From positions 744,001 to 808,000 of the forward strand of contig NZ_JACIDA010000002.1 of the NCBI RefSeq assembly GCF_014196125.1: DNA of 64,000 bases, in the 5' to 3' direction. This document shows positions 1 through 64,000 of the stretch, piece by piece (position 1 is the first letter of the stretch; each line of letters starts with the position of its first letter). Both the position numbers and the translations under genes were made by a program. Source of the stretch: Brevundimonas mediterranea (lineage in GTDB: Bacteria; Pseudomonadota; Alphaproteobacteria; Caulobacterales; Caulobacteraceae). Below the pieces are notes generated by a model that saw only the letters and a program-made list of their open reading frames with translations, searched no databases and had not been told where the DNA came from.

Positions 1-496
1 GACCGCGACCGTCGTGAATTCGCGGCACACACGAAGCGCAGGGCAAGGAGGCGTCGCACGCCTCGCCGTCGCGGCGAACGCCCGTGTTTTGCTGGCAGAA
101 ACCCCAGAAATCGTGCAGCGTGCACACGGTTCTGATACCCGCCCGCTTCGCCAGGATGGGCAGTCTGACAGACAGGCCTATGATGTTGTGGAAATGCACG
201 ACATCAGGACGAAATGACTTTAGCACATTCCGGAAGTGGTCCTCTATCGCTGGATGGAGGAAGTTGATGTACGCCGGACTGTAGTCTTCTTCGGTCGTCT
301 CGATCCGGACCACTGGTAGTCCATCATAGAATTCGTCCGTGCGTGAATGCCGGGGGCCGCGCCCCACGATTCCCCCGGCAAAGACCAAGACCTCGTGTCC
401 CAGAGTGACCAGGCTTTTGGCCTGTTCGTGCGCGACCAGTTCCGCCCCCCCCATGAAGCGGGGGGGGTAGGCGTTGGTGCATACCAGAATACGCAT
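1..496 (-). CDS. Glycosyltransferase family 4, N-terminal part (3' end outside window)
   Basis: The reading frame opens at an ATG (494-496) that shares one base with the stop of the upstream gene (TGATG), so the two are probably translationally coupled. About 165 residues are visible and the frame runs off the window without a stop. The start MRILVCTNAYPPRFMGGAE is the usual opening of the GT4 nucleotide-sugar transferase fold, and TLHDFWGFC followed by a CASC-type cysteine cluster matches the Glyco_transf_4 N-terminal domain. It probably adds a sugar to a surface polysaccharide or glycoprotein on the cytoplasmic face of the membrane. The donor-binding half lies outside the window, so the sugar cannot be guessed. 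Base composition is more AT-rich than the core genes from 4.7 kb on. Confidence 0.8.
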   Translation of the reverse strand, partial: MRILVCTNAYPPRFMGGAELVAHEQAKSLVTLGHEVLVFAGGIVGRGPRHSRTDEFYDGLPVVRIETTEEDYSPAYINFLHPAIEDHFRNVLKSFRPDVVHFHNIIGLSVRLPILAKRAGIRTVCTLHDFWGFCQQNTGVRRDGEACDASLPCASCVPRIHDGRG

Positions 497-3288
497 CAGG
501 CGATTGCGCGCATCCGAACGGCGCTGGCGATGCGGTTGATGAAGGCATCGCTTTCAAAGCCGAGGCAGTATTTGTAGCCCGCGACGCAACGGTCGAAATG
601 ATATCTTTCCTGATAGTTACACGGTGCACAGGCAGGGTGATTGGCCACCACAGTCGGATTGGCGCCAGGGTGAAGTATGCTCTCCTGAAAGTCGCGACTT
701 AAAACTAAGGTAAAATCGTCTCTCAGAATTTGGGCGATGTGGGAAGTGAAGCTGTCCGTCGTTAGGATGCTGTTTGAGTACTTAATGATCCGGAACGTAT
801 CTAATACACTTGTTATGTTCTTGGTCTGCACGCCGTTTGACTGAAAATCATTGTGCCAGGCGCTGTCATTTTGAACATAGCAAGAGAAGTAGTCGCCGCC
901 AAGAATCTGGTTAACTTTCTTGTAAACCAAAGGGGGGATGGTCTGGAATGATTTCCCAGCCGGAAATGCGGCATTTCCTCTAAAATTATCCCGGTCTGAT
1001 TCTGACGTCATGTCGTCTACATAGTCGGACATGATAGTTCTGAGGGATTGGAGCGACCGTTTCATCTGGGATAAGAATACAGTGGGATATATGCCATGCT
1101 TGGCTGCTATCGGCTGCCAGGCTCGGAATCCAATGTACGTAGGCGCGGCGTCTTGCCATCCCATACGGCGATAGATGAATCGCTCAGACAGAAACAGTCT
1201 AACCCGTGCCTTGAACGAGTTCTCGGCGCCGCTGCGGGGAAGCGTTTTTTGGAGATCGACCGCCTCAACCCAGTTCATTCGCCAGTCGCTCCCGAAATAG
1301 GTGCTCATCCACTCTTTCGTGGTGGCCGGGGGGAGGGGTGTGTAGATCGGCCTGATCTCACGTTCTGGATGGCCTTGGCGGACCTCCAGGCCGAAACGAG
1401 AAAAGATATGGCCGCATAAATCTGCCAGGATGGGCTGAACATGGATTACACATCCCGGCGCGCAGACGGGGGCTCCGGCTTCCAGCAGCGTAAATAGGCC
1501 TGTCCAGATCATCAGGTTGTCGCCAAAACCGACATGCGACAAATCAATCATTCGCAAACGAGAGCGGGATCCCGTCGGTTTCGACAGCGCTTTCTTCATC
1601 ACCGCATATGGCGCGCCGATGACGCGAGCCGCCCGAACCAGCCTTCGGGTGCCCCGCTTTGTGGGGCGAGCCGCGGGCGCCTGGCTGGGCAAGACCGGTT
1701 GTGGTTCTGAGCTGTTGTTGGGGCCGTAAAGGCTTAACATCTTGTCGCCGAGCATTTTGACAAGGATGCCGTAGCTCTCGATGCGCAGCTGTTCGGCAGC
1801 AGGAGGCGAACCGGGATTCTCTCCGACTCCAATCTTGTGGAAAATGTCTTTCCAGGTCTTCTCCAAGTCGTCGCTAATCACCTCCTCGACAAAATGACGG
1901 GCTTCCGCTCCTAGGGCGATGCGGCGTGCTTTGTCTCTCAGAAGCGCAACAACTGCGCTCGCGAGGCCCGCGACGTCTTTCTGTTCTACTACAACGTGCC
2001 CGCGCCCGCTGCGGAGGTACTCCAGATGCGGCAGATCGTACATGACGGTGGGGACCCCATGGGCCCACACCTCGCCCAACACCATAGGATATCCCTCGAA
2101 TTCGGAGGTCATGACGTGAACGGCGCTCCGCCGTATAAAGACACTCACATCTTTGCTGTACCCAGTGAAGTTGACGCGGTGACCAATGCCCAGGGACGCA
2201 GCGTACTCTCTAGCCCAATCAAGATCGGGGCCACCCCCAACGATAAGGAGGCGAGCGTCGGGCTCCTCCGCAAGGACCATCGGAAACATCTGGAGCACAT
2301 GGTCAATCCGCTTCTGGTGCTTTTCGGCGCGAGCAACCCAGACGATCGTGCGACCGTCAAGCGGCGCCAAGGTGGTCGGTAGTTCGTCGAATGTAAGCGG
2401 ATTGTGGACCAAGCGTGCGGGAACGCCCCAGCTTTGGAACCATAACTCATCGACGCTGCTAAGGACCGCGATCAGATCAGCATGCCGGTACCCAAGGTAT
2501 CTGAGGTTCGCGAGCCCAAGATCATCGAGGTTATGGATCCCGGCGTCGAAGACGTTGTGCCAGCCGACAATGGTCGGGATGCCCAAGCTCTTGGCAACCA
2601 TTACATCCCAAACCGACGATACTTCATACCACTGATTTGTTACAAATAAATCAATCTCTTCGATTTGCAGTATGTCAGCCAATGCACGGCCGCGAGGGGG
2701 GTAAGAGTTATTATGCATCATCCTCTCAGGAATGATGTAGCGCTTCACCTCGCTCCCATAATCGTAGTCCTGATCTGGTATTGCCTCTTGATCTGTGATC
2801 AGTATCACGTTGAAACCCATACGGGTCCAGATTTCTATCTCCCGGGCCGTAACCCTTTCTGTTCCGCCGTTATTAAGTCGCCAATAGTAGAGTGCGATAT
2901 TTTTTACAGGACGAATTCGACGTGAAAATATATTGTCGCTATCTGCCAGTTTTCGCAAAAAAGCGGGGTCAGAGAAGTAGTGTTTGCTGGCATTTATTAT
3001 AAATGAGAGTGTGTCAGTGCGGCTTGAAAGGCCAGCGTTAACACGCTTCGAAGCTGTGGCGCCAGTTTTCCCTCGCTGTTCAGGCGATAGTTGTCGGGAT
3101 AGATACTCCGGAGACGACGTAATCTCTCTAATGATTCGGGAGTGATCTCCATGCGTACGCAGAGCCTTCGAGTGAGCTTTCAGACCCTCTGTATCAGGAG
3201 CTCGACCCAGCAGGGCGCTGTAGAGCAGGGACACATACTCTTCAGGTGAGAGTGTGTCCTGCGTCTTGGTCGGAATAGATGTGGTCAT
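496..3288 (-). CDS. DUF4214 - GT4 - GT9-like multidomain glycosyltransferase
   Basis: A 930-residue protein with three recognisable parts. Residues about 14-66 (EEYVSLLYSALLGRAPD...) look like a DUF4214 module, often found on surface-glycan and S-layer proteins. Residues about 130-470 form a GT4 transferase: GGTERV at 141-146 at the acceptor side and EFEGYPMVLGE (396-406), the E-x7-E donor-site motif. After a proline-rich linker (about 525-575) the C-terminal 350 residues resemble a GT9/heptosyltransferase fold: GFGDNLMIW near 587 and a TTDSFTSHIAQIL stretch near the end, followed by clustered cysteines (PACAPC, RC, YC). This suggests two sugar transfers by one cytosolic polypeptide. The GT9 assignment is by pattern only. 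No terminator precedes the next gene, with which it overlaps by one base. Confidence 0.75.
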   Translation of the reverse strand: MTTSIPTKTQDTLSPEEYVSLLYSALLGRAPDTEGLKAHSKALRTHGDHSRIIREITSSPEYLSRQLSPEQRGKTGATASKRVNAGLSSRTDTLSFIINASKHYFSDPAFLRKLADSDNIFSRRIRPVKNIALYYWRLNNGGTERVTAREIEIWTRMGFNVILITDQEAIPDQDYDYGSEVKRYIIPERMMHNNSYPPRGRALADILQIEEIDLFVTNQWYEVSSVWDVMVAKSLGIPTIVGWHNVFDAGIHNLDDLGLANLRYLGYRHADLIAVLSSVDELWFQSWGVPARLVHNPLTFDELPTTLAPLDGRTIVWVARAEKHQKRIDHVLQMFPMVLAEEPDARLLIVGGGPDLDWAREYAASLGIGHRVNFTGYSKDVSVFIRRSAVHVMTSEFEGYPMVLGEVWAHGVPTVMYDLPHLEYLRSGRGHVVVEQKDVAGLASAVVALLRDKARRIALGAEARHFVEEVISDDLEKTWKDIFHKIGVGENPGSPPAAEQLRIESYGILVKMLGDKMLSLYGPNNSSEPQPVLPSQAPAARPTKRGTRRLVRAARVIGAPYAVMKKALSKPTGSRSRLRMIDLSHVGFGDNLMIWTGLFTLLEAGAPVCAPGCVIHVQPILADLCGHIFSRFGLEVRQGHPEREIRPIYTPLPPATTKEWMSTYFGSDWRMNWVEAVDLQKTLPRSGAENSFKARVRLFLSERFIYRRMGWQDAAPTYIGFRAWQPIAAKHGIYPTVFLSQMKRSLQSLRTIMSDYVDDMTSESDRDNFRGNAAFPAGKSFQTIPPLVYKKVNQILGGDYFSCYVQNDSAWHNDFQSNGVQTKNITSVLDTFRIIKYSNSILTTDSFTSHIAQILRDDFTLVLSRDFQESILHPGANPTVVANHPACAPCNYQERYHFDRCVAGYKYCLGFESDAFINRIASAVRMRAIA

Positions 3289-3515
3289 TGTATTCGCTTA
3301 GCTCGTAATGTCGGCGCAGATTGGCGCGGCGTGAGAATCCGCTGCGATCATGGACGCAGATTGAGTGTGCGGTTTTAAAGGATCGGGTGCGGGCATGGCC
3401 AATTGGGGCTGCGTCCAGACTGTAGCACAATCAAGGAGTTTGTGGGTGGCGCCCAAACATCAGCCGGATTTTGTGTTGGTTGCGCTTAAGGCTCTCGGCT
3501 TGCGCGCTTTGGAGA

Positions 3516-4406
3516 TTACTCGGTCACCCAGCGGCGAGGCGCTGCGGGTGGTTGGTGTTGATGTCCATACTCATAATATCTTGGCGGTTCGTAGTGCGTC
3601 GCTGCGTCAAATGGCTCTCTGAATTTCCCTCTGGCCTCTTCAAGATCAACAAAGTAGGCATTCACCCCGACTAAATCGGATCCCACTAGAGCCATTCCTT
3701 TTTCAAGGCCGATATTCTCAAAGGCCTTTAGGCTGCCGCCGTACCAAGCGGTTCCATCCCACACGCCGTTTGGATCGTAAGGCACAGTCATGGCGACGTT
3801 CGGGGGCATAGTGCAGTTATATTCAAGGCATGCGACCCTCGAGCTTCTTCTTAGAGCTCGCCAGACGTGAGGTGTGTTGTAGTCAATATCTATTGATATA
3901 TAGTCAAGTTTACCGTTTTTGTCGGATTCATCTACTATTTGGCTAACATTTTCAGCAGTAATGAAGGTTTGCACAATTTTTAGATTACCAGAATCTATAT
4001 ATTGCTTCATGAATTCTTTTGCCGATTCCGCAAGTTCTGGGGACCCCTCCACCCAAACGCCGCTCCAGCCTCGTTCTAAAAGAAATCGCGTCGTGTTCTG
4101 CGTCCCGTCTCCAACGCCTATCTCGAAAAACCGCTTATTGCCTTCACCTATACGGCTGAATATCTCAGAAATAACACCATCTTCACCATGTTGACTGTAC
4201 ATCCGCCGATTGTATCGGGCGAGTGTCTTTGGATCTGAGTATCTGCCGTCCGCACCAAACGCATCCCAAAGCTGTTTAGACACCGCGAGAGCGCTTGATC
4301 GCCACGATTCATGACGAACCTCATTCAGCAACTTAATTAGTTCTGAAAGTTTTTTGTCAATATCAGTCAAGTTGGATCCGTTTTGGGGGGCTGTTTCGTC
4401 AGACAT
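3516..4406 (-). CDS. SAM-dependent methyltransferase-like protein (FkbM-like)
   Basis: A 296-residue protein. Residues 1-45 are polar and helical. FFEIGVGDGTQNTTRFLLE (about 93-111) is a glycine-rich motif I of class I SAM methyltransferases, with the acidic GVWVEGS stretch after it, and YISIDID (169-175) fits the post-motif strand. This layout is common in FkbM-type and unnamed methyltransferases that decorate glycans. It lies 227 bp upstream of the fused glycosyltransferase on the same strand, so it may share a transcript. Composition is AT-rich (many AAT, TTT and ATA codons) unlike the housekeeping genes beside it, which supports horizontal acquisition. The substrate cannot be told from the sequence. 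Confidence 0.65.
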   Translation of the reverse strand: MSDETAPQNGSNLTDIDKKLSELIKLLNEVRHESWRSSALAVSKQLWDAFGADGRYSDPKTLARYNRRMYSQHGEDGVISEIFSRIGEGNKRFFEIGVGDGTQNTTRFLLERGWSGVWVEGSPELAESAKEFMKQYIDSGNLKIVQTFITAENVSQIVDESDKNGKLDYISIDIDYNTPHVWRALRRSSRVACLEYNCTMPPNVAMTVPYDPNGVWDGTAWYGGSLKAFENIGLEKGMALVGSDLVGVNAYFVDLEEARGKFREPFDAATHYEPPRYYEYGHQHQPPAAPRRWVTE

Positions 4407-4703
4407 CTATATCGACCTGGTCGGTTTTGCTGTGTAAATTATATTTAGTTATTGATTTGTCATTTTAGCTCACCAATCTCTAGCGAGACAAAATGATTTC
4501 CGTCTGGACGCTATCCTGAAGCTACGTCGACAACAATGGCTCAATGCGTATCCCGAGCGATATCGTTCTATTCGTTGGGGGCTGGGCCAGCATGGCGCTA
4601 GTACCCCACAGGGGCTAGCTTTGCGCGCCCAGATTCAGCGGCTATCCTGTGGGCCTCTTTTGTTCGTGACGCTGCGCCCCTTCCCCGCTATCTCGCGCCG
4701 GTG
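4407..4703. other. Gene-free stretch between AT-rich glycan block and argB
   Basis: About 297 bp with no convincing reading frame. Composition shifts from AT-rich (about 4407-4500) to GC-rich (from about 4600), so the junction of the acquired block with core sequence probably lies here. I see no direct repeat or transposase remnant at the junction and no clear sigma-70 promoter for argB. Confidence 0.5.
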
Positions 4704-5633
4704 ATGAACGAAACAGAACGCCAGTCCGAGGAACGCAGCTGGGAGACGGCGAAGACGCTCGCCGAGGCCCTGCCGTATATTCAGGTCTATGACCGCGAGA
4801 CCGTGGTCATCAAATACGGCGGCCACGCCATGGGCGAGAGCGCCGTGGCGCGTCAGTTCGCGGCCGATGTGGTGCTGCTGAAGCTGATGGGGGTCAATCC
4901 GGTCGTGGTGCACGGCGGCGGGCCGCAGATCAGCGCCATGCTGGAGAAGGCGGGGGTCAGGTCCAGCTTCGTCGATGGTTTGCGGGTGACGGATCCGGCG
5001 ACGATGGAGGTCGCCGAAATGGTCCTGTCCGGCGCCGTGAACAAGGAGATCGCCCACTGGATCACCATGGCCGGCAAGGAGGCGGACGTGCGCGGCGTCG
5101 GTCTGTCGGGCAAGGACGCCGGCCTGCTGACGGTGGAGAAGACCCGCCGGACCAAGCGCGATCCCGACAGCATGATCGAGCACGAGGTCGACCTGGGCTA
5201 TGTCGGCGAACCCACCAAGGTGGATCCCAAGCTGATCAAGGGGCTGATCGCCTCGGAGACCGAGGACTGGGTCCCGGTCATCGCCCCGATCGGGGTGGCC
5301 GAGGACGGCCAGACCTATAACGTCAACGCCGATACGGTGGCGGGCGCCGTGGCCGGGTCGCTGGGCGCCAAGCGGATGCTCCTGCTGACCGACGTGCCGG
5401 GGGTGAAGGGCGCGGACGGCGAGATCATTCGCCAGATGACGCTGGAGGAGGCGCAAGGTTTGATCGACACCGGCGTCGCCCACGGCGGCATGATCCCCAA
5501 GCTGGAGACCGCCATGGCCGCCGTGCGCGCCGGGGTTGAGGCCGTGGTCATTCTGGACGGCCGGCGTCCCCACGCCATGCTGGTGGAGCTGTTCACCGAA
5601 TTCGGCGCCGGCACCCTGGTGAAGGCGTCTTGA
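4704..5633 (+). CDS. argB: Acetylglutamate kinase
   Basis: Phosphorylates N-acetyl-L-glutamate with ATP, the second step of arginine synthesis, in the cytosol. The 309 residues match the family: VVIKYGGHAMG near residue 35 is the phosphate-binding GGxA loop, VVHGGGPQI is the acetylglutamate-binding loop, and NVNADTVAGAVAGSLGAK with LLLTDVPGVKG forms the kinase core of the amino-acid kinase fold. An in-frame GTG lies directly before the ATG (4701), so the start could be three bases earlier. No strong Shine-Dalgarno is visible. Its stop overlaps the TTG start of the following HAD gene, and a third overlap joins that gene to dapD, so the three form one operon. Confidence 0.95.
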   Translation: MNETERQSEERSWETAKTLAEALPYIQVYDRETVVIKYGGHAMGESAVARQFAADVVLLKLMGVNPVVVHGGGPQISAMLEKAGVRSSFVDGLRVTDPATMEVAEMVLSGAVNKEIAHWITMAGKEADVRGVGLSGKDAGLLTVEKTRRTKRDPDSMIEHEVDLGYVGEPTKVDPKLIKGLIASETEDWVPVIAPIGVAEDGQTYNVNADTVAGAVAGSLGAKRMLLLTDVPGVKGADGEIIRQMTLEEAQGLIDTGVAHGGMIPKLETAMAAVRAGVEAVVILDGRRPHAMLVELFTEFGAGTLVKAS

Positions 5634-6289
5634 TCGACCTGTCGCACGTCAACGCCTGGGTGTTCGACATGGACGACACCCTGTATCCGCGCGAGCAGGG
5701 GTTGATGTCCTTGGTCCAGGCGCGGATCAACGCCTATGTGGTCGAGGCGGTCGGCCTGGCGCCCCAAGAGGCGCGCATCCAGCAGCGCCAGTTTCTGGAT
5801 GAACACGGCACCACCCTGGCCGGGCTGATGGCCAACTACACCATCGATCCCGAGGACTTCCTGAACGTGGTCCACGACGTGCCGCTGGACGGGGTCGAGC
5901 CCAATCCGCGTCTGGCCGAACGGCTGAAGACCCTGCCGGGACGCTGTTTCGTCTTCACCAACGGCGCGCGGGATTATGCGCATCGGGTGCTGGACCGGAT
6001 CGGCATCGCCGACTGTTTCGAGGGCGTCTTCGCCATCGAGGACGGGGACCTGACGCCCAAGCCGGCCCCGTCGGCCTTTCGTCGCATGATCGAACGGTTC
6101 GATTTCGAGCCGCGCTGCGCCGCCTTCTTCGAGGACACCCCGAAGAATCTGGAGCCCGCCAAGGCCCTGGGTATGGCGACCGTCCTGATCGGTGACGGCC
6201 ACGGCAAACCCCTGGGGGACCATATCGACCGGATCGCCCCCGATCTTCTCGACTTCCTCAACGCCCTGACCTTCAAGGACGCCGCATGA
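5630..6289 (+). CDS. HAD-family pyrimidine 5'-nucleotidase-like phosphatase
   Basis: A 219-residue HAD hydrolase. FDMDDTLYP (12-20) carries the nucleophile Asp13 and the acid Asp15. FTNGARDYA supplies motif II, KPAP the motif III lysine, and FFEDTPKNL the motif IV acidic pair. This is the family often annotated as pyrimidine 5'-nucleotidase (SDT1/PpnN-like), which dephosphorylates UMP or CMP; substrate is known only by family. Translation starts at TTG overlapping the argB stop in a TTGA, and the gene ends with ATGA onto dapD. The placement between an arginine and a lysine gene is seen in related alphaproteobacteria and points to co-transcription rather than a shared pathway. Confidence 0.85.
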
Positions 6290-7143
6290 CCGACCTGTCG
6301 CATCTCGAATCCGTCATCGAGGCCGCCTGGGAAGACCGCGCCGATGTCTCGGCCGCCACCCACGGCGATGTCCGCGACGCGGTCGAGACCGCCCTGGCCC
6401 TGCTCGATTCCGGCCAGGCCCGTGTCGCCTCGCGCGGCGAGGACGGGGTCTGGACCACGCACCAGTGGCTGAAGAAGGCGGTGCTGCTGTCCTTCCGGCT
6501 GAACGACAACCAGATCATGCGCGCCGGCGACCGCGGCCCGACCAGCCACGCCCCGGGCGTCGGCCCCTATTGGGACAAGGTGCCCAACAAGTTCGGCGAC
6601 TGGGCCGCCGCCGATTACCAGGCCGCCGGCTTCCGCTCGGTGCCCGGCGCCATCGTTCGCCAGGGCGCTTACATCGCCAAGAATGTCGTGCTGATGCCGT
6701 CCTTCGTGAACATCGGCGCCTTCGTCGACGAAGGGTCGATGGTGGACGCCTGGGCTACGGTCGGCTCCTGCGCCCAGATCGGCAAGAACGTGCATCTGTC
6801 TGGCGGGGCGGGCATCGGCGGGGTGCTGGAGCCGCTTCAGGCCAATCCGACTATCATCGAGGACGGCTGTTTCATCGGCGCCCGCGCCGAGGTCGCTGAA
6901 GGCGTGATCGTGCGCGAGGGCGCGGTCCTGGCCATGGGCGTCTATCTGTCGGGCTCGACCAAGATCGTGGACCGGGCGACCGGCGAGATCTTCCGGGGCG
7001 AGGTGCCGGCCTATTCGGTCGTGGTGCCGGGCGCCTTGCCAGATCCCAAGGGCGGTCCGTCGCTGTACTGCGCCGTCATCGTCAAGCGGGTGGACGCCCA
7101 GACCCGGGCCAAGACCGGGGTCAACGAACTGCTGCGCGACTGA
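6286..7143 (+). CDS. dapD: 2,3,4,5-tetrahydropyridine-2,6-dicarboxylate N-succinyltransferase
   Basis: Transfers succinyl from succinyl-CoA to tetrahydrodipicolinate, a step of the succinylase route to meso-diaminopimelate and lysine. The 285 residues match the trimeric left-handed beta-helix family: an N-terminal helical part with LLSFRLNDN, then hexapeptide repeats from about residue 125 ([50 protein letters not shown]). The start overlaps the stop of the HAD gene by ATGA. dapE does not follow; a hairpin and a convergent gene close the operon. Confidence 0.95.
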
Positions 7144-7157
7144 GGACAAAAGAAAAA

Positions 7158-7190
7158 CGGAGGCGACCGCGAGGCCGCCTCCGTCCTTTA
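7158..7190. terminator. Bidirectional hairpin terminator between dapD and the DUF892 gene
   Basis: An 8-bp perfect stem CGGAGGCG (7158-7165) pairs with CGCCTCCG (7176-7183) around a 10-base loop. On the minus strand it is followed by GTTTTTCTTTT, a good U-tract for the convergent gene at 7205. On the plus strand the tail is the weaker TCCTTTA after dapD. Confidence 0.75.
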
Positions 7191-7204
7191 TCCGGCCCAC
7201 AAGA

Positions 7205-7705
7205 TCAGGCGGCGGACTTCATCGCATCCTTGTTGACGGCGGCGTCGGCGATGCCGGTCAGGTCTTCGTCGGTCTGGGATTCTTCCTGCAGGGTCTCGTC
7301 CAGCAGGGCGGCGGCGTCCTTCATGCCCAGCACCAGGGCCCAGCGCTTCAGCGTGCCGTAGCGGGTGATCTCATAGTGTTCGACCGCCTGGGCGGCGGCC
7401 AGCAGGCCGGCGTCGAGGGCGGGGTTGCCCTTGTATTCTTCCATGATCTCCTCGCCCTCGGCCAGGATGCCTTCGATGGCGTCGCAGGTCTTGCCGCGCG
7501 GGGCCTTGCCGATGATCTCGAACACCTGTTGCAGGCGTTCGATCTGGCCTTCGGTCTGATCCTTGTGCTTTTCGAAGGCCGCCTTCAGCTCGGGCGACTG
7601 GGCCGCACGGGCCATCTTGGGCAGGGATTTCAGGATCTTGCGCTCAGCGTAATAGATGTCCTTGAGCGTGTCGTGGAACAGTGTGTCGAGGGTTTTCTCG
7701 GCCAT
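7205..7705 (-). CDS. DUF892 ferritin-like protein (YciF family)
   Basis: A 166-residue all-helical protein opening MAEKTLDTLFHDTLKDIYYAE, the signature of the YciE/YciF DUF892 family. Glu, His and Asp residues spread along four helices (YYAERKIL, HKDQTEGQ, EHYEITRYG, EESQTDEDL) match the diiron ferritin-like pattern. Members are stress-induced in enterobacteria; the substrate is unknown. I chose the ATG at 7705 over a TTG 15 bp upstream because the family starts there. It converges on dapD with a shared terminator and lies alone, with galE 107 bp upstream. Confidence 0.85.
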   Translation of the reverse strand: MAEKTLDTLFHDTLKDIYYAERKILKSLPKMARAAQSPELKAAFEKHKDQTEGQIERLQQVFEIIGKAPRGKTCDAIEGILAEGEEIMEEYKGNPALDAGLLAAAQAVEHYEITRYGTLKRWALVLGMKDAAALLDETLQEESQTDEDLTGIADAAVNKDAMKSAA

Positions 7706-7811
7706 GATCGTATCTCGCAAATTGTGATGGGGCGCGGGGGGCGCACCTCATCACAAGCGATCAGGCCGGCTTCCGTTCCTGTGCACGGTTCCGTGCGCAG
7801 GGCTGCGAACG

Positions 7812-8801
7812 CTAAGCCTCGTGCGCCTCCCGCTCGGCGGCATGCCAGCGCCAAGCCGTACGAACGATGTCGTCCAGAGTCCGCGTTGGTCGCCAGCCCA
7901 GCACCTCGCGCGCCCGGCTGTTGTCAGCCACCAAACAGGGAGCATCGCCCGCGCGACGGGGCGCGGTCTCGACGGGGAAGGGGCGGTTTGTCGTGCGGCG
8001 GATGGTGTCGATCAGTTCCCTGACCGTCGTCCCCCTTCCGGTCCCTAGGTTGAATACCGTCGTCTCGCCCCCGTCGAGCAGGTATTTCAGCGCCCGCACA
8101 TGGGCGTCGGCGAGGTCCATGACGTGGACGTAATCGCGCACCGCCGTGCCGTCTCGCGTGTCATAGTCGTCGCCGAAAAGTTTGAAGCCCTGACGTTGGC
8201 CGAGCGCCGTCTGTAAGGCTAGGGGAATGGCGTGGGTCTCGGGGTGGTGGCGCTCGCCGATCCGGCCCTCTTCGTCCGCTCCGGCGGCGTTGAAATAGCG
8301 CAGGCAGACCGAGCGGAAGCCCGCATAGGTCGAATAGTCTGCTAAGGCCTGTTCGACCATCAGCTTGGAGCGGCCATAGGGGTTCAGCGGCGCCTGGGGA
8401 TGGACCTCGTCCATCGGCAGGTACGCGGGATCGCCATAGGTGGCGCAGGTCGAGGAGAAGACCATCGCCTCGATCCCGCCGCGGCGCCCCGCCTCGATCA
8501 GGGTCAGGGCGCCCACGACATTGTTGTCGTAGAAGCGGCCAGGTTCCTTCACCGATTCCCCGACCTCGATAAGGGCGGCGAAATGAAGGACTGCAACGGG
8601 CCTGTGCCTGGCGATCACCGCATCGAGGCGTGCGCCGTCACGGATGTCGCCGATCTCGAGCGCGCCCCACTGGACGAAGGTCTCATGGCCGTTCGACAGG
8701 TTGTCGTAGACCACCGGCGAGAAGCCGGCTTGGTGAAGGGCAAGACAGACATGTGAGCCGACATAGCCGGCTCCCCCCGTGACCAGGATGGTGGTCGACA
8801 T
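7812..8801 (-). CDS. galE: UDP-glucose 4-epimerase
   Basis: Interconverts UDP-glucose and UDP-galactose using bound NAD, feeding galactose into lipopolysaccharide and other surface glycans. The 329 residues fit the short-chain dehydrogenase-like family: TGGAGYVGSH (8-17) binds NAD, SSTCATYG (116-123) holds the catalytic Ser/Thr, and PYGRSK (141-146) the Tyr142/Lys146 pair. [12 protein letters not shown] and the ERHHPETHAIP stretch are GalE-specific. The gene stands between the DUF892 gene and thrS on the same strand but is separated from both by 96-107 bp, so it is probably its own unit. Supply of UDP-Gal may serve the nearby glycosyltransferases; that link is inference. Confidence 0.93.
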   Translation of the reverse strand: MSTTILVTGGAGYVGSHVCLALHQAGFSPVVYDNLSNGHETFVQWGALEIGDIRDGARLDAVIARHRPVAVLHFAALIEVGESVKEPGRFYDNNVVGALTLIEAGRRGGIEAMVFSSTCATYGDPAYLPMDEVHPQAPLNPYGRSKLMVEQALADYSTYAGFRSVCLRYFNAAGADEEGRIGERHHPETHAIPLALQTALGQRQGFKLFGDDYDTRDGTAVRDYVHVMDLADAHVRALKYLLDGGETTVFNLGTGRGTTVRELIDTIRRTTNRPFPVETAPRRAGDAPCLVADNSRAREVLGWRPTRTLDDIVRTAWRWHAAEREAHEA

Positions 8802-8897
8802 GACTGCTCTCTCCTTTGACCCTCGCCACGACGAACAAGGGGGCGTGCGAGTGCTTGACGTCCTACCCTAGGCGAGTTTCGCCGTGAAGGTGCGGCC

Positions 8898-10835
8898 TCA
8901 ACAGACCACTTGCGATTGCTTCAGGTCCGGCGGCGTGGCCTCTTCGGTCAGCAGGCGGATGGCTTCCTCCACCGTCACCACCGTCTGAGCCTGCGAGCCC
9001 AGGCGGCGGATGGCGACCATGCCCTGTTCGGCTTCTTGGCGGCCGACCACGGCGATGACCGGCACCTTGCCGACCGAGTGTTCGCGGACCTTGTAGCCGA
9101 CCTTCTCGTTGCGCAGGTCGATCTCGGTGCGCAGGCCGGCGGCCTTGAACCGGGCCATCACGTCACGGGCGTAGTCATCGGCGTCCGAGGTGATGGTGGC
9201 CACCACGGCCTGGGTCGGGGCCAGCCACAGGGGGAAGGCGCCGGCGTAGTTCTCGATCATGATGCCGATGAAGCGTTCGAAGCTGCCCAGAATAGCCCGG
9301 TGCAGCATGACCGGACGGTGCTTCTGGCCGTCCTCGGCGATGTAGGTCGCATCGAGCCGTTCCGGCAGGACATAGTCCAGCTGGATCGTGCCGCAGGTCC
9401 ATTCACGGCCGATGGCGTCCTTTACGATGAAGTCCAGCTTGGGCGCGTAGAAGGCCCCGTCGCCTTCGGTCACGACCGGCTCGGTGCCGGCGGCGCGGGC
9501 GGCTTCGGCCATCAGGGCCTCGGCCTTGTCCCAGAACTCGTCCGAACCGGCGCGGTTCTCGGGCCGGGTGCCCAGGCTGATATAGGCGGTCTCCATGCCC
9601 AGGTCGGCGTGGACGCTGCGGGCCAGTTTGATGAACTCGGCCGTCTCTTCGACGATCTGGTCCTCGCGGCAGAAGATGTGGGCGTCGTCCTGGGTGAAGC
9701 CGCGCACCCGCATCAGGCCGTGGAGCGAGCCCGACGGCTCATAGCGGTGGCAGGCGCCGAACTCGGCCATGCGCAGCGGCAGTTCGCGGTAGGAGCGCTG
9801 ACCCTGATCGAAGATTTGCACGTGGCCGGGGCAGTTCATCGGCTTGAGGCTGAGAGTCTCGCCCTCGACCGTCTCGCAGACGAACATGTTGGGGCGGTAC
9901 TTGTCCCAGTGGCCGCTCTGTTCCCAGAATTTGCGGTCCAGGACCTGGGGCGTCTTGACCTCGACATAGCCGGCGGCGTCCAGGCGGCGGCGCATATAGG
10001 CCTCAAGCACGCGCCACAGGATCCAGCCCTTGGGATGCCAGAAGACCATGCCCCGGCCCTCTTCCTGCATGTGGAAGAGCTCCATGGCCTTGCCGACCTT
10101 GCGGTGGTCGCGCTTTTCGGCCTCTTCCAGCCGCTGCAGATAGGCGTCCAGGTCTTCCTTGGTCGCCCATGCGGTGCCGTAGATGCGCTGCAGCTGTTCG
10201 CGCTTGGAATCGCCGCGCCAATAGGCGCCGGCCAGCTTGGTCAGTTTGAAGGCCTTGCCGACGTGGCGCGTCGAGGGGAAGTGCGGACCCCGGCACAGGT
10301 CGATCCAGTCGCCCTGTTTGTACAGGGTGATGGTTTCGTTCTCGGGCAGGTCGCGGATCAGCTCGGCCTTGAACTTCTCGCCGCGCGCCTCGAAGAAGAC
10401 GATGGCCTCGTCGCGGTCCCAGACCTCGCGCTCGAACTTGGCGTCGCGATCGATGATCCGGCCCATCTCCTTCTCGATGGCGGCGAAGTCGTCGGTCGAG
10501 AAGGGCTCGTCGCGATAGAAGTCATAATAGAAGCCGTCCTCGATGGCCGGGCCGATCGTGACCTGGGTGCCGGGGAACAGGGTCTGGACGGCTTCCGCCA
10601 GGACGTGGGCCGTGTCGTGACGAATGGTGTACAGCGCGGCGGGGTCGTCGCGCATGATCAGGCGGAAGTCGCCGCCCGTCTCCAGCACCCGGCCCATATC
10701 GCGCTGCTCGCCGTTCAGCTCGGCCAGCACGGCCTTCTTGGCCAGGGACGGCGAGATCGAGGTCGCAACGTCGCGCGCCGTCGAACCGGCCGGATATTGG
10801 CGCACGGCGCCGTCTGGGAATTTCAGATCGATCAT
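8898..10835 (-). CDS. thrS: Threonine--tRNA ligase
   Basis: Charges tRNA-Thr. The 645 residues show the standard order: TGS domain (about 1-60), editing domain with H73-x3-H77 and C181/H185 (CRGPH), catalytic class II core with the zinc ligand Cys335 in MNCPGH, motif 2 around [18 protein letters not shown], and an anticodon-binding C-terminal domain from about 540. The protein ends with a short extra tail (LKQSQVVC). The ATG overlaps the stop of yidD by ATGA, so translation is coupled. No T-box is expected or seen in this lineage. Confidence 0.97.
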
Positions 10836-11068
10836 GTGTCAGTCTTTGCAGGCGGGACCGGGTCGTAGCCCGATCCTCCGAAGGGATGGCATTTACAGAG
10901 GCGACGCACGGTGAGCCATCCCCCCTTGACCGGCCCGTGCTGGATCAGGGCGTCGCGCCCATAGTCCGAACAGGTCGGCAGAAACCGGCACTGCTGGCCG
11001 ATCAGGGGGGACAGCGTCAGCTTGTAGCCCCGATGGGCCGCGCGGACGCCGCGTTCATAGAGAGACAT
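10832..11068 (-). CDS. yidD: Membrane protein insertion efficiency factor YidD
   Basis: A small protein of the YidD family, thought to assist YidC/Sec-dependent insertion of inner-membrane proteins. [23 protein letters not shown] and [16 protein letters not shown] carry the family's cysteine and glycine-rich motifs, with an amphipathic N-terminal helix. I start it at the ATG at 11068 because AAGGGA lies four bases upstream and the length (78 residues) is typical. An upstream in-frame ATG at 11119 would add 17 residues without a ribosome site. It overlaps thrS. In many bacteria yidD sits beside rnpA and yidC, so this location is lineage-specific. Confidence 0.9.
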
Positions 11069-11147
11069 ATGTCCCTTCGCCGGGGGCTGGATGGGTTCGC
11101 CGCGCTTATCCCCTGTCATCGCAGGGGGATCAACCGCTGAGAGCCCG

Positions 11148-11603
11148 TCAGGCCGCGCCGGCGAGACGAGTTCGTTCCGCCAGCGCCTGGTTCACGGCCT
11201 CCAGCGTCGCCTCGACCGCCACCAGGGTCGAGGCGTGACGCGCCGGATAGTCGGCGACGGGCCTCAGCACCCGCAGATCCTCGAACCGGCCGGTCGGGCC
11301 TTCGCCGCCGGATTTCAGCATGGCCGACAGGGCGTCGCGCGCCTCGGCGATCTCTGCGGCCGCGGCGCCGATCACGGCCTGGCCCAGCACCCCGGCCGCC
11401 GCCTGGCCCAGGGCGCAGGCCTTGACGTCCTGGGCGAAGTCGATGACCCGGCCCTGATCGTCCAGCGTCACATCCACCGTCGCCCGCGACCCACACAGTT
11501 TGGCCACCCGCTCACCGGTCCCGTCCGGCGCCGCCAGCCGCCCCGAATGGGGCAGGTTCGCCGCCAGCATCAGGATGCGCGCGCTGTAGAGATCGTCGAT
11601 CAT
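11148..11603 (-). CDS. IscU/NifU-like iron-sulfur scaffold family protein
   Basis: About 151 residues from [13 protein letters not shown], the usual start of IscU/SufU-type proteins. LCGSR (Cys37) and [10 protein letters not shown] (Cys63) match two of the three IscU cluster ligands. At the third position, near [10 protein letters not shown], no cysteine is present. It may therefore be a scaffold relative with altered metal binding; proteins of this shape are widely annotated as Fe-S assembly scaffold proteins in alphaproteobacteria. The reading frame stays open upstream to 11807, but that part runs antisense through a regulator and a palindromic repeat, so I reject it. It is followed at 79 bp by yidD. 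Confidence 0.75.
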
Positions 11604-11639
11604 GGTGCGAACATAGGACGACAACCGCGCCCGCGAAAC

Positions 11640-11667
11640 CTCCCTCTCCCCTGCAGGGGAGAGGGAG
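11640..11667. repeat. Perfect 28-bp CT-rich palindrome
   Basis: Arms CTCCCTCTCCCCTG and its exact complement meet at 11653/11654, giving a perfect 28-bp palindrome in the gap between the AraC-type and IscU-like genes. It belongs to the same CTCCC-family as the elements at 29.7 and 34.9 kb. Confidence 0.75.
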
Positions 11668-11676
11668 AACGGCGGC

Positions 11677-12567
11677 CTACGACTGGATCGGCAGGAAGAT
11701 GTCCGTGACGGCCTCATGCTCCGGCACGTCGGGGAAGAAGCTGACGCGCTGGGCGAACAGGGGGAAGTCGCGAAGCTCGTGTCCGCTGCGCGGCAGCCAC
11801 TGCCCATAAAGCCAGGCGGCCGAGGCGCTCAGATCGTCGCCGCCGCCGACCTGTCGCAGCACCGCACAGCGTCCGGCGGGGATGACGCCGGCGACCACGC
11901 CCGCCGCGTTCGGCAGGATCGCGCGCGGGGCTACGGCGCACAGATCGATGCGATGGGGCGCGGCGGCGTCATCCTCGGGCTCCGTATGGAAGATGTTGAA
12001 GGTGGCGCTGATCTTCGGCGGCAGGCCCGCCGCCTTCCGCCAGGCGATGAAACGACGGATCGTGTCGCCGATGTGGGCGGGATCGCCGCTGTGCGTCAGC
12101 AGGCCGACAGCGGTTTCCGGGAAGTCGAGAATGCGAACCTCGGCTTCGGTGGGTGTGGTGGGTGTCATGGTCTGGCTCCGGGCTTGGGTGAGCGGCGTCT
12201 GGGCCGCAAGCCAGGGCGTCCAGCGGGGCGCTCTTCGGAACTCGGTCGGGCTCTGGTCGAAATGACGTCGGAAGGCGCGGCTGAACGCCTCCGGCCCCTC
12301 GAACCCGCTGTCGAGCGCGATCTCCAGCACGCTGGCCCCGTCACGAAAGGCCAGCCGGTAGGAGGCGCGCTTCATCCGCTTCAGTTGGACGTACCGACCG
12401 ACGCTGATCCCGAACAGCGAAGAGAACTGCCGCTGGAAATGGTGTTTGGAAAAGGCGGACACGTCGCTCAGCAGCTCCACGTTCAGATCCGCCTCCAGGT
12501 TTTGGTCGATGAAGACCAGCACCCGGCGCATCCGCGCATGATAGTTGTCGATGACGCTTCGGCTCAT
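11677..12567 (-). CDS. AraC-family regulator with GyrI-like effector domain
   Basis: A 296-residue transcription regulator. Residues about 10-110 hold two helix-turn-helix units of the AraC type (LNVELLSDVSAFSKHHFQRQF and VLEIALDSGFEGPEAFSRAFRRHF). Residues about 140-296 resemble the GyrI/AraC_E_bind fold (VRILDFPETAVGLLTHSGDP to the C-terminus), which in SbmC- and BmrR-like proteins binds small, often cationic drugs. The ATG at 12567 has an exact GGAGGT four bases upstream; a GTG six bases earlier overlaps that site. The target genes are unknown; a gene for a HAD phosphatase lies just upstream on the same strand. Confidence 0.88.
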   Translation of the reverse strand: MSRSVIDNYHARMRRVLVFIDQNLEADLNVELLSDVSAFSKHHFQRQFSSLFGISVGRYVQLKRMKRASYRLAFRDGASVLEIALDSGFEGPEAFSRAFRRHFDQSPTEFRRAPRWTPWLAAQTPLTQARSQTMTPTTPTEAEVRILDFPETAVGLLTHSGDPAHIGDTIRRFIAWRKAAGLPPKISATFNIFHTEPEDDAAAPHRIDLCAVAPRAILPNAAGVVAGVIPAGRCAVLRQVGGGDDLSASAAWLYGQWLPRSGHELRDFPLFAQRVSFFPDVPEHEAVTDIFLPIQS

Positions 12568-12630
12568 CCGCACCTCCCTGGCACGGCTGGAGATAAGGGA
12601 AGAGGGGCGGCCGAACCTGACCCGGAATGC

Positions 12631-13299
12631 TCAGGTCTCGATCGAGAACCCAAGCGCCCCGTCGGCCTCCACCTCCAGCCGCGCCTGGGCGTAGTCCGCC
12701 AGTTTCGGGTGCGACGTTTCCAGCGGATGGGTCCAGGCGGCGGTGATGACCACGACGTCTGCGCCGGCGGCTTCGCCGGCCTTGATCCCGGCCTCGGCGT
12801 CCTCGAACACCAGACAGTCCTTGATGTCGACGCCCAGGCTTTGGGCCGCCAGCAGATAACCCGAGGGGTCCGGCTTGCCGCGCTCCACCCGTTCGGCTGT
12901 GACCATGACGGCGGGCGGCTCCACGCCGGCGGCGCCCATGCGGGCGCGGGCCAGGGGCGCGCTGGCCGAGGTGACCACGGCCCAGCGGTCGGGCGGCAGG
13001 CGTTTGAGGAAATCAAGGGCGCCGGGAATGGGGACGACCCCATCCACATCCTCGATCTCGCCCCGCTCGACCCAGGCCGCCTCCGCGGCCAGGTCGATGT
13101 CCGGCAGATTCTGGCGGCGGATGGTGTCGGGGCCGCGCACGCCGTGGATGGTGGGAATGAAGCGCGCCACGTCCAGGCCGTGCAGCTCGGCCCAGCGGGT
13201 CCAGACCCGTTCGGCGGCGGCGGTCGAACTGATCAGGGTGCCGTCCATGTCGAACAGGAAGGCCTGATAAGTCTTGGGTGTGTGGAGGGAGGAAGCCAT
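12631..13299 (-). CDS. HAD-IA phosphatase (sugar-phosphatase-like)
   Basis: A 222-residue HAD hydrolase. FLFDMDGTLISS (14-25) gives Asp17/Asp19, VVTSAS is motif II, RGKPDPSGYLLAA motif III and CLVFEDAEAGIKAG motif IV. The cap between residues 30 and 90 is alpha-helical, as in subfamily IA. Similarity in layout to YfbT/DOG-type enzymes suggests dephosphorylation of small sugar or polyol phosphates, but the substrate is not readable. I start at MASSLHTPKT because family members begin there; the frame is open a further 29 codons upstream. It may be co-transcribed with the AraC gene 63 bp downstream. Confidence 0.85.
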   Translation of the reverse strand: MASSLHTPKTYQAFLFDMDGTLISSTAAAERVWTRWAELHGLDVARFIPTIHGVRGPDTIRRQNLPDIDLAAEAAWVERGEIEDVDGVVPIPGALDFLKRLPPDRWAVVTSASAPLARARMGAAGVEPPAVMVTAERVERGKPDPSGYLLAAQSLGVDIKDCLVFEDAEAGIKAGEAAGADVVVITAAWTHPLETSHPKLADYAQARLEVEADGALGFSIET

Positions 13300-13489
13300 G
13301 CGTCTATCCAGCACGGGTCTGGACCGGGGGCAACCGGACGCCGCCCAGCCCCCGTAATGACGCTGGTTCGTCGCCTGTGTTTTCAAAGGCTTGACGAAAT
13401 CTCGCGGCCTTCGACCCGTCGGTCTTCCAAACCGTGAGATCCTCGGTGGGTGTGGTCGCCGCAGGGGCGGACAGAGTTCGGATCAGGGA

Positions 13490-13540
13490 GATTTCAGACG
13501 ATTCAGACAATTCAGACTATGTTTTTGTGAGTCTGAAATC
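13490..13540. repeat. TTCAGAC repeat cluster with 10-bp inverted arms
   Basis: Three near-tandem copies of ATTTCAGACG/ATTCAGACA/ATTCAGACT (13491-13518, 9-10 bp period) are followed by GTCTGAAATC (13531-13540), an exact inverted copy of GATTTCAGAC (13490-13499). The cluster lies just beyond the stop of the TPR gene and upstream of the HAD gene. It could be an operator array or a decay-protecting hairpin. The spacing is too irregular for a terminator. Confidence 0.5.
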
Positions 13541-13545
13541 GCGGC

Positions 13546-14361
13546 TCAACCGCCCTGAAGCGAACTCCAGGTCCGGGCCGTGTCCGGCGTCGCCCCGCCC
13601 GACGCCGCCGCACCGCCGGCGGAATTGCGCGCCTGCAGCCATTGCAGGCTCTGTTCGGCCTGTTCGGGCGGCAGTTCGCGGCGCAGGATCTGTTCGGCCT
13701 CGCCCATCTTGCCCTGAAGGCCCACCACCATGGCCAGGTTCTGGCGCACCCGGCTGGAGGCGGCGGGCTGGGCGGCCGCACGCCGCAACAGGGTCTCGGC
13801 GCCCGGCGCGTCGCCGCGGGTCAGGGCGGCCGTGGCGGCGTTGGTCAGGACGTCGGGATTGTCGGGCGACAGGACCAGGGCCTGGTTCCAGGCGGCGTGG
13901 GCGTCGTCGAACCGGCGCACCTGTTCATAGGCCACGCCCAGCAGCGAATAGGCCCGCCAGTCGCGCGGCGCCAGGTCGCGCGCCTTCTCCAGCGGGGCGA
14001 CGCCGTAGAAGGCCTGGCCTCGGGCGATATGGGCGCGGCCCAGCTCCAGCAGGGCGTCGAGATTGGCCGGCTGGATGGTCAGCACCCCCTCGGCGGTCTG
14101 AACCGCCTGGTCGTACCGCCCCATTTCGCGCAGGGCCTGGGCCAGTTTCACCCCGGCCACGGGATCGGCCGGATTGATCTCCTGCTCCCCGGCCCAGAAG
14201 ACCGAGCGCGACAGGGCGTCCATCCGCTCATAGGCGGCGCGGGTCTCGGCCGGGGCCGGTGAGCGGCGCTGTTGGGCGGGGGCGGGATCGGCCGCAAACG
14301 CCGGTGCGGCCGAGAGGCTGAGCAGGGCGGCGGTTGCGAGAAGGGCGGGCATGGGCGACAT
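13546..14361 (-). CDS. Exported tetratricopeptide-repeat protein (TadD-like)
   Basis: About 271 residues. The start MSPMPALLATAALLSLSAAPAFAADP is a signal peptide with an AFA-AD cleavage site. From about residue 45 the chain consists of TPR units: AGVKLAQALREMGRYDQAVQTAE, ALLELGRAHIARGQAFYGV, AYSLLGVAYEQVRRFDDAHAAW, VLTNAATAALTRGDAPGAE. The pattern resembles TadD of Flp pilus systems, but no tad genes are near, so this is a periplasmic protein-protein adaptor of unknown partner. AGGA lies eight bases before the ATG at 14361. An upstream GTG-type extension is possible but would spoil the signal peptide. Confidence 0.82.
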   Translation of the reverse strand: MSPMPALLATAALLSLSAAPAFAADPAPAQQRRSPAPAETRAAYERMDALSRSVFWAGEQEINPADPVAGVKLAQALREMGRYDQAVQTAEGVLTIQPANLDALLELGRAHIARGQAFYGVAPLEKARDLAPRDWRAYSLLGVAYEQVRRFDDAHAAWNQALVLSPDNPDVLTNAATAALTRGDAPGAETLLRRAAAQPAASSRVRQNLAMVVGLQGKMGEAEQILRRELPPEQAEQSLQWLQARNSAGGAAASGGATPDTARTWSSLQGG

Positions 14362-14508
14362 GGGTGGAGTCCTGACGGTCCGGTCGCCTCCAGACTCGCC
14401 GGTTCGCGTCAACTGTTGGTTAAGATCAGCTTTTCGGCTTCATGATCGCATTTCGGCCGACTGGTGCCGGACAGCGGAGCCTTAAACCTATATGGCTACG
14501 ACGCTCCT

Positions 14509-15633
14509 TCAAGCAACTCGAGACATGGCGGGATGCAAACCTAAGTTCGAGCTTTCTCCGAGGTATTTCAAACGCACGCCACCGAACTCGAAAGAGCCCT
14601 TACGACCGTCGTTCACGGAGTACAGTCGAAACTCAAGAGGGTGCAGATGATCCACGACGTCAATTTCTAAACTTGGCGTCTTCTTCGTGGCGATAGGCAG
14701 GACCAAGGTCTTCATCTCCATTACACCCCGGTCATCGGCGTAGGTGTAGGCGTCCATCTTGATGGCAATCAAACGACCATCGGAGGGCGCTTTGAGAACG
14801 GGGCGCATCATCCATCGCCCCACGGGAAGGCACAAGTAGGGGCCGTGAACAAGCAAGCTCGCTTCCCCATTGACGCTCAAGGTTACAGCGCCCCCCCCAT
14901 CAGTTTCTGGTCCGTTGAACAGGTAAGGTGACCAAAACGTCTCTTCTGAGCGGAAATCTTTTGGGGCGTGGAAAGGCGCTAGGGCGCCCTCGGCGGCTTT
15001 TCGCGCAACGTCGGGCAGGGCCCCGACCCACTTGCCGGATCGGCCGTCCCCGAGATGCCCCGCATGCCAATGGGTTGCCATGTCCCATTCCTGTGTGTCG
15101 CGAGGTGCGGCTTCTGAAACCCATGTCGAGATCTGTGCTCGAACAGACTCGGGGGACAAGGCGGCGAAGATAGACTCACACTGCTCGTCCGTAACGGGAA
15201 GCGATAGAAAACTGGCGAGGCGACGAATTGTGTCGCTACGCTCAAAAAACCTATCTTCATATTGCAGCTGCATCATGTTGAGTGACGCGGGGATCGAAGC
15301 AATTGATACTAGGGAGCGTGACAACGCTCCTATTTGATCTCTATACTCAGAATCGAACCGCTCTTTTTGCGAGACTAGAACGTCGCGAGGATCTCTAGAG
15401 GTAACTATCACCTTGGCTGACGAGAGTCGAGCCAAGTTAATGAGATTATTATCTATTCGGTGTGATTTTAAAATGAAGTGGTCAAAGTCTGGCGGCACCA
15501 TGCCGAGAAATTGGTAACCCTCTTCGCTCATTGCGCTTGCAGCGTGAATCTCGTTTACAGAGAATAACGCCCTCACGGCGTTAAAAATCCAAGTCGAAGC
15601 GCTCGCTTGCGTTCCTAGCGTCAATATCAGCAT
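14509..15633 (-). CDS. Sulfotransferase-family protein with C-terminal accessory domain
   Basis: A 374-residue protein. MLILTLGTQASASTWIFNA (1-19) fits the 5'-phosphosulfate loop of PAPS-dependent sulfotransferases, and VIVTSRDPRDVLVS (75-88) is the 3'-phosphate-binding segment with its Arg and Ser. WDMATHWHAGH near 185 is in the place of the acceptor region. Residues about 230-374 form an extra beta-rich domain not seen in simple sulfotransferases, possibly carbohydrate-binding. It may sulfate a surface glycan, matching the glycosyltransferases at 0.5-3.3 kb, which share its AT-rich composition. It has no close partner gene and is flanked by core genes, so recent insertion is likely. Confidence 0.72.
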   Translation of the reverse strand: MLILTLGTQASASTWIFNAVRALFSVNEIHAASAMSEEGYQFLGMVPPDFDHFILKSHRIDNNLINLARLSSAKVIVTSRDPRDVLVSQKERFDSEYRDQIGALSRSLVSIASIPASLNMMQLQYEDRFFERSDTIRRLASFLSLPVTDEQCESIFAALSPESVRAQISTWVSEAAPRDTQEWDMATHWHAGHLGDGRSGKWVGALPDVARKAAEGALAPFHAPKDFRSEETFWSPYLFNGPETDGGGAVTLSVNGEASLLVHGPYLCLPVGRWMMRPVLKAPSDGRLIAIKMDAYTYADDRGVMEMKTLVLPIATKKTPSLEIDVVDHLHPLEFRLYSVNDGRKGSFEFGGVRLKYLGESSNLGLHPAMSRVA

Positions 15634-15956
15634 TGATTATATTTAACTCTAATGCGAAGACATATTTTTGTCGTGAAATATCTGACGTGATTGCAACGAT
15701 TAAACAAGCTCGCTTTGGATGCGGGATTGCAAGCGTCCGCTTCTCGGCTCGACTGTTTCGTATTCCCCCAGGCTAAATTGGCCTTCTTGGGATGACATTT
15801 TTGAACGGTTATGCAGCTCAAATGCTGCTCGACGTGGTGCGGTTCAAAATTTTAGGCTGTGTGCGGAGAGGCGCGAGACGCGGAGGTCTCGCCATTCTGT
15901 GTCCGTATGAGATAGGCCGGGCCTAGACCATCCGCCGACCTCGATAAGGATTTCCC
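15634..15956. other. Gene-free AT-rich gap before the M17 peptidase
   Basis: About 320 bp. The first 90 bp are AT-rich and could hold the promoter of the sulfotransferase. A 63-codon open frame (15719-15910, plus) has no ribosome site or recognisable motif. AAGGA at the right end serves the peptidase start. No repeats or mobile-element ends are visible. Confidence 0.5.
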
Positions 15957-17342
15957 ATGATGGGCGAGTTCCACAGCCTCCTAGAGCTCGTTACCCAGGG
16001 CAGCGCCGCCATTCCAATCCGATTTGTCGATCCAGACAGCGTGCTTGATGCGGCCGCTAGACGCTGGGCCGACATAAACGCGTTCAAGGGGAGATCGGGT
16101 GATATTCTGGTGGTCCCAACGGCCGCAGGGTGCGTGGGGCAGGTTCTTGCAGGGGCGGAGAAGGGTGGGGAACTGCTGTCCGCGCGGGCGCTTTCAGCCC
16201 GCCTGCCAGGCGGTCTGTACCGGCTAGAGGCCGAGCCGGAGGCTGCGCGGCGGGCGGCCCTGGCCTTCCTGCTGGGGGCCTATGTCTTCGACCGCTACAA
16301 GGCCCGGCCGGACAAGACGCCGGTGCGGCTGGTCGCGCCCGAGGGGCTGGACCTCGCCGAGACAACGCGGATCGTCGCCGCCTGCGCCCTGGCGCGCGAG
16401 ATGGTCGATACGCCCGCCGCCGACATGGGACCGTTGCAGATCGAGACCATCGCCCGCGAGATCGCCGAAAGCGCCGGGGCCGCGATCACTGTCGTCGAGG
16501 GCGACGCCCTGCTGGAGGCGAACTACCCCGCCGTTCACGCCGTGGGTCGGGCGGCGGCGGCGCACCGGGCCCCGCGCCTGATCGAGATCGGCTGGAAGCT
16601 GGACCAGACGGACCTGCCGCTGGTGGCCCTGGTCGGCAAGGGGGTGGTGTTCGACACCGGGGGGCTGGACCTGAAGCCGGCCGCCGGGATGCGGAACATG
16701 AAGAAGGACATGGGCGGATCGGCCCACGCCCTGGCCCTGGGGCGGCTGGTCATGCAGGCCGATCTGCCGGTGCGGCTGGTGGTCATCGTCGCCGCGGTGG
16801 AGAATGCCGTGTCTGCTGACGCCTTCCGGCCCGGCGACATCCTGAACAGCCGCAAGGGGCTGACCATCGAGATCGGCAACACGGATGCGGAGGGGCGGCT
16901 GATCCTGGCCGACGCCCTGACGAGGGCGGGGGAGCATCAGCCCGACCTGACCCTGGACTTCGCCACCCTGACCGGGGCGGCGCGGATCGCCCTGGGGCCG
17001 GACCTGCCGCCCCTCTATACCGACGACGACGCCCTGGCCGAGGGCCTGCTGGCGGCGGGGACCGCGGTGGGCGATCCCCTGTGGCGGATGCCGCTGTGGG
17101 CCGGCTATCGCGGCGCTCTGGACACCGAGATCGCCGACCTGAAGAACGACTCCTCGGCCTGGGCTCAGGCCGGGTCGGTCACCGCCGCCCTGTTCCTGCA
17201 GCGCTTCGCCCCGACGACCGGCGCCTGGGCCCATATGGACATCTTCGCCTGGAACCCCCGCGCGCGGCCCGGCTATCCCGAAGGTGGCGAGGCACAGGCG
17301 CTAAGGGCTTGTTTCCACTATTTGAAAACGCGGTTCTGTTGA
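15957..17342 (+). CDS. Leucyl aminopeptidase family protein (peptidase M17)
   Basis: A cytosolic hexameric metallopeptidase that removes N-terminal residues. The 461 residues hold the M17 signatures: VGKGVVFDTGGLDLKP and MKKDMGGSA carry metal-binding Lys and Asp residues, and NTDAEGRLILADAL is the diagnostic NTDAEGRL motif with metal Asp/Glu and catalytic Arg. The N-terminal 150 residues are short and divergent, as in the alphaproteobacterial branch that differs from classical PepA. AAGGA lies six bases before ATGATG. An NlpC/P60 gene follows at 82 bp on the same strand, a pairing common in this class, so the two may degrade peptides from cell-wall turnover together (inference). Confidence 0.92.
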   Translation: MMGEFHSLLELVTQGSAAIPIRFVDPDSVLDAAARRWADINAFKGRSGDILVVPTAAGCVGQVLAGAEKGGELLSARALSARLPGGLYRLEAEPEAARRAALAFLLGAYVFDRYKARPDKTPVRLVAPEGLDLAETTRIVAACALAREMVDTPAADMGPLQIETIAREIAESAGAAITVVEGDALLEANYPAVHAVGRAAAAHRAPRLIEIGWKLDQTDLPLVALVGKGVVFDTGGLDLKPAAGMRNMKKDMGGSAHALALGRLVMQADLPVRLVVIVAAVENAVSADAFRPGDILNSRKGLTIEIGNTDAEGRLILADALTRAGEHQPDLTLDFATLTGAARIALGPDLPPLYTDDDALAEGLLAAGTAVGDPLWRMPLWAGYRGALDTEIADLKNDSSAWAQAGSVTAALFLQRFAPTTGAWAHMDIFAWNPRARPGYPEGGEAQALRACFHYLKTRFC

Positions 17343-17424
17343 TTTCTCTCAGAAAAAAGACGGCTGTTAACGGCCCCTTCGGCATCTGCCGATAGGGTTT
17401 GGGTTCAACCATGCGAGTCCACGT

Positions 17425-18213
17425 TTGACCGACGTCCTCGACCTTCTTCCGACCGGCGACCGCCTCGCTCGCCCCGACCTCGCCGAACAGGCGTTGGAAG
17501 GGCTGGTGCGCGCTTCCGCCTATCGCAAGACCAAGCCCATGCATTGCCGCGTCGCCGTCGCCGACATCCTTTCGGACCGCGACGCTCGCATCGACCAGCT
17601 GCTGCACGGCGAGATCTTCGACGTTCTGGACCGGGCCAACGGCCGGGTCTGGGGCCGGGCGCGCCGCGACGGCGTGGTCGGCTGGGTGGTGGTGGACAGC
17701 CTGTCGGCCGGGGCGCCCCTGCCGACCCGCCGCGTCGCCGCCGTGGACGCCGCCTTGCCGCTGAACGCCCTGGTGGTCGAGACGGCCGAGGGCCTGGCCG
17801 AGACGGATCTGCAACCCGTCGGCGATTTCGAGCGCGATTTGGCCGCCGTGGCCGAACGCCTGCTGGGCCGCCCACACGAGCTGGGCGCCCGCTCCTCCGT
17901 CTCCACCGACTGTTCCGGCCTGGTGCAGCAGGCCCTGCTGGCCTGCGGCTTGCCGGGCCCGCGTCGCTCCGACGCCCAGGCCGAACTGGGCCAGGCGGCC
18001 CCCGCCGGCCCGCACCTGCGCGGCGACATCGTGGTCTGGCTGGCGCCCGGCGGCGATCAGGACTGGACCGGCCATTCGGCCCTGATGATCGACGCCGAAC
18101 GGATCATCCATTCCACCGGAGACAAGGGCGGGGTCGTGATCGAGGCCCTGGCCGAGGTCGAGGCGCGCCTGACGGACGAAGGTTTCGCCTCCGCCGTCTT
18201 CCGCCGCCTCTGA
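17425..18213 (+). CDS. NlpC/P60 peptidase with SH3-like domain
   Basis: A 262-residue putative cell-wall endopeptidase of the C40 family. Residues about 35-105 look like a bacterial SH3 region (HGEIFDVLDRANGRVWGRA...GVVGWVVVDSL). The catalytic part begins near 150: STDCSGLVQQALLACG has the nucleophile Cys, and TGHSALMIDAERIIHST gives His residues for the dyad/triad. No signal peptide is visible, so it may act on recycled muropeptides in the cytosol or leave by another route. The start is TTG at 17425, as no ATG fits. It converges on mmcB with a single-base gap. Confidence 0.87.
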   Translation: MTDVLDLLPTGDRLARPDLAEQALEGLVRASAYRKTKPMHCRVAVADILSDRDARIDQLLHGEIFDVLDRANGRVWGRARRDGVVGWVVVDSLSAGAPLPTRRVAAVDAALPLNALVVETAEGLAETDLQPVGDFERDLAAVAERLLGRPHELGARSSVSTDCSGLVQQALLACGLPGPRRSDAQAELGQAAPAGPHLRGDIVVWLAPGGDQDWTGHSALMIDAERIIHSTGDKGGVVIEALAEVEARLTDEGFASAVFRRL

Positions 18214-18214
18214 T

Positions 18215-18661
18215 TTAATCCCGCATCGTCCGCATCGCCCCCAGCCGCGCGAAGGCCAGGGTCAGGGCCTTGCGTCGCGCCGGCGCCAGCGGACTGACCG
18301 GCGCCGTCCGCACGACAGCCCCGCCGAAGCCGTCGGCCACGATAAGCCCGGGCGCCTCCGGCAGGACGTCCTGCGGAAACTCCGGCGCGACCGCAAAATA
18401 CAGGGCGTCGCAGAACGGCCCGTATTCCTGCCATTTGCGGTCGACGCGATAGTCCTCGACCCCTGATTTGACCTCGCAGATGACGATGTCGCCCTTCGGC
18501 CCGACCGCCATGACGTCGGCCCGTCGCCCATTGGGCAGGCAGACTTCCAGAAGGGGCGCATAGCCCATATCCAGCATCAGCCGCGCCGTCCCCCGCGTGA
18601 CCGACAGGGTGGTTTCCGGTCGGCTGAAGACCAGTTCAAGCGAGACTGCTGTGGCGGCCAT
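18215..18661 (-). CDS. mmcB: MmcB family DNA repair protein
   Basis: A 148-residue protein with the MmcB/PD-(D/E)xK-like layout: RRADVMAVGPKGDIVICEVKSG gives the Asp and Glu-x-Lys of a nuclease-like fold, followed by DYRVDRKWQEYGPFCDALYFAV. In Caulobacter crescentus MmcB is LexA-regulated and supports survival after mitomycin C and UV damage. Here a perfect GTTC-N7-GTTC box lies 12 bp upstream of the ATG, which supports the same control. It converges with the NlpC/P60 gene. The stop is one base from that gene's stop, so the transcripts must overlap. Confidence 0.88.
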   Translation of the reverse strand: MAATAVSLELVFSRPETTLSVTRGTARLMLDMGYAPLLEVCLPNGRRADVMAVGPKGDIVICEVKSGVEDYRVDRKWQEYGPFCDALYFAVAPEFPQDVLPEAPGLIVADGFGGAVVRTAPVSPLAPARRKALTLAFARLGAMRTMRD

Positions 18662-18672
18662 ACCGGATTTAT

Positions 18673-18687
18673 GTTCCGGATACGTTC
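18673..18687. promoter_or_regulatory. LexA/SOS box upstream of mmcB
   Basis: GTTC (18673-18676), seven bases CGGATAC, then GTTC (18684-18687). This is the exact direct-repeat SOS box of alphaproteobacteria (GTTC-N7-GTTC), placed 12-26 bp before the mmcB start codon. Confidence 0.8.
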
Positions 18688-18764
18688 CGGGCGCAAGCGG
18701 GGGATCGTCCGGCGCCCCCGATCGGGCTCAGGATTACGGGCGGGCTTCTGTGGAGGGATGCGCC

Positions 18765-19301
18765 TCAGGCGATCTCCTCGACCTGCCCATCCAGGGACAT
18801 CAGGCCCAGTTCGACCTCAAGGTGTTCGTGGCGCTGCTTGATCGCGTCGCGCAGGGCGTGAAGCTCGTGCGTGTGGATCGCCAGTTCCTTCTCGGGGGTG
18901 TCGACGGCCTCCTCGCCGAGAAACACCTTGTAGGCGCCGCAGTCGCGGTGGTCGATCACCATGACCTTGTGGATGTGGTGGAGGTCGATGGCGACGTCCA
19001 GATGGTTCCAGAAGGTCTCGCCCCAGCTGGGGAATTTGTCGGTCAGAGCGCCCAGCGAGGCGCCGGCCAGGACGACGTGGTCGTATTTGTCATGGAGGCC
19101 GTGGCCCTCCATGTAGGCGATGGTGTCATCGGTCAGGCGATAGTCCATGCAGGTCAGCAGCAGGATTTCGGTGTGGCCCCGCGCCCGGGCGACGCCGGGC
19201 GCCAGGGTGGACAGGAGGCTGACGCCGGCGCCCAGGGCGATCAGGCCAAAGGCGCTCCGGCGTGACAAGGAGGGGGTGTGGTGAACACAGCAGCCGTTCA
19301 T
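18765..19301 (-). CDS. Beta-carbonic-anhydrase-like protein with Tat-type signal
   Basis: A 178-residue protein. SLSRRSAFGLIALGAGVSLLS in the first 35 residues is a twin-arginine signal, with a short Cys/His-rich lead (MNGCCVHHTP). LLTCMDYRL and VIDHRDCGAY match the Cys-x-Asp-x-Arg and His-x2-Cys zinc motifs of beta-carbonic anhydrases. The protein is therefore probably a periplasmic zinc enzyme or zinc-binding relative. The Tat route fits folding around metal before export. GGAG lies seven bases before the ATG at 19301. The usual beta-CA length is about 200 residues, so this is a short member; activity is not certain. Confidence 0.8.
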   Translation of the reverse strand: MNGCCVHHTPSLSRRSAFGLIALGAGVSLLSTLAPGVARARGHTEILLLTCMDYRLTDDTIAYMEGHGLHDKYDHVVLAGASLGALTDKFPSWGETFWNHLDVAIDLHHIHKVMVIDHRDCGAYKVFLGEEAVDTPEKELAIHTHELHALRDAIKQRHEHLEVELGLMSLDGQVEEIA

Positions 19302-19427
19302 TTGATCGCTCCGTGGTTGATGCGACACCACGGGTATCTGTGTTCGATAAGCTTGACTATTAAGTAGTCGTCCGGGCCGGGGCGGCAATGCGGCCTTAAG
19401 GATGAGCGCCTTTTCCGTCCCGGTCCG

Positions 19428-19946
19428 CTAACGTCCGGTGCTGACCACCCGGCTCATGTCCAGGCCCAGGGCGCGAGCACGGGTCATCAGGCGCGTGCGT
19501 TCCGCTGGAGAGGCGTTCTGATCGCGGTGCCAGATCCACCAGTCGGACTTGTTCGGCAGGGCCAGTATGGCCCAGTTGTAGTCTGGGTCGTGGTCCCAGA
19601 CCCAATAGTTCTGACCCGCCAGACCGCCGAAGCTGAGCAAGCCGGGCAGGGTGAAGCGGAATTTGGCGTTGGTCGTGGTGTCGGCGATGCGGGCGTTGGC
19701 GCGCAGCACCTCGTTGCGTCCGTCGGCGCGGCGGGTGCAGGTGACGACGATGCTGTAACGGTCGGGTCGATCTTGGGGCGTGAAGTCGATCTGGGCCCGG
19801 CTGCAGTCCTTCTGGACGTCGTTGTGGCTGCGCTCGATCTCAAACCAGCGGCCGTCGAACCTGTCCAGATCGACGTCGCGGGATTGGGCGAGGGCTGCGA
19901 AGGGCAAGAAGGTGAAAGCGGCGGCGAACAGGCTGGCGCGAAGCAT
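19428..19946 (-). CDS. Lipocalin family protein
   Basis: A 172-residue exported lipocalin. MLRASLFAAAFTFLPFAALAQS is a signal peptide without a lipobox, so the protein is soluble in the periplasm, unlike E. coli Blc, which is a lipoprotein. FDGRWFEIER is the GxW motif at the first strand; NYWVWDHDPDYNWAILALPN and SDWWIWHRD give later strands of the eight-stranded barrel. It probably binds lipids or other hydrophobic molecules of the envelope. I start at 19946 because the upstream extension has no signal-peptide logic. No operon partner is obvious. Confidence 0.85.
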   Translation of the reverse strand: MLRASLFAAAFTFLPFAALAQSRDVDLDRFDGRWFEIERSHNDVQKDCSRAQIDFTPQDRPDRYSIVVTCTRRADGRNEVLRANARIADTTTNAKFRFTLPGLLSFGGLAGQNYWVWDHDPDYNWAILALPNKSDWWIWHRDQNASPAERTRLMTRARALGLDMSRVVSTGR

Positions 19947-20210
19947 CGGATGGCGTCCTCGAGCAGTTTTCAGGACATACGACGCCAAGCGGCGTTTGGT
20001 TGCCTGCGATACGCCCGCGACGCTCGAGGCTCAGAACCGGCCAAGTGTCGCACTTCTGCGACAACGGCGAGGGGCTGATTTTTAGCGTCTCGTGTAACGC
20101 CGGTTTCATTCATGTCGCGTTAGTGATTTTGGCGCGACGCTCCAGTCTACTTCGGACAGTCAGTAGAAAATTAGACCTGACTGTAATTTCCAGAAATATA
20201 GGGGGCTGCT

Positions 20211-21770
20211 GTGTCCGATATAAAAACGCAAATAACGACCTGGAACACCCATGACCGGGAAATCGGTGAGCTTGTTCATGAGCGGGCTGGAAAACATCTG
20301 GAAAAGGCCCTGCTCGGCGCCTACCAGGTGATCGATCCGTCGCTGACCGCCTTGCCGCGTGATGTCTGGGAGAATGAGAAGAAGAAGTTCTCGTTCATCG
20401 CGCGGGGCAATTTTCCTGACGAATATTTTGAACAGCAGGCCGTCATTACGGAGAACATATCCAGCAGCCTGGATTATGCGACCTATCTCAGCAAGACCTA
20501 TGCCGCCTACGCTGCAGGACTCGCGTCTGGACTGATGAAGGAAAAGCGCTGGAATGAGAAGAACTCCGACGAACTGATGCGCAGTTTGATGAGGTCGATC
20601 TTCTCCGACGCCAGTGTCGTCATGTTCAACTATTTCCAGATCTTGACGGCCAAGGCCGATGAGGAGCGCGCCATCGTCGAAGCGGAGCGCAAGTTGGTCG
20701 CCGATGAGCAGAGCGCGGTGGTCTCCGCCCTCGCCGACAGTCTGAAGCGATTGGCCCAGGGCGACCTCACGGCGCGAATCTCTGTCCCCTTCAATGGTCG
20801 CTACCAACAGATCAAGGACGATTTCAACGCCGCCATCGACAGCTTGCGCGAGGCCATGACGGCCATTGCAGCGTCCACAAGCGGATTGCGCGCGGGCTCG
20901 GATGAGATCGCAGCGGCCTCTGACGACCTGTCGCGCCGCACTGAACAGCAGGCCGCCAGCCTGGAGGAAACCGCCGCCGCTCTCGATGAGATCACCGCGA
21001 CGGTGAAGCGCAGCGCCGACGGGGCCAAACAGGCCGCCGCCGCCGCCTCCGACGCCACAGTCGGCGCCGCCAAGTCCGGCGATGAGATGCAGGACGCCGT
21101 CGCAGCCATGGGCGAGATCGAACAGAGCTCCAGACAGATCACCAACATTATCGGCGTGATCGACGAGATCGCCTTCCAGACCAATCTGCTGGCCCTGAAC
21201 GCCGGCGTCGAGGCGGCGCGGGCCGGGGACGCGGGCCGTGGCTTCGCCGTCGTCGCTCAGGAGGTGCGCGCCCTGGCCCAGCGTTCGGCCGAAGCGGCGC
21301 GGGAGATCAAGACCCTGATCGCCAGCAGCACGAGCCAGGTGGAGCGCGGCGTCAAGCTGGTCGGCGACACCGGCAAGGCCCTGACCGGCATTGTGACCAA
21401 GATCGCCGACATCGACACCCTGGTCTCGGAGATCGCTCAATCGTCCCAGGAACAGGCGACAGGCCTCAACGAGGTCAACACCGCCGTCAACCAGATGGAC
21501 CAGGTGACGCAGCAGAACGCCGCCATGGTCGAACAGGCCACCGCCGCAGCGTCCAACCTGAGGTCGGAAGCCAACGAACTGGAGCGGCTGGTGTCGCGCT
21601 TCCAGACCGGCGAACCGGCGCGTGCGGCCGCTCGCCCCGCGCCGACGCCGTCCAGCCGTCCCCTGCCGGGGCGCAGCGCCGCCTCTCAGGGCCGCGACAA
21701 GGTCGTCGCCCTGGTTCGGCCCGGCGGAATCCAGGGCAACGCTGCGCTCAAGGAATGGGAAGAGTTCTGA
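20211..21770 (+). CDS. Soluble methyl-accepting chemotaxis protein with globin-like N-terminus
   Basis: A 519-residue receptor without membrane segments. Residues about 20-150 resemble the globin sensor fold (KKFSFIARGNFPDEYFEQ then ISSSLDYATYLSKTYAAYAAGL), but the usual proximal His position seems to hold Asn82, so heme binding is doubtful. A HAMP-like segment (about 172-222, LKRLAQGDLTARI) leads to a signalling coiled coil with the hairpin tip IDEIAFQTNLLALNAGVEAARAGDAGRGFAVVA split across 380-410. The C-terminus EWEEF has the x-aromatic-x2-aromatic spacing of the CheR-docking pentapeptide NWETF. Start is GTG. It probably joins cytoplasmic or polar arrays and senses an internal signal. Confidence 0.87.
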   Translation: MSDIKTQITTWNTHDREIGELVHERAGKHLEKALLGAYQVIDPSLTALPRDVWENEKKKFSFIARGNFPDEYFEQQAVITENISSSLDYATYLSKTYAAYAAGLASGLMKEKRWNEKNSDELMRSLMRSIFSDASVVMFNYFQILTAKADEERAIVEAERKLVADEQSAVVSALADSLKRLAQGDLTARISVPFNGRYQQIKDDFNAAIDSLREAMTAIAASTSGLRAGSDEIAAASDDLSRRTEQQAASLEETAAALDEITATVKRSADGAKQAAAAASDATVGAAKSGDEMQDAVAAMGEIEQSSRQITNIIGVIDEIAFQTNLLALNAGVEAARAGDAGRGFAVVAQEVRALAQRSAEAAREIKTLIASSTSQVERGVKLVGDTGKALTGIVTKIADIDTLVSEIAQSSQEQATGLNEVNTAVNQMDQVTQQNAAMVEQATAAASNLRSEANELERLVSRFQTGEPARAAARPAPTPSSRPLPGRSAASQGRDKVVALVRPGGIQGNAALKEWEEF

Positions 21771-21773
21771 CGC

Positions 21774-22376
21774 TCAAGGCTCCGGTAAACGTGTCAGGCG
21801 CGCCCGATTGACGGCCCAGTCGGCGCGCGTCTGACCCCACAGGTCGATCACATGATCCTGCATCGGCTCGGGCAACTGGCCGCGTCCGCGATTGACCGAG
21901 CCCAGCCGCGTCGCCACCCGGGCCGAGGCCTGGTTGTCGGGGTCGATACAGTGGATCACATCGTCCCAGCCCAGGACGTCGAAGGCGTAGTCCATGGCGG
22001 CGGCCGCCGCCTCGACCGCATAGCCCTTGCCGGTCGCGTCGCGGTGCAGGCTCCAGCCCACTTCGCGGCCCGGCCAGCCGTAGGGGTGTAGGGGGCCGAT
22101 GCGGCCGAGCCAGAGACCCGTCGATTTCTCCAGGATCGAGAACATGCCCTCGCCGGTCAGGGCCCACATGCCGGCGACCGCGCACAGGGTGCGCCAGACC
22201 TGGGGTGGGGGCTGGACGCCGCCGATGAAACGGGCGGTTTCTTCGTCGGCCATGAACTCGGCCCAGCGCGGGAAATCCTCGATCGCCGGCGGGCGAAGGA
22301 TCAACCGCGCCGTCTCCAGGGTCGGGCCCAGGGTGACGTGGGGCGGAACGGCGTAGGTGGGGTCGGAGACGGTCAC
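21774..22376 (-). CDS. GNAT family N-acetyltransferase (RimJ/RimL type)
   Basis: A 200-residue acetyltransferase. LETARLILRPPAIEDFPRW at residues 20-38 is the usual RimJ/RimL opening, and LHRDATGKGYAVEAAAAAMDYAF contains the acetyl-CoA pyrophosphate loop (Q/R-x2-G-x-G/A type). CIDPDNQASARVATRLG is the C-terminal strand-helix that follows in this class. The acceptor, a protein N-terminus or small amine, is unknown. Its ATG overlaps the stop of thpR (ATGA), so the two form an operon, and it converges on the chemoreceptor gene only 3 bp away. Confidence 0.87.
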   Translation of the reverse strand: MTVSDPTYAVPPHVTLGPTLETARLILRPPAIEDFPRWAEFMADEETARFIGGVQPPPQVWRTLCAVAGMWALTGEGMFSILEKSTGLWLGRIGPLHPYGWPGREVGWSLHRDATGKGYAVEAAAAAMDYAFDVLGWDDVIHCIDPDNQASARVATRLGSVNRGRGQLPEPMQDHVIDLWGQTRADWAVNRARLTRLPEP

Positions 22377-22912
22377 AGCAGATACTCCCGCTCCAGCGCA
22401 TACTGGCTGCCGTCGCCGGTCAGGACGCTGGAATAGAGACCGAACCGGTCGATGCGGATGGGCGGCGAACGCAGCAGATTGTGGCCCGCCATCCAGGCGC
22501 CGATCCGGTCCGGGTTCGTCTGGGGCTTCAGATAGGCCAGGGTGACGTGGGGGCGGTAGTCGCGGGACTCCAGCGTCAGGCCGGCGCGTTCGGCGGCCTT
22601 CTTGCAGCGGCCGGCGAGGACGGTCAGCCGTTCGTTGGGCGTCTCGACCCCGGCCCAGAGGGTGTGGCTGCGGTGGTCGTCGCCGAAGGCGCCGACGCCC
22701 TTCAGCACGATCTCGAACGGGCCGCCGGCGACGCGGGCCAACTCGGAGGCCAGATCGTCGGCCCTGCGCTCGTCCGTCTCGCCATAGAAGGCCAGGGTGA
22801 CGTGCAGGGCGTCCAGCGGCCGCCAGCGCGCGCCCGGAAGGCCCGACTGGCGGCGCTTCAGCGTCTCCTCGACGTCCGGCGGCAGGGTCAGGGCGGTGAA
22901 CAGGCGCAACAT
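22373..22912 (-). CDS. thpR: RNA 2',3'-cyclic phosphodiesterase
   Basis: A 179-residue 2H phosphoesterase, formerly called 2'-5' RNA ligase. The two signature histidine motifs are HVTLAFYGE (near 42) and HVTLAYLKPQ (near 125). MLRLFTALTLPPDV is the family start, so the upstream open frame to 23059 is ignored. It opens cyclic phosphates on RNA ends; its physiological RNA is not known. It overlaps the acetyltransferase gene by four bases. Confidence 0.9.
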   Translation of the reverse strand: MLRLFTALTLPPDVEETLKRRQSGLPGARWRPLDALHVTLAFYGETDERRADDLASELARVAGGPFEIVLKGVGAFGDDHRSHTLWAGVETPNERLTVLAGRCKKAAERAGLTLESRDYRPHVTLAYLKPQTNPDRIGAWMAGHNLLRSPPIRIDRFGLYSSVLTGDGSQYALEREYLL

Positions 22913-23042
22913 GCGACTGAAGGTAGCGGCAGGAACCGCACCCTCCAAGTCCGGTTTTCCTTGCAGTGGAGCCTGTGGCTCACGATATTCGAGACCTGTG
23001 ACCGGAGAAGTCTCTCCGGCCAATCGGAGAAAGTTCGTCGCC

Positions 23043-23792
23043 ATGAGCGATTTCAACAACGGCTACGCCCGCCCCCTGCCGCAGACGGCCGACATGTCGG
23101 TGGACGCCGGCCTGCGCGGCTTCATGCTGGGCGTCTACAACAAGCTGGCCCTGGGCCTCGTGGTCGCGGCCGCCTTGGCCTATACGACCGGCAATGTGCC
23201 GGCGGTGCAGCAACTGCTGTTCGGCGTGACGCCGGACGGACGCGTGGGTCTGACGATGCTGGGCATGATCGTCCAGTTCTCGCCCCTGGTGCTGCTGTTC
23301 GGCTCGATGTTCTTCATGAAGAACCCGACGGCCAAGGGCGTGAACCTGCTGTACTGGGCCGTGGTCGCGACCATCGGCGCGGGCCTGGGCGTGCTGTTCC
23401 TGCGTTATACCGGCGGTTCGCTGGCTTCGACCTTCCTGGTCACAGCGGCGGCCTTCGGCGGTCTGAGCCTGGTGGGCTACACCACCAAGAAGGACCTGAC
23501 CGCCATGGGGACCTTCCTCATCTTCGGCGTTATCGGTCTGATCGTGGCCATGATCGTGAACATGTTCCTGCAGTCGACCATGATGTATTTCATCATCAGC
23601 GGCCTAGGCGTGCTGATCTTCGCGGGTCTGATCGCCTATGACACCCAGCGTCTGAAGATGACCTACTACGCCCTGGGCGGCGACCAGAACGCCATGGGCG
23701 TGGCCACGGGCTTCGGCGCCCTGAGCCTGTTCATCAACTTCGTGAACCTGTTCCAATTCCTGCTGGCCTTCATGGGCGGCAACCGGAACTAA
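23043..23792 (+). CDS. Bax inhibitor-1/YccA family membrane protein
   Basis: A 249-residue integral membrane protein with seven hydrophobic segments from about residue 30 on. Family marks include LGLVVAAALAY, the FMKNPTAKGVNLLYWAVVATIGAGL region, and GLIAYDTQRLK with the conserved Asp near the last helices. Relatives act as pH-sensitive calcium leak channels and interact with FtsH. The N-terminal 25 residues are soluble (NNGYARPLPQTADMSVDAG). The long upstream open frame overlaps thpR antisense and is not used. A strong terminator follows, so it is monocistronic. Confidence 0.92.
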   Translation: MSDFNNGYARPLPQTADMSVDAGLRGFMLGVYNKLALGLVVAAALAYTTGNVPAVQQLLFGVTPDGRVGLTMLGMIVQFSPLVLLFGSMFFMKNPTAKGVNLLYWAVVATIGAGLGVLFLRYTGGSLASTFLVTAAAFGGLSLVGYTTKKDLTAMGTFLIFGVIGLIVAMIVNMFLQSTMMYFIISGLGVLIFAGLIAYDTQRLKMTYYALGGDQNAMGVATGFGALSLFINFVNLFQFLLAFMGGNRN

Positions 23793-23815
23793 GACCTGTC
23801 GCAAGACGGATGCGG

Positions 23816-23845
23816 AAAGGGCCCCTCGCGGGGCCCTTTCTTTTT
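23816..23845 (+). terminator. Rho-independent terminator after the BI-1 gene
   Basis: AAAGGGCCCC (23816-23825), loop TCGC, perfect complement GGGGCCCTTT (23830-23839), then CTTTTT. Confidence 0.92.
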
Positions 23846-23889
23846 GCGGCATAGTGTTTAGGCCTTGGCTCGACCAAATGGGGTGAGCG

Positions 23890-24531
23890 ATGTTGAAACG
23901 CGGACGGAGCTTGGTAGGGCTTGTCGCAAGCTTGCTCATTACGTCGCCGCTCGGTGGTTGCTTGACCATGGCCGCCTATCAAAGGCTACACGAGGAGCAG
24001 GCGGCAGATCGATTTCGCCAGCCTGGAGCCACCGAACTCACATGGTTCCAGGCGCAGGGCTTCCCGCTGTCCGGCATGCTGCAGATGACCGCACGTCTCA
24101 CACGCCCTCTGCCGACCGGCATGGGCTTTGGGCCCAAGGAGACGCTGACGTGCGAAGGCAAGGCGATCCGGCTTATTCCGGACACGCCCCGAAATCGATG
24201 GCTCATCGCGAACAGGATGTGGTGGTCCCTCAAGGAGGAAGGCGTCTGGCGCGACGGATCCCCGACTGAGTGGCGGTGGCCCGAGCTGACGAGTTTGATC
24301 CGAGAAGCGACCTGCGGCGCTGGAGGCGCGTTTCGGTTCGAGGGCGTACCGGACGGCGGTTACTTAGTGATGGCCCAGATTTCGCCCCCGGCCTACGCGG
24401 TCGACGATTTTGGCGAAGAGTTTGATATTGTTCTGAAACCGGTCAGAGTATCCGGCGGACAATCAAGGGCTCCGCAGGACATTCGTTTGAGCGACGACGA
24501 TTGGCTTTCCCCTGTCGTGCGCCAGAGGTGA
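23890..24531 (+). CDS. Predicted lipoprotein of unknown function
   Basis: A 213-residue protein I do not recognise. The start MLKRGRSLVGLVASLLITSPLGGC is a lipoprotein signal, with the lipobox LGGC placing the modified Cys at about 24. The mature part is mixed alpha/beta, with a TLTCEGK region and a second Cys in TCGAGGAFRFEGVPDGGYLV, which looks like one strand of a carboxypeptidase-regulatory or transthyretin-like repeat. Membrane anchoring in the periplasm or outer membrane is expected. It sits alone behind the BI-1 terminator and converges with the DUF2794 gene 6 bp away. Confidence 0.65.
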   Translation: MLKRGRSLVGLVASLLITSPLGGCLTMAAYQRLHEEQAADRFRQPGATELTWFQAQGFPLSGMLQMTARLTRPLPTGMGFGPKETLTCEGKAIRLIPDTPRNRWLIANRMWWSLKEEGVWRDGSPTEWRWPELTSLIREATCGAGGAFRFEGVPDGGYLVMAQISPPAYAVDDFGEEFDIVLKPVRVSGGQSRAPQDIRLSDDDWLSPVVRQR

Positions 24532-24537
24532 ACAGAT

Positions 24538-24873
24538 TCACTCGATTACCTGGAACCGTCGCCCATCAAACACCCGCAGGACCTGGGCCAGGTCTCGGCC
24601 GCGTTTCAGGATCTGGCCGCCTTCGCCGATGACGGCCCACTGGCCCTGGCGGCTCTGCAGGGCCGGGCGTTTTTCGATGCGGTAGAGGGGGGCGTCGCCG
24701 GAGCGGCGGAAGACGGCGAACTCGGCGAAGTCCTTGTGGCCGACGATGGCGTAGTCGCGCCATTCCCCCTGGGCGACCATACGGCCGTAGACCCGCAGGA
24801 TCGGGTCCAACTCGCGGCGGTCGAAGAAGACGGGACCGGCGGAGGCCGCCGCGTCTTGAGGGGTGATGCTCAT
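24538..24873 (-). CDS. DUF2794 domain-containing protein
   Basis: A 111-residue protein with the DUF2794 signature: PVFFDRRELDPILRVYGRMV, EWRDYAI, FRRSGDAPLYRIEKRP and ILKRGRDLAQVLRVFDGR. The family is small, cytosolic and almost confined to alphaproteobacteria. No function is established. No signal peptide or metal motif is visible. The start ATG is unambiguous by family alignment. Confidence 0.85.
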   Translation of the reverse strand: MSITPQDAAASAGPVFFDRRELDPILRVYGRMVAQGEWRDYAIVGHKDFAEFAVFRRSGDAPLYRIEKRPALQSRQGQWAVIGEGGQILKRGRDLAQVLRVFDGRRFQVIE

Positions 24874-25211
24874 GGTTTGAACTTAGGCCACAGGGGCGCC
24901 GACGCCAGAGGCGACGCAGAAAAGACGGGCGACACCAAATGGCCTCGTTTCCGTCCTTCGCCCGCCTGCTTGGGCGGCGAAACACCAATCATCGGCTCGT
25001 CGGAGTTCGGAAGCGTCCGGATCCTGAACAGCCCCCCCAGCCCCCTGGATGTTTCCACAAAGGGCTCCGGCGGCCGATGCTTCCTCCAAGCGAGCGCCCG
25101 CCTTGCCGATCCCCTCCCCCTCCCAGGCAAGGCGGGTGTTTCTTTCTGGAGCCAGGCTCGGGTCGGATGCGCCACGGTCGGCGCCCGACCCGAAGCCTTT
25201 AGGCCGCGCCC
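24874..25211. other. 338-bp gap holding two large inverted repeats
   Basis: No gene is visible. CCCGCCTTGCC (25097-25107) pairs with GGCAAGGCGGG (25126-25136), followed by TGTTTCTTT on the plus strand, so it looks like a plus-strand terminator although no plus-strand gene runs into it. A second hairpin pairs TCGGGTCGG (25158-25166) with CCGACCCGA (25185-25193) just beyond the stop of the HtrA-type gene and may slow or end its transcript. A run of seven C lies near 25036. Confidence 0.55.
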
Positions 25212-26555
25212 TCAGGCGGTAAGAGGGATTTCCAGGTTCACCGTCACCGTATCGCCATTGCGGCGCGTCTCGACTGCGGTCGCGCCCGCCGATCCGCGCA
25301 GGGCCTCGGCCGCCGCGCGGGCGTCTGCGACCGGGGCGCCCCCGACTGAAGTGATGATGTCGCCGGCGATCAGTTCGCCCTGGGCCGCCGCCGAGCCGCC
25401 CTCGACAGCGACGACCTGAACCTCGCCATCGAGGTCGCGCAAGGTGGCGCCGTAAGCCAGCACCCGGTCCGCGCCGATATGGACCGCGCCCTCGACGGGG
25501 GTCGCAACCGTCAGGGCGGTCGTGGCCTCGTGCCCGGCGCGCAGATAGACCACGTTCAGGCTTGAGCCCGGCGCGGCGACGCCGACCGTGGCGTTGACCG
25601 ACCCGGCGTTGGCCACCGGACGGCCCTGGATACGGGTGATGACGTCGTCGTCGCGCAGGCCCGCCCGCTCGGCGGGCGAGCCGGGCGCCACGTCGGCGAC
25701 CACGGCCCCGCGCACGATGCCCAGCCGCATCTCGCGGGCGCGTTCGGCGGTCAGGGAGGCGAAGATGGCCCCGGTCTCGCCGCGCTTGACCTCGCCGTGC
25801 GCGCGCAGCTGGTCGGCGACATACAGCATGATCCGCGTCGGCACGGCGAAGGCGATGCCGTCGTTGCCCCCGCCCATGCCGCCGGACAGGATGGAGGTGT
25901 TGATGCCGATCAGCCGGCCCCGGCTGTCCAGCAGCGGCCCGCCCGAATTGCCCGAGTTCACAGCCGCGTCGGTCTGGATATAGTCCTCGACCGCGTCGCC
26001 CAGGCCCGAGCGGTTCAGGCCCGAGATGACCCCCATTGTCAGGGTCTGGTCCAGGCCCAGCGGATAGCCGACCGCAAAGGCCAGGTCGCCCGTCCGAAGC
26101 GTGTCGGAATCGACCGTCTGCACCTGTTTCAAGTTCAGCGGCCGGCCGTCGGGCACGATCTTCAGCACGGCGATGTCGGTGGCCTTGTCCGCCCCGACCA
26201 GCACGGCGTCGAACAGCCGGCCGTCGGTCAGGTCGACGGTGAATTTCCGCCCGTTCTCGACGACGTGGTTGTTGGTGATCAATATGCCCTGGGCCGCATC
26301 GACGATGACGCCCGAGCCCGAGGCGTAGGGTTTGGGATCCTCGGCGTCCGAGCTGGGGCCGCGCGACTGGCCCAGGGTCGTCACCTGGACCACGGCGGGC
26401 AGGGAGCCTTCCAGACCGGGGGCGAAGCTGAACACCCCGCGCCGTGCGTCATAGGGAAGATAGCTGGGGCCAGACTGCGCAAGGGCCGGGCCGGCGAGGG
26501 TCAGCAGGGCGGCCGCGACAGCCATGGAGGAAACGGCCTTGGAGCGAAGCGTCAT
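25212..26555 (-). CDS. HtrA/DegP-type periplasmic serine protease
   Basis: A 447-residue trypsin-like protease-chaperone. The signal peptide ends AGPALAQS near 27. The catalytic triad is readable: His97 (ITNNHVVE), Asp127 (KATDIAVLK) and Ser204 (SGNSGGPLLD). Two PDZ domains follow: about 265-350 (RGAVVADVAPGSPAERAGLRDDDVI) and about 360-440 (VVAVEGGSAAAQGELIAGDIITSVGG). It should degrade or refold damaged envelope proteins. The protease domain is preceded by a short insert with PSSDAEDPKP. It is monocistronic; a hairpin lies beyond the stop. Confidence 0.93.
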   Translation of the reverse strand: MTLRSKAVSSMAVAAALLTLAGPALAQSGPSYLPYDARRGVFSFAPGLEGSLPAVVQVTTLGQSRGPSSDAEDPKPYASGSGVIVDAAQGILITNNHVVENGRKFTVDLTDGRLFDAVLVGADKATDIAVLKIVPDGRPLNLKQVQTVDSDTLRTGDLAFAVGYPLGLDQTLTMGVISGLNRSGLGDAVEDYIQTDAAVNSGNSGGPLLDSRGRLIGINTSILSGGMGGGNDGIAFAVPTRIMLYVADQLRAHGEVKRGETGAIFASLTAERAREMRLGIVRGAVVADVAPGSPAERAGLRDDDVITRIQGRPVANAGSVNATVGVAAPGSSLNVVYLRAGHEATTALTVATPVEGAVHIGADRVLAYGATLRDLDGEVQVVAVEGGSAAAQGELIAGDIITSVGGAPVADARAAAEALRGSAGATAVETRRNGDTVTVNLEIPLTA

Positions 26556-26708
26556 CGAGATTCCCTTGATCGAGCCGCGACTCTAGCCGGAGTTCTCGCG
26601 CATGACGATGGGCTGGGCGGCGGCTTGTGTCGGTGTTTGCAAAACAGGGCTTGCGTCAGGCCCGCTCCCACGTGACCATCGACGTCCGCGAACCGCCGGA
26701 GCCGCCGC

Positions 26709-27008
26709 ATGAGACAGACGACGATCGACCGCGCCCGTCCGGGCTCGACGGCGTTCGACCGCCTGTTCCGCGAACATCCGCGTCAGGTCGGCGAGACCTA
26801 TTTCCAGCATATGGGCGCCTCGGCCGCCTTCGGCTTGCGCCTGCTGCGGCTAGCCGGCGCGGCCTTCGCCCACGCCCTGGTTCCCGGCGTGCACAAGACC
26901 ACCGTCTCCACCGCCGTGCGAGGCCTGGCCCAGGAGATGGGCGGCCGGGCGGAAGAAGCGAAACAGAGCCGGATGCGCGACGCCGGCGTCTGGGACGTGG
27001 GGTTGTAG
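26709..27008 (+). CDS. DUF6356 family protein
   Basis: A 99-residue protein matching the DUF6356 pattern: FDRLFREHPRQVGETYFQHMGASAAFGLRLLRLAGAAFAHALVPG split over residues 18-62, with one hydrophobic helix in the middle that may sit in the membrane. The C-terminal 35 residues are polar. Function is unknown. It is divergent from the protease gene and 81 bp upstream of rlmN on the same strand; a short AT-rich GCTATATAGG lies between them and may be the rlmN promoter. Confidence 0.75.
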   Translation: MRQTTIDRARPGSTAFDRLFREHPRQVGETYFQHMGASAAFGLRLLRLAGAAFAHALVPGVHKTTVSTAVRGLAQEMGGRAEEAKQSRMRDAGVWDVGL

Positions 27009-27089
27009 TCGCGTCCCAAACCGCCCGGCCATGCAATTGCCGGGGTTCGTGCTATATAGGCCGGCTAAACCGCATCCAGGATCGCCGCC

Positions 27090-28250
27090 TTGAGCATCAC
27101 GCTCGATCTTTCCCGTGTCTCGAACGCGCCTGCCGTTAAGGCCCCCGTCAACCTGTCCGGTCTGACGCGCGCGGGCCTGCGCCAGGCGCTGATCGATGCG
27201 AACGTCTGTCCGCCCGAAAAGGCCAAGATGCGCGCCAGCCAGGTGTGGAGCTGGATCCACCACTACGGCGTCACTGATTTTGCGGCCATGAGCAATGTGG
27301 CCAAGGACATGCAGGCCAAGCTGGCCGAGCATTTCACCCTGGCCCGGCCCGAGATCGTCGAACGCCAGGTGTCCAAGGACGGCACCCGCAAATGGCTGAT
27401 CCGCACCGCGCCGGGCATCGAGATCGAGACCGTCTATATCCCTGACGTGGGTCGGGCCGGCGCCCTGTGCGTGTCCAGCCAGGTCGGCTGCACCCTGAAC
27501 TGCACCTTCTGCCATACCGGAACCCAGAAGCTGGTCCGCAACCTGACCGCCGCCGAGATCGTGGCTCAGGTCCAGGTCGCCCGCGACGATCTGGAGGAAT
27601 GGCCGTCGCCGAAGGAAGACCGCCGCCTGTCGAACATCGTCTTCATGGGCATGGGCGAGCCGCTCTACAATCTGGACCATGTCGCCGACGCCATCGACAT
27701 CATCTCGGACAATGAGGGCATCGCCCTGTCGCGGCGCCGGATCACCGTCTCGACCTCGGGCGTCGTGCCGCAACTGGACGCCCTGGGCACGCGCACGGCG
27801 GCCATGCTGGCCATCAGTCTGCACGCCACCAACGACGCCCTGCGCGACGTCCTGGTGCCGCTGAACAAGAAATATCCGCTGGACCAGCTGATGGCGGGCA
27901 TCCGGGCCTATCCGGGCCTGTCCAATGCGCGCCGGGTGACGTTCGAATATGTGATGCTGAAGGGCGTCAACGACAGTCCGGAAGAGGCGCGGGCCCTGCT
28001 GAAGCTGATCGAAGGCATCCCGGCCAAGATCAACCTGATTCCGTTCAACCCCTGGCCGGGCGTCGAGTACGAATGCTCGGACTGGAAGACGATCGAACGG
28101 TTCGCCGCCATCCTGAACAAGGCCGGCTACGCCAGCCCCATCCGCACCCCCCGCGGCCGCGACATCCTGGCCGCCTGCGGCCAGCTGAAGTCCGAGAGCG
28201 AGAAGGTGCGCGCGAGCACGCTCAGGAAGGCGGAGCAGGCGGCGGCTTAG
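27090..28250 (+). CDS. rlmN: Dual-specificity RNA methyltransferase RlmN
   Basis: A radical-SAM enzyme that methylates C2 of A2503 in 23S rRNA and A37 in some tRNAs. The 386 residues hold the cluster motif C-x3-C-x2-C at 134-141 (CTLNCTFC), the GEPLYN loop after FMGMG, and the C-terminal catalytic Cys in DILAACGQL near 370. Alphaproteobacterial members carry the N-terminal extension seen here. The start is TTG at 27090 with AGGA nine bases upstream; no ATG fits the family start. Confidence 0.95.
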
Positions 28251-28436
28251 TTTCGTATCCTTCCATGAGATAGGGAGGGCGTCGGGGATGCGGAAATGCC
28301 CCCTCCGCCACGGCTGAAGAAGCGCCGCGCCATCGCCCCCAGAGGGGAGGAGACGGCCCCTTCGACACATAATGTCACGTACTGTGTCTCCGCCGCGCTT
28401 GCGGATTGGGGCGGCAATCGGGCAAGGCGTGTGGAT

Positions 28437-28877
28437 ATGGACCCATCACTGTCCGACGTTCTGTCCAGCGCCGAGGTGCAGGCTTTCGCCTCGGGCTTTC
28501 CGGTCATGGTCATGCACCTGGCCGTCACCCTGCTGCTGCTCGCAGCGGGGGCGGCGATCTACGCCATGCTGACGCCGTGGAAGGAGATCGCCCTGATCCG
28601 CGAGGGCAATCCGGCCGCGGCCGTGGCCTTCGCCGGGATTCTGGTCGGTCTGGCCATTCCGCTGGCGGTGTCCCTGTCGGTCTCGACCTCGGTGCGGGAC
28701 ATCACCATCTGGGGGGTGGCGACCCTGGTGCTGCAACTGCTGGCCTTCCGGGTCGTGGATTTGATGCTGCACGGCCTGCCGCAGCGGATCAAGGACGGCG
28801 AGGTCTCGGCCGCCGTGGTCCTGGTGGGGGCCAAGCTGGCCACGGCCGTGATCCTGTCCGCCGCCCTGACCGGCTGA
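28437..28877 (+). CDS. DUF350 family membrane protein
   Basis: A 146-residue protein with four hydrophobic helices: VMVMHLAVTLLLLAAGAAIY, AVAFAGILVGLAIPLAVSL, ITIWGVATLVLQLLAFRVV and SAAVVLVGAKLATAVILSAAL. TPWKEIALIREGNPAAA between helices 1 and 2 is the DUF350 signature. Members accompany stress or potassium-linked genes in several phyla without a proved function. The ATG at 28437 starts MDPSLSD; upstream codons are not conserved in style. The serine protease gene follows after 15 bp, so the two are probably one operon. Confidence 0.85.
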   Translation: MDPSLSDVLSSAEVQAFASGFPVMVMHLAVTLLLLAAGAAIYAMLTPWKEIALIREGNPAAAVAFAGILVGLAIPLAVSLSVSTSVRDITIWGVATLVLQLLAFRVVDLMLHGLPQRIKDGEVSAAVVLVGAKLATAVILSAALTG

Positions 28878-28892
28878 TCGGCGGGCTGACCC

Positions 28893-29723
28893 ATGCAATT
28901 CCCTCGCCTGCCGGACTGGGCCATCTACAGCGCGGTCGCGGGCGTGCTGCTGGCGGTGTCGCTGGGCCGGCGCGAGAACGCCGACGCCCCGCCGGCCCCG
29001 CCGCCGCCGGACGAGATCGAGGGCGCCCTGCTGGGGCCCGTCACCCCGTTTGATTCCGCCGTCACCATTGACGCGCCAGACGCGCCGTTCCAGCCCTCTT
29101 CGGGCACGGCCTTCTCCATCGCCGGCCGTGGCCGCTGGGTCACCGCCCGCCATGTGGTCGAGGGATGTCGCAAGCCCGCCCTGGTGATCGGAGGCGACCG
29201 AGCCGTCGCGGCCGATGTGCGCCTGGCGCCCCGCGCAGATGTCGCCCTTCTGATCACGGATGGCGGCCCGCCCGCCCTGCCGGTCGCTGCAGACGCGCCC
29301 CTGCGCAAGGGGCAGCGGGCCTTCCATCCCGGATTCCCCCAGGGGCGCGCCGGAGAGGTGACCTCGCGCCTGCTGGGCCGCGAGACCCTGAAGGTGTTCG
29401 GACGCGGAGCCCGTGATGAACCAGTCCTGGCCTGGGCCGAGGTCGGACGCACCGACGGACTGGAGGGCACCCTGTCGGGTCTGTCGGGCGCGCCGGTGAT
29501 GGATGGGCGGGGCCGCGTCCTGGGCGTCACCATCGCCGAGGCCCCGCGGCGGGGGCGGATCTACACCACGGCGCCGGAATCCTTCGCGCCCGCCATTCGC
29601 GGCGAGCAGCGGGCCGACGAGGTGGTGCTTGGCGAGCCGGTGACCATCGACAACTATGGCCGGGTCGCGGATGCGCTAAGGCGGGACCTGCGCGTGGCGC
29701 AGGTGGTGTGTCTGTCGGTTTGA
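28893..29723 (+). CDS. Membrane-anchored trypsin-like serine protease
   Basis: A 276-residue protein. Residues 8-25 (DWAIYSAVAGVLLAVSLG) form a membrane anchor, followed by a proline-rich linker (PPAPPPPDE). The protease triad reads His87 (TARHVVEGC), Asp116 (RADVALLI) and Ser198 (SGLSGAPVMD). There is no PDZ domain. Its layout differs from HtrA and suggests a small periplasm-facing protease with a limited target set. It is 15 bp downstream of the DUF350 gene, which suggests joint function at the membrane (inference). A CT-rich repeat element lies beyond the stop. Confidence 0.85.
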   Translation: MQFPRLPDWAIYSAVAGVLLAVSLGRRENADAPPAPPPPDEIEGALLGPVTPFDSAVTIDAPDAPFQPSSGTAFSIAGRGRWVTARHVVEGCRKPALVIGGDRAVAADVRLAPRADVALLITDGGPPALPVAADAPLRKGQRAFHPGFPQGRAGEVTSRLLGRETLKVFGRGARDEPVLAWAEVGRTDGLEGTLSGLSGAPVMDGRGRVLGVTIAEAPRRGRIYTTAPESFAPAIRGEQRADEVVLGEPVTIDNYGRVADALRRDLRVAQVVCLSV

Positions 29724-29740
29724 GGATCTGAGACGGCGGC

Positions 29741-29905
29741 TCTCCCTCCCCCTGCGGGGGAGGGGCGCTGAGCCGAAGGCGGAGCCGGGTGGGGACGGCA
29801 GGGCGATGCGCCACAGGCTTGTCTTGGATCGGACAGGTGCGGCCTTGCCTGGCCGCCCCCACCCGGTCGCTACGCGACCCCCCTCCCCGGACGGGGAGGG
29901 AGAGG
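29741..29905. repeat. CT-rich dispersed palindromic repeat element
   Basis: The element opens with CTCCCTCCCCCTGCGGGGG and ends with CCCCTCCCCGGACGGGGAGG, each a local hairpin. GCCGGGTGGGGACGG (about 29785) faces CGCCCCCACCCGG (about 29855) so the whole 165 bp can fold into a long imperfect hairpin. Such elements are scattered in intergenic space of Caulobacterales; they encode nothing. Confidence 0.7.
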
Positions 29906-29917
29906 TCTTCGCGATCC

Positions 29918-32767
29918 CTACTTCAGCGAACCGCTGTTCAGGTTCAGATCGCCCGCCTCGATCACTTCGAGGTTCGGGTGTTTGGCGCGCAGGTCGTCGA
30001 GGAACAGCGAGCCGTCGCCGACGATCACCAGGCTGGCGCGATTGACCGGCAGGTGTTCGGCGAAGGCGGCCTCGACCTGTTCCGGGGTGACGGCGCGGAT
30101 GCGGCCGGCGTAGTCGGCCAGATCGCTCATCGGCAGGTCATACAGGGCCAGGTTGGCGACCAGGGAGCCCAGGCCGTCCACCGTTTCCAGCGACCGACCG
30201 AAGCCGCCGATCAGGGTAGCGCGGCGCGGGGCCAGGTCGGCCTGGGTTGGGGTCTCGGTTCCCAGTTTGGCGATCTCGGCCAGGATCAGGTCGGTGACCT
30301 CGTCGGCGGTCTCGTTCTTGGTCTGGGTCGAGGCGGTGAAGACCCCGGCGTCGGCGCGGACGCCCAGCGAGGATCCGGCGCCGTAGGACAGGCCGCGCTT
30401 GATGCGGATTTCCTGGTTCAGCCGCGACGAGAAGCCGCCGCCCAGCAGGGTGTTGCCGACCGTCAGCGGGAAATAGTCGGCGTCGGTGCGCGACACGCCG
30501 CGGATGGCGGCGACGACGGCGGCCTGGCCGGCGCCGGGCTGGTTCACCACGACGATGCGCGGAGCCAGGGCCTGACCGGCGGGATTGGCCGTGGCGGCCG
30601 GTGCAGTTCCGGCCGGGCGCCAGTCGCCGAACGCCTGTTGCGCCAGGGCGCGGGCGGCGGCGGGGGTGATGTCGCCCGAGAAGACCAGGGTGGCGTCCGA
30701 CGGACGGTAGCGGGCGGCGTGGAAGGCGGCCACATCGGCCGGTGTGATGGCCGGCACCGTCTGCTGCGTCAGGGTCGCGCCATAGGGGGCGTCGCCATAG
30801 ATGACGCGGCCCACGGTCATGCTGGCGATGGAGCCCGGCTGGCTGAGAGCGACGCGCAGGCCGTCCAGGGCCTGGGCCTGCTGACGCTCCAGCTCTTCGG
30901 CGGCGAAGACCGGGTTCTTCACCAGATCGGCCATCAGGGCGACCGTCGCCGGGAAGGCGTTGGCCGGGGCGTTGGCGTAGACATTGGTGAAATCCACGCC
31001 CGCGCCGGCGCCAATGGAGGCGCCCAGCTGTTCGATCTCGGTCGCGATTTCGGGCGCCGACTTGGTCTTGGTGCCCTGGGTCAGCAGGGCGGCGGTCATG
31101 GAGGCGATCCCGGCCTTGCCCGTCGGATCGTCTGACGAGCCGGCGTCGAAGCTGAGACGAGCCGAGACCAGCGGCACCCCGTCGGTCGGGGCGACCAGGA
31201 CGCGCAGGCCGTTGTCCAGACGGAAGTCGGCGACGCTGGGCGTGGCGGGGGCCACTTCGGCCGACGGTTGCGGCAGGGGCGTGCGCTCGGCCTCCGGCAG
31301 CAGGACGGCGGGGGTTCCAGCCGGCGCCAGGTCGGCCACCTTGACGGGGGCGTCCACGTTCATCTTCTGAACCGAGGGCGGGTTTTGCTCGTCAGCGGCC
31401 AGGTAGCGGATCGTCGACTGGCGCTGGGGCGTCAGATATTTGCGCGCCACGCGCTGGACGTCGGCGATGGTGACGGCCTGGATTTGGGCGATCTCGCGGT
31501 CGGCGGCGGCGGCGTCGCCGGTGTTGATCAGGGCGAAGCCGAGCGCCGTGGCGCGGTCGTCGACCGTCTCGCGGCTGCGCAGGGCGTCGGCGACGATCTC
31601 GTTCTTGGCCTCGGTCAGTTCGGCGGCGGTGACGGGGGCGTCGCGCAGCTTGGCGATCTCGGCGTTTAGGGCGGCGATCCCCTCTTCGGCCGTATGGCCC
31701 TGGGCCATGATGGCCAGGGCGGTCAGATTGCCGGCCTGCTGGGCGAAGTCGGGGCTGGAGCCGATCTGTGCGGCGATCTGCTGATCATAGACCAGCGACC
31801 GGTACAGGCGGCTGCTCTCGCCGGTCGACAGTATGCCGTCCAGCACGGTCAGGGCGGCGCGGTCGGCGTCGGCGTATTTGACCGTCGGCCAGCCGATCAC
31901 CACGGCGGGCAGGGGCACGTTCGGCGCATGATAGGTGGCGTCGCGCGGGCCGGTCGGCTCGGGCTCGACGACATTATTGGCCGGCAGCGGCGTGGTCGGG
32001 TTCTTCAGCGGAACGAAATACTGGTCGATCCAGCGGTCCAGCTGGGCCTGGTCGAAATTGCCCGCCACGATCAGATAGGCGTTGTCGGGCCGGTAGTAGG
32101 TGGCGTGGAAACGCAGCACGTCGTCCAGGGACGAGGCCTCAAGCTCCTCGATCGAGCCGATGCCGGCGCGGCGATAGGGGCTCTCCTGATACAGGGTCTC
32201 GGGCACGAACAGTCCGAACAACCGGCCGTAGGGATTGGCCAGGATGCGCTGGCGGTATTCTTCCTTCACCACGTCGCGCTCGGCGACGAAGGTCGGCTCG
32301 TCCACGACCAGCGAGCCCATCCGCTCGGCCTCGGCGAACAGCATCCGCTGCAGGTGGTTGGCGGGGACGGTCTCGAAATAGGCGGTGGTGTCATCGGCGG
32401 TGAAGGCGTTGTTCGACCCGCCCACGTCCTCGGTCAGACGGTCGAAGGTCTCGGGCGGCAGGTTCTTGGTCGCCTTGAACATCAGGTGTTCAAACAGGTG
32501 CGCGAAGCCCGAGCGGCCGGCTGGATCGTCCTTGGACCCGACCTTGTACCAGACCTGGACCGTCACGTTCGAGGTGTCGGCGTCGCGCGCCGTATAGACC
32601 TCCAGCCCGTTCGGCAGCACGCGCCGGGCGAAGCCCAGCGGCGGCACGACGACGCCCTGAGGCGCCTGGGCGACGACGGGCGCGGGGGCCGGGGCGGCGA
32701 AGGCGGGCGCTGCAAGGCCCAGCAGCAGAGCCGAAGCGGCGACGGTGACGGTCAGGCGGATTTTCAT
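29918..32767 (-). CDS. M16 family zinc metallopeptidase (two-repeat, exported)
   Basis: A 949-residue protein with a signal peptide (GLAAPAFAAP). The first M16 module has the inverted zinc motif His90-x2-Glu-His94 (HLFEH) and, about 75 residues on, a second Glu in the FAEAERM/VKEEY region. The second module, from about residue 510 (FRLDNGLRVLVAPTDGVPLV), lacks HxxEH, as usual for the non-catalytic half of pitrilysin-type clamshell proteases. It probably degrades peptides in the periplasm. The linker between the halves is rich in Ala and Pro. It stands alone between a repeat element and the Ntn-hydrolase gene. Confidence 0.93.
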   Translation of the reverse strand: MKIRLTVTVAASALLLGLAAPAFAAPAPAPVVAQAPQGVVVPPLGFARRVLPNGLEVYTARDADTSNVTVQVWYKVGSKDDPAGRSGFAHLFEHLMFKATKNLPPETFDRLTEDVGGSNNAFTADDTTAYFETVPANHLQRMLFAEAERMGSLVVDEPTFVAERDVVKEEYRQRILANPYGRLFGLFVPETLYQESPYRRAGIGSIEELEASSLDDVLRFHATYYRPDNAYLIVAGNFDQAQLDRWIDQYFVPLKNPTTPLPANNVVEPEPTGPRDATYHAPNVPLPAVVIGWPTVKYADADRAALTVLDGILSTGESSRLYRSLVYDQQIAAQIGSSPDFAQQAGNLTALAIMAQGHTAEEGIAALNAEIAKLRDAPVTAAELTEAKNEIVADALRSRETVDDRATALGFALINTGDAAAADREIAQIQAVTIADVQRVARKYLTPQRQSTIRYLAADEQNPPSVQKMNVDAPVKVADLAPAGTPAVLLPEAERTPLPQPSAEVAPATPSVADFRLDNGLRVLVAPTDGVPLVSARLSFDAGSSDDPTGKAGIASMTAALLTQGTKTKSAPEIATEIEQLGASIGAGAGVDFTNVYANAPANAFPATVALMADLVKNPVFAAEELERQQAQALDGLRVALSQPGSIASMTVGRVIYGDAPYGATLTQQTVPAITPADVAAFHAARYRPSDATLVFSGDITPAAARALAQQAFGDWRPAGTAPAATANPAGQALAPRIVVVNQPGAGQAAVVAAIRGVSRTDADYFPLTVGNTLLGGGFSSRLNQEIRIKRGLSYGAGSSLGVRADAGVFTASTQTKNETADEVTDLILAEIAKLGTETPTQADLAPRRATLIGGFGRSLETVDGLGSLVANLALYDLPMSDLADYAGRIRAVTPEQVEAAFAEHLPVNRASLVIVGDGSLFLDDLRAKHPNLEVIEAGDLNLNSGSLK

Positions 32768-32850
32768 CGGGGGTCTCCAGGCCCGGAACGCCGGGGCGGA
32801 GGCGACCGTACCAGCGTCCGCCCGCCGTGCACCTTACAGAGCTGTAATCT

Positions 32851-33720
32851 TCAGCGTCCGAACACCTCGACGCCGATATCGCCGTCCGGCGTCAGCCAGG
32901 CGCGTTTCATGCCCTGGCTGTTGAAGGGGCTGGCGATGTTTCCGGCGGCGTCCAGGGCGATCATTCCGCCGTCGCCCCCCAGCACGCCGATCTCGTCGAT
33001 CACGGCCTGGGTCGCGGCGGCCAGGGTCTGGCCGGCGGCGACGCGCCAGGCGACCTGGGCGGCGGCGGCGACGCGGATGAAATATTCGCCCTGGCCGGTG
33101 CAGGAGGTCGCGGCGTGGCCGTCGGCCCAGGTTCCGGCGGCGGGGATGGGGGTGTCGCCGACGCGGCCCGGCATCTTGCCGAAGACCCCGGCGGTCGAGG
33201 TGGCGGCGGCGAGGCGGCCCCGGCTGTCCAGCACGCAGGCGCCGACCGTGCCGTGGCTGAGGGTTCCGGGCGGATGATTGTCCTCGCCCTGGCCCGCGTC
33301 GGTGTACCAGGCGGCCTCGTCGGCGATCGGCTCCAGCCCCTGATCGTGCGCGAACAGGGCCGCGCCCTCGCCGACCAGCATGACGTGCGGCGTGCGGTCC
33401 ATGACGGCGCGGGCGGCGACGACGGGGTTGCGGAAGCCTTGCAGGGCGGCGACGGAACCGGCGCGTTTCGTCGATCCGTCCATCAGGCTGGCGTCCAGCT
33501 CATAGGCGCCGGCCAGATTGGGAGAGGCGCCCTTGCCGGCGACATAGAGGCCGGAATCCTCGAGCATGGTCACCGCCGCCACGGCCACGTCCAGGGCGCT
33601 GTCGCCCGCCTCCAGCCGGGCCTTCATGGCCTCGACCGCCTGGCGCATGTGCACGACCTCGGCGTCATAGTTGCGTTCGCGCCGGGCGCCGGCGCCGCCG
33701 TGGAGGATGAGGGCGGTCAT
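32851..33720 (-). CDS. Isoaspartyl peptidase/L-asparaginase (Ntn hydrolase)
   Basis: A 289-residue class of plant-type asparaginases that cleave isoaspartyl dipeptides and asparagine. The proenzyme splits itself before Thr158 in SHGTVGACVLD, the HGTVG signature. ILHGGAG at the start and GNIASPFNS near the C-terminus are family marks. Lack of a signal peptide places it in the cytosol. It lies 83 bp upstream of the M16 gene on the same strand, so both may be read together for peptide use. The length is close to the usual 310 residues. Confidence 0.92.
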   Translation of the reverse strand: MTALILHGGAGARRERNYDAEVVHMRQAVEAMKARLEAGDSALDVAVAAVTMLEDSGLYVAGKGASPNLAGAYELDASLMDGSTKRAGSVAALQGFRNPVVAARAVMDRTPHVMLVGEGAALFAHDQGLEPIADEAAWYTDAGQGEDNHPPGTLSHGTVGACVLDSRGRLAAATSTAGVFGKMPGRVGDTPIPAAGTWADGHAATSCTGQGEYFIRVAAAAQVAWRVAAGQTLAAATQAVIDEIGVLGGDGGMIALDAAGNIASPFNSQGMKRAWLTPDGDIGVEVFGR

Positions 33721-33863
33721 GTCGTCTTCCTGAGCCTGCTTCTGTCGCCTCTTTCAATCGGGCGTGGCGCTCTTTAGCGTTGGGATGAAGGCCGCGCCAT
33801 GTCGGTCCAGGGAAAACGGCCTCAAGCAGCGCGAAGCGCGGTAGGCCAAGAAAGGAAACTTCT

Positions 33864-34865
33864 ATGCGCGCAGTCCTGTCCAAGGCCCCTGGCGGTCCCG
33901 AAACCCTGGTGGTGGAAGACGTGCTCGATCCGACGCCCAAGGCGGGCGAGGTGGTGATCGAGGTCAAGGCTGTGGGGATCAACTATCCCGATACCCTGAT
34001 CATCGAGGACAAATACCAGTTCCGGCCCGAACGGCCCTTCTCGCCCGGCGCCGAGGTCGCGGGCGTGGTCGAGGCCGTGGGCGAGGACGTCAAGGGCGTG
34101 CGCAAGGGTGACCGGGTCATCGCCGTGCCCGGCTGGGGCGGGCTGGTGGAGCGGCTGGCGGTCAAGGCCGAGACGGTCATTCCCATCCCGGAGGCTATGA
34201 GCTTCGAGGAGGCCGCCGCCCTGATCATGACCTATGGCACCAGCTATTATGCGCTGAAGGATCGGGCGCAGCTGAAGGCCGGCGAGACGCTTCTGGTGCT
34301 GGGCGCGGCCGGGGGCGTGGGCGCCGCCGCCGTCGAACTGGGCAAGGCCATGGGCGCGCGGGTCGTGGCGGCGGCTTCGACCAATGACAAGGTCCAGTTC
34401 GCCCTGGACCTTGGGGCCGATAACGGCCTGATCTATCCGACCGGGCCGATGGACAAGGCGGCCCAGAAAGAACTGTCCGGCGAGTTCAAACTGGCGACCG
34501 GGCGTGACGGGGCGGACGTGGTCTATGACGCGGTGGGCGGCGACTACGCCGATCCGGCGCTTCGGGCCATGGACTGGAACGGGCGCTATCTGGTGGTCGG
34601 CTTCCCGGCGGGCATCCCGTCCCTGCCGCTGAATCTGACCCTGCTGAAGTCGGTTTCGGTGATCGGGGTCTTCTGGGGCGCGGCCGTCGCGCGCGATCCC
34701 AAGGGCCACGCCGCCAATATGGCCGAGCTGATGCAGATGTACGCCGAGGGCAAGATCAAGCCGCGCGTGTCGCAGACCTTCCCGCTCGACAAGGCCGGGG
34801 CGGCGATCAAGGCGCTGGGCGATCGTCAGGCTCTGGGCAAGATCGTGGTGACGGTGGAGAGCTGA
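33864..34865 (+). CDS. NADPH:quinone oxidoreductase (zinc-less MDR family)
   Basis: A 333-residue medium-chain reductase. GINYPDTLIIEDKYQFRPERPFSPGAEVAGVVEAVG split over residues 38-75 is the QOR N-terminal half without zinc-ligand cysteines. LVLGAAGGVGAAAVELGKAMGARV near 150 is the NADPH-binding Rossmann fold, and GRYLVVGFPAG follows the substrate cleft. It reduces quinones or enoyl substrates; the natural one is unknown. AAGGAA precedes the ATG. A palindromic repeat follows the stop. Confidence 0.9.
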   Translation: MRAVLSKAPGGPETLVVEDVLDPTPKAGEVVIEVKAVGINYPDTLIIEDKYQFRPERPFSPGAEVAGVVEAVGEDVKGVRKGDRVIAVPGWGGLVERLAVKAETVIPIPEAMSFEEAAALIMTYGTSYYALKDRAQLKAGETLLVLGAAGGVGAAAVELGKAMGARVVAAASTNDKVQFALDLGADNGLIYPTGPMDKAAQKELSGEFKLATGRDGADVVYDAVGGDYADPALRAMDWNGRYLVVGFPAGIPSLPLNLTLLKSVSVIGVFWGAAVARDPKGHAANMAELMQMYAEGKIKPRVSQTFPLDKAGAAIKALGDRQALGKIVVTVES

Positions 34866-34867
34866 AA

Positions 34868-35021
34868 TCCCCTTCTCCCCCTGCGGGAGAAGGTGGCCCG
34901 AAGGGCCGGATGAGGGGGTTGTGCGAAACGGCGAGGCTGGCGCGACCCCTCGCCCGACCGCGCCAGGACGACGGCTGCGCCGCCGTGTGCGGTCTCCCTC
35001 TCCCGCAGGGGGAGAGGGGGC
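34868..35021. repeat. Palindromic repeat pair (CCTTCTCCC family)
   Basis: CCTTCTCCC (34871-34879) pairs with GGGAGAAGG (34885-34893), next to the small hairpin GGCCCGAAGGGCC. About 110 bp on, CCCTCTCCCGCAGGGGGAGAGG forms a similar hairpin in opposite sense. The first hairpin may end the quinone reductase transcript. Same family as 11.6 and 29.7 kb. Confidence 0.7.
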
Positions 35022-35026
35022 CTACC

Positions 35027-35425
35027 CTAATTGCCCTTCAGTCGCTGGACCGCGTCCTCTGCCTGGTCGCGGTGGCGGCGTTTGATATTGGCGCCGACCA
35101 TGGCGAGGACCGCCGTGATCACGGCGGCGTCGTCTGTGTAGCCGATGCCCGCGAAGATGTCGGGAATCGCGTCAATGGGCAGGATGAAATAGGCCAGGCC
35201 GGCGAAGATCATGCCCTTGGCCGCCATCGGCGTCTCGGGATCGCGCGCGGCGTACCAGGCGGCCAGGGCCTGGTCGGCGAAGGGTATGCGGGCGGCCGTC
35301 CGGGTGATCTTGGGCCAGAAGCCCCGGCTTACGCGCGCTTCGTTGACCTTCACCACGGAAGGGACGAGGGCCTTTTTCGGGTCCAGGGCGTCGGATGGGT
35401 CGGCGGGTTTGGCTTTGGCGGTCAT
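35027..35425 (-). CDS. DUF1232 (YkvA-like) membrane protein
   Basis: A 132-residue protein. GMIFAGLAYFILPIDAIPD and FAGIGYTDDAAVITAVLAMVG (about 70-112) are the DUF1232 hallmark, a hydrophobic hairpin with a Pro-Ile-Asp-x-Ile-Pro-Asp turn. The N-terminal 60 residues are soluble and basic. Family function is unknown. It is divergent from the SDR gene with 55 bp between starts. Confidence 0.88.
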   Translation of the reverse strand: MTAKAKPADPSDALDPKKALVPSVVKVNEARVSRGFWPKITRTAARIPFADQALAAWYAARDPETPMAAKGMIFAGLAYFILPIDAIPDIFAGIGYTDDAAVITAVLAMVGANIKRRHRDQAEDAVQRLKGN

Positions 35426-35480
35426 GGCCGCTAAATCCTCAAACGAAACTCAGGTTCAATACAACATAGGAACGACCGGG

Positions 35481-36263
35481 ATGAAACTCGACAACAGCAT
35501 TTCCGCCGTGGTCACGGGCGGGGCGTCCGGCTTGGGCGAAGGCACGGCCCGCGCCATCGCCGCAACCGGCGCACGGGTCGCCCTGTTCGACCTGAACGCC
35601 GAACGCGGCGAGGCGATCGCGGCCGAGATCGGCGGCGTCTTCTGCAAGGTCGACGTCACCGACGACGCCTCGGTCGCCGCCGCCTTCGCCAAGGCCCGCG
35701 CCGCCCATGGCCAGGAGCGGTTGACCGTCAACTGCGCCGGCATCGCCACCGGCATGAAGACCGTCTCGCGCAAGAAGGACACCGGCGAGATCAAGGCCCA
35801 CGACATGGCCCAGTTCGAACGCACCGTGCGGGTCAATCTGTTCGGCACCTTCCGCGTCCTGTCGCAGTCGGCGGCGGGCATGGTGACGCTGGAGCCTATG
35901 GCGGACGGCGAGCGCGGCCTGATCGTCAATACGGCGTCCGTGGCGGCCCAGGACGGTCAGATCGGCCAAGCGGCCTATTCGGCGTCCAAGGGCGGGGTCT
36001 ACGCCATGACCCTGCCGGTCGCGCGGGATCTGGCCCAGGAAGGGGTCCGCTGCAACACCATCCTGCCGGGCATCATGTGGACGCCGATGATGGCCGGCAT
36101 GGACCAGAAGATCCAGGACGCCCTGGCCGCCGCCATCCCCTTCCCCAGCCGCCTGGGCACGCCCGCCGACTACGCCTCCCTGGTGCTGGAGCTGGCGCGC
36201 AACGTCTATATCAACGGCGAGTGCATCCGGCTGGACGGGGCTATCAGACTGGCGCCGCGCTGA
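35481..36263 (+). CDS. SDR oxidoreductase, 3-hydroxyacyl-CoA dehydrogenase type 2-like
   Basis: A 260-residue short-chain dehydrogenase. VVTGGASGLGEGTARAIAATG (9-29) binds NAD; NCAGIAT, NTASVAAQDG and YSASKGG (catalytic Tyr and Lys) follow in order. DLNAERGEAIAAEIGG after the second strand gives NAD preference through Asp. The pattern fits the HSD17B10/FadB2-like group that oxidises 3-hydroxyacyl-CoA. I use the ATG at 35481; the open frame to 35211 runs antisense to the DUF1232 gene. tRNA-Gly follows 211 bp later. Confidence 0.9.
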   Translation: MKLDNSISAVVTGGASGLGEGTARAIAATGARVALFDLNAERGEAIAAEIGGVFCKVDVTDDASVAAAFAKARAAHGQERLTVNCAGIATGMKTVSRKKDTGEIKAHDMAQFERTVRVNLFGTFRVLSQSAAGMVTLEPMADGERGLIVNTASVAAQDGQIGQAAYSASKGGVYAMTLPVARDLAQEGVRCNTILPGIMWTPMMAGMDQKIQDALAAAIPFPSRLGTPADYASLVLELARNVYINGECIRLDGAIRLAPR

Positions 36264-36404
36264 GGCGCGGGGGGCGCTACGCTCGCGACGCGGTCGCTCG
36301 CTGCTTGAGCGCGAAACCGCTCATGCGGCGGGCGGCGGGGGGGGCGTTTCAGCGGCGATTTTCGGGCTCAGGCGATGCGAACCGCGATAGGCCGAAAAAA
36401 CCTC

Positions 36405-36433
36405 TTGCGGGACCGCTCAACCCTCCGCTATAC
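36405..36433 (+). promoter_or_regulatory. Sigma-70-type promoter of tRNA-Gly
   Basis: TTGCGG (36405-36410), a 17-base spacer, then CTATAC (36428-36433), about 40 bp before the mature tRNA 5' end. Spacing and position are as expected for a housekeeping tRNA promoter. Confidence 0.7.
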
Positions 36434-36474
36434 GCCCCCTCCTCGACGGGGAGCGCACCTAGCTCCTACGGAGT

Positions 36475-36549
36475 GCGGGCGTAGCTCAGTGGTAGAGCAC
36501 AACCTTGCCAAGGTTGGGGTCGAGAGTTCGAATCTCTTCGCCCGCTCCA
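36475..36549 (+). tRNA. tRNA-Gly (anticodon GCC)
   Basis: Full cloverleaf: acceptor GCGGGCG pairs with CGCCCGC, D arm GCTC/GAGC with AGTGGTA loop, anticodon stem CAACC/GGTTG with loop TTGCCAA (anticodon GCC), T arm GAGAG-TTCGAAT-CTCTT with one G-T pair, discriminator T, and CCA encoded in the genome. It reads glycine codons GGC and GGT. It lies at the edge between core genes and the metal-resistance region, a usual integration site for islands. Confidence 0.98.
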
Positions 36550-36584
36550 GTCGAGATTGCCAAGGCAATCAATAGGTTATGGCA

Positions 36585-36619
36585 GGGCGATCCCAACGGG
36601 ATCGCCCACCCTATTTTTT
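36585..36619 (+). terminator. Rho-independent terminator after tRNA-Gly
   Basis: GGGCGATCCC (36585-36594), loop AAC, exact complement GGGATCGCCC (36598-36607), then ACCCTATTTTTT. Confidence 0.93.
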
Positions 36620-37020
36620 ACGCCGCTACCACACCGCTACCAAAAATCTTTTGCTGGCGAGCGCTCGCCTGTCCATTGGCATGGCGCATTGCGGTGAAGG
36701 CCCCTGAAATCTGCTGAAAAGACCGAACTAATTTTTGCGGAGATCGACCCGCGAGCAGGTCACGGGAAAATAGTGCCTTGGAATGTTGTTGCCCGCAGCT
36801 TCTTGCCTCGTATCCGTCAACCGCCGCCTTTGACTCTCTGAAGGATCCCGCGGGGTTTGGCGACGGTCAGGGTGTCGCGGTCTCGGCGCGGTCCCGAGCG
36901 ATTGCTGTTCACCGTCCTGTAGTGACCTTAATAGGACCGGCCCGGTCTATCGCTCGTCCGCACGTCGGACTTCGCGGACGTCTGGCCGGCGTCGGCCGCC
37001 TGTCTGACCAAGGACCTGTG
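36620..37020. other. Gap between tRNA-Gly and arsH; possible gene remnant
   Basis: Holds two copies of CCGCTACCA 11 bp apart (36623 and 36634) just after the tRNA terminator. A 40-codon frame without a start (about 36700-36836, plus) reads [13 protein letters not shown], which resembles the tail of a carbon-nitrogen hydrolase, and stops at TGA. I take it as a remnant at best. CTGTAGTGACCTTAATAGGACC near 36920 may hold the arsH promoter, unproved. Confidence 0.4.
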
Positions 37021-37776
37021 ATGACCTTCACCCGCCTGCGCTCGCTGCCGGACCCGGATCATCTGCCGGCTCTGGACGCGGCCTATCTGTCCGCCGATCC
37101 CGCCCGTGGACTGGGCCCGACCGAGCCGGCGCCGCGTATCCTTCTCCTGTACGGATCGCTGCGCGAGCGGTCGTATTCGCGGTTCTGCGTCGAGGAAGCG
37201 GCCCGCCTGCTGCAGCAAATGGGATGCGAGACCCGCATCTTCGACCCCACCGACCTGCCCCTGCCGGGCGCGCCCGGCGACGACGACCACCCGGCGGTGC
37301 GCGAGTTGCGCGAACACGCCTTGTGGTCGGAGGGCATGGTCTGGTGCAGCCCGGAGCGGCACGGCCAGGTCTCCGGACTGATGAAGCTGCAGATCGATCA
37401 CCTGCCGTTGAGCCTGGGCGGCATGCGCCCGACCCAGGGCCGGACGCTCGCCGTCATGCAGGTGTCGGGCGGGTCCCAGAGCTTCAACGCCGTCAACACT
37501 CTGCGCCTTCTGGGCCGCTGGATGCGGATGGTCACCATCCCCAACCAGTCGAGCGTGGCCAAGGCCTTCCAGGAATTCGACGAGGCCGGCCGGATGAAAC
37601 CCTCGGCCTACTATGAGCGGATTGTCGATGTGATGGAGGAACTGGTGCGCTTCACCATCCTGGTCCGGCCCCACGCCGTTCAGCTCGTGGACCGCTATTC
37701 GGAGCGCAAGGCGGCCGGAGTTTTGGTGGATGCCGCGTCCGACCTCTCGGCCATTGCTATCGCACGCCAGGCCTGA
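37021..37776 (+). CDS. arsH: ArsH-type NADPH-dependent FMN reductase
   Basis: A 251-residue flavoprotein. [25 protein letters not shown] (about 40-64) is the FMN phosphate loop of ArsH, and [23 protein letters not shown] the second flavin-contact region; [23 protein letters not shown] follows. ArsH oxidises trivalent organoarsenicals and also reduces quinones and azo dyes. No arsR, arsB or arsC lies beside it, so the arsenic role rests on family alone. It is the first intact gene after the tRNA and opens the accessory region. Confidence 0.9.
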
Positions 37777-37892
37777 GGCTGCGTTTTTGGCGGTAACGCG
37801 CCAGAACTGGCGAATTGCGATCCTCCCTGTCGAGGCAGGGTCTTCAGTGGAGCCGCACGGCGCAGAGCCTCGCCGGCGCCATGGGGAGGCGC

Positions 37893-39002
37893 TTATCCTC
37901 GATCGACCAGAGAATAGCTTGTGCTGCGTCCCCCGCCGTCATCCTTCACGAGGATGCCCCGGTCCACCAGATCTTTGATGTCGCGCAAGGCCGTGTCGGG
38001 CGAGGACTTCGTCAGCGCCGCCCATTTGGTCGAGGTGAGCTTGCCTTCGAAGCCGTCGGGCAGCCGGTTGATGACCGTGCTCTGGCGCTCGCTCAACGTC
38101 TGACCTGCGAGCGCCTCCCAGAAGCGCGCCTTGCGCATCACATGGGTCAGGGTGGTTTCCGCGCCGTCGAATGCGCGATCGAGGCAGCCGAGGAACCAGT
38201 CCAGCCAGAGGGTCACGTCCAGCGCGCCTTTCTGGGTCGTCTCCAGGGTCGCGTAGTAGTCCTTGCGCTCCAGCCGGATCTGGGCGGACATGCTGTAGAA
38301 CCGCTGGGCGCTTTTCTCGGAACGGGCGAGCGCCATGTCGGCGATCGCCCGGGCGATCCGGCCGTTCCCGTCGTCGAACGGGTGGATGGTCACGAACCAC
38401 AGGTGGGCGATCGCGGCCTTGAGGACCGGATCCGTCCGCGGCTCGTCAGTGAACCAGTCGAGGAACGCGCGCATCTCGTCCTGCAGACGGGCGGCGGGCG
38501 GCGCTTCATAGTGCACGCGCTCTCGTCCGAAGGGGCCCGAGACGACCTGCATCGGGCCGGAGCTCTCGTTGCGCCAGGCGCCGACGACGATCTTCGTCAT
38601 GCCGCTGCGTCCGGTCGGAAACAGGGCGGCGTGCCAGCCGAACAGCCGTTCCTCGGTGAGCGGAGACGCAAAGTTCTGGGTCGCGTCGAGCATCATTTCG
38701 ACGACGCCTTCGACGTTGCGATCCGCGGGGGCGAGGGCCCCGATATCCATGCCGAGGCGGCGGGCGATGGAGGATCGCACCTGATCCTTGTCGAGCAGCT
38801 CGCCTTCGATTTCGCTGGATTTCAGGACATCTTCGGTAAGGGTCTCGAGGACGGCTTCAGCGCGGAGGTCGAAGCCGAGCGTGTGCATCCGGCCAAGCAG
38901 AAGGCCTTGGCGATGACGGACGGCTGGGAGGCGATCGGCAAGCGCGTCAGCGCGCCATTCCAGACGCGGCCAGCCTTCGATCTCATGGATGTATTGCGCC
39001 AT
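37893..39002 (-). CDS. Fic family protein with N-terminal inhibitory helix and C-terminal winged helix
   Basis: A 369-residue enzyme that probably transfers AMP to hydroxyl groups of proteins. The N-terminal DUF4172 part contains the self-inhibition motif [S/T]-x3-E-[G/N] as Ser62...Glu66-Gly67 (SSEIEG). The Fic core HPFDDGNGR starts at His207. Residues about 300-369 (LSERQSTVINRLPDG, TALRDIKDLVDRGILVKDDGG) look like a winged-helix DNA-binding domain. The ATG at 39002 has AAGGAG eight bases upstream; a GTG nine bases earlier is less likely. Two palindromes cover the start and upstream region (39001-39079), suggesting that the protein controls its own gene. No antitoxin gene is present because the inhibitor is built in. 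Confidence 0.9.
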   Translation of the reverse strand: MAQYIHEIEGWPRLEWRADALADRLPAVRHRQGLLLGRMHTLGFDLRAEAVLETLTEDVLKSSEIEGELLDKDQVRSSIARRLGMDIGALAPADRNVEGVVEMMLDATQNFASPLTEERLFGWHAALFPTGRSGMTKIVVGAWRNESSGPMQVVSGPFGRERVHYEAPPAARLQDEMRAFLDWFTDEPRTDPVLKAAIAHLWFVTIHPFDDGNGRIARAIADMALARSEKSAQRFYSMSAQIRLERKDYYATLETTQKGALDVTLWLDWFLGCLDRAFDGAETTLTHVMRKARFWEALAGQTLSERQSTVINRLPDGFEGKLTSTKWAALTKSSPDTALRDIKDLVDRGILVKDDGGGRSTSYSLVDRG

Positions 39003-39079
39003 TCCCCGCACTCCTTGCGGGGAATATGGGCGTTATGCGCCGCAGGAGCAAGGCTGTTCTCCGCGTGAAGTGCGGAGAA
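39001..39079 (-). promoter_or_regulatory. Tandem palindromes at the fic start (operator and/or RBS hairpin)
   Basis: ATTCCCCGC (39001-39009), spacer of 7, GCGGGGAAT (39017-39025); then TTCTCCGC (39057-39064), spacer of 7, GCGGAGAA (39072-39079). A half-site ATCTCCGC lies at 39091. Arms and spacers agree between the two. In the fic mRNA the first palindrome is a 9-bp hairpin whose loop is AAGGAGT, the ribosome site, and whose 3' arm ends inside the AUG. Confidence 0.65.
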
Positions 39080-39226
39080 TAGGACGCCTAATCTCCGCAC
39101 CAAGGGAGGCCTCGCACACTATAGGCGGCCCCCGCACCCTGGGTATCCGCGGACTGCGCGGCTATCGGCGCCCAAGGAGCTCCGAAACCCGCGGGCCGCA
39201 GTTGGGCCTCAGGCGGAGACGCCCGC

Positions 39227-41158
39227 TCAAGAGGCTGGGCGCGCGCCCTTCGGCGCCGCATGCCGGGAGAAGCCGACCACGAGGATAGCAATCGTCAGAA
39301 GCTGAACGGCGACGCCCTCGACCGTCGGATAAAGACCGAGGATCTCGATGCGGGGGATCCACTCCAGCGGATGGACATCGAGCCAGCCCGCCTCCTGCAG
39401 CGCAGCCACGCCCTTGCCGACGAGGACGACCGACAGGATGGCCATGAGGATCGAGCTCAGCGAGAAGAACCGGCCGATCGGGAGGCGCATGCTGTAGGCC
39501 AGCAAGGCCCAGGCCACCACGGCCAGGATGGCCACCGCCGTCAGGGCGCCGGCCAGCATGCCGAGATGGCCGCCCTGGCTCCAGATCGCCGCATAGAAGA
39601 GGATGGTCTCGAACACCTCGCGATAGACGACGATGAAGGCCAGCAGGAACAGGAACCAGGCCGACCGCTTCGACAGCGCGTGGGAGAGCTTGTCGCGGAT
39701 ATAGGTCTGCCAGGCGTCGGCGTGCGACTTCCCATGCATCCAGATGCCGACCGAGACGAGCACCACGGCCGCCAGGAGCGAGCCGAATCCTTCGGTGAGC
39801 TCCCGGCTGGCGCCGCTGATGGAGATGAAGAAGGTCGCGGCCGCCCAGGTGGCGCCGCCGGCGACCAGCGCGGCCACCCAGCCGCCGTGGACGTAGCGCA
39901 GCACCTCGGGCCGTTCGGCCTTCCTCAGGAAGGCGATCATCGCCACCACGATGAGGATGGCTTCCAGCCCTTCGCGCAGCAGGATGGTGAAAGCGCCGAG
40001 GAAGCTGGCGAGATTGTCCGCCTCCTGGGGCGCGAGGGCGCGTTCGGCCGTGTCCAGCAGGGCGTTCGCGCGGGCGACCCGGTCCGCGACCTCCTGGGTC
40101 GGCGCGCGCCTGCTGATCGAGATGCGCAGGTCGGTCATGGCCGTCTCGACCCGCCGCAGCAAGACGCCGTCACGAGCGCCGAGCGCCGGCTCCACCGGTT
40201 CGACGCCGTCGAGATAGGCCGAGAGGGCGAGGTCGGTCGCGGCCTTGCGGTCGCCCCGGCGATAGGCGGCCTCGCTTTCGGCCAGTCGCGTCCGGGCCAG
40301 GGTCAGGGTCGATCCCTCGGCGCGAACCGTCGCCTCGGGATGGCGACGCAGGTGAGCGATGACCGCCCGCGCCTTCGTCTCGCCGATCCTTGTCGCCAGC
40401 TCCGCCGGGGTGGCCTGGGTGAGGGCGGCCAGGTCAGGGAACGCGGCGCGGATCGCCGCGTCGCTCTCCCAGAGGCGTCGACCTTCGGCGGCTTCGGCGT
40501 CGGTGAAGGCGAACCGGCCCACGTAGAAGGCCAAGGCCCAGCGATCCTCGGCCGGCAGATGGGCGAAGCTGGCCATGGCCGTGCCCTCGAGCCCCTGATC
40601 GATCACCTGGTAGAGGCCGAACACGCTGCGCTGACGGGCGCGCTCCACATCCGCGAAGGCGATCGCAGGCGGGTCGAGCCCCTCGGCGCCCGGTCCGTCG
40701 GCGCGTCCGGTCACGCCATGGCAGACCGAGCATTGCTCGGCATAGAGGGTCGCGCCGCGGGCCAGATCAGGCGGGAACGAAGGCGCGAGCGGGCTCGGAT
40801 AGGCCGCCAGCACCGCGCCGGCCAGCGCCTTGGCCCGGGCCCCGACGACCCCCGGGTCGGCCTTGTCGAGGATGGCCGCCTGCAGGGCCTCCGCGTCACG
40901 GATCAGGCCGGCCTTGGCCGGGTTCGGCGGCAGGGCGTCCAGGCGGGTCCGGATCTGGCCGCCGAACTCGATCATCTCGCCGTATTCGGCCGGATTGGTC
41001 ACCTGACCATTGGCAACCGCGCCGGCATAGTCGACCGCCACATAGTCGAGCAGTCGCCAGGCGACCTGGGCCTCGGAGGCGGACGGCGCCTGGGCCAGGG
41101 CGGGTGCGGACAGCCCCATCGCAAGCATCAGGGCGAAAAGGCGGAGCAGAGGGCGCAT
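39227..41158 (-). CDS. Cytochrome-c/FTR1 fusion iron permease
   Basis: A 643-residue protein. A signal peptide (GLSAPALAQA) leads a periplasmic part of about 370 residues that includes a class I cytochrome c site, CSVCHG near residue 140 with a later Met. A hydrophobic C-terminal half carries seven helices with the two R-E-x2-E iron motifs of FTR1/EfeU permeases: LREGLEAIL and VYREVFETIL. The fusion probably oxidises ferrous iron with the attached heme and passes it through the permease. Many alphaproteobacteria have similar fusions. I start at 41158; the open frame before it lacks signal character. No EfeO or EfeB gene is adjacent. Confidence 0.9.
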   Translation of the reverse strand: MRPLLRLFALMLAMGLSAPALAQAPSASEAQVAWRLLDYVAVDYAGAVANGQVTNPAEYGEMIEFGGQIRTRLDALPPNPAKAGLIRDAEALQAAILDKADPGVVGARAKALAGAVLAAYPSPLAPSFPPDLARGATLYAEQCSVCHGVTGRADGPGAEGLDPPAIAFADVERARQRSVFGLYQVIDQGLEGTAMASFAHLPAEDRWALAFYVGRFAFTDAEAAEGRRLWESDAAIRAAFPDLAALTQATPAELATRIGETKARAVIAHLRRHPEATVRAEGSTLTLARTRLAESEAAYRRGDRKAATDLALSAYLDGVEPVEPALGARDGVLLRRVETAMTDLRISISRRAPTQEVADRVARANALLDTAERALAPQEADNLASFLGAFTILLREGLEAILIVVAMIAFLRKAERPEVLRYVHGGWVAALVAGGATWAAATFFISISGASRELTEGFGSLLAAVVLVSVGIWMHGKSHADAWQTYIRDKLSHALSKRSAWFLFLLAFIVVYREVFETILFYAAIWSQGGHLGMLAGALTAVAILAVVAWALLAYSMRLPIGRFFSLSSILMAILSVVLVGKGVAALQEAGWLDVHPLEWIPRIEILGLYPTVEGVAVQLLTIAILVVGFSRHAAPKGARPAS

Positions 41159-41319
41159 GGGAGACCTAGTTGTGAGCGGCTCGCAATAGCATTCAGGCGA
41201 CGGCACTGTCGCGCTTTATTCGCGACGCGGCCGGGCTCGCAGGCGGCGACGGCTCCCCGTCCGCCGAGACGCCACGGCGCTGCGTGGCCAGCCCGGGCAG
41301 CTACGCGGCGCGGCGCTCG

Positions 41320-42732
41320 TTACAGGTGGATCGTGCGGTCGGCCACAGCCAGGCATGCCTCGCGCAAGGCTTCCGGAAGCGTCGGATGCGCATGGCTCGT
41401 CCGCGCCACGTCCTCGGCCGCCGCGCCGAATTGCATGACGGCGACCGCTTCATGGATCAGACTGCCGGCGTCCGGCCCCAGGATGTGCACGCCGAGAATC
41501 TTGTCCGTCCTGGCGTCCGCCAACACCTTGACCAACCCGTTCTTCTCCAACCGCGCCTTGGCCATGGCGTTTGCCGAGAACGGAAAGCGCCCGACGCGAT
41601 AGGCCACGCCGGCCGCCTTGAGGTCGTCCTCGGTGCGCCCGACTGAGGCCAGTTCCGGCCAGGTATAGACGACCGCCGGAATCGTTCCGTAGTCCACATG
41701 GCCCGCGCCCCCCGCCAGGCGTTCGGCCAGGGCGATCCCTTCCTCCTCCGCCTTGTGGGCCAGCATGGCGCCGCCGATGACGTCGCCGATGGCGTAGACC
41801 CCGTCGGCGCTGGTCCGGAACCCTTCGTCCACCGGAATAAAGCCCCTGCGGTCGGGCGCAATGCCGACCGTTTCCAGATCGAGCCTGGCGGTTGCGGGCC
41901 GTCGGCCGATGGAGACCAGCACGACATCGGCCTTGATGGTTCCTCGCGCGCCATCGCCCACGGGCTCGACGTCGAGGACGACGTCGTCGCCCTCCATCCG
42001 CGATCCGACCACCTTGTGCCCAAGGCAGAACTGGAAGCCCTGGGCCTCGAGCACCTTGTGCAGCGCCGCCGACATCTCCGAGTCGACGCCGGAGGCGATC
42101 CGGTCGAGCACTTCGATGACCGTGACCTCGCTGCCGAGCCGACGCCAGACCGACCCCAGCTCCAGTCCGACGTAGCCGCCGCCGATCACCGCCAGATGGC
42201 GCGGCGCCGCCGTCAGGCTCAGGGCGCCGGCGGAGGTGACGATTCGCCGCTCGTCGATGGGCAGGTCGGGCAAGGTCGCCGCTTCCGATCCGCTGGCGAT
42301 GACCACCGCCTTGCTGGCCTGCACCTCGAAAGCGCCGTCCGCGGCGCGCACCTCCACCCGGTCGCGCGCCAGCAGCCGCCCGCGGCCCTGGAAGCGGGCG
42401 ACCTTGTGCTTGCGCAGGAGGTAGGCGACCCCTTCGCCAAGCTCGGTCACCACCTTGCCCTTGTGCCGCATGACACCGTCAAGATCGGCCCGCACATTGT
42501 CTACCATGACGCCGAACGCTTCGAGATTGCGCGCCATCTCCAGCCGCTCGGTGGCCTGGAGCAGCGCCTTGGACGGAATGCACCCGATGTTCAGGCAGGT
42601 CCCCCCGAGCAGTTCGCGGTCGTCGATGACCGCCACCGACAGGCCGAGCTGGCTCGCCCGGATCGCACACGGGTATCCGCCCGGCCCGCCGCCGATGATC
42701 ACCAGGTCGTAGGAGGTCGTCGAACGGCTCAT
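41320..42732 (-). CDS. Dihydrolipoyl dehydrogenase-type flavoprotein
   Basis: A 470-residue FAD disulfide oxidoreductase. VIIGGGPGGYPCAIRASQLG binds FAD, GGTCLNIGCIPSK has the redox pair Cys46/Cys51, LAVIGGGYVGLELGSVWRRLG binds NAD, and the C-terminal SHAHPTLPEALREA provides the catalytic His. All match LpdA (E3), which reoxidises lipoyl groups. No E1 or E2 gene is nearby, so this may be an accessory copy with another partner. It lacks the N-terminal heavy-metal domain and C-terminal Cys pair of mercuric reductase. It lies 63 bp after the P450 gene and may share its transcript. Confidence 0.87.
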   Translation of the reverse strand: MSRSTTSYDLVIIGGGPGGYPCAIRASQLGLSVAVIDDRELLGGTCLNIGCIPSKALLQATERLEMARNLEAFGVMVDNVRADLDGVMRHKGKVVTELGEGVAYLLRKHKVARFQGRGRLLARDRVEVRAADGAFEVQASKAVVIASGSEAATLPDLPIDERRIVTSAGALSLTAAPRHLAVIGGGYVGLELGSVWRRLGSEVTVIEVLDRIASGVDSEMSAALHKVLEAQGFQFCLGHKVVGSRMEGDDVVLDVEPVGDGARGTIKADVVLVSIGRRPATARLDLETVGIAPDRRGFIPVDEGFRTSADGVYAIGDVIGGAMLAHKAEEEGIALAERLAGGAGHVDYGTIPAVVYTWPELASVGRTEDDLKAAGVAYRVGRFPFSANAMAKARLEKNGLVKVLADARTDKILGVHILGPDAGSLIHEAVAVMQFGAAAEDVARTSHAHPTLPEALREACLAVADRTIHL

Positions 42733-42795
42733 GGCGTCAGCCTTTGCTGCGAGTGGATGGGAGAGAAGGGCCCCGGCCAGCCCGAGGAAGCGGCA

Positions 42796-44055
42796 TCAGG
42801 CGCCCCCCTCATTGAGGGCCGCGTCGCGCGTCTCCATTCGGAACCCGCTTCCGGGGAGGGCCGGCAGGCGGCGGAAGTCGATCTCCAGATCCTGATCCGG
42901 CAGCCGGTAGTTCAGGTCGGCGAGCAGGCCGACGGCGCGCTCCATCAGCTCCACGACGATCCCTTCGCCAGGGCAACGGTGACCGGTCGCCGCATCCCCA
43001 CCGCCCTGGGGGATGAGACCGAACGGATCTCCGGAGCCGTCGCTGAACCGCTCCGGCCGGAACGCCTCGGGATCAGTCCAGTGTGCGGGATCGTGATTGG
43101 AGCCATAGAGGTCGAGGACCACCTGACGGCCCTCCGGGAAGACCAGGTCGCGCCAGCGAAACGGCGCGCGCACACGCCCGATCACTGCCGGGAAGAACGG
43201 ATAGAAGCGTCGGACTTCCTGGACGAAGGCGCGGCGACGTCCGGCGTCGGCGTCGGCCAGACGGGCCGCATCCGGGTGAGCCTGCATCGCGTGCGCCACA
43301 AACACGATGTAGACCGAGGTCGCGACAGTCGGCCGCAATACATTGGCCAGTTCGACCGCCGCCGTGTGGATCGGCAACGGTTCGCCGTCCGCGGCGCGGG
43401 TCCAGGCCCAGGCGTGGGCGGCCGTGTCCGGATCCGGCGACAGACGGCCGGCGCGAATGTCTTCAATGATCGAGCCCAGCCAGGCGTCGACGCGGCGACG
43501 CGCGTGCCTCGACCACAGATGCCGGGGGCCCCGCGATCCCGCCGCGTCGAACAGCGCCCTCAGGTGACGGACCCGTTTCGCCTCTTCGTGCGGCTCGAGC
43601 GGCACGCCGGCCCAGGCGCAGACGGCCCGCGTTAGCACCGGCTGCAAGGCGTCATACAGCACGATGTCGTCCTCGCCGGCCCATTCGACGGCCGCGCGCC
43701 GCCACTCCGCTTCGAACAGTTCGCCCAGTCGCGCGACACGGGCTGGCGACATCAGGGACATGAACACGCCCTTGCGGGCGCGGTGGGCCTCGCCGTCCAG
43801 CCCCTGGACGCCGCCCTCGCCGAGCAGCGTGCGGCGGACCGGCGCCGGCATGGCGCCCGCCCGCACGATGCGGGTCTCGTCATAGAAGATCCGCGCCGCC
43901 TCGCGGCCTCTCAGACAGGTCGTCTCCTTCAGCGCCAGGCGGGTCTCGACGACGTCGGCGCCGGCCTGCTCGAACAGGTGGGAAAGGCGCCGATAAGGGT
44001 CTGTCAGCAGGGCCAGGGTCTGGTCGCCGTGTCGCGAGGTCGGCCGATGCGTCAT
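42796..44055 (-). CDS. Cytochrome P450 of the CYP152 fatty-acid peroxygenase family
   Basis: A 419-residue, membrane-free P450. ExxR is Glu280-Arg283 (QEVRRF), followed by the CYP152 signature YPFFPAVIGRVR, and the heme Cys361 is in GHRCPGEG. Arg241-Pro242 (NVLRPTVA) matches the Arg that holds the fatty-acid carboxylate in P450-BSbeta and OleT, so it should use hydrogen peroxide instead of a reductase. The residue in place of OleT His85 is Gln84 (GVQGLDG), as in the hydroxylating BSbeta type, so hydroxylation is more likely than decarboxylation. GGAGG lies seven bases before the ATG at 44055; an upstream open frame overlaps merR and is not used. Confidence 0.92.
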   Translation of the reverse strand: MTHRPTSRHGDQTLALLTDPYRRLSHLFEQAGADVVETRLALKETTCLRGREAARIFYDETRIVRAGAMPAPVRRTLLGEGGVQGLDGEAHRARKGVFMSLMSPARVARLGELFEAEWRRAAVEWAGEDDIVLYDALQPVLTRAVCAWAGVPLEPHEEAKRVRHLRALFDAAGSRGPRHLWSRHARRRVDAWLGSIIEDIRAGRLSPDPDTAAHAWAWTRAADGEPLPIHTAAVELANVLRPTVATSVYIVFVAHAMQAHPDAARLADADAGRRRAFVQEVRRFYPFFPAVIGRVRAPFRWRDLVFPEGRQVVLDLYGSNHDPAHWTDPEAFRPERFSDGSGDPFGLIPQGGGDAATGHRCPGEGIVVELMERAVGLLADLNYRLPDQDLEIDFRRLPALPGSGFRMETRDAALNEGGA

Positions 44056-44167
44056 CGAAATCCTCCAGAAGGACGGGCGGTCCGCGACGGGAGCCGCCAA
44101 TCGCCTCCAAACGTCGCGGTGGGCTAATGGCTCCGGGGTCTTTGCGCCTTCCGGATCTTCCACAGGG

Positions 44168-44602
44168 TCAAAGCGGCGCGGATGGATCGTGCAACGCCTC
44201 GATCACCTTGCAGGCGGAGACCCGGCCCCCGGCGCATTCCGTCGTCATCCGCGACAGTTCGCGCTGGAGGGCGCGGAGCCGGGCGATCTTCTGTTTCACA
44301 TCGGCGAGATGACGTTCGGCCAGGGTGCTGGCCTCGGCGCAGGGCCGATCGGGGTGATCCGACAGATCAAGCAAGGAGCGGATCGAATCCAGATCGAAGC
44401 CCAGCTGGCGGGCATGCCGGATGAATGACAGGCGGCGCTCCGCCGCGTCGTCATACATGCGCCGGTCGCTGGCGGTGCGCGGCGGCGGCGGAAGCAAGCC
44501 GATTTCTTCATAGAAGCGGATGGTCGGAACCTTGACGCCCGTGGCGGCGGCCAGTTTGCCGATGGGGCGCAACCCGGACGAGGCGGGAGAGGGGAGGGGC
44601 AT
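44168..44602 (-). CDS. MerR-family metal-responsive regulator (ZntR/CadR/PbrR-like)
   Basis: A 144-residue activator. LRPIGKLAAATGVKVPTIRFYEEIGLLPPP is the MerR winged helix (split 11-40), followed by the long dimerisation helix. Cys88 (RPCAEA), Cys123 (TECAGG) and Cys131 (SACKVIEAL) sit where ZntR and PbrR place their metal-binding cysteines, so it should sense Zn, Cd or Pb. It follows the frameshifted MAPEG gene by 48 bp and is probably in the lspA operon. Two promoters of the MerR type with 19-bp spacers are in the window (45738-45768 and 59016-59046) and are its likely targets. Confidence 0.88.
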   Translation of the reverse strand: MPLPSPASSGLRPIGKLAAATGVKVPTIRFYEEIGLLPPPPRTASDRRMYDDAAERRLSFIRHARQLGFDLDSIRSLLDLSDHPDRPCAEASTLAERHLADVKQKIARLRALQRELSRMTTECAGGRVSACKVIEALHDPSAPL

Positions 44603-44650
44603 CGCGTCAGCTCGTAACGGCGGGTGAAAGGCATCTGGGGCGGGGAGGGA

Positions 44651-45192
44651 TCATCGGCCCAGCCCCATCAGGACGACGGCGATGCCGAAGGCGGCAATCG
44701 TGGAGGCGCCGGTGAGCGCCATGCCGAAGGCCGGGGCCGCCGCGCCCTGCGCGTAACCCAGGGCGAAGAAACCCCGACCAACCAGATAAAGAGGGACCAA
44801 CACCGGCAGCAGGATCATCTCCTCGCCGCGCAGCACGGTGGCGAGCACCAGGTGGGCGCTCACCGCCAGAACGGTCTGTTCAAGCGAGTTCTGTAGCACG
44901 GCGGCGGGTAGGGCGAGCCTGGCGCCGGGCGCCGCATCGGCGGACCCGGCCGGTCGGCGTCGGACCGGAACCGGATGCTGGCCACCACCCTCAAACACCC
45001 CGCGAGCCACAGGAAGACCGGGAGATTCGCCTGCAGGGCATAGGCCAGCCTATCGGCCGTCGCCATGTCGCGCGCCGCGCCGAGAAGGGGCGGGGAAAGC
45101 CGCAGCCAGGCGGAGGCCGCCGCTGAGGCGGTGATGAGAATCGCCGGCGCCGAGCGGACGGCGATCGCCCTCTGTTCGGCGGGAAGCCTCAT
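44651..45192 (-). pseudogene. MAPEG-family membrane protein gene with a single-base frameshift
   Basis: The N-terminal half starts at an ATG (45190-45192) overlapping the lspA stop by ATGA and reads MRLPAEQ...LAYALQANLPVFLWLAGCLRVVASIRF. The C-terminal half, in another frame, reads LQNSLEQTVLAVSAHLVLATVL...GRGFFALGYAQGA. Together they give a four-helix MAPEG-like protein of about 180 residues (relatives of microsomal glutathione transferases). The frame breaks at the CCCGGCC run near 44945-44951; one missing base would restore it. It could be a real knock-out, a programmed slip or a base-calling error in the G/C run. Confidence 0.72.
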
Positions 45193-45713
45193 CGCGCCGC
45201 CCGTCCCAGGGTCGAGGACGCCGCGCGGCTGTCCGAGCCCCGGACGGTGAGGAGGAGCAGCGCGACGCCGCAGACAATGGCCGCATCGGCGAGGTTGAAG
45301 GTCGGCCAGTGCGCCGCCCCCCAATGAAGATCGATAAAATCGGTGACCGCGCCAAAGCGTAGCCGGTCGACGAGGTTCCCGATCGCTCCACCGGCGATGA
45401 GGCCTGCGGCGGCCGCCGTCACGGCGCTGCGCGTGCGCCAGATCCACGCCAGCAGGGCGCCGATGATCAGGGAGGCCACGGCGCTCAGCGCCCAGCGGCC
45501 GACGGCGCCTGAGCCGGCGAACAGGCCGAAGGTGACGCCGGGGTTGAACCCGAGACGCAGCGCGAGAAACGGCGTGAGGTTGATCGGAGCGTCCAGCTGA
45601 GCGCGCGCCGCGGCCTTGGCGGCCTGATCCACGACGGCGATCAGCGCCGCGAGCGCGAAGGCGATCGTCTGCAGGCGGCCGGGAACGCGTCGCGTCGGGT
45701 GCATGGTGATCAT
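45189..45713 (-). CDS. lspA: Signal peptidase II (accessory copy in metal cluster)
   Basis: A 174-residue membrane aspartyl protease that trims prolipoproteins. Four hydrophobic segments are visible; [17 protein letters not shown] and [11 protein letters not shown] hold the two catalytic Asp residues, and the NPGVTFGLF loop matches the family NxGxxF motif. The ATG at 45713 has GGAGG five or six bases upstream; a TTG further on is less likely. lspA copies beside MerR regulators and P-type ATPases are known from lead/cadmium operons (pbrC of Cupriavidus), so this is probably not the housekeeping copy. It is the first gene after a MerR-type promoter. Confidence 0.9.
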
Positions 45714-45737
45714 GAAGCCTCCAATGGATTTCAACTG

Positions 45738-45768
45738 ATTTTGGGCCCTCTAGTTACTAGAGGATCAA
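45738..45768 (-). promoter_or_regulatory. MerR-type promoter with 19-bp spacer upstream of lspA
   Basis: Read on the minus strand: -35 TTGATC (45768-45763), a 19-base spacer, -10 CAAAAT (45743-45738). The spacer and -35 edge hold the dyad CCTCTAGT-A-ACTAGAGG (45747-45763). The 19-bp spacer and dyad are diagnostic for MerR activators, and the core TAGTAACTAGAGGG closely resembles my recollection of the PbrR operator of the pbrA promoter. Expected transcript start is about 18 bp before the lspA ATG. Confidence 0.8.
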
Positions 45769-45870
45769 GCTGGTTTTATCTGACAGGCGTTTCTTTCATG
45801 GAAGCCATGCATTCTCGGCATGATCGTCTAGCCATTGGGAGATGCATGCTTCTCGCGAAAGGGTAATCCG

Positions 45871-46447
45871 ATGACTGAACCCCCTCTCGTCCTGTGCACT
45901 TCCTCGCCCGGCTGCAGTTGCGGCGTGGCCTCCAGGTTCGACAGCGCCACCCCGCCTACCGGCGCATCATGATCGCGGTGATCGCCGTCAACTGCGCCGC
46001 CTTTATGGCCATAGCCAGCGGCGTGTCCCTGCAAGGCTCGGCGCCCCCTGGGCGCCAATGTGCTCAACTTCCTGGCCGACGCGCCACCTACGGCATCAGC
46101 CTGGCCGTGATCGGACGTTCGGTCGCCGTGCAGTCCGGGGCGGCCAATGGCCAAGGCGCCAGCCTCGTTGCGTTGGTGCTGTTATTCCTCAGCTACGCGA
46201 TCTCGCGAGCCACCTCCGGGGCGCCGTCCCGTGGCATCACCGGACTGGGCCCTCTGGGCTTCTTCGCCAACGCCCTGGCCGGCTTACTGCTGGTAAGCCA
46301 CTGCGCAGGCGACGCCAACGTCCGCTCGCTCTGGCTATGCGCGCGCAACGACCTTACCCAGAGCCTGGCGTCGCGGCGACCGGCGGAGCGGTCTGGCTGA
46401 CCGGTTCACGATGGCCCGACCTGATAGCGGGAGCGCTACTCAGGTGA
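45871..46447 (+). pseudogene. Decayed cation diffusion facilitator (CDF) gene
   Basis: A start with AAGGG ribosome site opens MTEPPLVLCTSSPGCSCG, the Cys-rich head common in one cation-transporter subfamily, but this frame stops at 45972. A second frame continues the homology: HPAYRRIMIAVIAVNC, YGISLAVIGRSVAV, GLLLVSHCAGDANVRSLWLC. Around 46038-46085 the reading is out of frame and returns by a second indel, and near 46365 it shifts again to AATGGAVWLTGSRWPDLIAGAL, ending at TGA 46445-46447 short of the usual C-terminus. At least three indels make a working transporter unlikely. Confidence 0.72.
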
Positions 46448-46698
46448 AGATTGCGCATTCTGCAATCTCGATCCACCTGCAGACGCAGCGAAAGAATCGG
46501 ACGCGATCAGCGTGCGCTCGCTTAAAGATCGCTCGACGTTGCTGAATAGGTCGAGATGGCCGACGACGCGCCACTCTCGGCCTTGCATGTCGACTTTCCC
46601 TCTCCCTCACCGCGGATTGGTGGTCACTCGAAACAGTCGCAGCCCCCGAACACTGTAACAGATTGCTTGATCGCCCGAATGAAAGTATCCACCACGCG

Positions 46699-47043
46699 AT
46701 GGCGTGGCCAATTGCGACATGGGCAAGACTGATACTGGCGGTGACCCTGGTCTCCGCCGTGTTTTTCGTCGCCCCGATCGCTGACGCCGCGACCTGCGCC
46801 CCAGAGACGACCTCGGCTCACGCCATTGTCGCTCAGGATGCAGGCGATAGCGACCAGGGCGACCTTGGCGGTGGGCACGGAGTCTGCACCCACGGCCACT
46901 GCCACCACAACGGAACCGCCCGTGCGGATGTCGCCGACGACATCGCGATGCAAATCCACGCAAGGCCGGTTCACGCCTTCCCCTCGAGTGATTTTCCGTC
47001 GTCGATCTCGCCCGACGGCCTGAAGCGTCCGCCCAGAGTCTGA
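46699..47043 (+). CDS. Small exported His-rich protein (CzcI-like position)
   Basis: A 114-residue protein of no recognised family. LILAVTLVSAVFFVAPIADAA is a signal peptide. The short mature part contains DQGDLGGGHGVCTHGHCHH, a Cys/His cluster that should bind metal, and a second loose His pair (AMQIHARPVHAF). It lies 57 bp upstream of czcC on the same strand, the place of small periplasmic regulators such as CzcI in Cupriavidus, so a role in buffering or sensing periplasmic metal is likely but inferred. A TTG 36 bp upstream could also start it. Confidence 0.6.
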   Translation: MAWPIATWARLILAVTLVSAVFFVAPIADAATCAPETTSAHAIVAQDAGDSDQGDLGGGHGVCTHGHCHHNGTARADVADDIAMQIHARPVHAFPSSDFPSSISPDGLKRPPRV

Positions 47044-47100
47044 CACGACGTCTGCGCCGCCGTGCGCGCGATCTCGTGTCAAATTTCTGGAAGATGAATC

Positions 47101-48354
47101 ATGCCTCCCTCACATCGCAGGCCGCCGCGTTTCGCGGTCGGCTGCGCGCTGGCCGCATTTGCGGCCGTGCTGGCCAGTCCCGCTTGGGCTGACCCCGCTC
47201 CGTCGTTCGCCGAGCTGCTCGCCCAGCTCGATCAAACCCCGGCCACCCTTGAAGCCGGCGCCCTGTCCGACGCCGCTGAAGCGCGTGTCCGCCAGGCCCG
47301 TGTCAGGCCTAATCCGACGATCGCTCTCGACGCCGAAAACGCGTTCGGCACGGGGCCCTTCTCAGGCTACGCCAACGCAGAAACCACCTTGTCGATCAGT
47401 CAGGACCTTGAGCTCTGGGGACGCCGAACCGCGCGGGTGAATGTCGCCCGCGCGGAAGCCGGAACCGCGGCGCTGCAACGGGACCTCGCCATCATCGACG
47501 CCGCCGGACGACTCGCACAGGTCTATGCCGATGCGGAAGCCGCTCAACGGCGGGCCGTGCTCGCCGAGGAAAGCCTTACCTTGACCATCGCCGATGCGAG
47601 GGCCGCCCTCGTTCTTGTCGAAGAAGGCCGTGAGCCACTGCTGCGCGGCATCCAGGGTGAAAGCGAAGCGGCTGCGGCGCGTGCCTCGCGCGATGAGGCC
47701 GTCGCGGAGCGCGACGCGGCCTTCGCGCGACTGACCGCAGTCGCCATGCTGGCGGCTCCGGTGACGACCATCGACGCCAGCCTGCTGGACCTCGCGCCTG
47801 CCGCCACCTTCGCGGCCCCGGCGGATGCGCCGACCGTTCGCGTCGCCGAGGCTCACCGCGCGGCCGCCGAACGCCGGATCGACGTGGAGCGAATCCGCTC
47901 GCGCCCGGACATCAACGCCAGCGTCGGTGTCCGTCGATACGAGATGGAGGACGCGACGGCGTTGACTTTCGGCGTCAGCATGCCGCTGCCCCTGTTCGAC
48001 CGCAACCGCGGGAACATAGACGCGGCGCAGGCCGACTTCCGGGCTGCGGACGCGCGGCTTCTTGGAGCCCGTCAGGAAGCCCAGGCCGATCGCGCCGCGG
48101 CGCGGGCGCGGCTTGCCGCCTCCGTCAGCCGGGTCTCCGCCGCCGATGCAGGGGTGGCGTCCGCTGAGGAAGCCTACCGTCTGTCGCGGATTGGAACCGA
48201 AGCCGGGAGGATCTCCCAGCTCGAACTGCGGGTCACACGCACCGCCCTGATCTCAGCTCGGACTTCGGCCGTCGATGCACGCCTTGCACGTGTCCAGGCC
48301 GAGATTGAACTCGCGCGCCAGGACGGCCGCGCCCCCTTCCAAGGAGCCCAATGA
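47101..48354 (+). CDS. czcC: CzcC-type outer-membrane channel of an RND metal exporter
   Basis: A 417-residue TolC-family protein. The signal peptide ends ASPAWADP. Two structural repeats are visible by their coiled-coil helices: about 80-200 (WGRRTARVNVARAEAGTAALQ) and about 260-400 (HRAAAERRIDVERIRSRPDINASVG), with PLPLFDRNRGNIDAA as the strand link typical of OEP proteins. It forms the trimeric outer-membrane duct through which CzcA expels Co, Zn or Cd. GGAAG precedes the ATG. The last codons overlap czcB by ATGA, so the three genes form one operon. Confidence 0.93.
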   Translation: MPPSHRRPPRFAVGCALAAFAAVLASPAWADPAPSFAELLAQLDQTPATLEAGALSDAAEARVRQARVRPNPTIALDAENAFGTGPFSGYANAETTLSISQDLELWGRRTARVNVARAEAGTAALQRDLAIIDAAGRLAQVYADAEAAQRRAVLAEESLTLTIADARAALVLVEEGREPLLRGIQGESEAAAARASRDEAVAERDAAFARLTAVAMLAAPVTTIDASLLDLAPAATFAAPADAPTVRVAEAHRAAAERRIDVERIRSRPDINASVGVRRYEMEDATALTFGVSMPLPLFDRNRGNIDAAQADFRAADARLLGARQEAQADRAAARARLAASVSRVSAADAGVASAEEAYRLSRIGTEAGRISQLELRVTRTALISARTSAVDARLARVQAEIELARQDGRAPFQGAQ

Positions 48355-49562
48355 TGCGCAAGCGCACATCCAACAAGACGTTGCTGATCGGCGGCGCCGC
48401 CGCCGTCGTTCTGCTTGGCGGAGGCGGGCTGTTCCTGCTCACGCGCGGGCCGGACGCCGCTCCAGCCGCCGCCGAGGGTGAGGCGGGTCACGCTGAAGAA
48501 GAGGGCGCTCATGCCGAGGGCGAAGCCGGCCACGAAGGCGAGGCCGAAGCGCCGGAAGGCTTCGTCGCTCTGAGCGCGGCCCAGGCCCAGGCCGCCAACC
48601 TGATCGTGGTCGGCGTCGGTCGGGGAGGGGGCGCCGAAACCCGGCTCTCCGGGCGGGTCGAGCCCATGGTCGACGCGCGCGCCGCTGTGGCGGCGTCCGT
48701 CGGCGGGCGGGTCGAGCGGGTTCTCGTAGCTCCGGGCCAGTCGGTCCGGATCGGTCAGCCCCTGGCGAGCGTCGTCAGCGGTGAAGCGGCGACGTTCCGC
48801 GCGGACGCAGACGCGGCGGCCGCCGAAACTGAAGTGGCGCGCCAGGCTTATCAACGCAACCGCAATCTGGCGGACCAGGGCGTTGTCGCCCGACAGGAGG
48901 TCGAGGCGTCCCGCGCGCAACTGCTCAGCGCCGAAGCCGGCGCCCGCGCGGCTCGCGCGCGGTCCAGCGCGGCGGGCTCGCCCAACGCTTCGGGCCGCCT
49001 CAGCGTCACCAGCCCCATCACCGGAGTCGTGACCAGCGTCCAGGTCGGACCGGGCGGCTTCGTCGCCCCTGGCGGCGTTGTCGCCGAGGTCACCAACCCG
49101 GCCAGGGTTGAGCTCGTCTTCAACGCGCCGCCTGCTTTGGCCGCCAATGTAAGGGCCGGGGCGCCTCTGCGGGTCAGCAACCCCAGCGGCGACTTCGACG
49201 CCATCGTCACCGGCGTTGCCGCAGGCGCGGGCGGCGAAAGCGGCGCCACGGTCATTCGGGCCCGGCCGACGGGCTCTGTCCTCCCGCCGGCCGGTTCCGC
49301 CGTCACGGGGGCGATCGTGACGGGCGAGACGACCGGCGGTCTCACCGTGCCGACCGAGTCCGTCCAGACCGTCGACGGCAACACCGTCGTCTTCGTTCAG
49401 GTCCCGAACGGCTTCCAGGCCCGTCCGGTGCTCGCCGGTCGTCAGGCCGGGGGGCGGACTGAAATCCTGCGTGGCCTCACCGGGGCTGAACGGGTCGCCG
49501 GCACGAACGCCTTCCTCCTCAAAGCCGAGCTCGCCAAGGGCGAGGCCGAGCACGGTCACTAG
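48351..49562 (+). CDS. czcB: CzcB-type periplasmic adaptor with acidic His-rich N-terminus
   Basis: A 403-residue membrane-fusion protein. A membrane anchor (LLIGGAAAVVLLGGGGLFLL, 10-29) is followed by an acidic stretch with regular histidines (GEAGHAEEEGAHAEGEAGH, about 42-60), probably a metal-collecting arm. ALSAAQAQAANLIVVGVG begins the adaptor core, followed by the lipoyl half-motifs around VGGRVERVLVAPGQSVRIG and GRLSVTSPITGVVTSVQV, and a helical hairpin between them. It links CzcA with CzcC. The start uses the first ATG of ATGATG, overlapping czcC; czcA follows after 11 bp. Confidence 0.93.
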   Translation: MMRKRTSNKTLLIGGAAAVVLLGGGGLFLLTRGPDAAPAAAEGEAGHAEEEGAHAEGEAGHEGEAEAPEGFVALSAAQAQAANLIVVGVGRGGGAETRLSGRVEPMVDARAAVAASVGGRVERVLVAPGQSVRIGQPLASVVSGEAATFRADADAAAAETEVARQAYQRNRNLADQGVVARQEVEASRAQLLSAEAGARAARARSSAAGSPNASGRLSVTSPITGVVTSVQVGPGGFVAPGGVVAEVTNPARVELVFNAPPALAANVRAGAPLRVSNPSGDFDAIVTGVAAGAGGESGATVIRARPTGSVLPPAGSAVTGAIVTGETTGGLTVPTESVQTVDGNTVVFVQVPNGFQARPVLAGRQAGGRTEILRGLTGAERVAGTNAFLLKAELAKGEAEHGH

Positions 49563-49573
49563 GGGCGCACCGC

Positions 49574-52500
49574 ATGTTCAAATTCATCATCGAACTCTCG
49601 GTCAAATTCCGATGGTTCGTGGTTCTCGCCACGGCGCTTGTCGCGGCCTACGGACTCCTCGAGCTGACACGGCTTCCCATCGACGCCGTGCCGGATATCA
49701 CCAATCGCCAGGTCCAGGTGACCACGGTCGCTCCGGCGCTCGCGCCTGAACAGATCGAACGACAGGTCACCTACCCGATTGAAACCGCCATGGCCGGCAT
49801 TCCCGGCCTGACCACGACCCGATCCCTCAGCCGAAACGGCTTCAGCCAGGTCACGGTCATCTTTACCGACCAGACCGACATCTATTTTGCGCGCCAGCAG
49901 GTCGCCGAACGGCTCGCGGGCGCCCGGGAGGCCATGCCTGACGGGGTGGAGCCGACCATGGCCCCGATCACCACGGGCCTCGGTGAAGTGCTGATGTGGA
50001 CGATCGACTACAAGCCATTCAACAGTCAGAACCTCGCCAAGCCTGGCGAGCCGGGCTGGCAGGCGGGCGGAGCCTATCTGACGCCCGAAGGCGATCTGCT
50101 TTCGACCCCGCAGCAGCGCGCCACCTATCTGCGCACCGTGCAGGACTGGATCGTCGCGCCGCAAATGCGGACCGCCCCCGGTCTCGCCGGCGTCGACACC
50201 GTCGGCGGCTATGTGAAGGAGTATGCGGTCCGTCCGGACGCGGCGCGCCTTTCCGCCTACGGCCTGGGCATGGGCGACCTTATCCAGGCCCTCGATCGCG
50301 CCAACACTCAGGCCGGCGCAGGCTATATCCAGCGCGCTGGCGAAGCTCTGACGGTCCGCACCGACGCCTTGGCCTCCACCGTGGAAGATCTGGCTCAGGC
50401 GCCGGTCGTCAACCGGAACGGCCTGATCGTGCGGGTCGCCGATGTCGCCACGGTCGAGATCGGCCAGGCTCCGCGCCTGGGCGGCGCCAGCCGTGACGGC
50501 CACGAGGCCGTGCTCGGAACGGCGCTGATGATCGCGGGCGGCAACAGCCGCACCGTGGCCCAGGCGGCCGGGGAGCGACTCGATGAGGTTCGCAAGACTC
50601 TGCCCGCAGGGATCGAGGCGGTGACGGTCCTTGACCGTAGCGCCCTGGTCAACTCGACCATCTCGACCGTGGCCCGCAACCTCACCGAGGGCGCCCTTCT
50701 GGTCATCGTCGTGCTGTTCCTGCTGCTCGGAAACATTCGTGCGGCCAGCATCACGGCCTTGATGATCCCGATCAGCTTCCTGTTCGCCGTCATCGGCATG
50801 AATAGGTTTGGCATCAGTGGAAACCTGATGAGCTTGGGCGCGCTGGACTTCGGCCTTCTGGTCGATGGGGCGGTCATCGTCGTTGAAAGCACCTTGTTGA
50901 TGCTGTCGCAGCGGCGGATCGATCTGGGACGGGCTCTGACCCGTCGGGAACGCCTTGATGTCGCCGTGGCCGCAGCTCGCAAGATGGTCAAGCCAGCCGC
51001 CTTCGGTCAGCTGATTATCCTGCTCGTCTTCACCCCCTTGCTGATGCTCGAGGGCGTCGAGGGCAAGACGTTCGTCCCCATGGGCGCAACGGTCATGCTG
51101 GCGCTCGTCGGCGCCTTCATCTTCTCCTTCACCTTCGTTCCGGCCATGACGGCCCTGCTGGTGCGGGACCCCAAGAAGGTCGAGACCGACGAACACGGCC
51201 AAGCCCACGAACATGAGACCTTCCTGCTCCGCCACGCGCGGCGTTGGATCCAGCCGGCCATCCGCGCCGCCGTCGATCGTCCTAAGATCGTGCTGATCTC
51301 GGCACTCGGCGCGGTTGTTGTCGGTGGTCTGGCCTTCTCGTCCCTGGGACGGGAGTTCATCCCCACTCTGGACGAGGGCGACATCGCCATGCAGGCGCTG
51401 CGTGTTCCCTCGGCGTCGCTGGAACAGTCCCTCGCCATGCAGATGGCGTTGGAACGGGTCATCACCGCCCAGCCGGAAGTCGAGACCATGTTCTCCAGGA
51501 CCGGCACCGCCGAGGCTGCCGTCGACCCGATGCCGCCCAACATTTCGGACAGCGTCATCGTTCTGAAGGACCGCAAGGACTGGCCGGATTCAGGTCTCGA
51601 GAAGGAAGCCTTGCTCGAGCGGTTCGAAGAGCTCGCCAACCAACAGATCGGGAATAATTTCGAGTTCAGCCAACCCATCGAGCTCCGCTTCAACGAACTC
51701 ATTTCCGGGGTCCGGACCGACCTCGCGGTCATGGTCTACGGCGATGACTTCGACACCATGCAGCGGGTCGCTGATGAGGTGGCCGGCGTACTGCGGCAGA
51801 CCACCGGCTCCGCCGACGTTCGCGTCGAACAAGCGTCGGGCTTGCCGACGCTCACGGTCAGCGTCGATCGGTTCGCGGCGGCCAGCTACGGCCTGTCCGC
51901 AGCCGACGTTTCTGAAGCGGTCTCGGCCGCCATCGGCGGCGCGGAGGCCGGCCGGATTTTCGAGGGCGACCGTCGCTTCGACGTCGTCGTCCGTCTTCCG
52001 GACGATGCGCGCAACGATCCGGCGGCGCTCGCGGCCCTGCCGATCGTCTCTTCGACAGGCGTAACCGTGCCGCTGTCTTCGGTAGCCCGTATCCAAAGCG
52101 CCGAGGGGCCGAACCAGATCAGCCGCAACGACGGTAGCCGACGGATGGTGGTCCAGGCCAACGTTCGCGGCCGGGATCTGGGCGGCTTCGTCACCGACGC
52201 ACAAACCAAGGTGGACCAAATCCAGCTCCCGCCGGGCGTCCGCCTGACCTGGGGCGGTCAGTTCGAGAACCTCAAACGGGCCGAACAACGGCTGGGCCTG
52301 GTTATTCCGATCGTCTTCGTCCTGATCGGTGTGCTGCTGTTTATGGCTCTGGGGTCGTTCTCCGAGGCTGGGCTGGTCTTCGCCTGCGTGCCCTTGGCCT
52401 TGATCGGCGGCGCCTTGGCGCTTCTCATGCGAGGGATGCCGTTCTCGGTGTCTGCGGCCGTTGGCTTCATCGCCGTCTCGGGTGTGGCGACCCTGAACGG

Positions 52501-52795
52501 ACTTGTTTTGATGCAGGCCATTCGCGAGCGATTGCAGGCGGGGCTCGCGCCCCGGGACGCGGCGATCGAAGGGGCGTCCAGCCGATTGCGTGCGGTGTTG
52601 ACGACAGCCTTGGTCGCCATTGTCGGCTTCATCCCGATGGCGCTCGCCCACGGCGCGGGGGCCGAGGTTCAGAAGCCTCTGGCGACGGTCGTCATCGGCG
52701 GCCTTCTGACCGCGACGGCCCTGACCCTGCTGGTCCTGCCGACCTTCGCGGCCAAGGCGGTGCGTCATCGCAAGGACGAGGGGGTTGAGGATTGA
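49574..52795 (+). CDS. czcA: CzcA-type heavy-metal RND transporter
   Basis: A 1073-residue proton-driven pump of the HME-RND class. The N-terminal helix is followed by RLPIDAVPDITNRQVQVTT, the usual opening of CzcA/CusA proteins. In the TM4 region LGALDFGLLVDGAVIVVES matches the DFGxxxDGAVVxxEN motif that marks divalent-cation pumps (Co/Zn/Cd) as opposed to the Cu/Ag type. Twelve membrane segments and two large periplasmic loops are evident. The C-terminus ends soon after the last helix. It exports from the periplasm through CzcC. The stop overlaps the TTG start of the next gene. Confidence 0.95.
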   Translation: MFKFIIELSVKFRWFVVLATALVAAYGLLELTRLPIDAVPDITNRQVQVTTVAPALAPEQIERQVTYPIETAMAGIPGLTTTRSLSRNGFSQVTVIFTDQTDIYFARQQVAERLAGAREAMPDGVEPTMAPITTGLGEVLMWTIDYKPFNSQNLAKPGEPGWQAGGAYLTPEGDLLSTPQQRATYLRTVQDWIVAPQMRTAPGLAGVDTVGGYVKEYAVRPDAARLSAYGLGMGDLIQALDRANTQAGAGYIQRAGEALTVRTDALASTVEDLAQAPVVNRNGLIVRVADVATVEIGQAPRLGGASRDGHEAVLGTALMIAGGNSRTVAQAAGERLDEVRKTLPAGIEAVTVLDRSALVNSTISTVARNLTEGALLVIVVLFLLLGNIRAASITALMIPISFLFAVIGMNRFGISGNLMSLGALDFGLLVDGAVIVVESTLLMLSQRRIDLGRALTRRERLDVAVAAARKMVKPAAFGQLIILLVFTPLLMLEGVEGKTFVPMGATVMLALVGAFIFSFTFVPAMTALLVRDPKKVETDEHGQAHEHETFLLRHARRWIQPAIRAAVDRPKIVLISALGAVVVGGLAFSSLGREFIPTLDEGDIAMQALRVPSASLEQSLAMQMALERVITAQPEVETMFSRTGTAEAAVDPMPPNISDSVIVLKDRKDWPDSGLEKEALLERFEELANQQIGNNFEFSQPIELRFNELISGVRTDLAVMVYGDDFDTMQRVADEVAGVLRQTTGSADVRVEQASGLPTLTVSVDRFAAASYGLSAADVSEAVSAAIGGAEAGRIFEGDRRFDVVVRLPDDARNDPAALAALPIVSSTGVTVPLSSVARIQSAEGPNQISRNDGSRRMVVQANVRGRDLGGFVTDAQTKVDQIQLPPGVRLTWGGQFENLKRAEQRLGLVIPIVFVLIGVLLFMALGSFSEAGLVFACVPLALIGGALALLMRGMPFSVSAAVGFIAVSGVATLNGLVLMQAIRERLQAGLAPRDAAIEGASSRLRAVLTTALVAIVGFIPMALAHGAGAEVQKPLATVVIGGLLTATALTLLVLPTFAAKAVRHRKDEGVED

Positions 52796-53394
52796 TTGCT
52801 CGCACTCAGGATGACCGTCAGCAGCGACGCACGTTGCTGACGGTTCTCGCGCTCAACGCGGGCCTGGCATTAGCGCTCGGGATCGGCGGCTTGTCCGCCG
52901 ATTCCAGCGCTCTGCTGGCCAATGCAGTGGACAACGCCTCGGACGCTGCTGTCTATCTGATCAGCTTTCTCGCGATCGGTCGGCCTGGTTCGTGGAAGCG
53001 GGGGGCGGCGCGCCTCTCGGGCGTCATGCTCCTTATCTTCGGCGCTGGCGTCCTTCTGGACGCGGGTCGTCGATTCCTCATCGGGACCGAACCGATCGGC
53101 CCGACCATGATGGGACTCTCGGTCGTCGCAGCGATCATCAACCTGATCTGCCTGCAGTTGATCCGCCGTCAGCACAGCGGCGACGTCAACATGAAGGCTG
53201 CCGAGACGTTCAGCTTTAACGACTTCGCCTCCAACGGGGGAATCCTCGTCGCCGGGGCCCTGGTGCTCTGGCTCGGCCAGGCGTGGCCGGACCTCGTCGT
53301 CGGCGTCCTCGTGGCCGCCATCGCGTTGAAGGGCGGCGTGGATATCCTGCGCGATGCGGCTAAGGATCGTCCGGCTGAGGGGGAGGGGCAATGA
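52792..53394 (+). CDS. Cation-transporter-like (CDF-type) membrane protein
   Basis: A 200-residue membrane protein with five or six helices. LLANAVDNASDAAVYLISFLAIG has the paired Asp/Asn pattern of CDF transport sites (helix 2), and AAETFSFNDFASNGGILVAGALV the matching site of helix 5. The cytosolic CDF domain is absent, so this is a short member. It probably moves a divalent cation out of the cytosol for CzcCBA. It is of a different subgroup from the decayed gene at 45.9 kb. Start is TTG within a TTGA overlap with czcA; the end overlaps the next gene by ATGA. Confidence 0.82.
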   Translation: MIARTQDDRQQRRTLLTVLALNAGLALALGIGGLSADSSALLANAVDNASDAAVYLISFLAIGRPGSWKRGAARLSGVMLLIFGAGVLLDAGRRFLIGTEPIGPTMMGLSVVAAIINLICLQLIRRQHSGDVNMKAAETFSFNDFASNGGILVAGALVLWLGQAWPDLVVGVLVAAIALKGGVDILRDAAKDRPAEGEGQ

Positions 53395-54080
53395 TGCCGC
53401 TCGAGCCCTCCGACAGCGTCTCCAAGCCCGCAAGCCCCGCTTTGTCCGGCTCCTCGCCCCCTGATGACGCCTGTCGATCAGCGGTCGATATCCAATCCGT
53501 TCAACGATGGCGCAAGGCGGGCATTCTCGTCGGGGGCCTGCTTCTTGTCGTCTGCGCGGCGCTCGTCACATCCTGGCCCTTGCTCGAACATCCTGTCGAG
53601 CATCTGGGCCTGATCGCCATCATGGTTTGCATCATCGGTCGGGCTTGGTGTTCCCTTTACATCGGTGGCCGCAAGAAACAGGAGATCATATCCGCAGGAC
53701 CGTATTCGGTCAGCCGCAATCCGCTGTACGTCTTCAGCTTCATCGGCGCGTTTGGCATCGGCGCCCAGTCCGGCAGCCTTAGCGTCGGTTTGGTCTTCGG
53801 ATTAGCCTGCTGGGTGGTGTTTCGCATCGTGGTCGGCCGCGAAGAACGCTTCCTCTCCGACGCCTTTGGACACGACTACCAAGCTTACCGTGAGCGCACC
53901 CCTCGGTTCCTGCCCAAGCTCTCCCTATGGCGCGACGAGGCGGAAATCATGATCCGGCCGGTATTCTTCGTCCGCACGGTGCGCGACGGCTTCGTCTTTC
54001 TCCTAGCGCTTCCGCTTTTCGAAGCGATTGAGCAGCTCCAGCGGCTCGGGGGCTTTAATGCCGTCGTGCCCGTGCCCTGA
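53391..54080 (+). CDS. Isoprenylcysteine-methyltransferase-like membrane protein
   Basis: A 229-residue protein with four or five hydrophobic helices. SAGPYSVSRNPLYVFSFIGAFGIG and REERFLSDAFGHDYQAYRERTPRFLP form the ICMT/PEMT SAM-binding signature. Bacterial members methylate unknown small lipids or proteins; several stand in metal-resistance operons. The N-terminal 30 residues are polar. It overlaps the CDF-like gene by ATGA and so belongs to the czc transcript. Confidence 0.85.
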   Translation: MMPLEPSDSVSKPASPALSGSSPPDDACRSAVDIQSVQRWRKAGILVGGLLLVVCAALVTSWPLLEHPVEHLGLIAIMVCIIGRAWCSLYIGGRKKQEIISAGPYSVSRNPLYVFSFIGAFGIGAQSGSLSVGLVFGLACWVVFRIVVGREERFLSDAFGHDYQAYRERTPRFLPKLSLWRDEAEIMIRPVFFVRTVRDGFVFLLALPLFEAIEQLQRLGGFNAVVPVP

Positions 54081-54096
54081 GGTCGGGAGAACCGGG

Positions 54097-54234
54097 ATGA
54101 CCACCTGCGAGCGGATCGCGCTGGAACCCGCTGGCCCGGCGCGCCTTCGCCCGTGTCGCTATCCCGCCCCCTCGATCGCGGCGGTCGCCGCAAGCAGCCG
54201 CGATTCCCAACCCGCAACGGGACCCTATTTATGA
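54097..54234 (+). CDS. Possible 45-codon leader ORF coupled to the P1B-4 ATPase gene
   Basis: ATG at 54097 has GGGAGA seven or so bases upstream, and the TGA (54232-54234) overlaps the ATPase ATG as ATGA, so the pump could be translated by coupling. The peptide (MTTCERIALEPAG...) matches nothing I know and has no signal or membrane segment. The overlap and ribosome site are the only support; the ATPase ATG itself has a weak site. Confidence 0.35.
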   Translation: MTTCERIALEPAGPARLRPCRYPAPSIAAVAASSRDSQPATGPYL

Positions 54235-56297
54235 CCAGCACAACACTGCCGGACCATCTCCACACCAAGTCCGAGGAGCACGATCACGGTGGCGTTCTAG
54301 GCTCCAATACGGAGCTGATCTTCGCCCTGACAAGTGGCCTTGCTCTGGGCCTTGGATTCGCCCTCGAGAAACTCGCAACGGGCCTTCCCGCTTGGATTCC
54401 CCTCGCCCTCTTCCTGATCGCCTACATCTTCGGCGGCTTTTTTACGGTGCGAGAAGCGTTCGAGAACCTCCGCCAGAAGCGCTTCGAGATCGATACCTTG
54501 ATGCTCGTCGCAGCCGCAGGTGCGGCGGCGCTCGGGGCCTGGGCCGAAGGCGCTCTCCTGCTGTTTCTGTTCAGCATCGGCCACGCGCTCGAACACTACG
54601 CCATGGGCCGCGCCAAACGCGCGATCGAGGCCCTGGCCGAGCTTGCCCCCCGGACAGCCCATGTGCGACGCGACGGGCAGGTCGTCGAATTGCCTGTCGA
54701 AGATTTGGTCGTCGGCGACACCGTGGTGGTGCGTCCAAACGAACGACTGCCCGCTGATGGCTTTGTCGTGGTCGGCACCACAAGCATCAACCAAGCCCCC
54801 GTGACCGGCGAAAGCATGCCTGTCGACAAGCAGCCCGTCGCGGATCCCGAGGCGGCGCGGGCGAGACCGGCCCAGGTCGGATCGCCGTCTCTCGTCTTCG
54901 CGGGCACCATCAATGGCTCAGGCGCCATCGAGATTGAGACGACCCGCACATCGAGCGACACCACCCTGGCCAAGGTGGTTCGGATGGTGAGTGAGGCCGA
55001 GACGCAGAAGTCGCCGACCCAGCGCTTCACGGACAGGTTCGAACGCATCTTCGTGCCTGTGGTGCTGGCGCTCGCCTTTGTCCTGCTGTTCGCCTGGGTC
55101 GTCGTCGATGAGCCGTTCCGCGACAGCTTCTATCGCGCCATGGCCGTGCTGGTCGCCGCGAGTCCTTGCGCGCTCGCCATCGCCACCCCGAGCGCCGTCC
55201 TCTCGGGCGTCGCCCGTGCGGCGCGCGCCGGTGTCCTGATCAAGGGCGGCGCGCCGTTGGAGAACCTCGGCTCGCTCAACGCCATCGCCTTCGACAAGAC
55301 CGGCACCCTGACCGAGGGACGGCCGCGGATCACCGACGTCATGACGGTGCGCGGGACGAAGGAGGGCGATCTTCTGGCGGTCGCTGTGGCGGTCGAACGG
55401 CTCAGCGACCACCCGTTGGCGGAGGCCATCGCGCGCGACGGTGGCGCACGCTTGCGCGATACGATCATCCCGGCCGCGATCGACCTCAAGAGCCTGACGG
55501 GCAAGGGCGTGACCGCCCAGCTGCACGGCGAGACGATCTGGATAGGGAAGCCGGAGATGTTCGGCGTCGACGGCGTAGCGCCGCTCGGCGACGAAACAAC
55601 CTCTGTCGTCGCTCAGTTGCGACTGCAGGGGCGAACCCTGATGGTGGTGCGACGCGGCACGCGCGATCTCGGTGTCATTGGGCTTCTTGATACGCCTCGC
55701 CCAGCAGCGCGGCCGACGCTGACCGCTCTTCGCGCCCTCGGCATCGGGCGAATGATCATGATCTCGGGCGATCACCAGAAGGCCGCACAGGCGATCGCCG
55801 GACAGGTCGGCCTGACAGAGGCTTGGGGCGACCTCATGCCCGAGGACAAGGTCGACGCCATCAAACGCCTTCGCGCTGACGGCAAGATTGCCATGGTCGG
55901 CGACGGGGTGAACGACGCCCCGGCCATGGCCACGGCGACCGTCGGTATCGCGATGGGCGCGGCTGGCTCCGATGTTGCGCTTGAGACCGCCGACGTCGCC
56001 TTGATGTCCGACGACCTGTCGCAGCTGCCCTTCACCGTCGGTCTCAGCCGACAGACGCGGCGCATCATTCTCCAGAATCTCTACGTCAGTCTCGGAATCG
56101 TCGCCTTCCTTGTGCCGGCGACGATCCTCGGCCTTGGCATCGGCCCTGCCGTGGCGCTCCACGAGGGGTCGACCCTGCTGGTGGTGTTCAACGCTCTGCG
56201 CCTGCTCGGCTACCGCGACCGAACGGCGCCCATCCTTCCCAGTGCAATCCCGGCCGCCCCCGTGGCCCCGCCGGCTCTCTCGAGGACATCGTCATGA
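54231..56297 (+). CDS. P1B-4-type heavy-metal ATPase (CzcP-like)
   Basis: A 688-residue cation pump. There is no HMA domain, but His residues open the chain (HLHTKSEEHDHGG). ASPCALAIATPS carries the SPC motif of the transport site, FDKTGTLTEG the phosphorylated Asp, MVGDGVNDAPAMA the hinge, and LHEGSTLLVVFNALRLL near 665 the HEG motif of subgroup P1B-4, which moves Co, Zn or Cd from the cytosol. The pump should supply CzcCBA with periplasmic metal. I use the ATG at 54231 because the upstream extension is unlike the family. The stop overlaps the DUF305 gene by ATGA. Confidence 0.92.
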   Translation: MTSTTLPDHLHTKSEEHDHGGVLGSNTELIFALTSGLALGLGFALEKLATGLPAWIPLALFLIAYIFGGFFTVREAFENLRQKRFEIDTLMLVAAAGAAALGAWAEGALLLFLFSIGHALEHYAMGRAKRAIEALAELAPRTAHVRRDGQVVELPVEDLVVGDTVVVRPNERLPADGFVVVGTTSINQAPVTGESMPVDKQPVADPEAARARPAQVGSPSLVFAGTINGSGAIEIETTRTSSDTTLAKVVRMVSEAETQKSPTQRFTDRFERIFVPVVLALAFVLLFAWVVVDEPFRDSFYRAMAVLVAASPCALAIATPSAVLSGVARAARAGVLIKGGAPLENLGSLNAIAFDKTGTLTEGRPRITDVMTVRGTKEGDLLAVAVAVERLSDHPLAEAIARDGGARLRDTIIPAAIDLKSLTGKGVTAQLHGETIWIGKPEMFGVDGVAPLGDETTSVVAQLRLQGRTLMVVRRGTRDLGVIGLLDTPRPAARPTLTALRALGIGRMIMISGDHQKAAQAIAGQVGLTEAWGDLMPEDKVDAIKRLRADGKIAMVGDGVNDAPAMATATVGIAMGAAGSDVALETADVALMSDDLSQLPFTVGLSRQTRRIILQNLYVSLGIVAFLVPATILGLGIGPAVALHEGSTLLVVFNALRLLGYRDRTAPILPSAIPAAPVAPPALSRTSS

Positions 56298-56737
56298 AGC
56301 GTTTCGGATGGATTTCCGTCATCGCCGTCTTTCTCGCCCTGTCGGTCTTCGCCTTCGGGATGATCTCGCGGCAAACCCGCGAGGTCCCTGCGGCGCCGTC
56401 GGCGGCTGACTCTCGCCCGAGCGACACCGAGGCAAGCCACGCTGGCGAGACCACGGACAGCCCATCGACTCGCGCCTATCGCGAGGCCAGCGCGAAGATG
56501 CACCAGGCCATGAGCATCAACTACACGGGCGACGCCGACATCGACTTCCTGCGCGGAATGATCGCCCACCACGAGGGTGCGCTCGCAATGGCCAAGGTCG
56601 CCGTCGAGCATGGCGAAGCCCGCGACGTGCGTAATCTGGCCGATGAGATCATTGCGGCCCAGGAATCCGAAATTGTCCGGATGAGAATCCTTCTTGCGCG
56701 CCATGAGGACACGCCCGCGCCCAACGCAAGGCCCTGA
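56294..56737 (+). CDS. DUF305 metal-associated periplasmic protein
   Basis: A 147-residue protein with an N-terminal membrane anchor (ISVIAVFLALSVFAFGMI). Its domain has the DUF305 signature: MHQAMSINYTGDADIDFLRGMIAHHEGALAMAK, split at 69-101, with the His-His pair in a ferritin-like helix bundle. Such proteins are frequent in copper and other metal resistance islands; the exact role is unsettled. The start overlaps the P1B-4 ATPase stop. Confidence 0.88.
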   Translation: MKRFGWISVIAVFLALSVFAFGMISRQTREVPAAPSAADSRPSDTEASHAGETTDSPSTRAYREASAKMHQAMSINYTGDADIDFLRGMIAHHEGALAMAKVAVEHGEARDVRNLADEIIAAQESEIVRMRILLARHEDTPAPNARP

Positions 56738-56740
56738 CGC

Positions 56741-57163
56741 ATGGCCGGCAAACGCTTCACCGTGCGCGGCCGGAGCATTCGTTGGCGGGAAGGCCGCTAT
56801 CGCCAACGAGGTAGGCGGCGGCTCCAGGCGCGCCCGCTGAAGCCACGGCCCGTGCTCGATACGCTCGTCGCCATCGGGGTCAGCCTGTTCGCAGGAGGCC
56901 TGGTCTTCTGCATGGCCCTTCTGCTGCTGGGCGCACACAAGGTGCCGCTGCATTTTGGTTACGGGGCCATTCTGGGCGGCGTGATCGGCTGCTCGTTTGT
57001 GTTTGGACCCCGCGATAGGCCCGGACTGATGGTCGTCGGAGGCTTGGTCGTCGTTTGGGTTTTGGGAACGGCCGTCCTCTACGCTTCGCGAGACCAGATC
57101 GTCCTGCGTCCACATGAGCACCGCAGCGCCGCCGCCAAGTCTGCGCCACGGAAGGCTGACTGA
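56741..57163 (+). CDS. Small basic membrane protein of unknown function
   Basis: A 140-residue protein I do not recognise. Residues 1-40 are strongly basic (RFTVRGRSIRWREGRYRQRG), followed by three hydrophobic helices: VLDTLVAIGVSLFAGGLVFCM, FGYGAILGGVIGCSFVF and LMVVGGLVVVWVLGTAVLY. The tail is charged (HEHRSAAAKSAPRKAD). The positive N-terminus should face the cytosol. It lies 3 bp after the DUF305 gene and directly before the acyltransferase start, so it belongs to the czc-pump transcript. Confidence 0.65.
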   Translation: MAGKRFTVRGRSIRWREGRYRQRGRRRLQARPLKPRPVLDTLVAIGVSLFAGGLVFCMALLLLGAHKVPLHFGYGAILGGVIGCSFVFGPRDRPGLMVVGGLVVVWVLGTAVLYASRDQIVLRPHEHRSAAAKSAPRKAD

Positions 57164-58369
57164 ATGCCCGAAGCCGCGCTGACCGAGCCATCGCCTCGCC
57201 CCGTCCGGATCGCGCGCGGCGGCTGGCTGGACGCGCTGCGTTTTATCGTAGGGGCGCTGATCATCCTCTACCATTTCCGCGAGGCCGCGCCTGTGCCTCT
57301 CGGACAATTGCATCCAGTCTTCGAGCGCGGCTATCTGCTCACCGACTTCTTCATCATCGACTCCGGCTATGTCCTGGCCCGCATCTACGGTGATCGCCTC
57401 GCGTCCGGACAGGCCTCGCTGCGCGCCTATGCGCGCCAGCGCCTGCTGCGGGTCATTCCGGCCCACCTGGCGGTCAGCCTCGTCCTGGTGCTGCTCGTCG
57501 GCGGCGCCGCCCTGGCCGGGATCGCGCCCAGCAATCCGCGCTGGTTCGACTGGTCGCAACTGCCCGCGCAGGTGCTACTGGTCCAGGCCTATGGCGTGCC
57601 GGGCGGGCAGGGGTGGAACGCCCCGACCTGGACCCTCTCGGCCCTGATCGGCTGCTATCTCCTGCTGCCCTGGATCTGCCGCGCCCTGTGGCGCTGGCCG
57701 CCGGTCGCAATGGTGATCGGCGCGACGCTCCTCGTCGTCGCCGCCGATATCGCCGCCTCGCTGTGGCTCGGCGATCCGATCTACCGCCTGCCGATGCGCT
57801 ACGGCATCCTGCGCGCCCTGCCGCTCTTCCTGCTCGGAGTCGCGGCGGCCTTCTACGGTTCGCGGGTCTGTGTCGCGCCGCACCGGGCCAGGGCGATCGG
57901 CCTCGCCGCCGCCTTCGCGCTCGTGGGGCTGCAGGCCTTCGGCGCCTTCAGCCTGGTGTCGCTCGGCCTGATGACCGTGATCATCTGGGCCGCCGGCGCC
58001 GTGCCGGTGCTCCGGCCGTCACGCCTGGTCGAACACCTCGCCCTGATGTCGTTCTCGATGTTCCTGACCAATGAGGTGAGCCGCATCGTCTGGTTCGGCC
58101 TGCTCGACGCCCTTGGACAGGAGGCGTGGTCGTCCGGCGTTCGCTGGGTCCTGTGGGCGATCGGCTTGGTCGGGGCGTTCGTGGCCGCCGCCGTGTTTCG
58201 CTACGGCTTCGACCGACCGGTCCAGACCTGGCTTAGTCCGTCCCGACGGGGGGGGGCGACCCGAATGTCGGCCGCCGCCACCGAACGGGCCATGGAACTG
58301 GCCGCGGGCCCCGGCGTCGCCGCGGCCGGGCGCCCGGGCCAGGCCGTCATCGACCCGCCGCGGGCTTGA
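57164..58369 (+). CDS. Acyltransferase 3 family membrane protein (OafA-like)
   Basis: A 401-residue protein with about ten hydrophobic helices. WLDALRFIVGALIILYHFREAAP (21-43) is the family opening, with the conserved Arg and His; ARQRLLRVIPAHLAVSL and APTWTLSALIGCYLLLPWI are later family motifs. It should transfer acetyl or other acyl groups to sugars of the envelope. It begins right after the TGA of the previous gene. The C-terminal 45 residues are a loose Ala/Gly tail. Why an acyltransferase ends a metal operon is not clear; envelope change under metal stress is one option. Confidence 0.85.
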   Translation: MPEAALTEPSPRPVRIARGGWLDALRFIVGALIILYHFREAAPVPLGQLHPVFERGYLLTDFFIIDSGYVLARIYGDRLASGQASLRAYARQRLLRVIPAHLAVSLVLVLLVGGAALAGIAPSNPRWFDWSQLPAQVLLVQAYGVPGGQGWNAPTWTLSALIGCYLLLPWICRALWRWPPVAMVIGATLLVVAADIAASLWLGDPIYRLPMRYGILRALPLFLLGVAAAFYGSRVCVAPHRARAIGLAAAFALVGLQAFGAFSLVSLGLMTVIIWAAGAVPVLRPSRLVEHLALMSFSMFLTNEVSRIVWFGLLDALGQEAWSSGVRWVLWAIGLVGAFVAAAVFRYGFDRPVQTWLSPSRRGGATRMSAAATERAMELAAGPGVAAAGRPGQAVIDPPRA

Positions 58370-58939
58370 TCAGGGGCGCGGCTCAATGCTTGCGGGCCCG
58401 GACCCCGCGGCCGCCTCCGGCTCCGTCTGGAGGACCGGATCCCGGGCGGCGCCGGGGCGCGGCGGGCGGCAAGCCGAACACAGACCCTGGCCTTCGAGCG
58501 TGATCCGTTCGATCTCGTAGCCCGCCGCTGTCGCGGCCGCGTTCAGCGCAGCCAGGTCGGGCGCGGGAACCTCGCGACAGGAGCCGCAGCAGTCGCACAG
58601 CAGGTAAAGGGCCGGCGCGCCGGGCCGCTCGGGATCGCAGGCCACGTAGGATTTGAGGGTGGAAAGACGATGAACCAGTCCTCGGGTCTCGAGGAACTGC
58701 AGCGCCCGATAGACCGTCGCAGGCTTCGCGACGCGGGCCTCCCGGTGATACGTCGCCACGAGATCATAGGCCTTGGCCGGAGAGCCCGCGATAAGCAGGA
58801 GCTCCAGCACCCTGCGCCGGGGGCGCGTCAGCCTGTCCCCAGCGGCGGCCACGCGGGCGGCGGCTGCGCCCAAAGCGCGTTCCACCTGTGCCGCCGTCGG
58901 CGGCGCGGTCTCCCGGTCGTGCGGACAAGGCGAGGTCAT
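58370..58939 (-). CDS. Fur-family regulator, probably Zur
   Basis: A 189-residue repressor. DRLTRPRRRVLELLLIAGSPAKAYDLVATYH and KPATVYRALQFLETRGLVHRL form the winged helix. CDCCGSC and CSACRP are the paired cysteines of the structural zinc site. The His-rich C-terminal motif of Fur is not evident, and the set fits Zur. The start is uncertain: ATG at 58939 leaves a 135-bp divergent promoter region to the CPC ATPase; an ATG at 59008 adds 23 residues but lies inside that region. Neither has a strong ribosome site. It converges with the acyltransferase gene (stops adjacent). Confidence 0.82.
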   Translation of the reverse strand: MTSPCPHDRETAPPTAAQVERALGAAAARVAAAGDRLTRPRRRVLELLLIAGSPAKAYDLVATYHREARVAKPATVYRALQFLETRGLVHRLSTLKSYVACDPERPGAPALYLLCDCCGSCREVPAPDLAALNAAATAAGYEIERITLEGQGLCSACRPPRPGAARDPVLQTEPEAAAGSGPASIEPRP

Positions 58940-59015
58940 CAACGGGCTGGGCCCGGCCTCCAGGTTCAGCGGACGGCGCCCTTCACTCCAACCGAACGGC
59001 GCGCTCATTTTTAGC

Positions 59016-59046
59016 TTGCATCTACAGTCGCTGGAGGAGGTAGCCT
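59016..59046 (+). promoter_or_regulatory. MerR-type promoter with 19-bp spacer upstream of the CPC ATPase
   Basis: -35 TTGCAT (59016-59021), 19 bases, -10 TAGCCT (59041-59046). The spacer contains the imperfect dyad CTACAG-TCG-CTGGAG (59022-59036). Spacer length and dyad match ZntR/CadR control. Expected start about 22 bp before the ATG, with AAGGAA five bases before it. Confidence 0.75.
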
Positions 59047-59074
59047 TGCCCTGTAGAGATCACAAGGAACAGAC

Positions 59075-61231
59075 ATGACGGCGCAAACCCTCGAAAGCCG
59101 ATACCGGGTGACCGGGATGGATTGCGCCAGCTGCGGCCGCAAGATCGACACGGCGATCCGCAGGCTGCCGGGCGTCGAGGACGTGTCGGTGGCGGTGCAG
59201 ACCGGCGTGCTGAAGATCAGGCATGACGGAGACCTCGCTGACGAAGCGGTCCTGCAGCAACTGCGCAACCTGGGCTACAGCGGGGAAGCGGCCTCGCCGA
59301 CGTCCGGATCCGTTGCGGCGCCGGCCGGCCCGCCTCCGGCGGCCGCCGGGGCCGGGGGCGCCCCGTGGTGGTGGACCGGGAAGGCGCGCCTCACCGCGCT
59401 CTGCGGCCTGGCGCTGCTGTCCGCCTATGGACTGGGCACGCTGTTCCCCTCCCTCGAACGATACGCCTTCCTCGCCGCCCTGGCCGTGGGGTTGATTCCG
59501 ATCGCGTCGCGCGCCTTTTCGGCGGCGCGCCACGGCACGCCCTTCTCCATCGAAATGCTGATGACCATCGCCGCCGTCGGCGCCGTCTTCATCGGGGCCG
59601 CGGAAGAGGCCGCCGCCGTCGTCCTGCTGTTCCTCGTCGGCGAAATGCTGGAAGGGGTGGCGGCCGGACGCGCGCGCAAGAGCATCCAGGGGCTCGCCGC
59701 CCTCGTGCCCAAGACCGCCTTCGTCGAGGTGGACGGCGTGACCACGGAAGTCGCCGCCGAGACCGTGGCGGTGGGCGCGGTCATCCTGGTCCGGCCCGGA
59801 GACCGCGTTCCCGCGGATGGCGAGATCATCGAGGGCGCGGGAGACCTCGACGAGGCCCCGGTGACGGGCGAGAGCGTGCCCAAACGCAAGGTCGTGGGCG
59901 ATCCTGTGTTCGCCGGCACGATCAACGGCGGCAGCGTCCTGCGGGTGCGCGTGACGGCCTCGGCCTCGGACAACACCATCGCCCGGATGGTGCGTCTCGT
60001 CGAGGAGGCGCAGGAATCGAAATCTCCGACCGAACGGTTCATCGACCGCTTCTCGAAAATCTACACGCCGGGCGTGCTCGTGTTCGCCGCCCTCGTCGCG
60101 GTCACGCCGCCGCTGCTGTTCGGCGGAACGTGGAGCGAATGGATCTACAAGGGCCTCGCCGTGCTGCTGATCGGCTGCCCCTGCGCCCTGGTCATATCCA
60201 CGCCGGCCGCCATCGCCGCCGGCCTGTCGGCGGGCGCCCGGCGCGGCCTGCTAATGAAGGGCGGGGCCGTGCTGGAAACGCTCGGCAAGATCACCGCGAT
60301 CGCCTTCGACAAGACGGGGACCTTGACCGCCGGCAAGCCCGTCGTCACCGACGTCGTCGCCGGGACGCGGGACGCCTCCGCCCTGCTGACCCTGGCGGCC
60401 GCGCTGGAGACGGGATCAAGCCATCCGCTGGCCCTCGCCATCCTGGCCCGAGCCGAGGCGGATGAGATCACGGCGCCGCCGGCGTCGGCCACCCAGGCCA
60501 TTGCGGGGGAGGGCGTCGAAGGCGAGGTCGGCGGCGAACGCATATTCCTCGGCTCGCCGCAGGCCGCGGCCCGGCGCGCGCCGATCTCGCCAGCCCAGGA
60601 CGCAGCCATCGCCGCCCTCAACGCCGAGGGCAAGACGGTGTCCGTCCTTGTCGCCGCAGGCGGGGTGGCCGGGTTCCTCGCCATGCGTGACGAGGCGCGG
60701 CCCGATGCGGTCCAGGGTCTGGCCGACCTGAAGGCGCGGGGCATCCGCACCGTCATGCTGACGGGCGACAATCGCCGCACGGCGGAGGCGGTCGCCGCCG
60801 GGCTGGGCATCGAGCCCCGGGCCGAACTGCTGCCGCAGGACAAGCTGGTGATCGTCAAGGCGCTCCAGGCCGAAGGTCTGGTGGTCGCCAAGGTCGGGGA
60901 CGGCATCAACGACGCCCCGGCCCTGGCCCAGGCGGATGTCGGCATCGCCATGGGCGGCGGCACCGACGTGGCCCTGGAGACCGCGGACGCCGCCGTCCTG
61001 CGCGGCCGGGTCAGGGACATTCCCGACATGATCGCCCTGTCCCGCGGGGTGATGGGCAATATCCGGCAAAACATAACCATCGCCTTGGGATTGAAGGCCG
61101 TCTTCCTGGTCACCACCGTGATCGGAGTGACGGGCCTGTGGCCCGCCATCCTCGCCGACACCGGAGCCACGGTCCTGGTCACGGCCAACGCCATGCGCCT
61201 GCTGCGCTGGACGCCGCGTCGACAGGCCTGA
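59075..61231 (+). CDS. cadA: CPC-type Zn/Cd/Pb-translocating P1B-2 ATPase (CadA/ZntA-like)
   Basis: A 718-residue soft-metal pump. One N-terminal HMA domain carries GMDCASC (14-20). After eight helices, IGCPCALVISTPAA gives the CPC transport site, AFDKTGTLTAGKP the phosphorylated Asp, and KVGDGINDAPALAQAD the hinge. The absence of a Cys-x-Cys or His tail and the MDCASC type suggest Zn, Cd and Pb over Cu. It exports metal from the cytosol to the periplasm. AAGGAA lies five bases before the ATG, and a MerR-type promoter stands before it. Zur is divergent, so zinc import and export controls meet here. Confidence 0.93.
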   Translation: MTAQTLESRYRVTGMDCASCGRKIDTAIRRLPGVEDVSVAVQTGVLKIRHDGDLADEAVLQQLRNLGYSGEAASPTSGSVAAPAGPPPAAAGAGGAPWWWTGKARLTALCGLALLSAYGLGTLFPSLERYAFLAALAVGLIPIASRAFSAARHGTPFSIEMLMTIAAVGAVFIGAAEEAAAVVLLFLVGEMLEGVAAGRARKSIQGLAALVPKTAFVEVDGVTTEVAAETVAVGAVILVRPGDRVPADGEIIEGAGDLDEAPVTGESVPKRKVVGDPVFAGTINGGSVLRVRVTASASDNTIARMVRLVEEAQESKSPTERFIDRFSKIYTPGVLVFAALVAVTPPLLFGGTWSEWIYKGLAVLLIGCPCALVISTPAAIAAGLSAGARRGLLMKGGAVLETLGKITAIAFDKTGTLTAGKPVVTDVVAGTRDASALLTLAAALETGSSHPLALAILARAEADEITAPPASATQAIAGEGVEGEVGGERIFLGSPQAAARRAPISPAQDAAIAALNAEGKTVSVLVAAGGVAGFLAMRDEARPDAVQGLADLKARGIRTVMLTGDNRRTAEAVAAGLGIEPRAELLPQDKLVIVKALQAEGLVVAKVGDGINDAPALAQADVGIAMGGGTDVALETADAAVLRGRVRDIPDMIALSRGVMGNIRQNITIALGLKAVFLVTTVIGVTGLWPAILADTGATVLVTANAMRLLRWTPRRQA

Positions 61232-61677
61232 CGGGAGAGAGCCGGGCTCGAAGGGCCGCGCCGGGAGGGATCCGGGTCAGCCCCTGGCCAGCGAAGGTCA
61301 GGGATTATCCGGCGCCGCGCAACCCTGCCTCCGCTCGCGGATTGCATCCCGACACGGCAAGCGACGCCGGAGCGGAGCGCAGGGTGTCATGGGCGAACAG
61401 ACTGGCGATCAACCGGATGTCGATGGCGAGCGCCCCGACACCGCGAGGACCCGCGGCGAGACTGATCCGGACGCTCCCGCGACGCCGCCGAAGCTCCATA
61501 TGACGGGCAGGGGTCTCAGCCCGGCCGAGTATCGCGCCCAGCACGGCGGTCACCCGCATCAGGCTGACTTTTCGCGAGGCGCCGATGGCGGCGACGACCC
61601 GGCGGAAGCGGCTGGGGCGGGCCAACCCGACAGGCCGTGAACCGGTCGCCTGACGCCCTCCGGCCGCGGGTCGGCGG
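61232..61677. other. 446-bp gap with two overlapping uncertain ORFs
   Basis: A plus-strand frame of 83 codons (61389-61640, LSPAEYRAQHGGHPHQADF) and a minus-strand frame of 106 codons (61305-61625) overlap antisense. Neither has a clear ribosome site or a family motif, and the third-position G+C of both is well below that of neighbouring genes. I see no terminator or repeat. It probably holds the promoterless spacer between pump and DUF411 gene. Confidence 0.4.
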
Positions 61678-62145
61678 TCAGGTGCCGTTGTGTCGGCCGA
61701 ACACGCGGGTCGAGCCGTCGTTGAGGATCAGCACCGTCGTATAGGGTTCGCGGCCGGCGGCCTCCATGCCCGGCGAGCCCGCCGGCATGCCGGGCGCGCT
61801 CAAGGCCCTGGCGGCGGGGCGTTCGCTGAGCAGCCGATCGACATCGCCGGCGGGGACGTGGCCTTCGATGGCGTAGGCGCCGACCACCGCCGTGTGACAC
61901 GAGGCCAGCCGGTCCGGAACGCCGTGCTGCGCCCGGATCGGAGCCAGATCCTCGCGCTCGACGACCTCGACGGTCCAGCCGGCCTGGCGCATGTGCGCGA
62001 TCCAGCCGCCGCAGCAGCCGCACCAGGGCGTCTTGTAGGCGGTCATCCGCTTCGGCGGCGCGGCGAGGGCCGGGCCGGCGAAGGCGAGGGCCGGCAGCGC
62101 CGTCAGAAGGGCGCGTCGGGAGGGGGAGGGCGAAGAGGCGGGCAT
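61678..62145 (-). CDS. DUF411 metal-binding protein
   Basis: A 155-residue exported protein. The signal peptide reads SRRALLTALPALAFAGPALAAP (twin Arg, possibly Tat). The mature part has TPWCGCCGGWIAHMRQAGW, the DUF411 Cys cluster, then CHTAVVGAYAIEGHVPAGDV and the Met-containing PGMPAGSPGME, with TTVLI...RVFGRH at the end. DUF411 proteins are thioredoxin-like and occur with copper, silver and other metal resistance genes; CopG of Pseudomonas is one. It is the last accessory gene before nadE and is read toward the ATPase. Confidence 0.87.
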   Translation of the reverse strand: MPASSPSPSRRALLTALPALAFAGPALAAPPKRMTAYKTPWCGCCGGWIAHMRQAGWTVEVVEREDLAPIRAQHGVPDRLASCHTAVVGAYAIEGHVPAGDVDRLLSERPAARALSAPGMPAGSPGMEAAGREPYTTVLILNDGSTRVFGRHNGT

Positions 62146-62298
62146 GACGGCATCCTGGCGAGCGAGGCGACGATCCTAGCCGGATCGCCGGGCGTTGACG
62201 ACGCTGACGATGTCGCGGGCCGCCGTCAGGCCTGGCGCCCCCAGGACGCGAGCAGACCGCCCTGGCCCGAAAACCGGCGGGGCGTCGTGCGGGGCGAA

Positions 62299-64000
62299 CT
62301 ATGGGACATTGCGCTTCAGGTCGTCCAGCCAGACCCGGGCGCTCGCGTCCGAGGGCGCCCGCCAGTCGCCGCGCGGCGAAAGGTTGCCGCCCGAAATCAC
62401 CTTGGGGCCGTTCGGCATGGCGGAGCGCTTGAACTGGCTGAGGGCGAAAAACCGGGTGACAAACACCTCCAGCCATTGCTTGATCGTCGGCAGATCATAG
62501 GCGGCGCGCGAGGCGGCCGGGAAGTGGGCCGGCCACGCCCCCGCCTCGAGATCCCGCCAAGCGTGCCAGGCCAGGAAGGCGACCTTGGAGGGACGCAGGC
62601 CGTAGCGCGTCAGGTAGAACAGGTTGAAATCCTGCAGTTCGTAGGGCCCGATCCTGGACTGCGTGCTCTGAAGCGCGTCCGCGGCGGCCTGCGGCACCAG
62701 CTCGGGCGAGATCTCCGTGCCCAGCACGCCAAGCAAGGTCGCCGAGGCCGCCTCGTCCAACTGCCCGGTGGCCGCGACCCAGCGGATCAGGTGCTGGATG
62801 AGGGTCTTGGGGACCGAGCCGTTGACGTTGTAGTGGCTCATGTGATCGCCGACGCCGTAGGTCTGCCAGCCCAGCGCCGACTCGGACAGGTTGCCTGTGC
62901 CGAGCACCAGGCCCTCGCGCTGGTTGGCGAGCCGGAACAGGAAGTCGCTCCTCAGCCCGGCCTGGACGTTTTCGAAGGTGACGTCGTAGACCGGTTCGCC
63001 GCGGGCGAACGGGTGGCCGATCGCCTCCAGCATCGTCCGCGCCGCGGGCCGGATGTCGATCTCTTCGCCCGTCACCCCGAGGCTTCGCATCAGGGCCCAG
63101 GCGTTGCGCTTGGTGCCCTCGCTGGTGGCGAAGCCGGGCATGGTGAAGCCCAGGATGTCCGTGCGCGGACGGCCCAGGGCGTCGAAGGCCTTCGCCGCGA
63201 CCATCAGGGCGTGGGTGGAGTCGAGGCCGCCGGAGACGCCGACCACGACGCGCCTGACGCCCGCCGCGTCGAGGCGCTTGGCGAGGCCCTGCACCTGGAT
63301 GTTGAAGGCTTCATAGCAATCCTGGTCCAGCCGGGCCGGATCGTCCGGCACGAACGGAAACCGGTCGTGCGGCCGCAGCAGCCCGATATCGACGTGCTCC
63401 GCCGCATGCTCGAAGGCGATCCGCCGGAAAGCGTGCTCGGGGTGGCCGGCGGCGGCGGCGGCGTTGTTGAAGGTGGGCGTCCGCAGCCGCTCGAGGCGCA
63501 TGCGTTCGACGTCCACGTCCGCCACGGCCATCTGGGCGACGTCCGGGAAGCGGCGGGTCGCGGCCAGCAGACGGCCGAGCTCGTGGATGGTCGCCTGCCC
63601 GTCCCAGGCCAGGTCGGTGGTGCTCTCGCCGGGCCCGGCCGCGGCGTAGAGGTAGGCGGCCTGGCATCGCATCGACTGCGAGGCGCAGAGCAGCGCGCGC
63701 TCGTCGGCCTTGCCGACCACGATGTTGGACGCCGACAGGTTGCAGAGCAGGGTGGCTCCCGCCAGCGCCGCCAGGGTCGAGGGCGGGGTGGCGGCCCAGA
63801 AGTCCTCGCAGAGCTCCATGTGGAAGACGAAGTCCGGGACGTCGCTGGCCTCGATGATCAGGTCGGTCCCGAACGGCGCCCTCTGCCCGGCGACGGCGAT
63901 GTCCAGGCCGCGCACGCCGGCGCCGGGGGCGAACCAGCGGTTCTCGTAATACTCCCGATAGTTCGGAAGGAAGCTCTTGGGCACGACCCCCAGGACGCGG
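62299..64000 (-). CDS. nadE: Glutamine-dependent NAD synthetase (5' end outside window)
   Basis: Converts deamido-NAD to NAD with glutamine as ammonia source. About 567 C-terminal residues are visible; the frame continues through position 64000 (R-V-L-G-V before [14 protein letters not shown]), so about 110 residues lie outside. The nitrilase-like glutaminase half shows [18 protein letters not shown] (catalytic Lys) and MELCEDFWA (nucleophile Cys). The synthetase half has [21 protein letters not shown], the SGGxDS ATP-pyrophosphatase loop, and [31 protein letters not shown] in two parts. An internal GTG at 63984 is not a real start. Confidence 0.95.

What the first reader, a model, noticed from the sequence alone, without database searches (positions are those of the whole stretch)
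39001..39098. Fic gene start is wrapped in twin palindromes, one with the ribosome site in its loop
Two inverted repeats of like sequence (ATTCCCCGC-N7-GCGGGGAAT and TTCTCCGC-N7-GCGGAGAA), plus a half-site ATCTCCGC, lie within 100 bp. Their centres are 55 bp apart. In the mRNA the first forms a 9-bp hairpin that shows AAGGAGT as its loop and runs into the AUG. The Fic protein also carries a C-terminal winged helix. This suggests self-control at two levels, as repressor on DNA and as RNA structure, for an AMPylator that already has a built-in inhibitory helix.
Basis: partly seen in the sequence, partly recalled or inferred. Interest (0 to 1): 0.65.

Follow-up and report, generated by a model that had tools for sequence, protein, structure and literature searches.

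The report
Self-repression switch of a Fic enzyme
A bacterial enzyme that tags proteins with AMP appears to shut off its own gene by binding a ladder of six short DNA marks laid over its promoter, and the letters of those marks change in step with the part of the enzyme that would read them.

Summary
The palindromes are real and form part of something larger. On the gene strand (minus), six 10-bp half-sites (TGCGGNGAWT) tile 39099-39001, up to the start codon, as two forward-reverse-forward modules. A sigma-70-like promoter is interleaved: -35 between the modules, -10 overlapping site 5. The array recurs in DUF4172-Fic genes from records labelled as several phyla: detector score >=9 in 269 of 321 unique loci, 0 of 321 shuffled. 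Other subfamilies keep the geometry (forward-to-reverse mostly 19 bp) but use other letters, which follow the first residues of the Fic protein's own recognition helix. A rule fixed on one set (residue 336 predicts base 3: 193/195) held for 63/67 new loci; the four misses are all Arg336. So the protein very probably binds its own promoter and represses itself, as shown experimentally for CccR. The RNA reading is weakly supported: the predicted transcript starts at the end of the upstream arm, so the gene's own mRNA should lack the hairpin. Yet the leader palindrome has the strongest pairing signal of four, leaving room for a guard against read-through RNA. Binding, repression and transcription start were not measured.

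The parts
37893..39002 (-). DUF4172-Fic protein, class II Fic with C-terminal winged helix, 369 aa (with stop codon)
   Evidence: Pfam PF13776 E 4.8e-31 and PF02661 E 1.1e-17; predicted model pLDDT 90.7; 8cil Z 42.8, 45% identity
39090..39099 (-). half-site F1 TGCGGAGATT
   Evidence: F-N9-R repeat with R2, 0 mismatches to the pattern
39071..39080 (+). half-site R2 (TGCGGAGAAT on + strand)
39056..39065 (-). half-site F3 (2 mismatches)
   Evidence: R-F palindrome with R2, 2 mismatches to the pattern
39046..39051 (-). -35-like element TTGCTC
   Evidence: family profile: T, T, G at 88, 80, 69% (n=136), 17-bp spacer; not called by the generic consensus scan
39035..39044 (-). half-site F4, inside the -35/-10 spacer
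   Evidence: 1 mismatch
39023..39028 (-). -10-like element CATATT, overlapping R5
   Evidence: family profile CATAAT; not called by the generic scan
   Evidence: +1 is inference
39011..39016 (-). Shine-Dalgarno-like AAGGAG between R5 and F6, 8 nt before the start codon
   Evidence: sequence
39001..39010 (-). half-site F6 TGCGGGGAAT, overlapping the start codon by two bases
39000..39002 (-). start codon ATG of the Fic gene
   Evidence: sequence and homologues
37962..38000 (-). codons of predicted recognition helix, residues 335-347; residues 335-336 (Pro-Asp) are the proposed specificity residues

Best explanation
The 100 bp are the promoter-operator of the Fic gene. Six half-sites in two forward-reverse-forward modules cover the -35, spacer, -10, start of transcription and ribosome site. 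The Fic protein reads them through its own C-terminal winged helix, probably as dimers that bridge a forward-reverse pair (recognition cores about 21 bp, two helical turns, apart on one DNA face), and represses its own transcription by occluding the promoter. Shown here by computation: the array, its geometry, its conservation, its restriction to Fic genes (and one likely relic) among near-perfect sites of this genome, and covariation of half-site letters with the first residues of the recognition helix. Inferred: physical binding, the dimer register, repression, the transcription start, and (from the relative CbFic2) that the DNA-bound dimer is also the state in which the enzyme removes rather than adds AMP.
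For: (1) In 80 homologues chosen on protein alone, 5 or more half-sites (<=2 mismatches) lie in the 209-bp upstream stretch in 70 of 80, against 2 of 80 for the reversed motif; order and spacing mostly 19, 15, about 21, 19, 15 bp. (2) A detector that assumes only a repeated 10-mer beginning TG, and rewards forward-reverse pairs at 18-20 bp, scores >=9 in 269 of 321 unique loci and in 0 of 321 block-shuffled ones; 28 different cores (bases 3-6) occur. An earlier version with no spacing reward also separates real from shuffled (medians 9 and 4). (3) Of 365 protein columns, the two with highest normalised mutual information with bases 3-6 are residues 328 and 336, both in the wHTH. After background correction the top of 2190 pairs is residue 336 / base 3. 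Asp336 goes with C3, Ala/Pro336 with A3, Arg336 with C4. In-sample 193/195, new loci 63/67. (4) Within the CGG family residue 335 goes with base 6: A6 fraction 0.66 for Gln335 (n=31) against 0.08 for Ser/Thr/Asn335 (n=17), p 7.5e-8. His335 goes with T5: 3 of 4 CGT loci, 0 of 134 CGG loci, plus one new locus (L293, score 8). (5) Residues 335-336 are the first of the predicted recognition helix 335-347. (6) TTG-17 bp-CATAAT is interleaved with the array. (7) In the whole genome the five F-N9-R sites with <=1 mismatch lie at this gene (2), at a second Fic gene (2) and at what looks like a relic of a third (1). (8) Precedent: CccR represses its own promoter through palindromes near -35/-10, and its dimer holds the DNA-binding helices 70.2 A apart (PMC9755527, passages and section 9).
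Against: No binding or expression data exist for this protein. Shared ancestry inflates the covariation: columns outside the wHTH also rank high (97, 233, 143; 76 and 25 with base 8), and residue 328 is not among the top 25 pairs after correction. On a tree of residues <=295 the Asp336/C3 link is one deep gain plus losses in single loci; of ten inferred changes at residue 336, three (L261, L137, L230) left base 3 as A. The rule for Arg336 failed on new data (0 of 4 at base 3). 20 of 321 unique loci score <7 and 32 score 7-8; 27 of 136 CGG-type loci lack a clear upstream module. Detector v2 rewards 18-20-bp pairs, so its spacing counts are partly built in. The generic promoter scan finds nothing in this stretch. 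Which half-sites pair within a dimer is unknown; two triplets do not divide obviously into three equal dimers.
Confidence: 0.88

Rival explanations
1. The leader palindrome acts as RNA: a hairpin that presents or hides the ribosome site. In its most plausible form it works only in transcripts that read through from upstream (the next gene upstream, 39227-41206, points the same way). Those carry both arms, while the gene's own mRNA starts at the end of the 5' arm and escapes. This could coexist with the operator reading.
For: R5-F6 has the highest palindrome score of the four (Watson-Crick z 4.2, with G-U z 5.4; others at most 3.6 and 3.3) and G-U pairs exceed shuffles, 38 against 31.0 sd 2.7. 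Its base-9 concordance (z 4.3, 3.9-4.0) stands out among 15 site pairs (next 2.3 and 1.7) and is not explained by residue 335. In the window the read-through leader (68 nt) folds at -24.0 kcal/mol, the own-start leader (48 nt) at -7.0; over 80 loci the 26-nt stem region averages -9.4 and the part left in own mRNA -0.2.
Against: Base-6 concordance of R5-F6 vanishes within residue-335 classes (z 3.0 to 0.5), so part of the arm matching is operator specificity. Upstream R2-F3, which should not be transcribed, is nearly as palindromic (606 against 621 of 800 pairs). The G-U minus A-C excess is only about 1.8 sd. Several marine roseobacter-type loci have a broken 3' arm and keep a ribosome-site-like stretch (L051, L056, L059, L060, L062). 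No Rfam match.
Confidence: 0.2
2. The array is bound by another regulator of the cell, not by the Fic protein.
For: No binding data; operators for global regulators also lie over promoters.
Against: Half-site letters follow the Fic protein's own recognition helix over many subfamilies and in new genomes; near-perfect sites in the genome sit at Fic genes or a likely Fic relic; the array is found with the gene in contigs labelled as several phyla.
Confidence: 0.03
3. The main job of the array is not repression but control of the enzyme: cognate DNA holds Fic as a dimer in its AMP-removing state near its own gene.
For: CbFic2, the closest solved relative (8cil), dimerises on DNA and shifts from AMPylation to deAMPylation; random DNA was used and the authors ask for a specific sequence (PMC10628234, section 15 part 1 and section 16 part 1).
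Against: The array is woven into -35, -10 and ribosome site, which enzyme control alone would not need; repression and enzyme control do not exclude each other.
Confidence: 0.08

Closest known systems
CccR of Yersinia pseudotuberculosis (PMC9755527; passages and section 9 seen)
   Same: Class II Fic with C-terminal HTH; dimer through the N-terminal helix region; represses its own promoter through inverted repeats near -35/-10.
   Different: One pair of 10-bp boxes 26 bp apart is reported, with another sequence. Here six half-sites in two modules with 9- and 5-bp gaps, and a specificity code over a whole family.
CbFic2 (CBU_0822), PDB 8cil (PMC10628234; abstract, passages, section 15 part 1 of 2 and section 16 part 1 of 2 seen)
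   Same: Closest solved relative, 45% identical over 357 residues, Z 42.8; DUF4172-Fic-wHTH; DNA-driven dimer and activity switch.
   Different: Studied with random DNA and histone targets; no specific DNA site in what I read. I did not fetch its gene or promoter.
SoFic (3eqx, 3zcn; PADLOC PDLC03963)
   Same: Class II Fic with C-terminal wHTH; PADLOC SoFic profile hits at 142.5 bits; Sofic reported as anti-phage toxin (PMC12249575, start of abstract and passages).
   Different: NCBIfam SoFic equivalog cut-off missed by far (47.9 of 550 bits); 16% identity in the structural alignment.
phd-doc and other self-repressing toxin-antitoxin operons
   Same: A toxin-like module whose own DNA-binding part represses the promoter; this parallel was already drawn for Fic-HTH fusions in PMC2686095 (passages).
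   Different: Here repressor, inhibitor helix and enzyme are one polypeptide.

Membership tests
DUF4172-Fic proteins | PF13776 followed by PF02661 | tested here: met
   107.3 bits (cut-off 25) and 65.1 bits (cut-off 24)
[quoted passage not shown]
   HPFDDGNGRIAR at residues 207-218; definition from PMC9755527
Class II Fic AMP transferases | inhibitory motif (S/T)xxxE(G/N) N-terminal to the Fic motif | tested here: met
   SSEIEG at 62-67; E66 and G67 invariant in 54 sequences; definition from PMC9755527
Class II Fic AMP transferases | AMP transfer or removal by the protein | not testable with these tools
   needs an assay
CccR-type self-repressing Fic | C-terminal winged helix-turn-helix | tested here: met
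   predicted helices 305-316, 324-331, 335-347, strands 351-353, 363-365; match to 8cil over 1-369, whose paper places a wHTH at 300-367
CccR-type self-repressing Fic | inverted repeats over own -35/-10 region | tested here: met
   (promoter elements predicted, not measured)
CccR-type self-repressing Fic | protein binds the repeats and represses the promoter | not testable with these tools
   covariation only
CccR-type self-repressing Fic | same operator sequence and spacing as CccR | tested here: not met
   paper's operator compared: different letters and gap
SoFic anti-phage family | NCBIfam NF046030 equivalog cut-off | tested here: not met
   47.9 of 550 bits
SoFic anti-phage family | PADLOC SoFic profile | tested here: inconclusive
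   E 5.4e-42, 142.5 bits; no cut-off given, no defence test
RNA leader regulators | member of an RNA family described in Rfam | tested here: not met
   no match up to E 1 in 38900-39300
RNA leader regulators | compensatory arm changes beyond what DNA specificity explains | tested here: inconclusive
   base 9 and G-U signal present but modest

The most novel reading that the evidence does not exclude
Operator DNA serves as the enzyme's antitoxin. Tight self-repression would keep the cell at a handful of Fic dimers, about as many as the array can hold, so most of the enzyme sits on its own promoter as an inactive or AMP-removing dimer. Loss of that DNA or of its occupancy (for example phage breakdown of host DNA, or arrival of the gene in a cell that lacks it) would at once free monomers that add AMP and derepress the gene, giving an abortive-infection or zygotic-induction switch in one gene. 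A resident copy with the same code would silence an incoming copy. Nothing here tests this; it is not excluded.
Probability: 0.1. Interest if true: 0.85.

Novelty: new variant of a known kind. Interest (0 to 1): 0.62.

Why it matters
In the papers I saw, self-repression by a Fic protein is shown for one protein, CccR. Here the same logic appears as a family-wide rule: a nearly fixed operator geometry, interleaved with the promoter, and a readable code between two residues of the enzyme and the letters of its DNA site. It hands a specific candidate DNA ligand to the DUF4172-Fic family, whose member CbFic2 was assayed on random DNA; its authors name the specific sequence as work to be done (PMC10628234). 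It also provides a natural series of re-coded repressor-operator pairs, which makes the link between DNA binding and AMP addition or removal directly testable. In the listings and passages seen I met no report of this array or code; subscription papers and preprints were not searched.

Tried and rejected
Rfam search of the leader: nothing. Generic sigma-70 scan: nothing in this stretch; the promoter call rests on the family profile. Iteron, CRISPR or mobile-element ends: not tested, not pursued, because the array goes with this gene and its letters track its protein. Paper search for read-through protection of transposase genes: no hit; the parallel to IS10/IS50 is recalled, not sourced. Five distant Fic genes from plasmids (L373-L377; 25-29% identity; whether they hold DUF4172 was not checked): L375 scores 8 against a shuffled maximum of 6 and L373 6 against 5; L374, L376 and L377 do not exceed their shuffled maximum; not pursued. 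A viral-contig scan for the Vibrio subfamily gave one locus.

Errors and limits: L023 was read in a wrong register by detector v1; one Asp336 row still shows A3, and by the letters and the core table I take it to be this locus; it was left in the count. In one search, 94 of the 96 new loci were usable and not identical to old ones, and 70 of these passed score >=9, three sites and alignment. In one search, 193 of 227 unique loci passed the filters. Searches use 87 of 109 and 80 of 140 six-site loci after removing near-identical ones; alignment to the array (<=7 and <=8 mismatches) was a condition, so absolute conservation is inflated. Block shuffling (blocks of two bases) was used in place of a full dinucleotide model. 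Phylum labels come from record titles, many of them MAGs.

Full report
What is there. The Fic gene runs on the minus strand, 39002 to 37893, and encodes 369 residues with DUF4172 and Fic domains. Its nearest solved relative by sequence and by fold is 8cil, Coxiella CbFic2: E 2.9e-99, Z 42.8, 45% identity over 357 residues. The predicted model (pLDDT 90.7) ends in a winged helix-turn-helix whose recognition helix is residues 335-347. In fact six half-sites of the form TGCGGNGAWT, two of them with 1-2 mismatches, lie upstream. In gene order they are F1 39090-39099, R2 39071-39080, F3 39056-39065, F4 39035-39044, R5 39016-39025 and F6 39001-39010. They form two F-R-F modules with start-to-start spacings 19 and 15, and 21 between the modules.

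More than chance. In the window the half-site motif occurs 5 times against 1.6 expected, and 4 of those are here. In the 3.4-Mb genome, F-N9-R with up to 3 mismatches gives 9 places, against 2 for the reversed pattern. The five with 0-1 mismatch are the two modules here, the two modules of a second DUF4172-Fic gene (C3:65.8 kb; 273 of 366 aligned positions identical to the window protein), and one module at C3:53.6 kb. R-N5-F with up to 3 mismatches gives 6 places against 2; the five with 0-2 mismatches are the same three loci. The place at 53.6 kb has the same upstream flank as the second Fic gene (734 of 788 positions identical) and, after the module, letters like a Fic start and then a HipA-like frame (HipA is my reading of the translation, not a search). 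I read it as a relic of a third copy. No other gene carries a near-perfect array, so a broad regulon looks unlikely, though weaker sites were not studied.

Conservation. The protein query returned 80 loci with 65-100% identity, in records labelled Alphaproteobacteria, Acidobacteria, Nitrospira, Bacteroidota (Runella), Chloroflexi, Verrucomicrobia, Planctomycetales and others (many are MAGs, so labels can err). Upstream, 70 of 80 have 5 or more half-sites with up to 2 mismatches against 2 of 80 for the reversed motif; one (L055) has none. The order and the 19/15 spacings recur in most. The gap between modules varies from 18 to 23 (mode 21; n=109 of 136 loci). Of the 49 viral-contig and 13 plasmid homologues, most close ones show the same array by eye and the distant ones show other letters. 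DUF4172 matches occur in 86 of 398 Pseudomonadota genomes, 71 of 369 in the class of G058 and 38 of 289 in the window's class.

The same ladder with other letters. A detector that looks only for a repeated 10-mer beginning TG scored 5/7/9/11/14 (5th to 95th percentile) on 227 unique upstream regions and 3/3/4/4/5 on block-shuffled ones. A second version that also rewards F-R pairs at 18-20 bp reached 9 or more in 196 of 227 old and 73 of 94 new loci, and in 0 of 321 shuffled; 32 score 7-8 and 20 below 7. Families found include TGCGGNGAAT, TGAGCCGAAT, TGAGGCGAAT, TGAGCTATAG, TGATTAATAA, TGATTTGAAT, TGAAGCGATT, TGTCCTATAT and TGGCGTGATT. Forward-to-reverse spacing is 19 bp in 388 of 455 adjacent pairs. 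Reverse-to-forward is 15 in 244 of 286 (CGG type) and 40 of 54 (GAWT type), and 25-26 in 31 of 41 (ATA type), about one helical turn more (part of the F-R count is favoured by detector v2, but the same spacings show).

The code. Proteins were aligned and compared with each locus's half-site consensus (193 loci, effective number 94). Of 365 columns the two best for bases 3-6 are residues 328 and 336, both in the wHTH; the next ones (97, 233, 143) are outside it, which shows the share of common ancestry. After correction for background, residue 336 with base 3 is first of 2190 pairs (z 6.6) and residue 334 with base 4 is fifth (5.2); in between are 358/base 8, 76/base 8 (outside the wHTH) and 321/base 3; residue 328 drops out of the top 25. 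Asp336 goes with C3, Ala or Pro336 with A3. Two Bradyrhizobium loci inside the CGG clade (L009, L034) have lost Asp336 and show drifting half-sites. The tree built on residues up to 295 shows that the Asp/C link is one deep gain with losses in single loci. Of ten inferred changes at residue 336, some go with a base change (Arg336 with TC; Thr336 with GG; a Pro336 clade with AT) and three do not (L261, L137, L230). I then fixed the rule on loci L001-L276 (193 of 195 as predicted) and applied it to loci L277-L372. Of 70 that passed, 67 had a residue in the rule and 63 were as predicted: Asp 43/43, Ala or Pro 20/20, Arg 0/4. These loci are new but belong largely to the same clades, so the test is not phylogenetically independent. 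The Arg misses share C at base 4 with the earlier Arg loci (7 of 7), so the rule for Arg is better stated for base 4; that is after the fact. Residue 335 goes with base 6 (Gln with A, Ser/Thr/Asn with T; p 7.5e-8), and His335 with T at base 5 (3 of 4 CGT against 0 of 134 CGG; one new case, L293, detector score 8). Residues 335 and 336 open the recognition helix, where sequence readers usually sit (recalled knowledge).

Promoter and geometry. Aligning 136 CGG-type loci shows TTG 26 bases before R5 and CATAAT ending inside R5, with a 17-bp spacer that holds F4. In the window these are TTGCTC (39046-39051) and CATATT (39023-39028); the generic scan did not call them. A start 6-8 bases downstream of the -10 falls at 39015-39017, the end of R5. 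Taking bases 3-6 as the recognition core, the cores of an F-R pair lie 21 bp apart, about 71 A in B-DNA (my arithmetic). The CccR dimer holds its DNA helices 70.2 A apart (PMC9755527, section 9). I infer one dimer per F-R pair. How F3 and F6 are used is open.

The RNA reading. Within-locus matching of half-sites at base 6 is largely explained by residue 335: R5-F6 falls from z 3.0 to 0.5 within residue-335 classes. Base 9 is different: R5-F6 matches at z 4.3 and 3.9-4.0, and the next of 15 pairs reach 2.3 and 1.7. Across ten positions R5-F6 has the best Watson-Crick z (4.2) and, with G-U, 5.4; R2-F3, upstream of the promoter, has 3.6 and 3.3. G-U pairs are 38 against 31.0 sd 2.7 in shuffles; the G-U minus A-C excess is 11 against 5.9 sd 2.9. 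So some pairing constraint on the leader may exist. As the gene's own mRNA should start at the end of the 5' arm, the natural use would be in read-through RNA: predicted -24.0 kcal/mol (68 nt) against -7.0 (48 nt), with an upstream gene in the same direction (39227-41206, an EfeU-like iron permease with a cytochrome-like part). I give this 0.2 as an added function.

What is known. Fic-HTH fusions were proposed to regulate their own expression in 2009 (PMC2686095, passages). CccR was shown to do so, with inverted repeats near -35/-10 (PMC9755527, passages). CbFic2 binds random DNA, dimerises on it and shifts to AMP removal; the authors ask for a specific sequence (PMC10628234, section 15 part 1 and section 16 part 1). 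The array, its geometry and the code appear in none of the listings or passages I saw. I therefore call it a new variant of a known kind.

What stays open. Binding, repression, start site, dimer register and the enzyme's target are not measured. The protein scores with the PADLOC SoFic profile but fails the NCBIfam SoFic cut-off, so a defence role is only a lead.

Noticed in passing
G000:C3:65808-65907 (L084): A second DUF4172-Fic gene in the same genome carries its own six-site array and also has Asp336, so cross-repression of the two copies is expected; it lies beside a replication-protein-like frame (my reading of the translation).
   Followed up: partly
G000:C3:53646-53689 (L379): One F-R-F module upstream of a HipA-like frame, with the same flank as the second Fic gene: probable relic of a third Fic gene.
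   Followed up: partly
L237, L238, L243, L246, L263 and similar (ATA-type subfamily): The last reverse half-site runs into the ATG, so these genes may have very short or no leaders; not tested.
   Followed up: no
L375 (Citrobacter tructae plasmid): A distant Fic gene also shows array-like repeats upstream (score 8, shuffled maximum 6).
   Followed up: no
window 36781-37773 (+): ArsH (arsenical resistance, 376 bits) lies just past the 3' end of the Fic gene, facing it.
   Followed up: no
window 39227-41206 (-): Upstream gene joins a cytochrome-like part to an EfeU/Ftr1-like iron permease in one frame (hits below the curated cut-offs).
   Followed up: no
L086-L134: 49 contigs classed as viral encode relatives of this Fic protein (54-75% identity), most with the array by eye; whether these are true phage cargo was not checked.
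   Followed up: no
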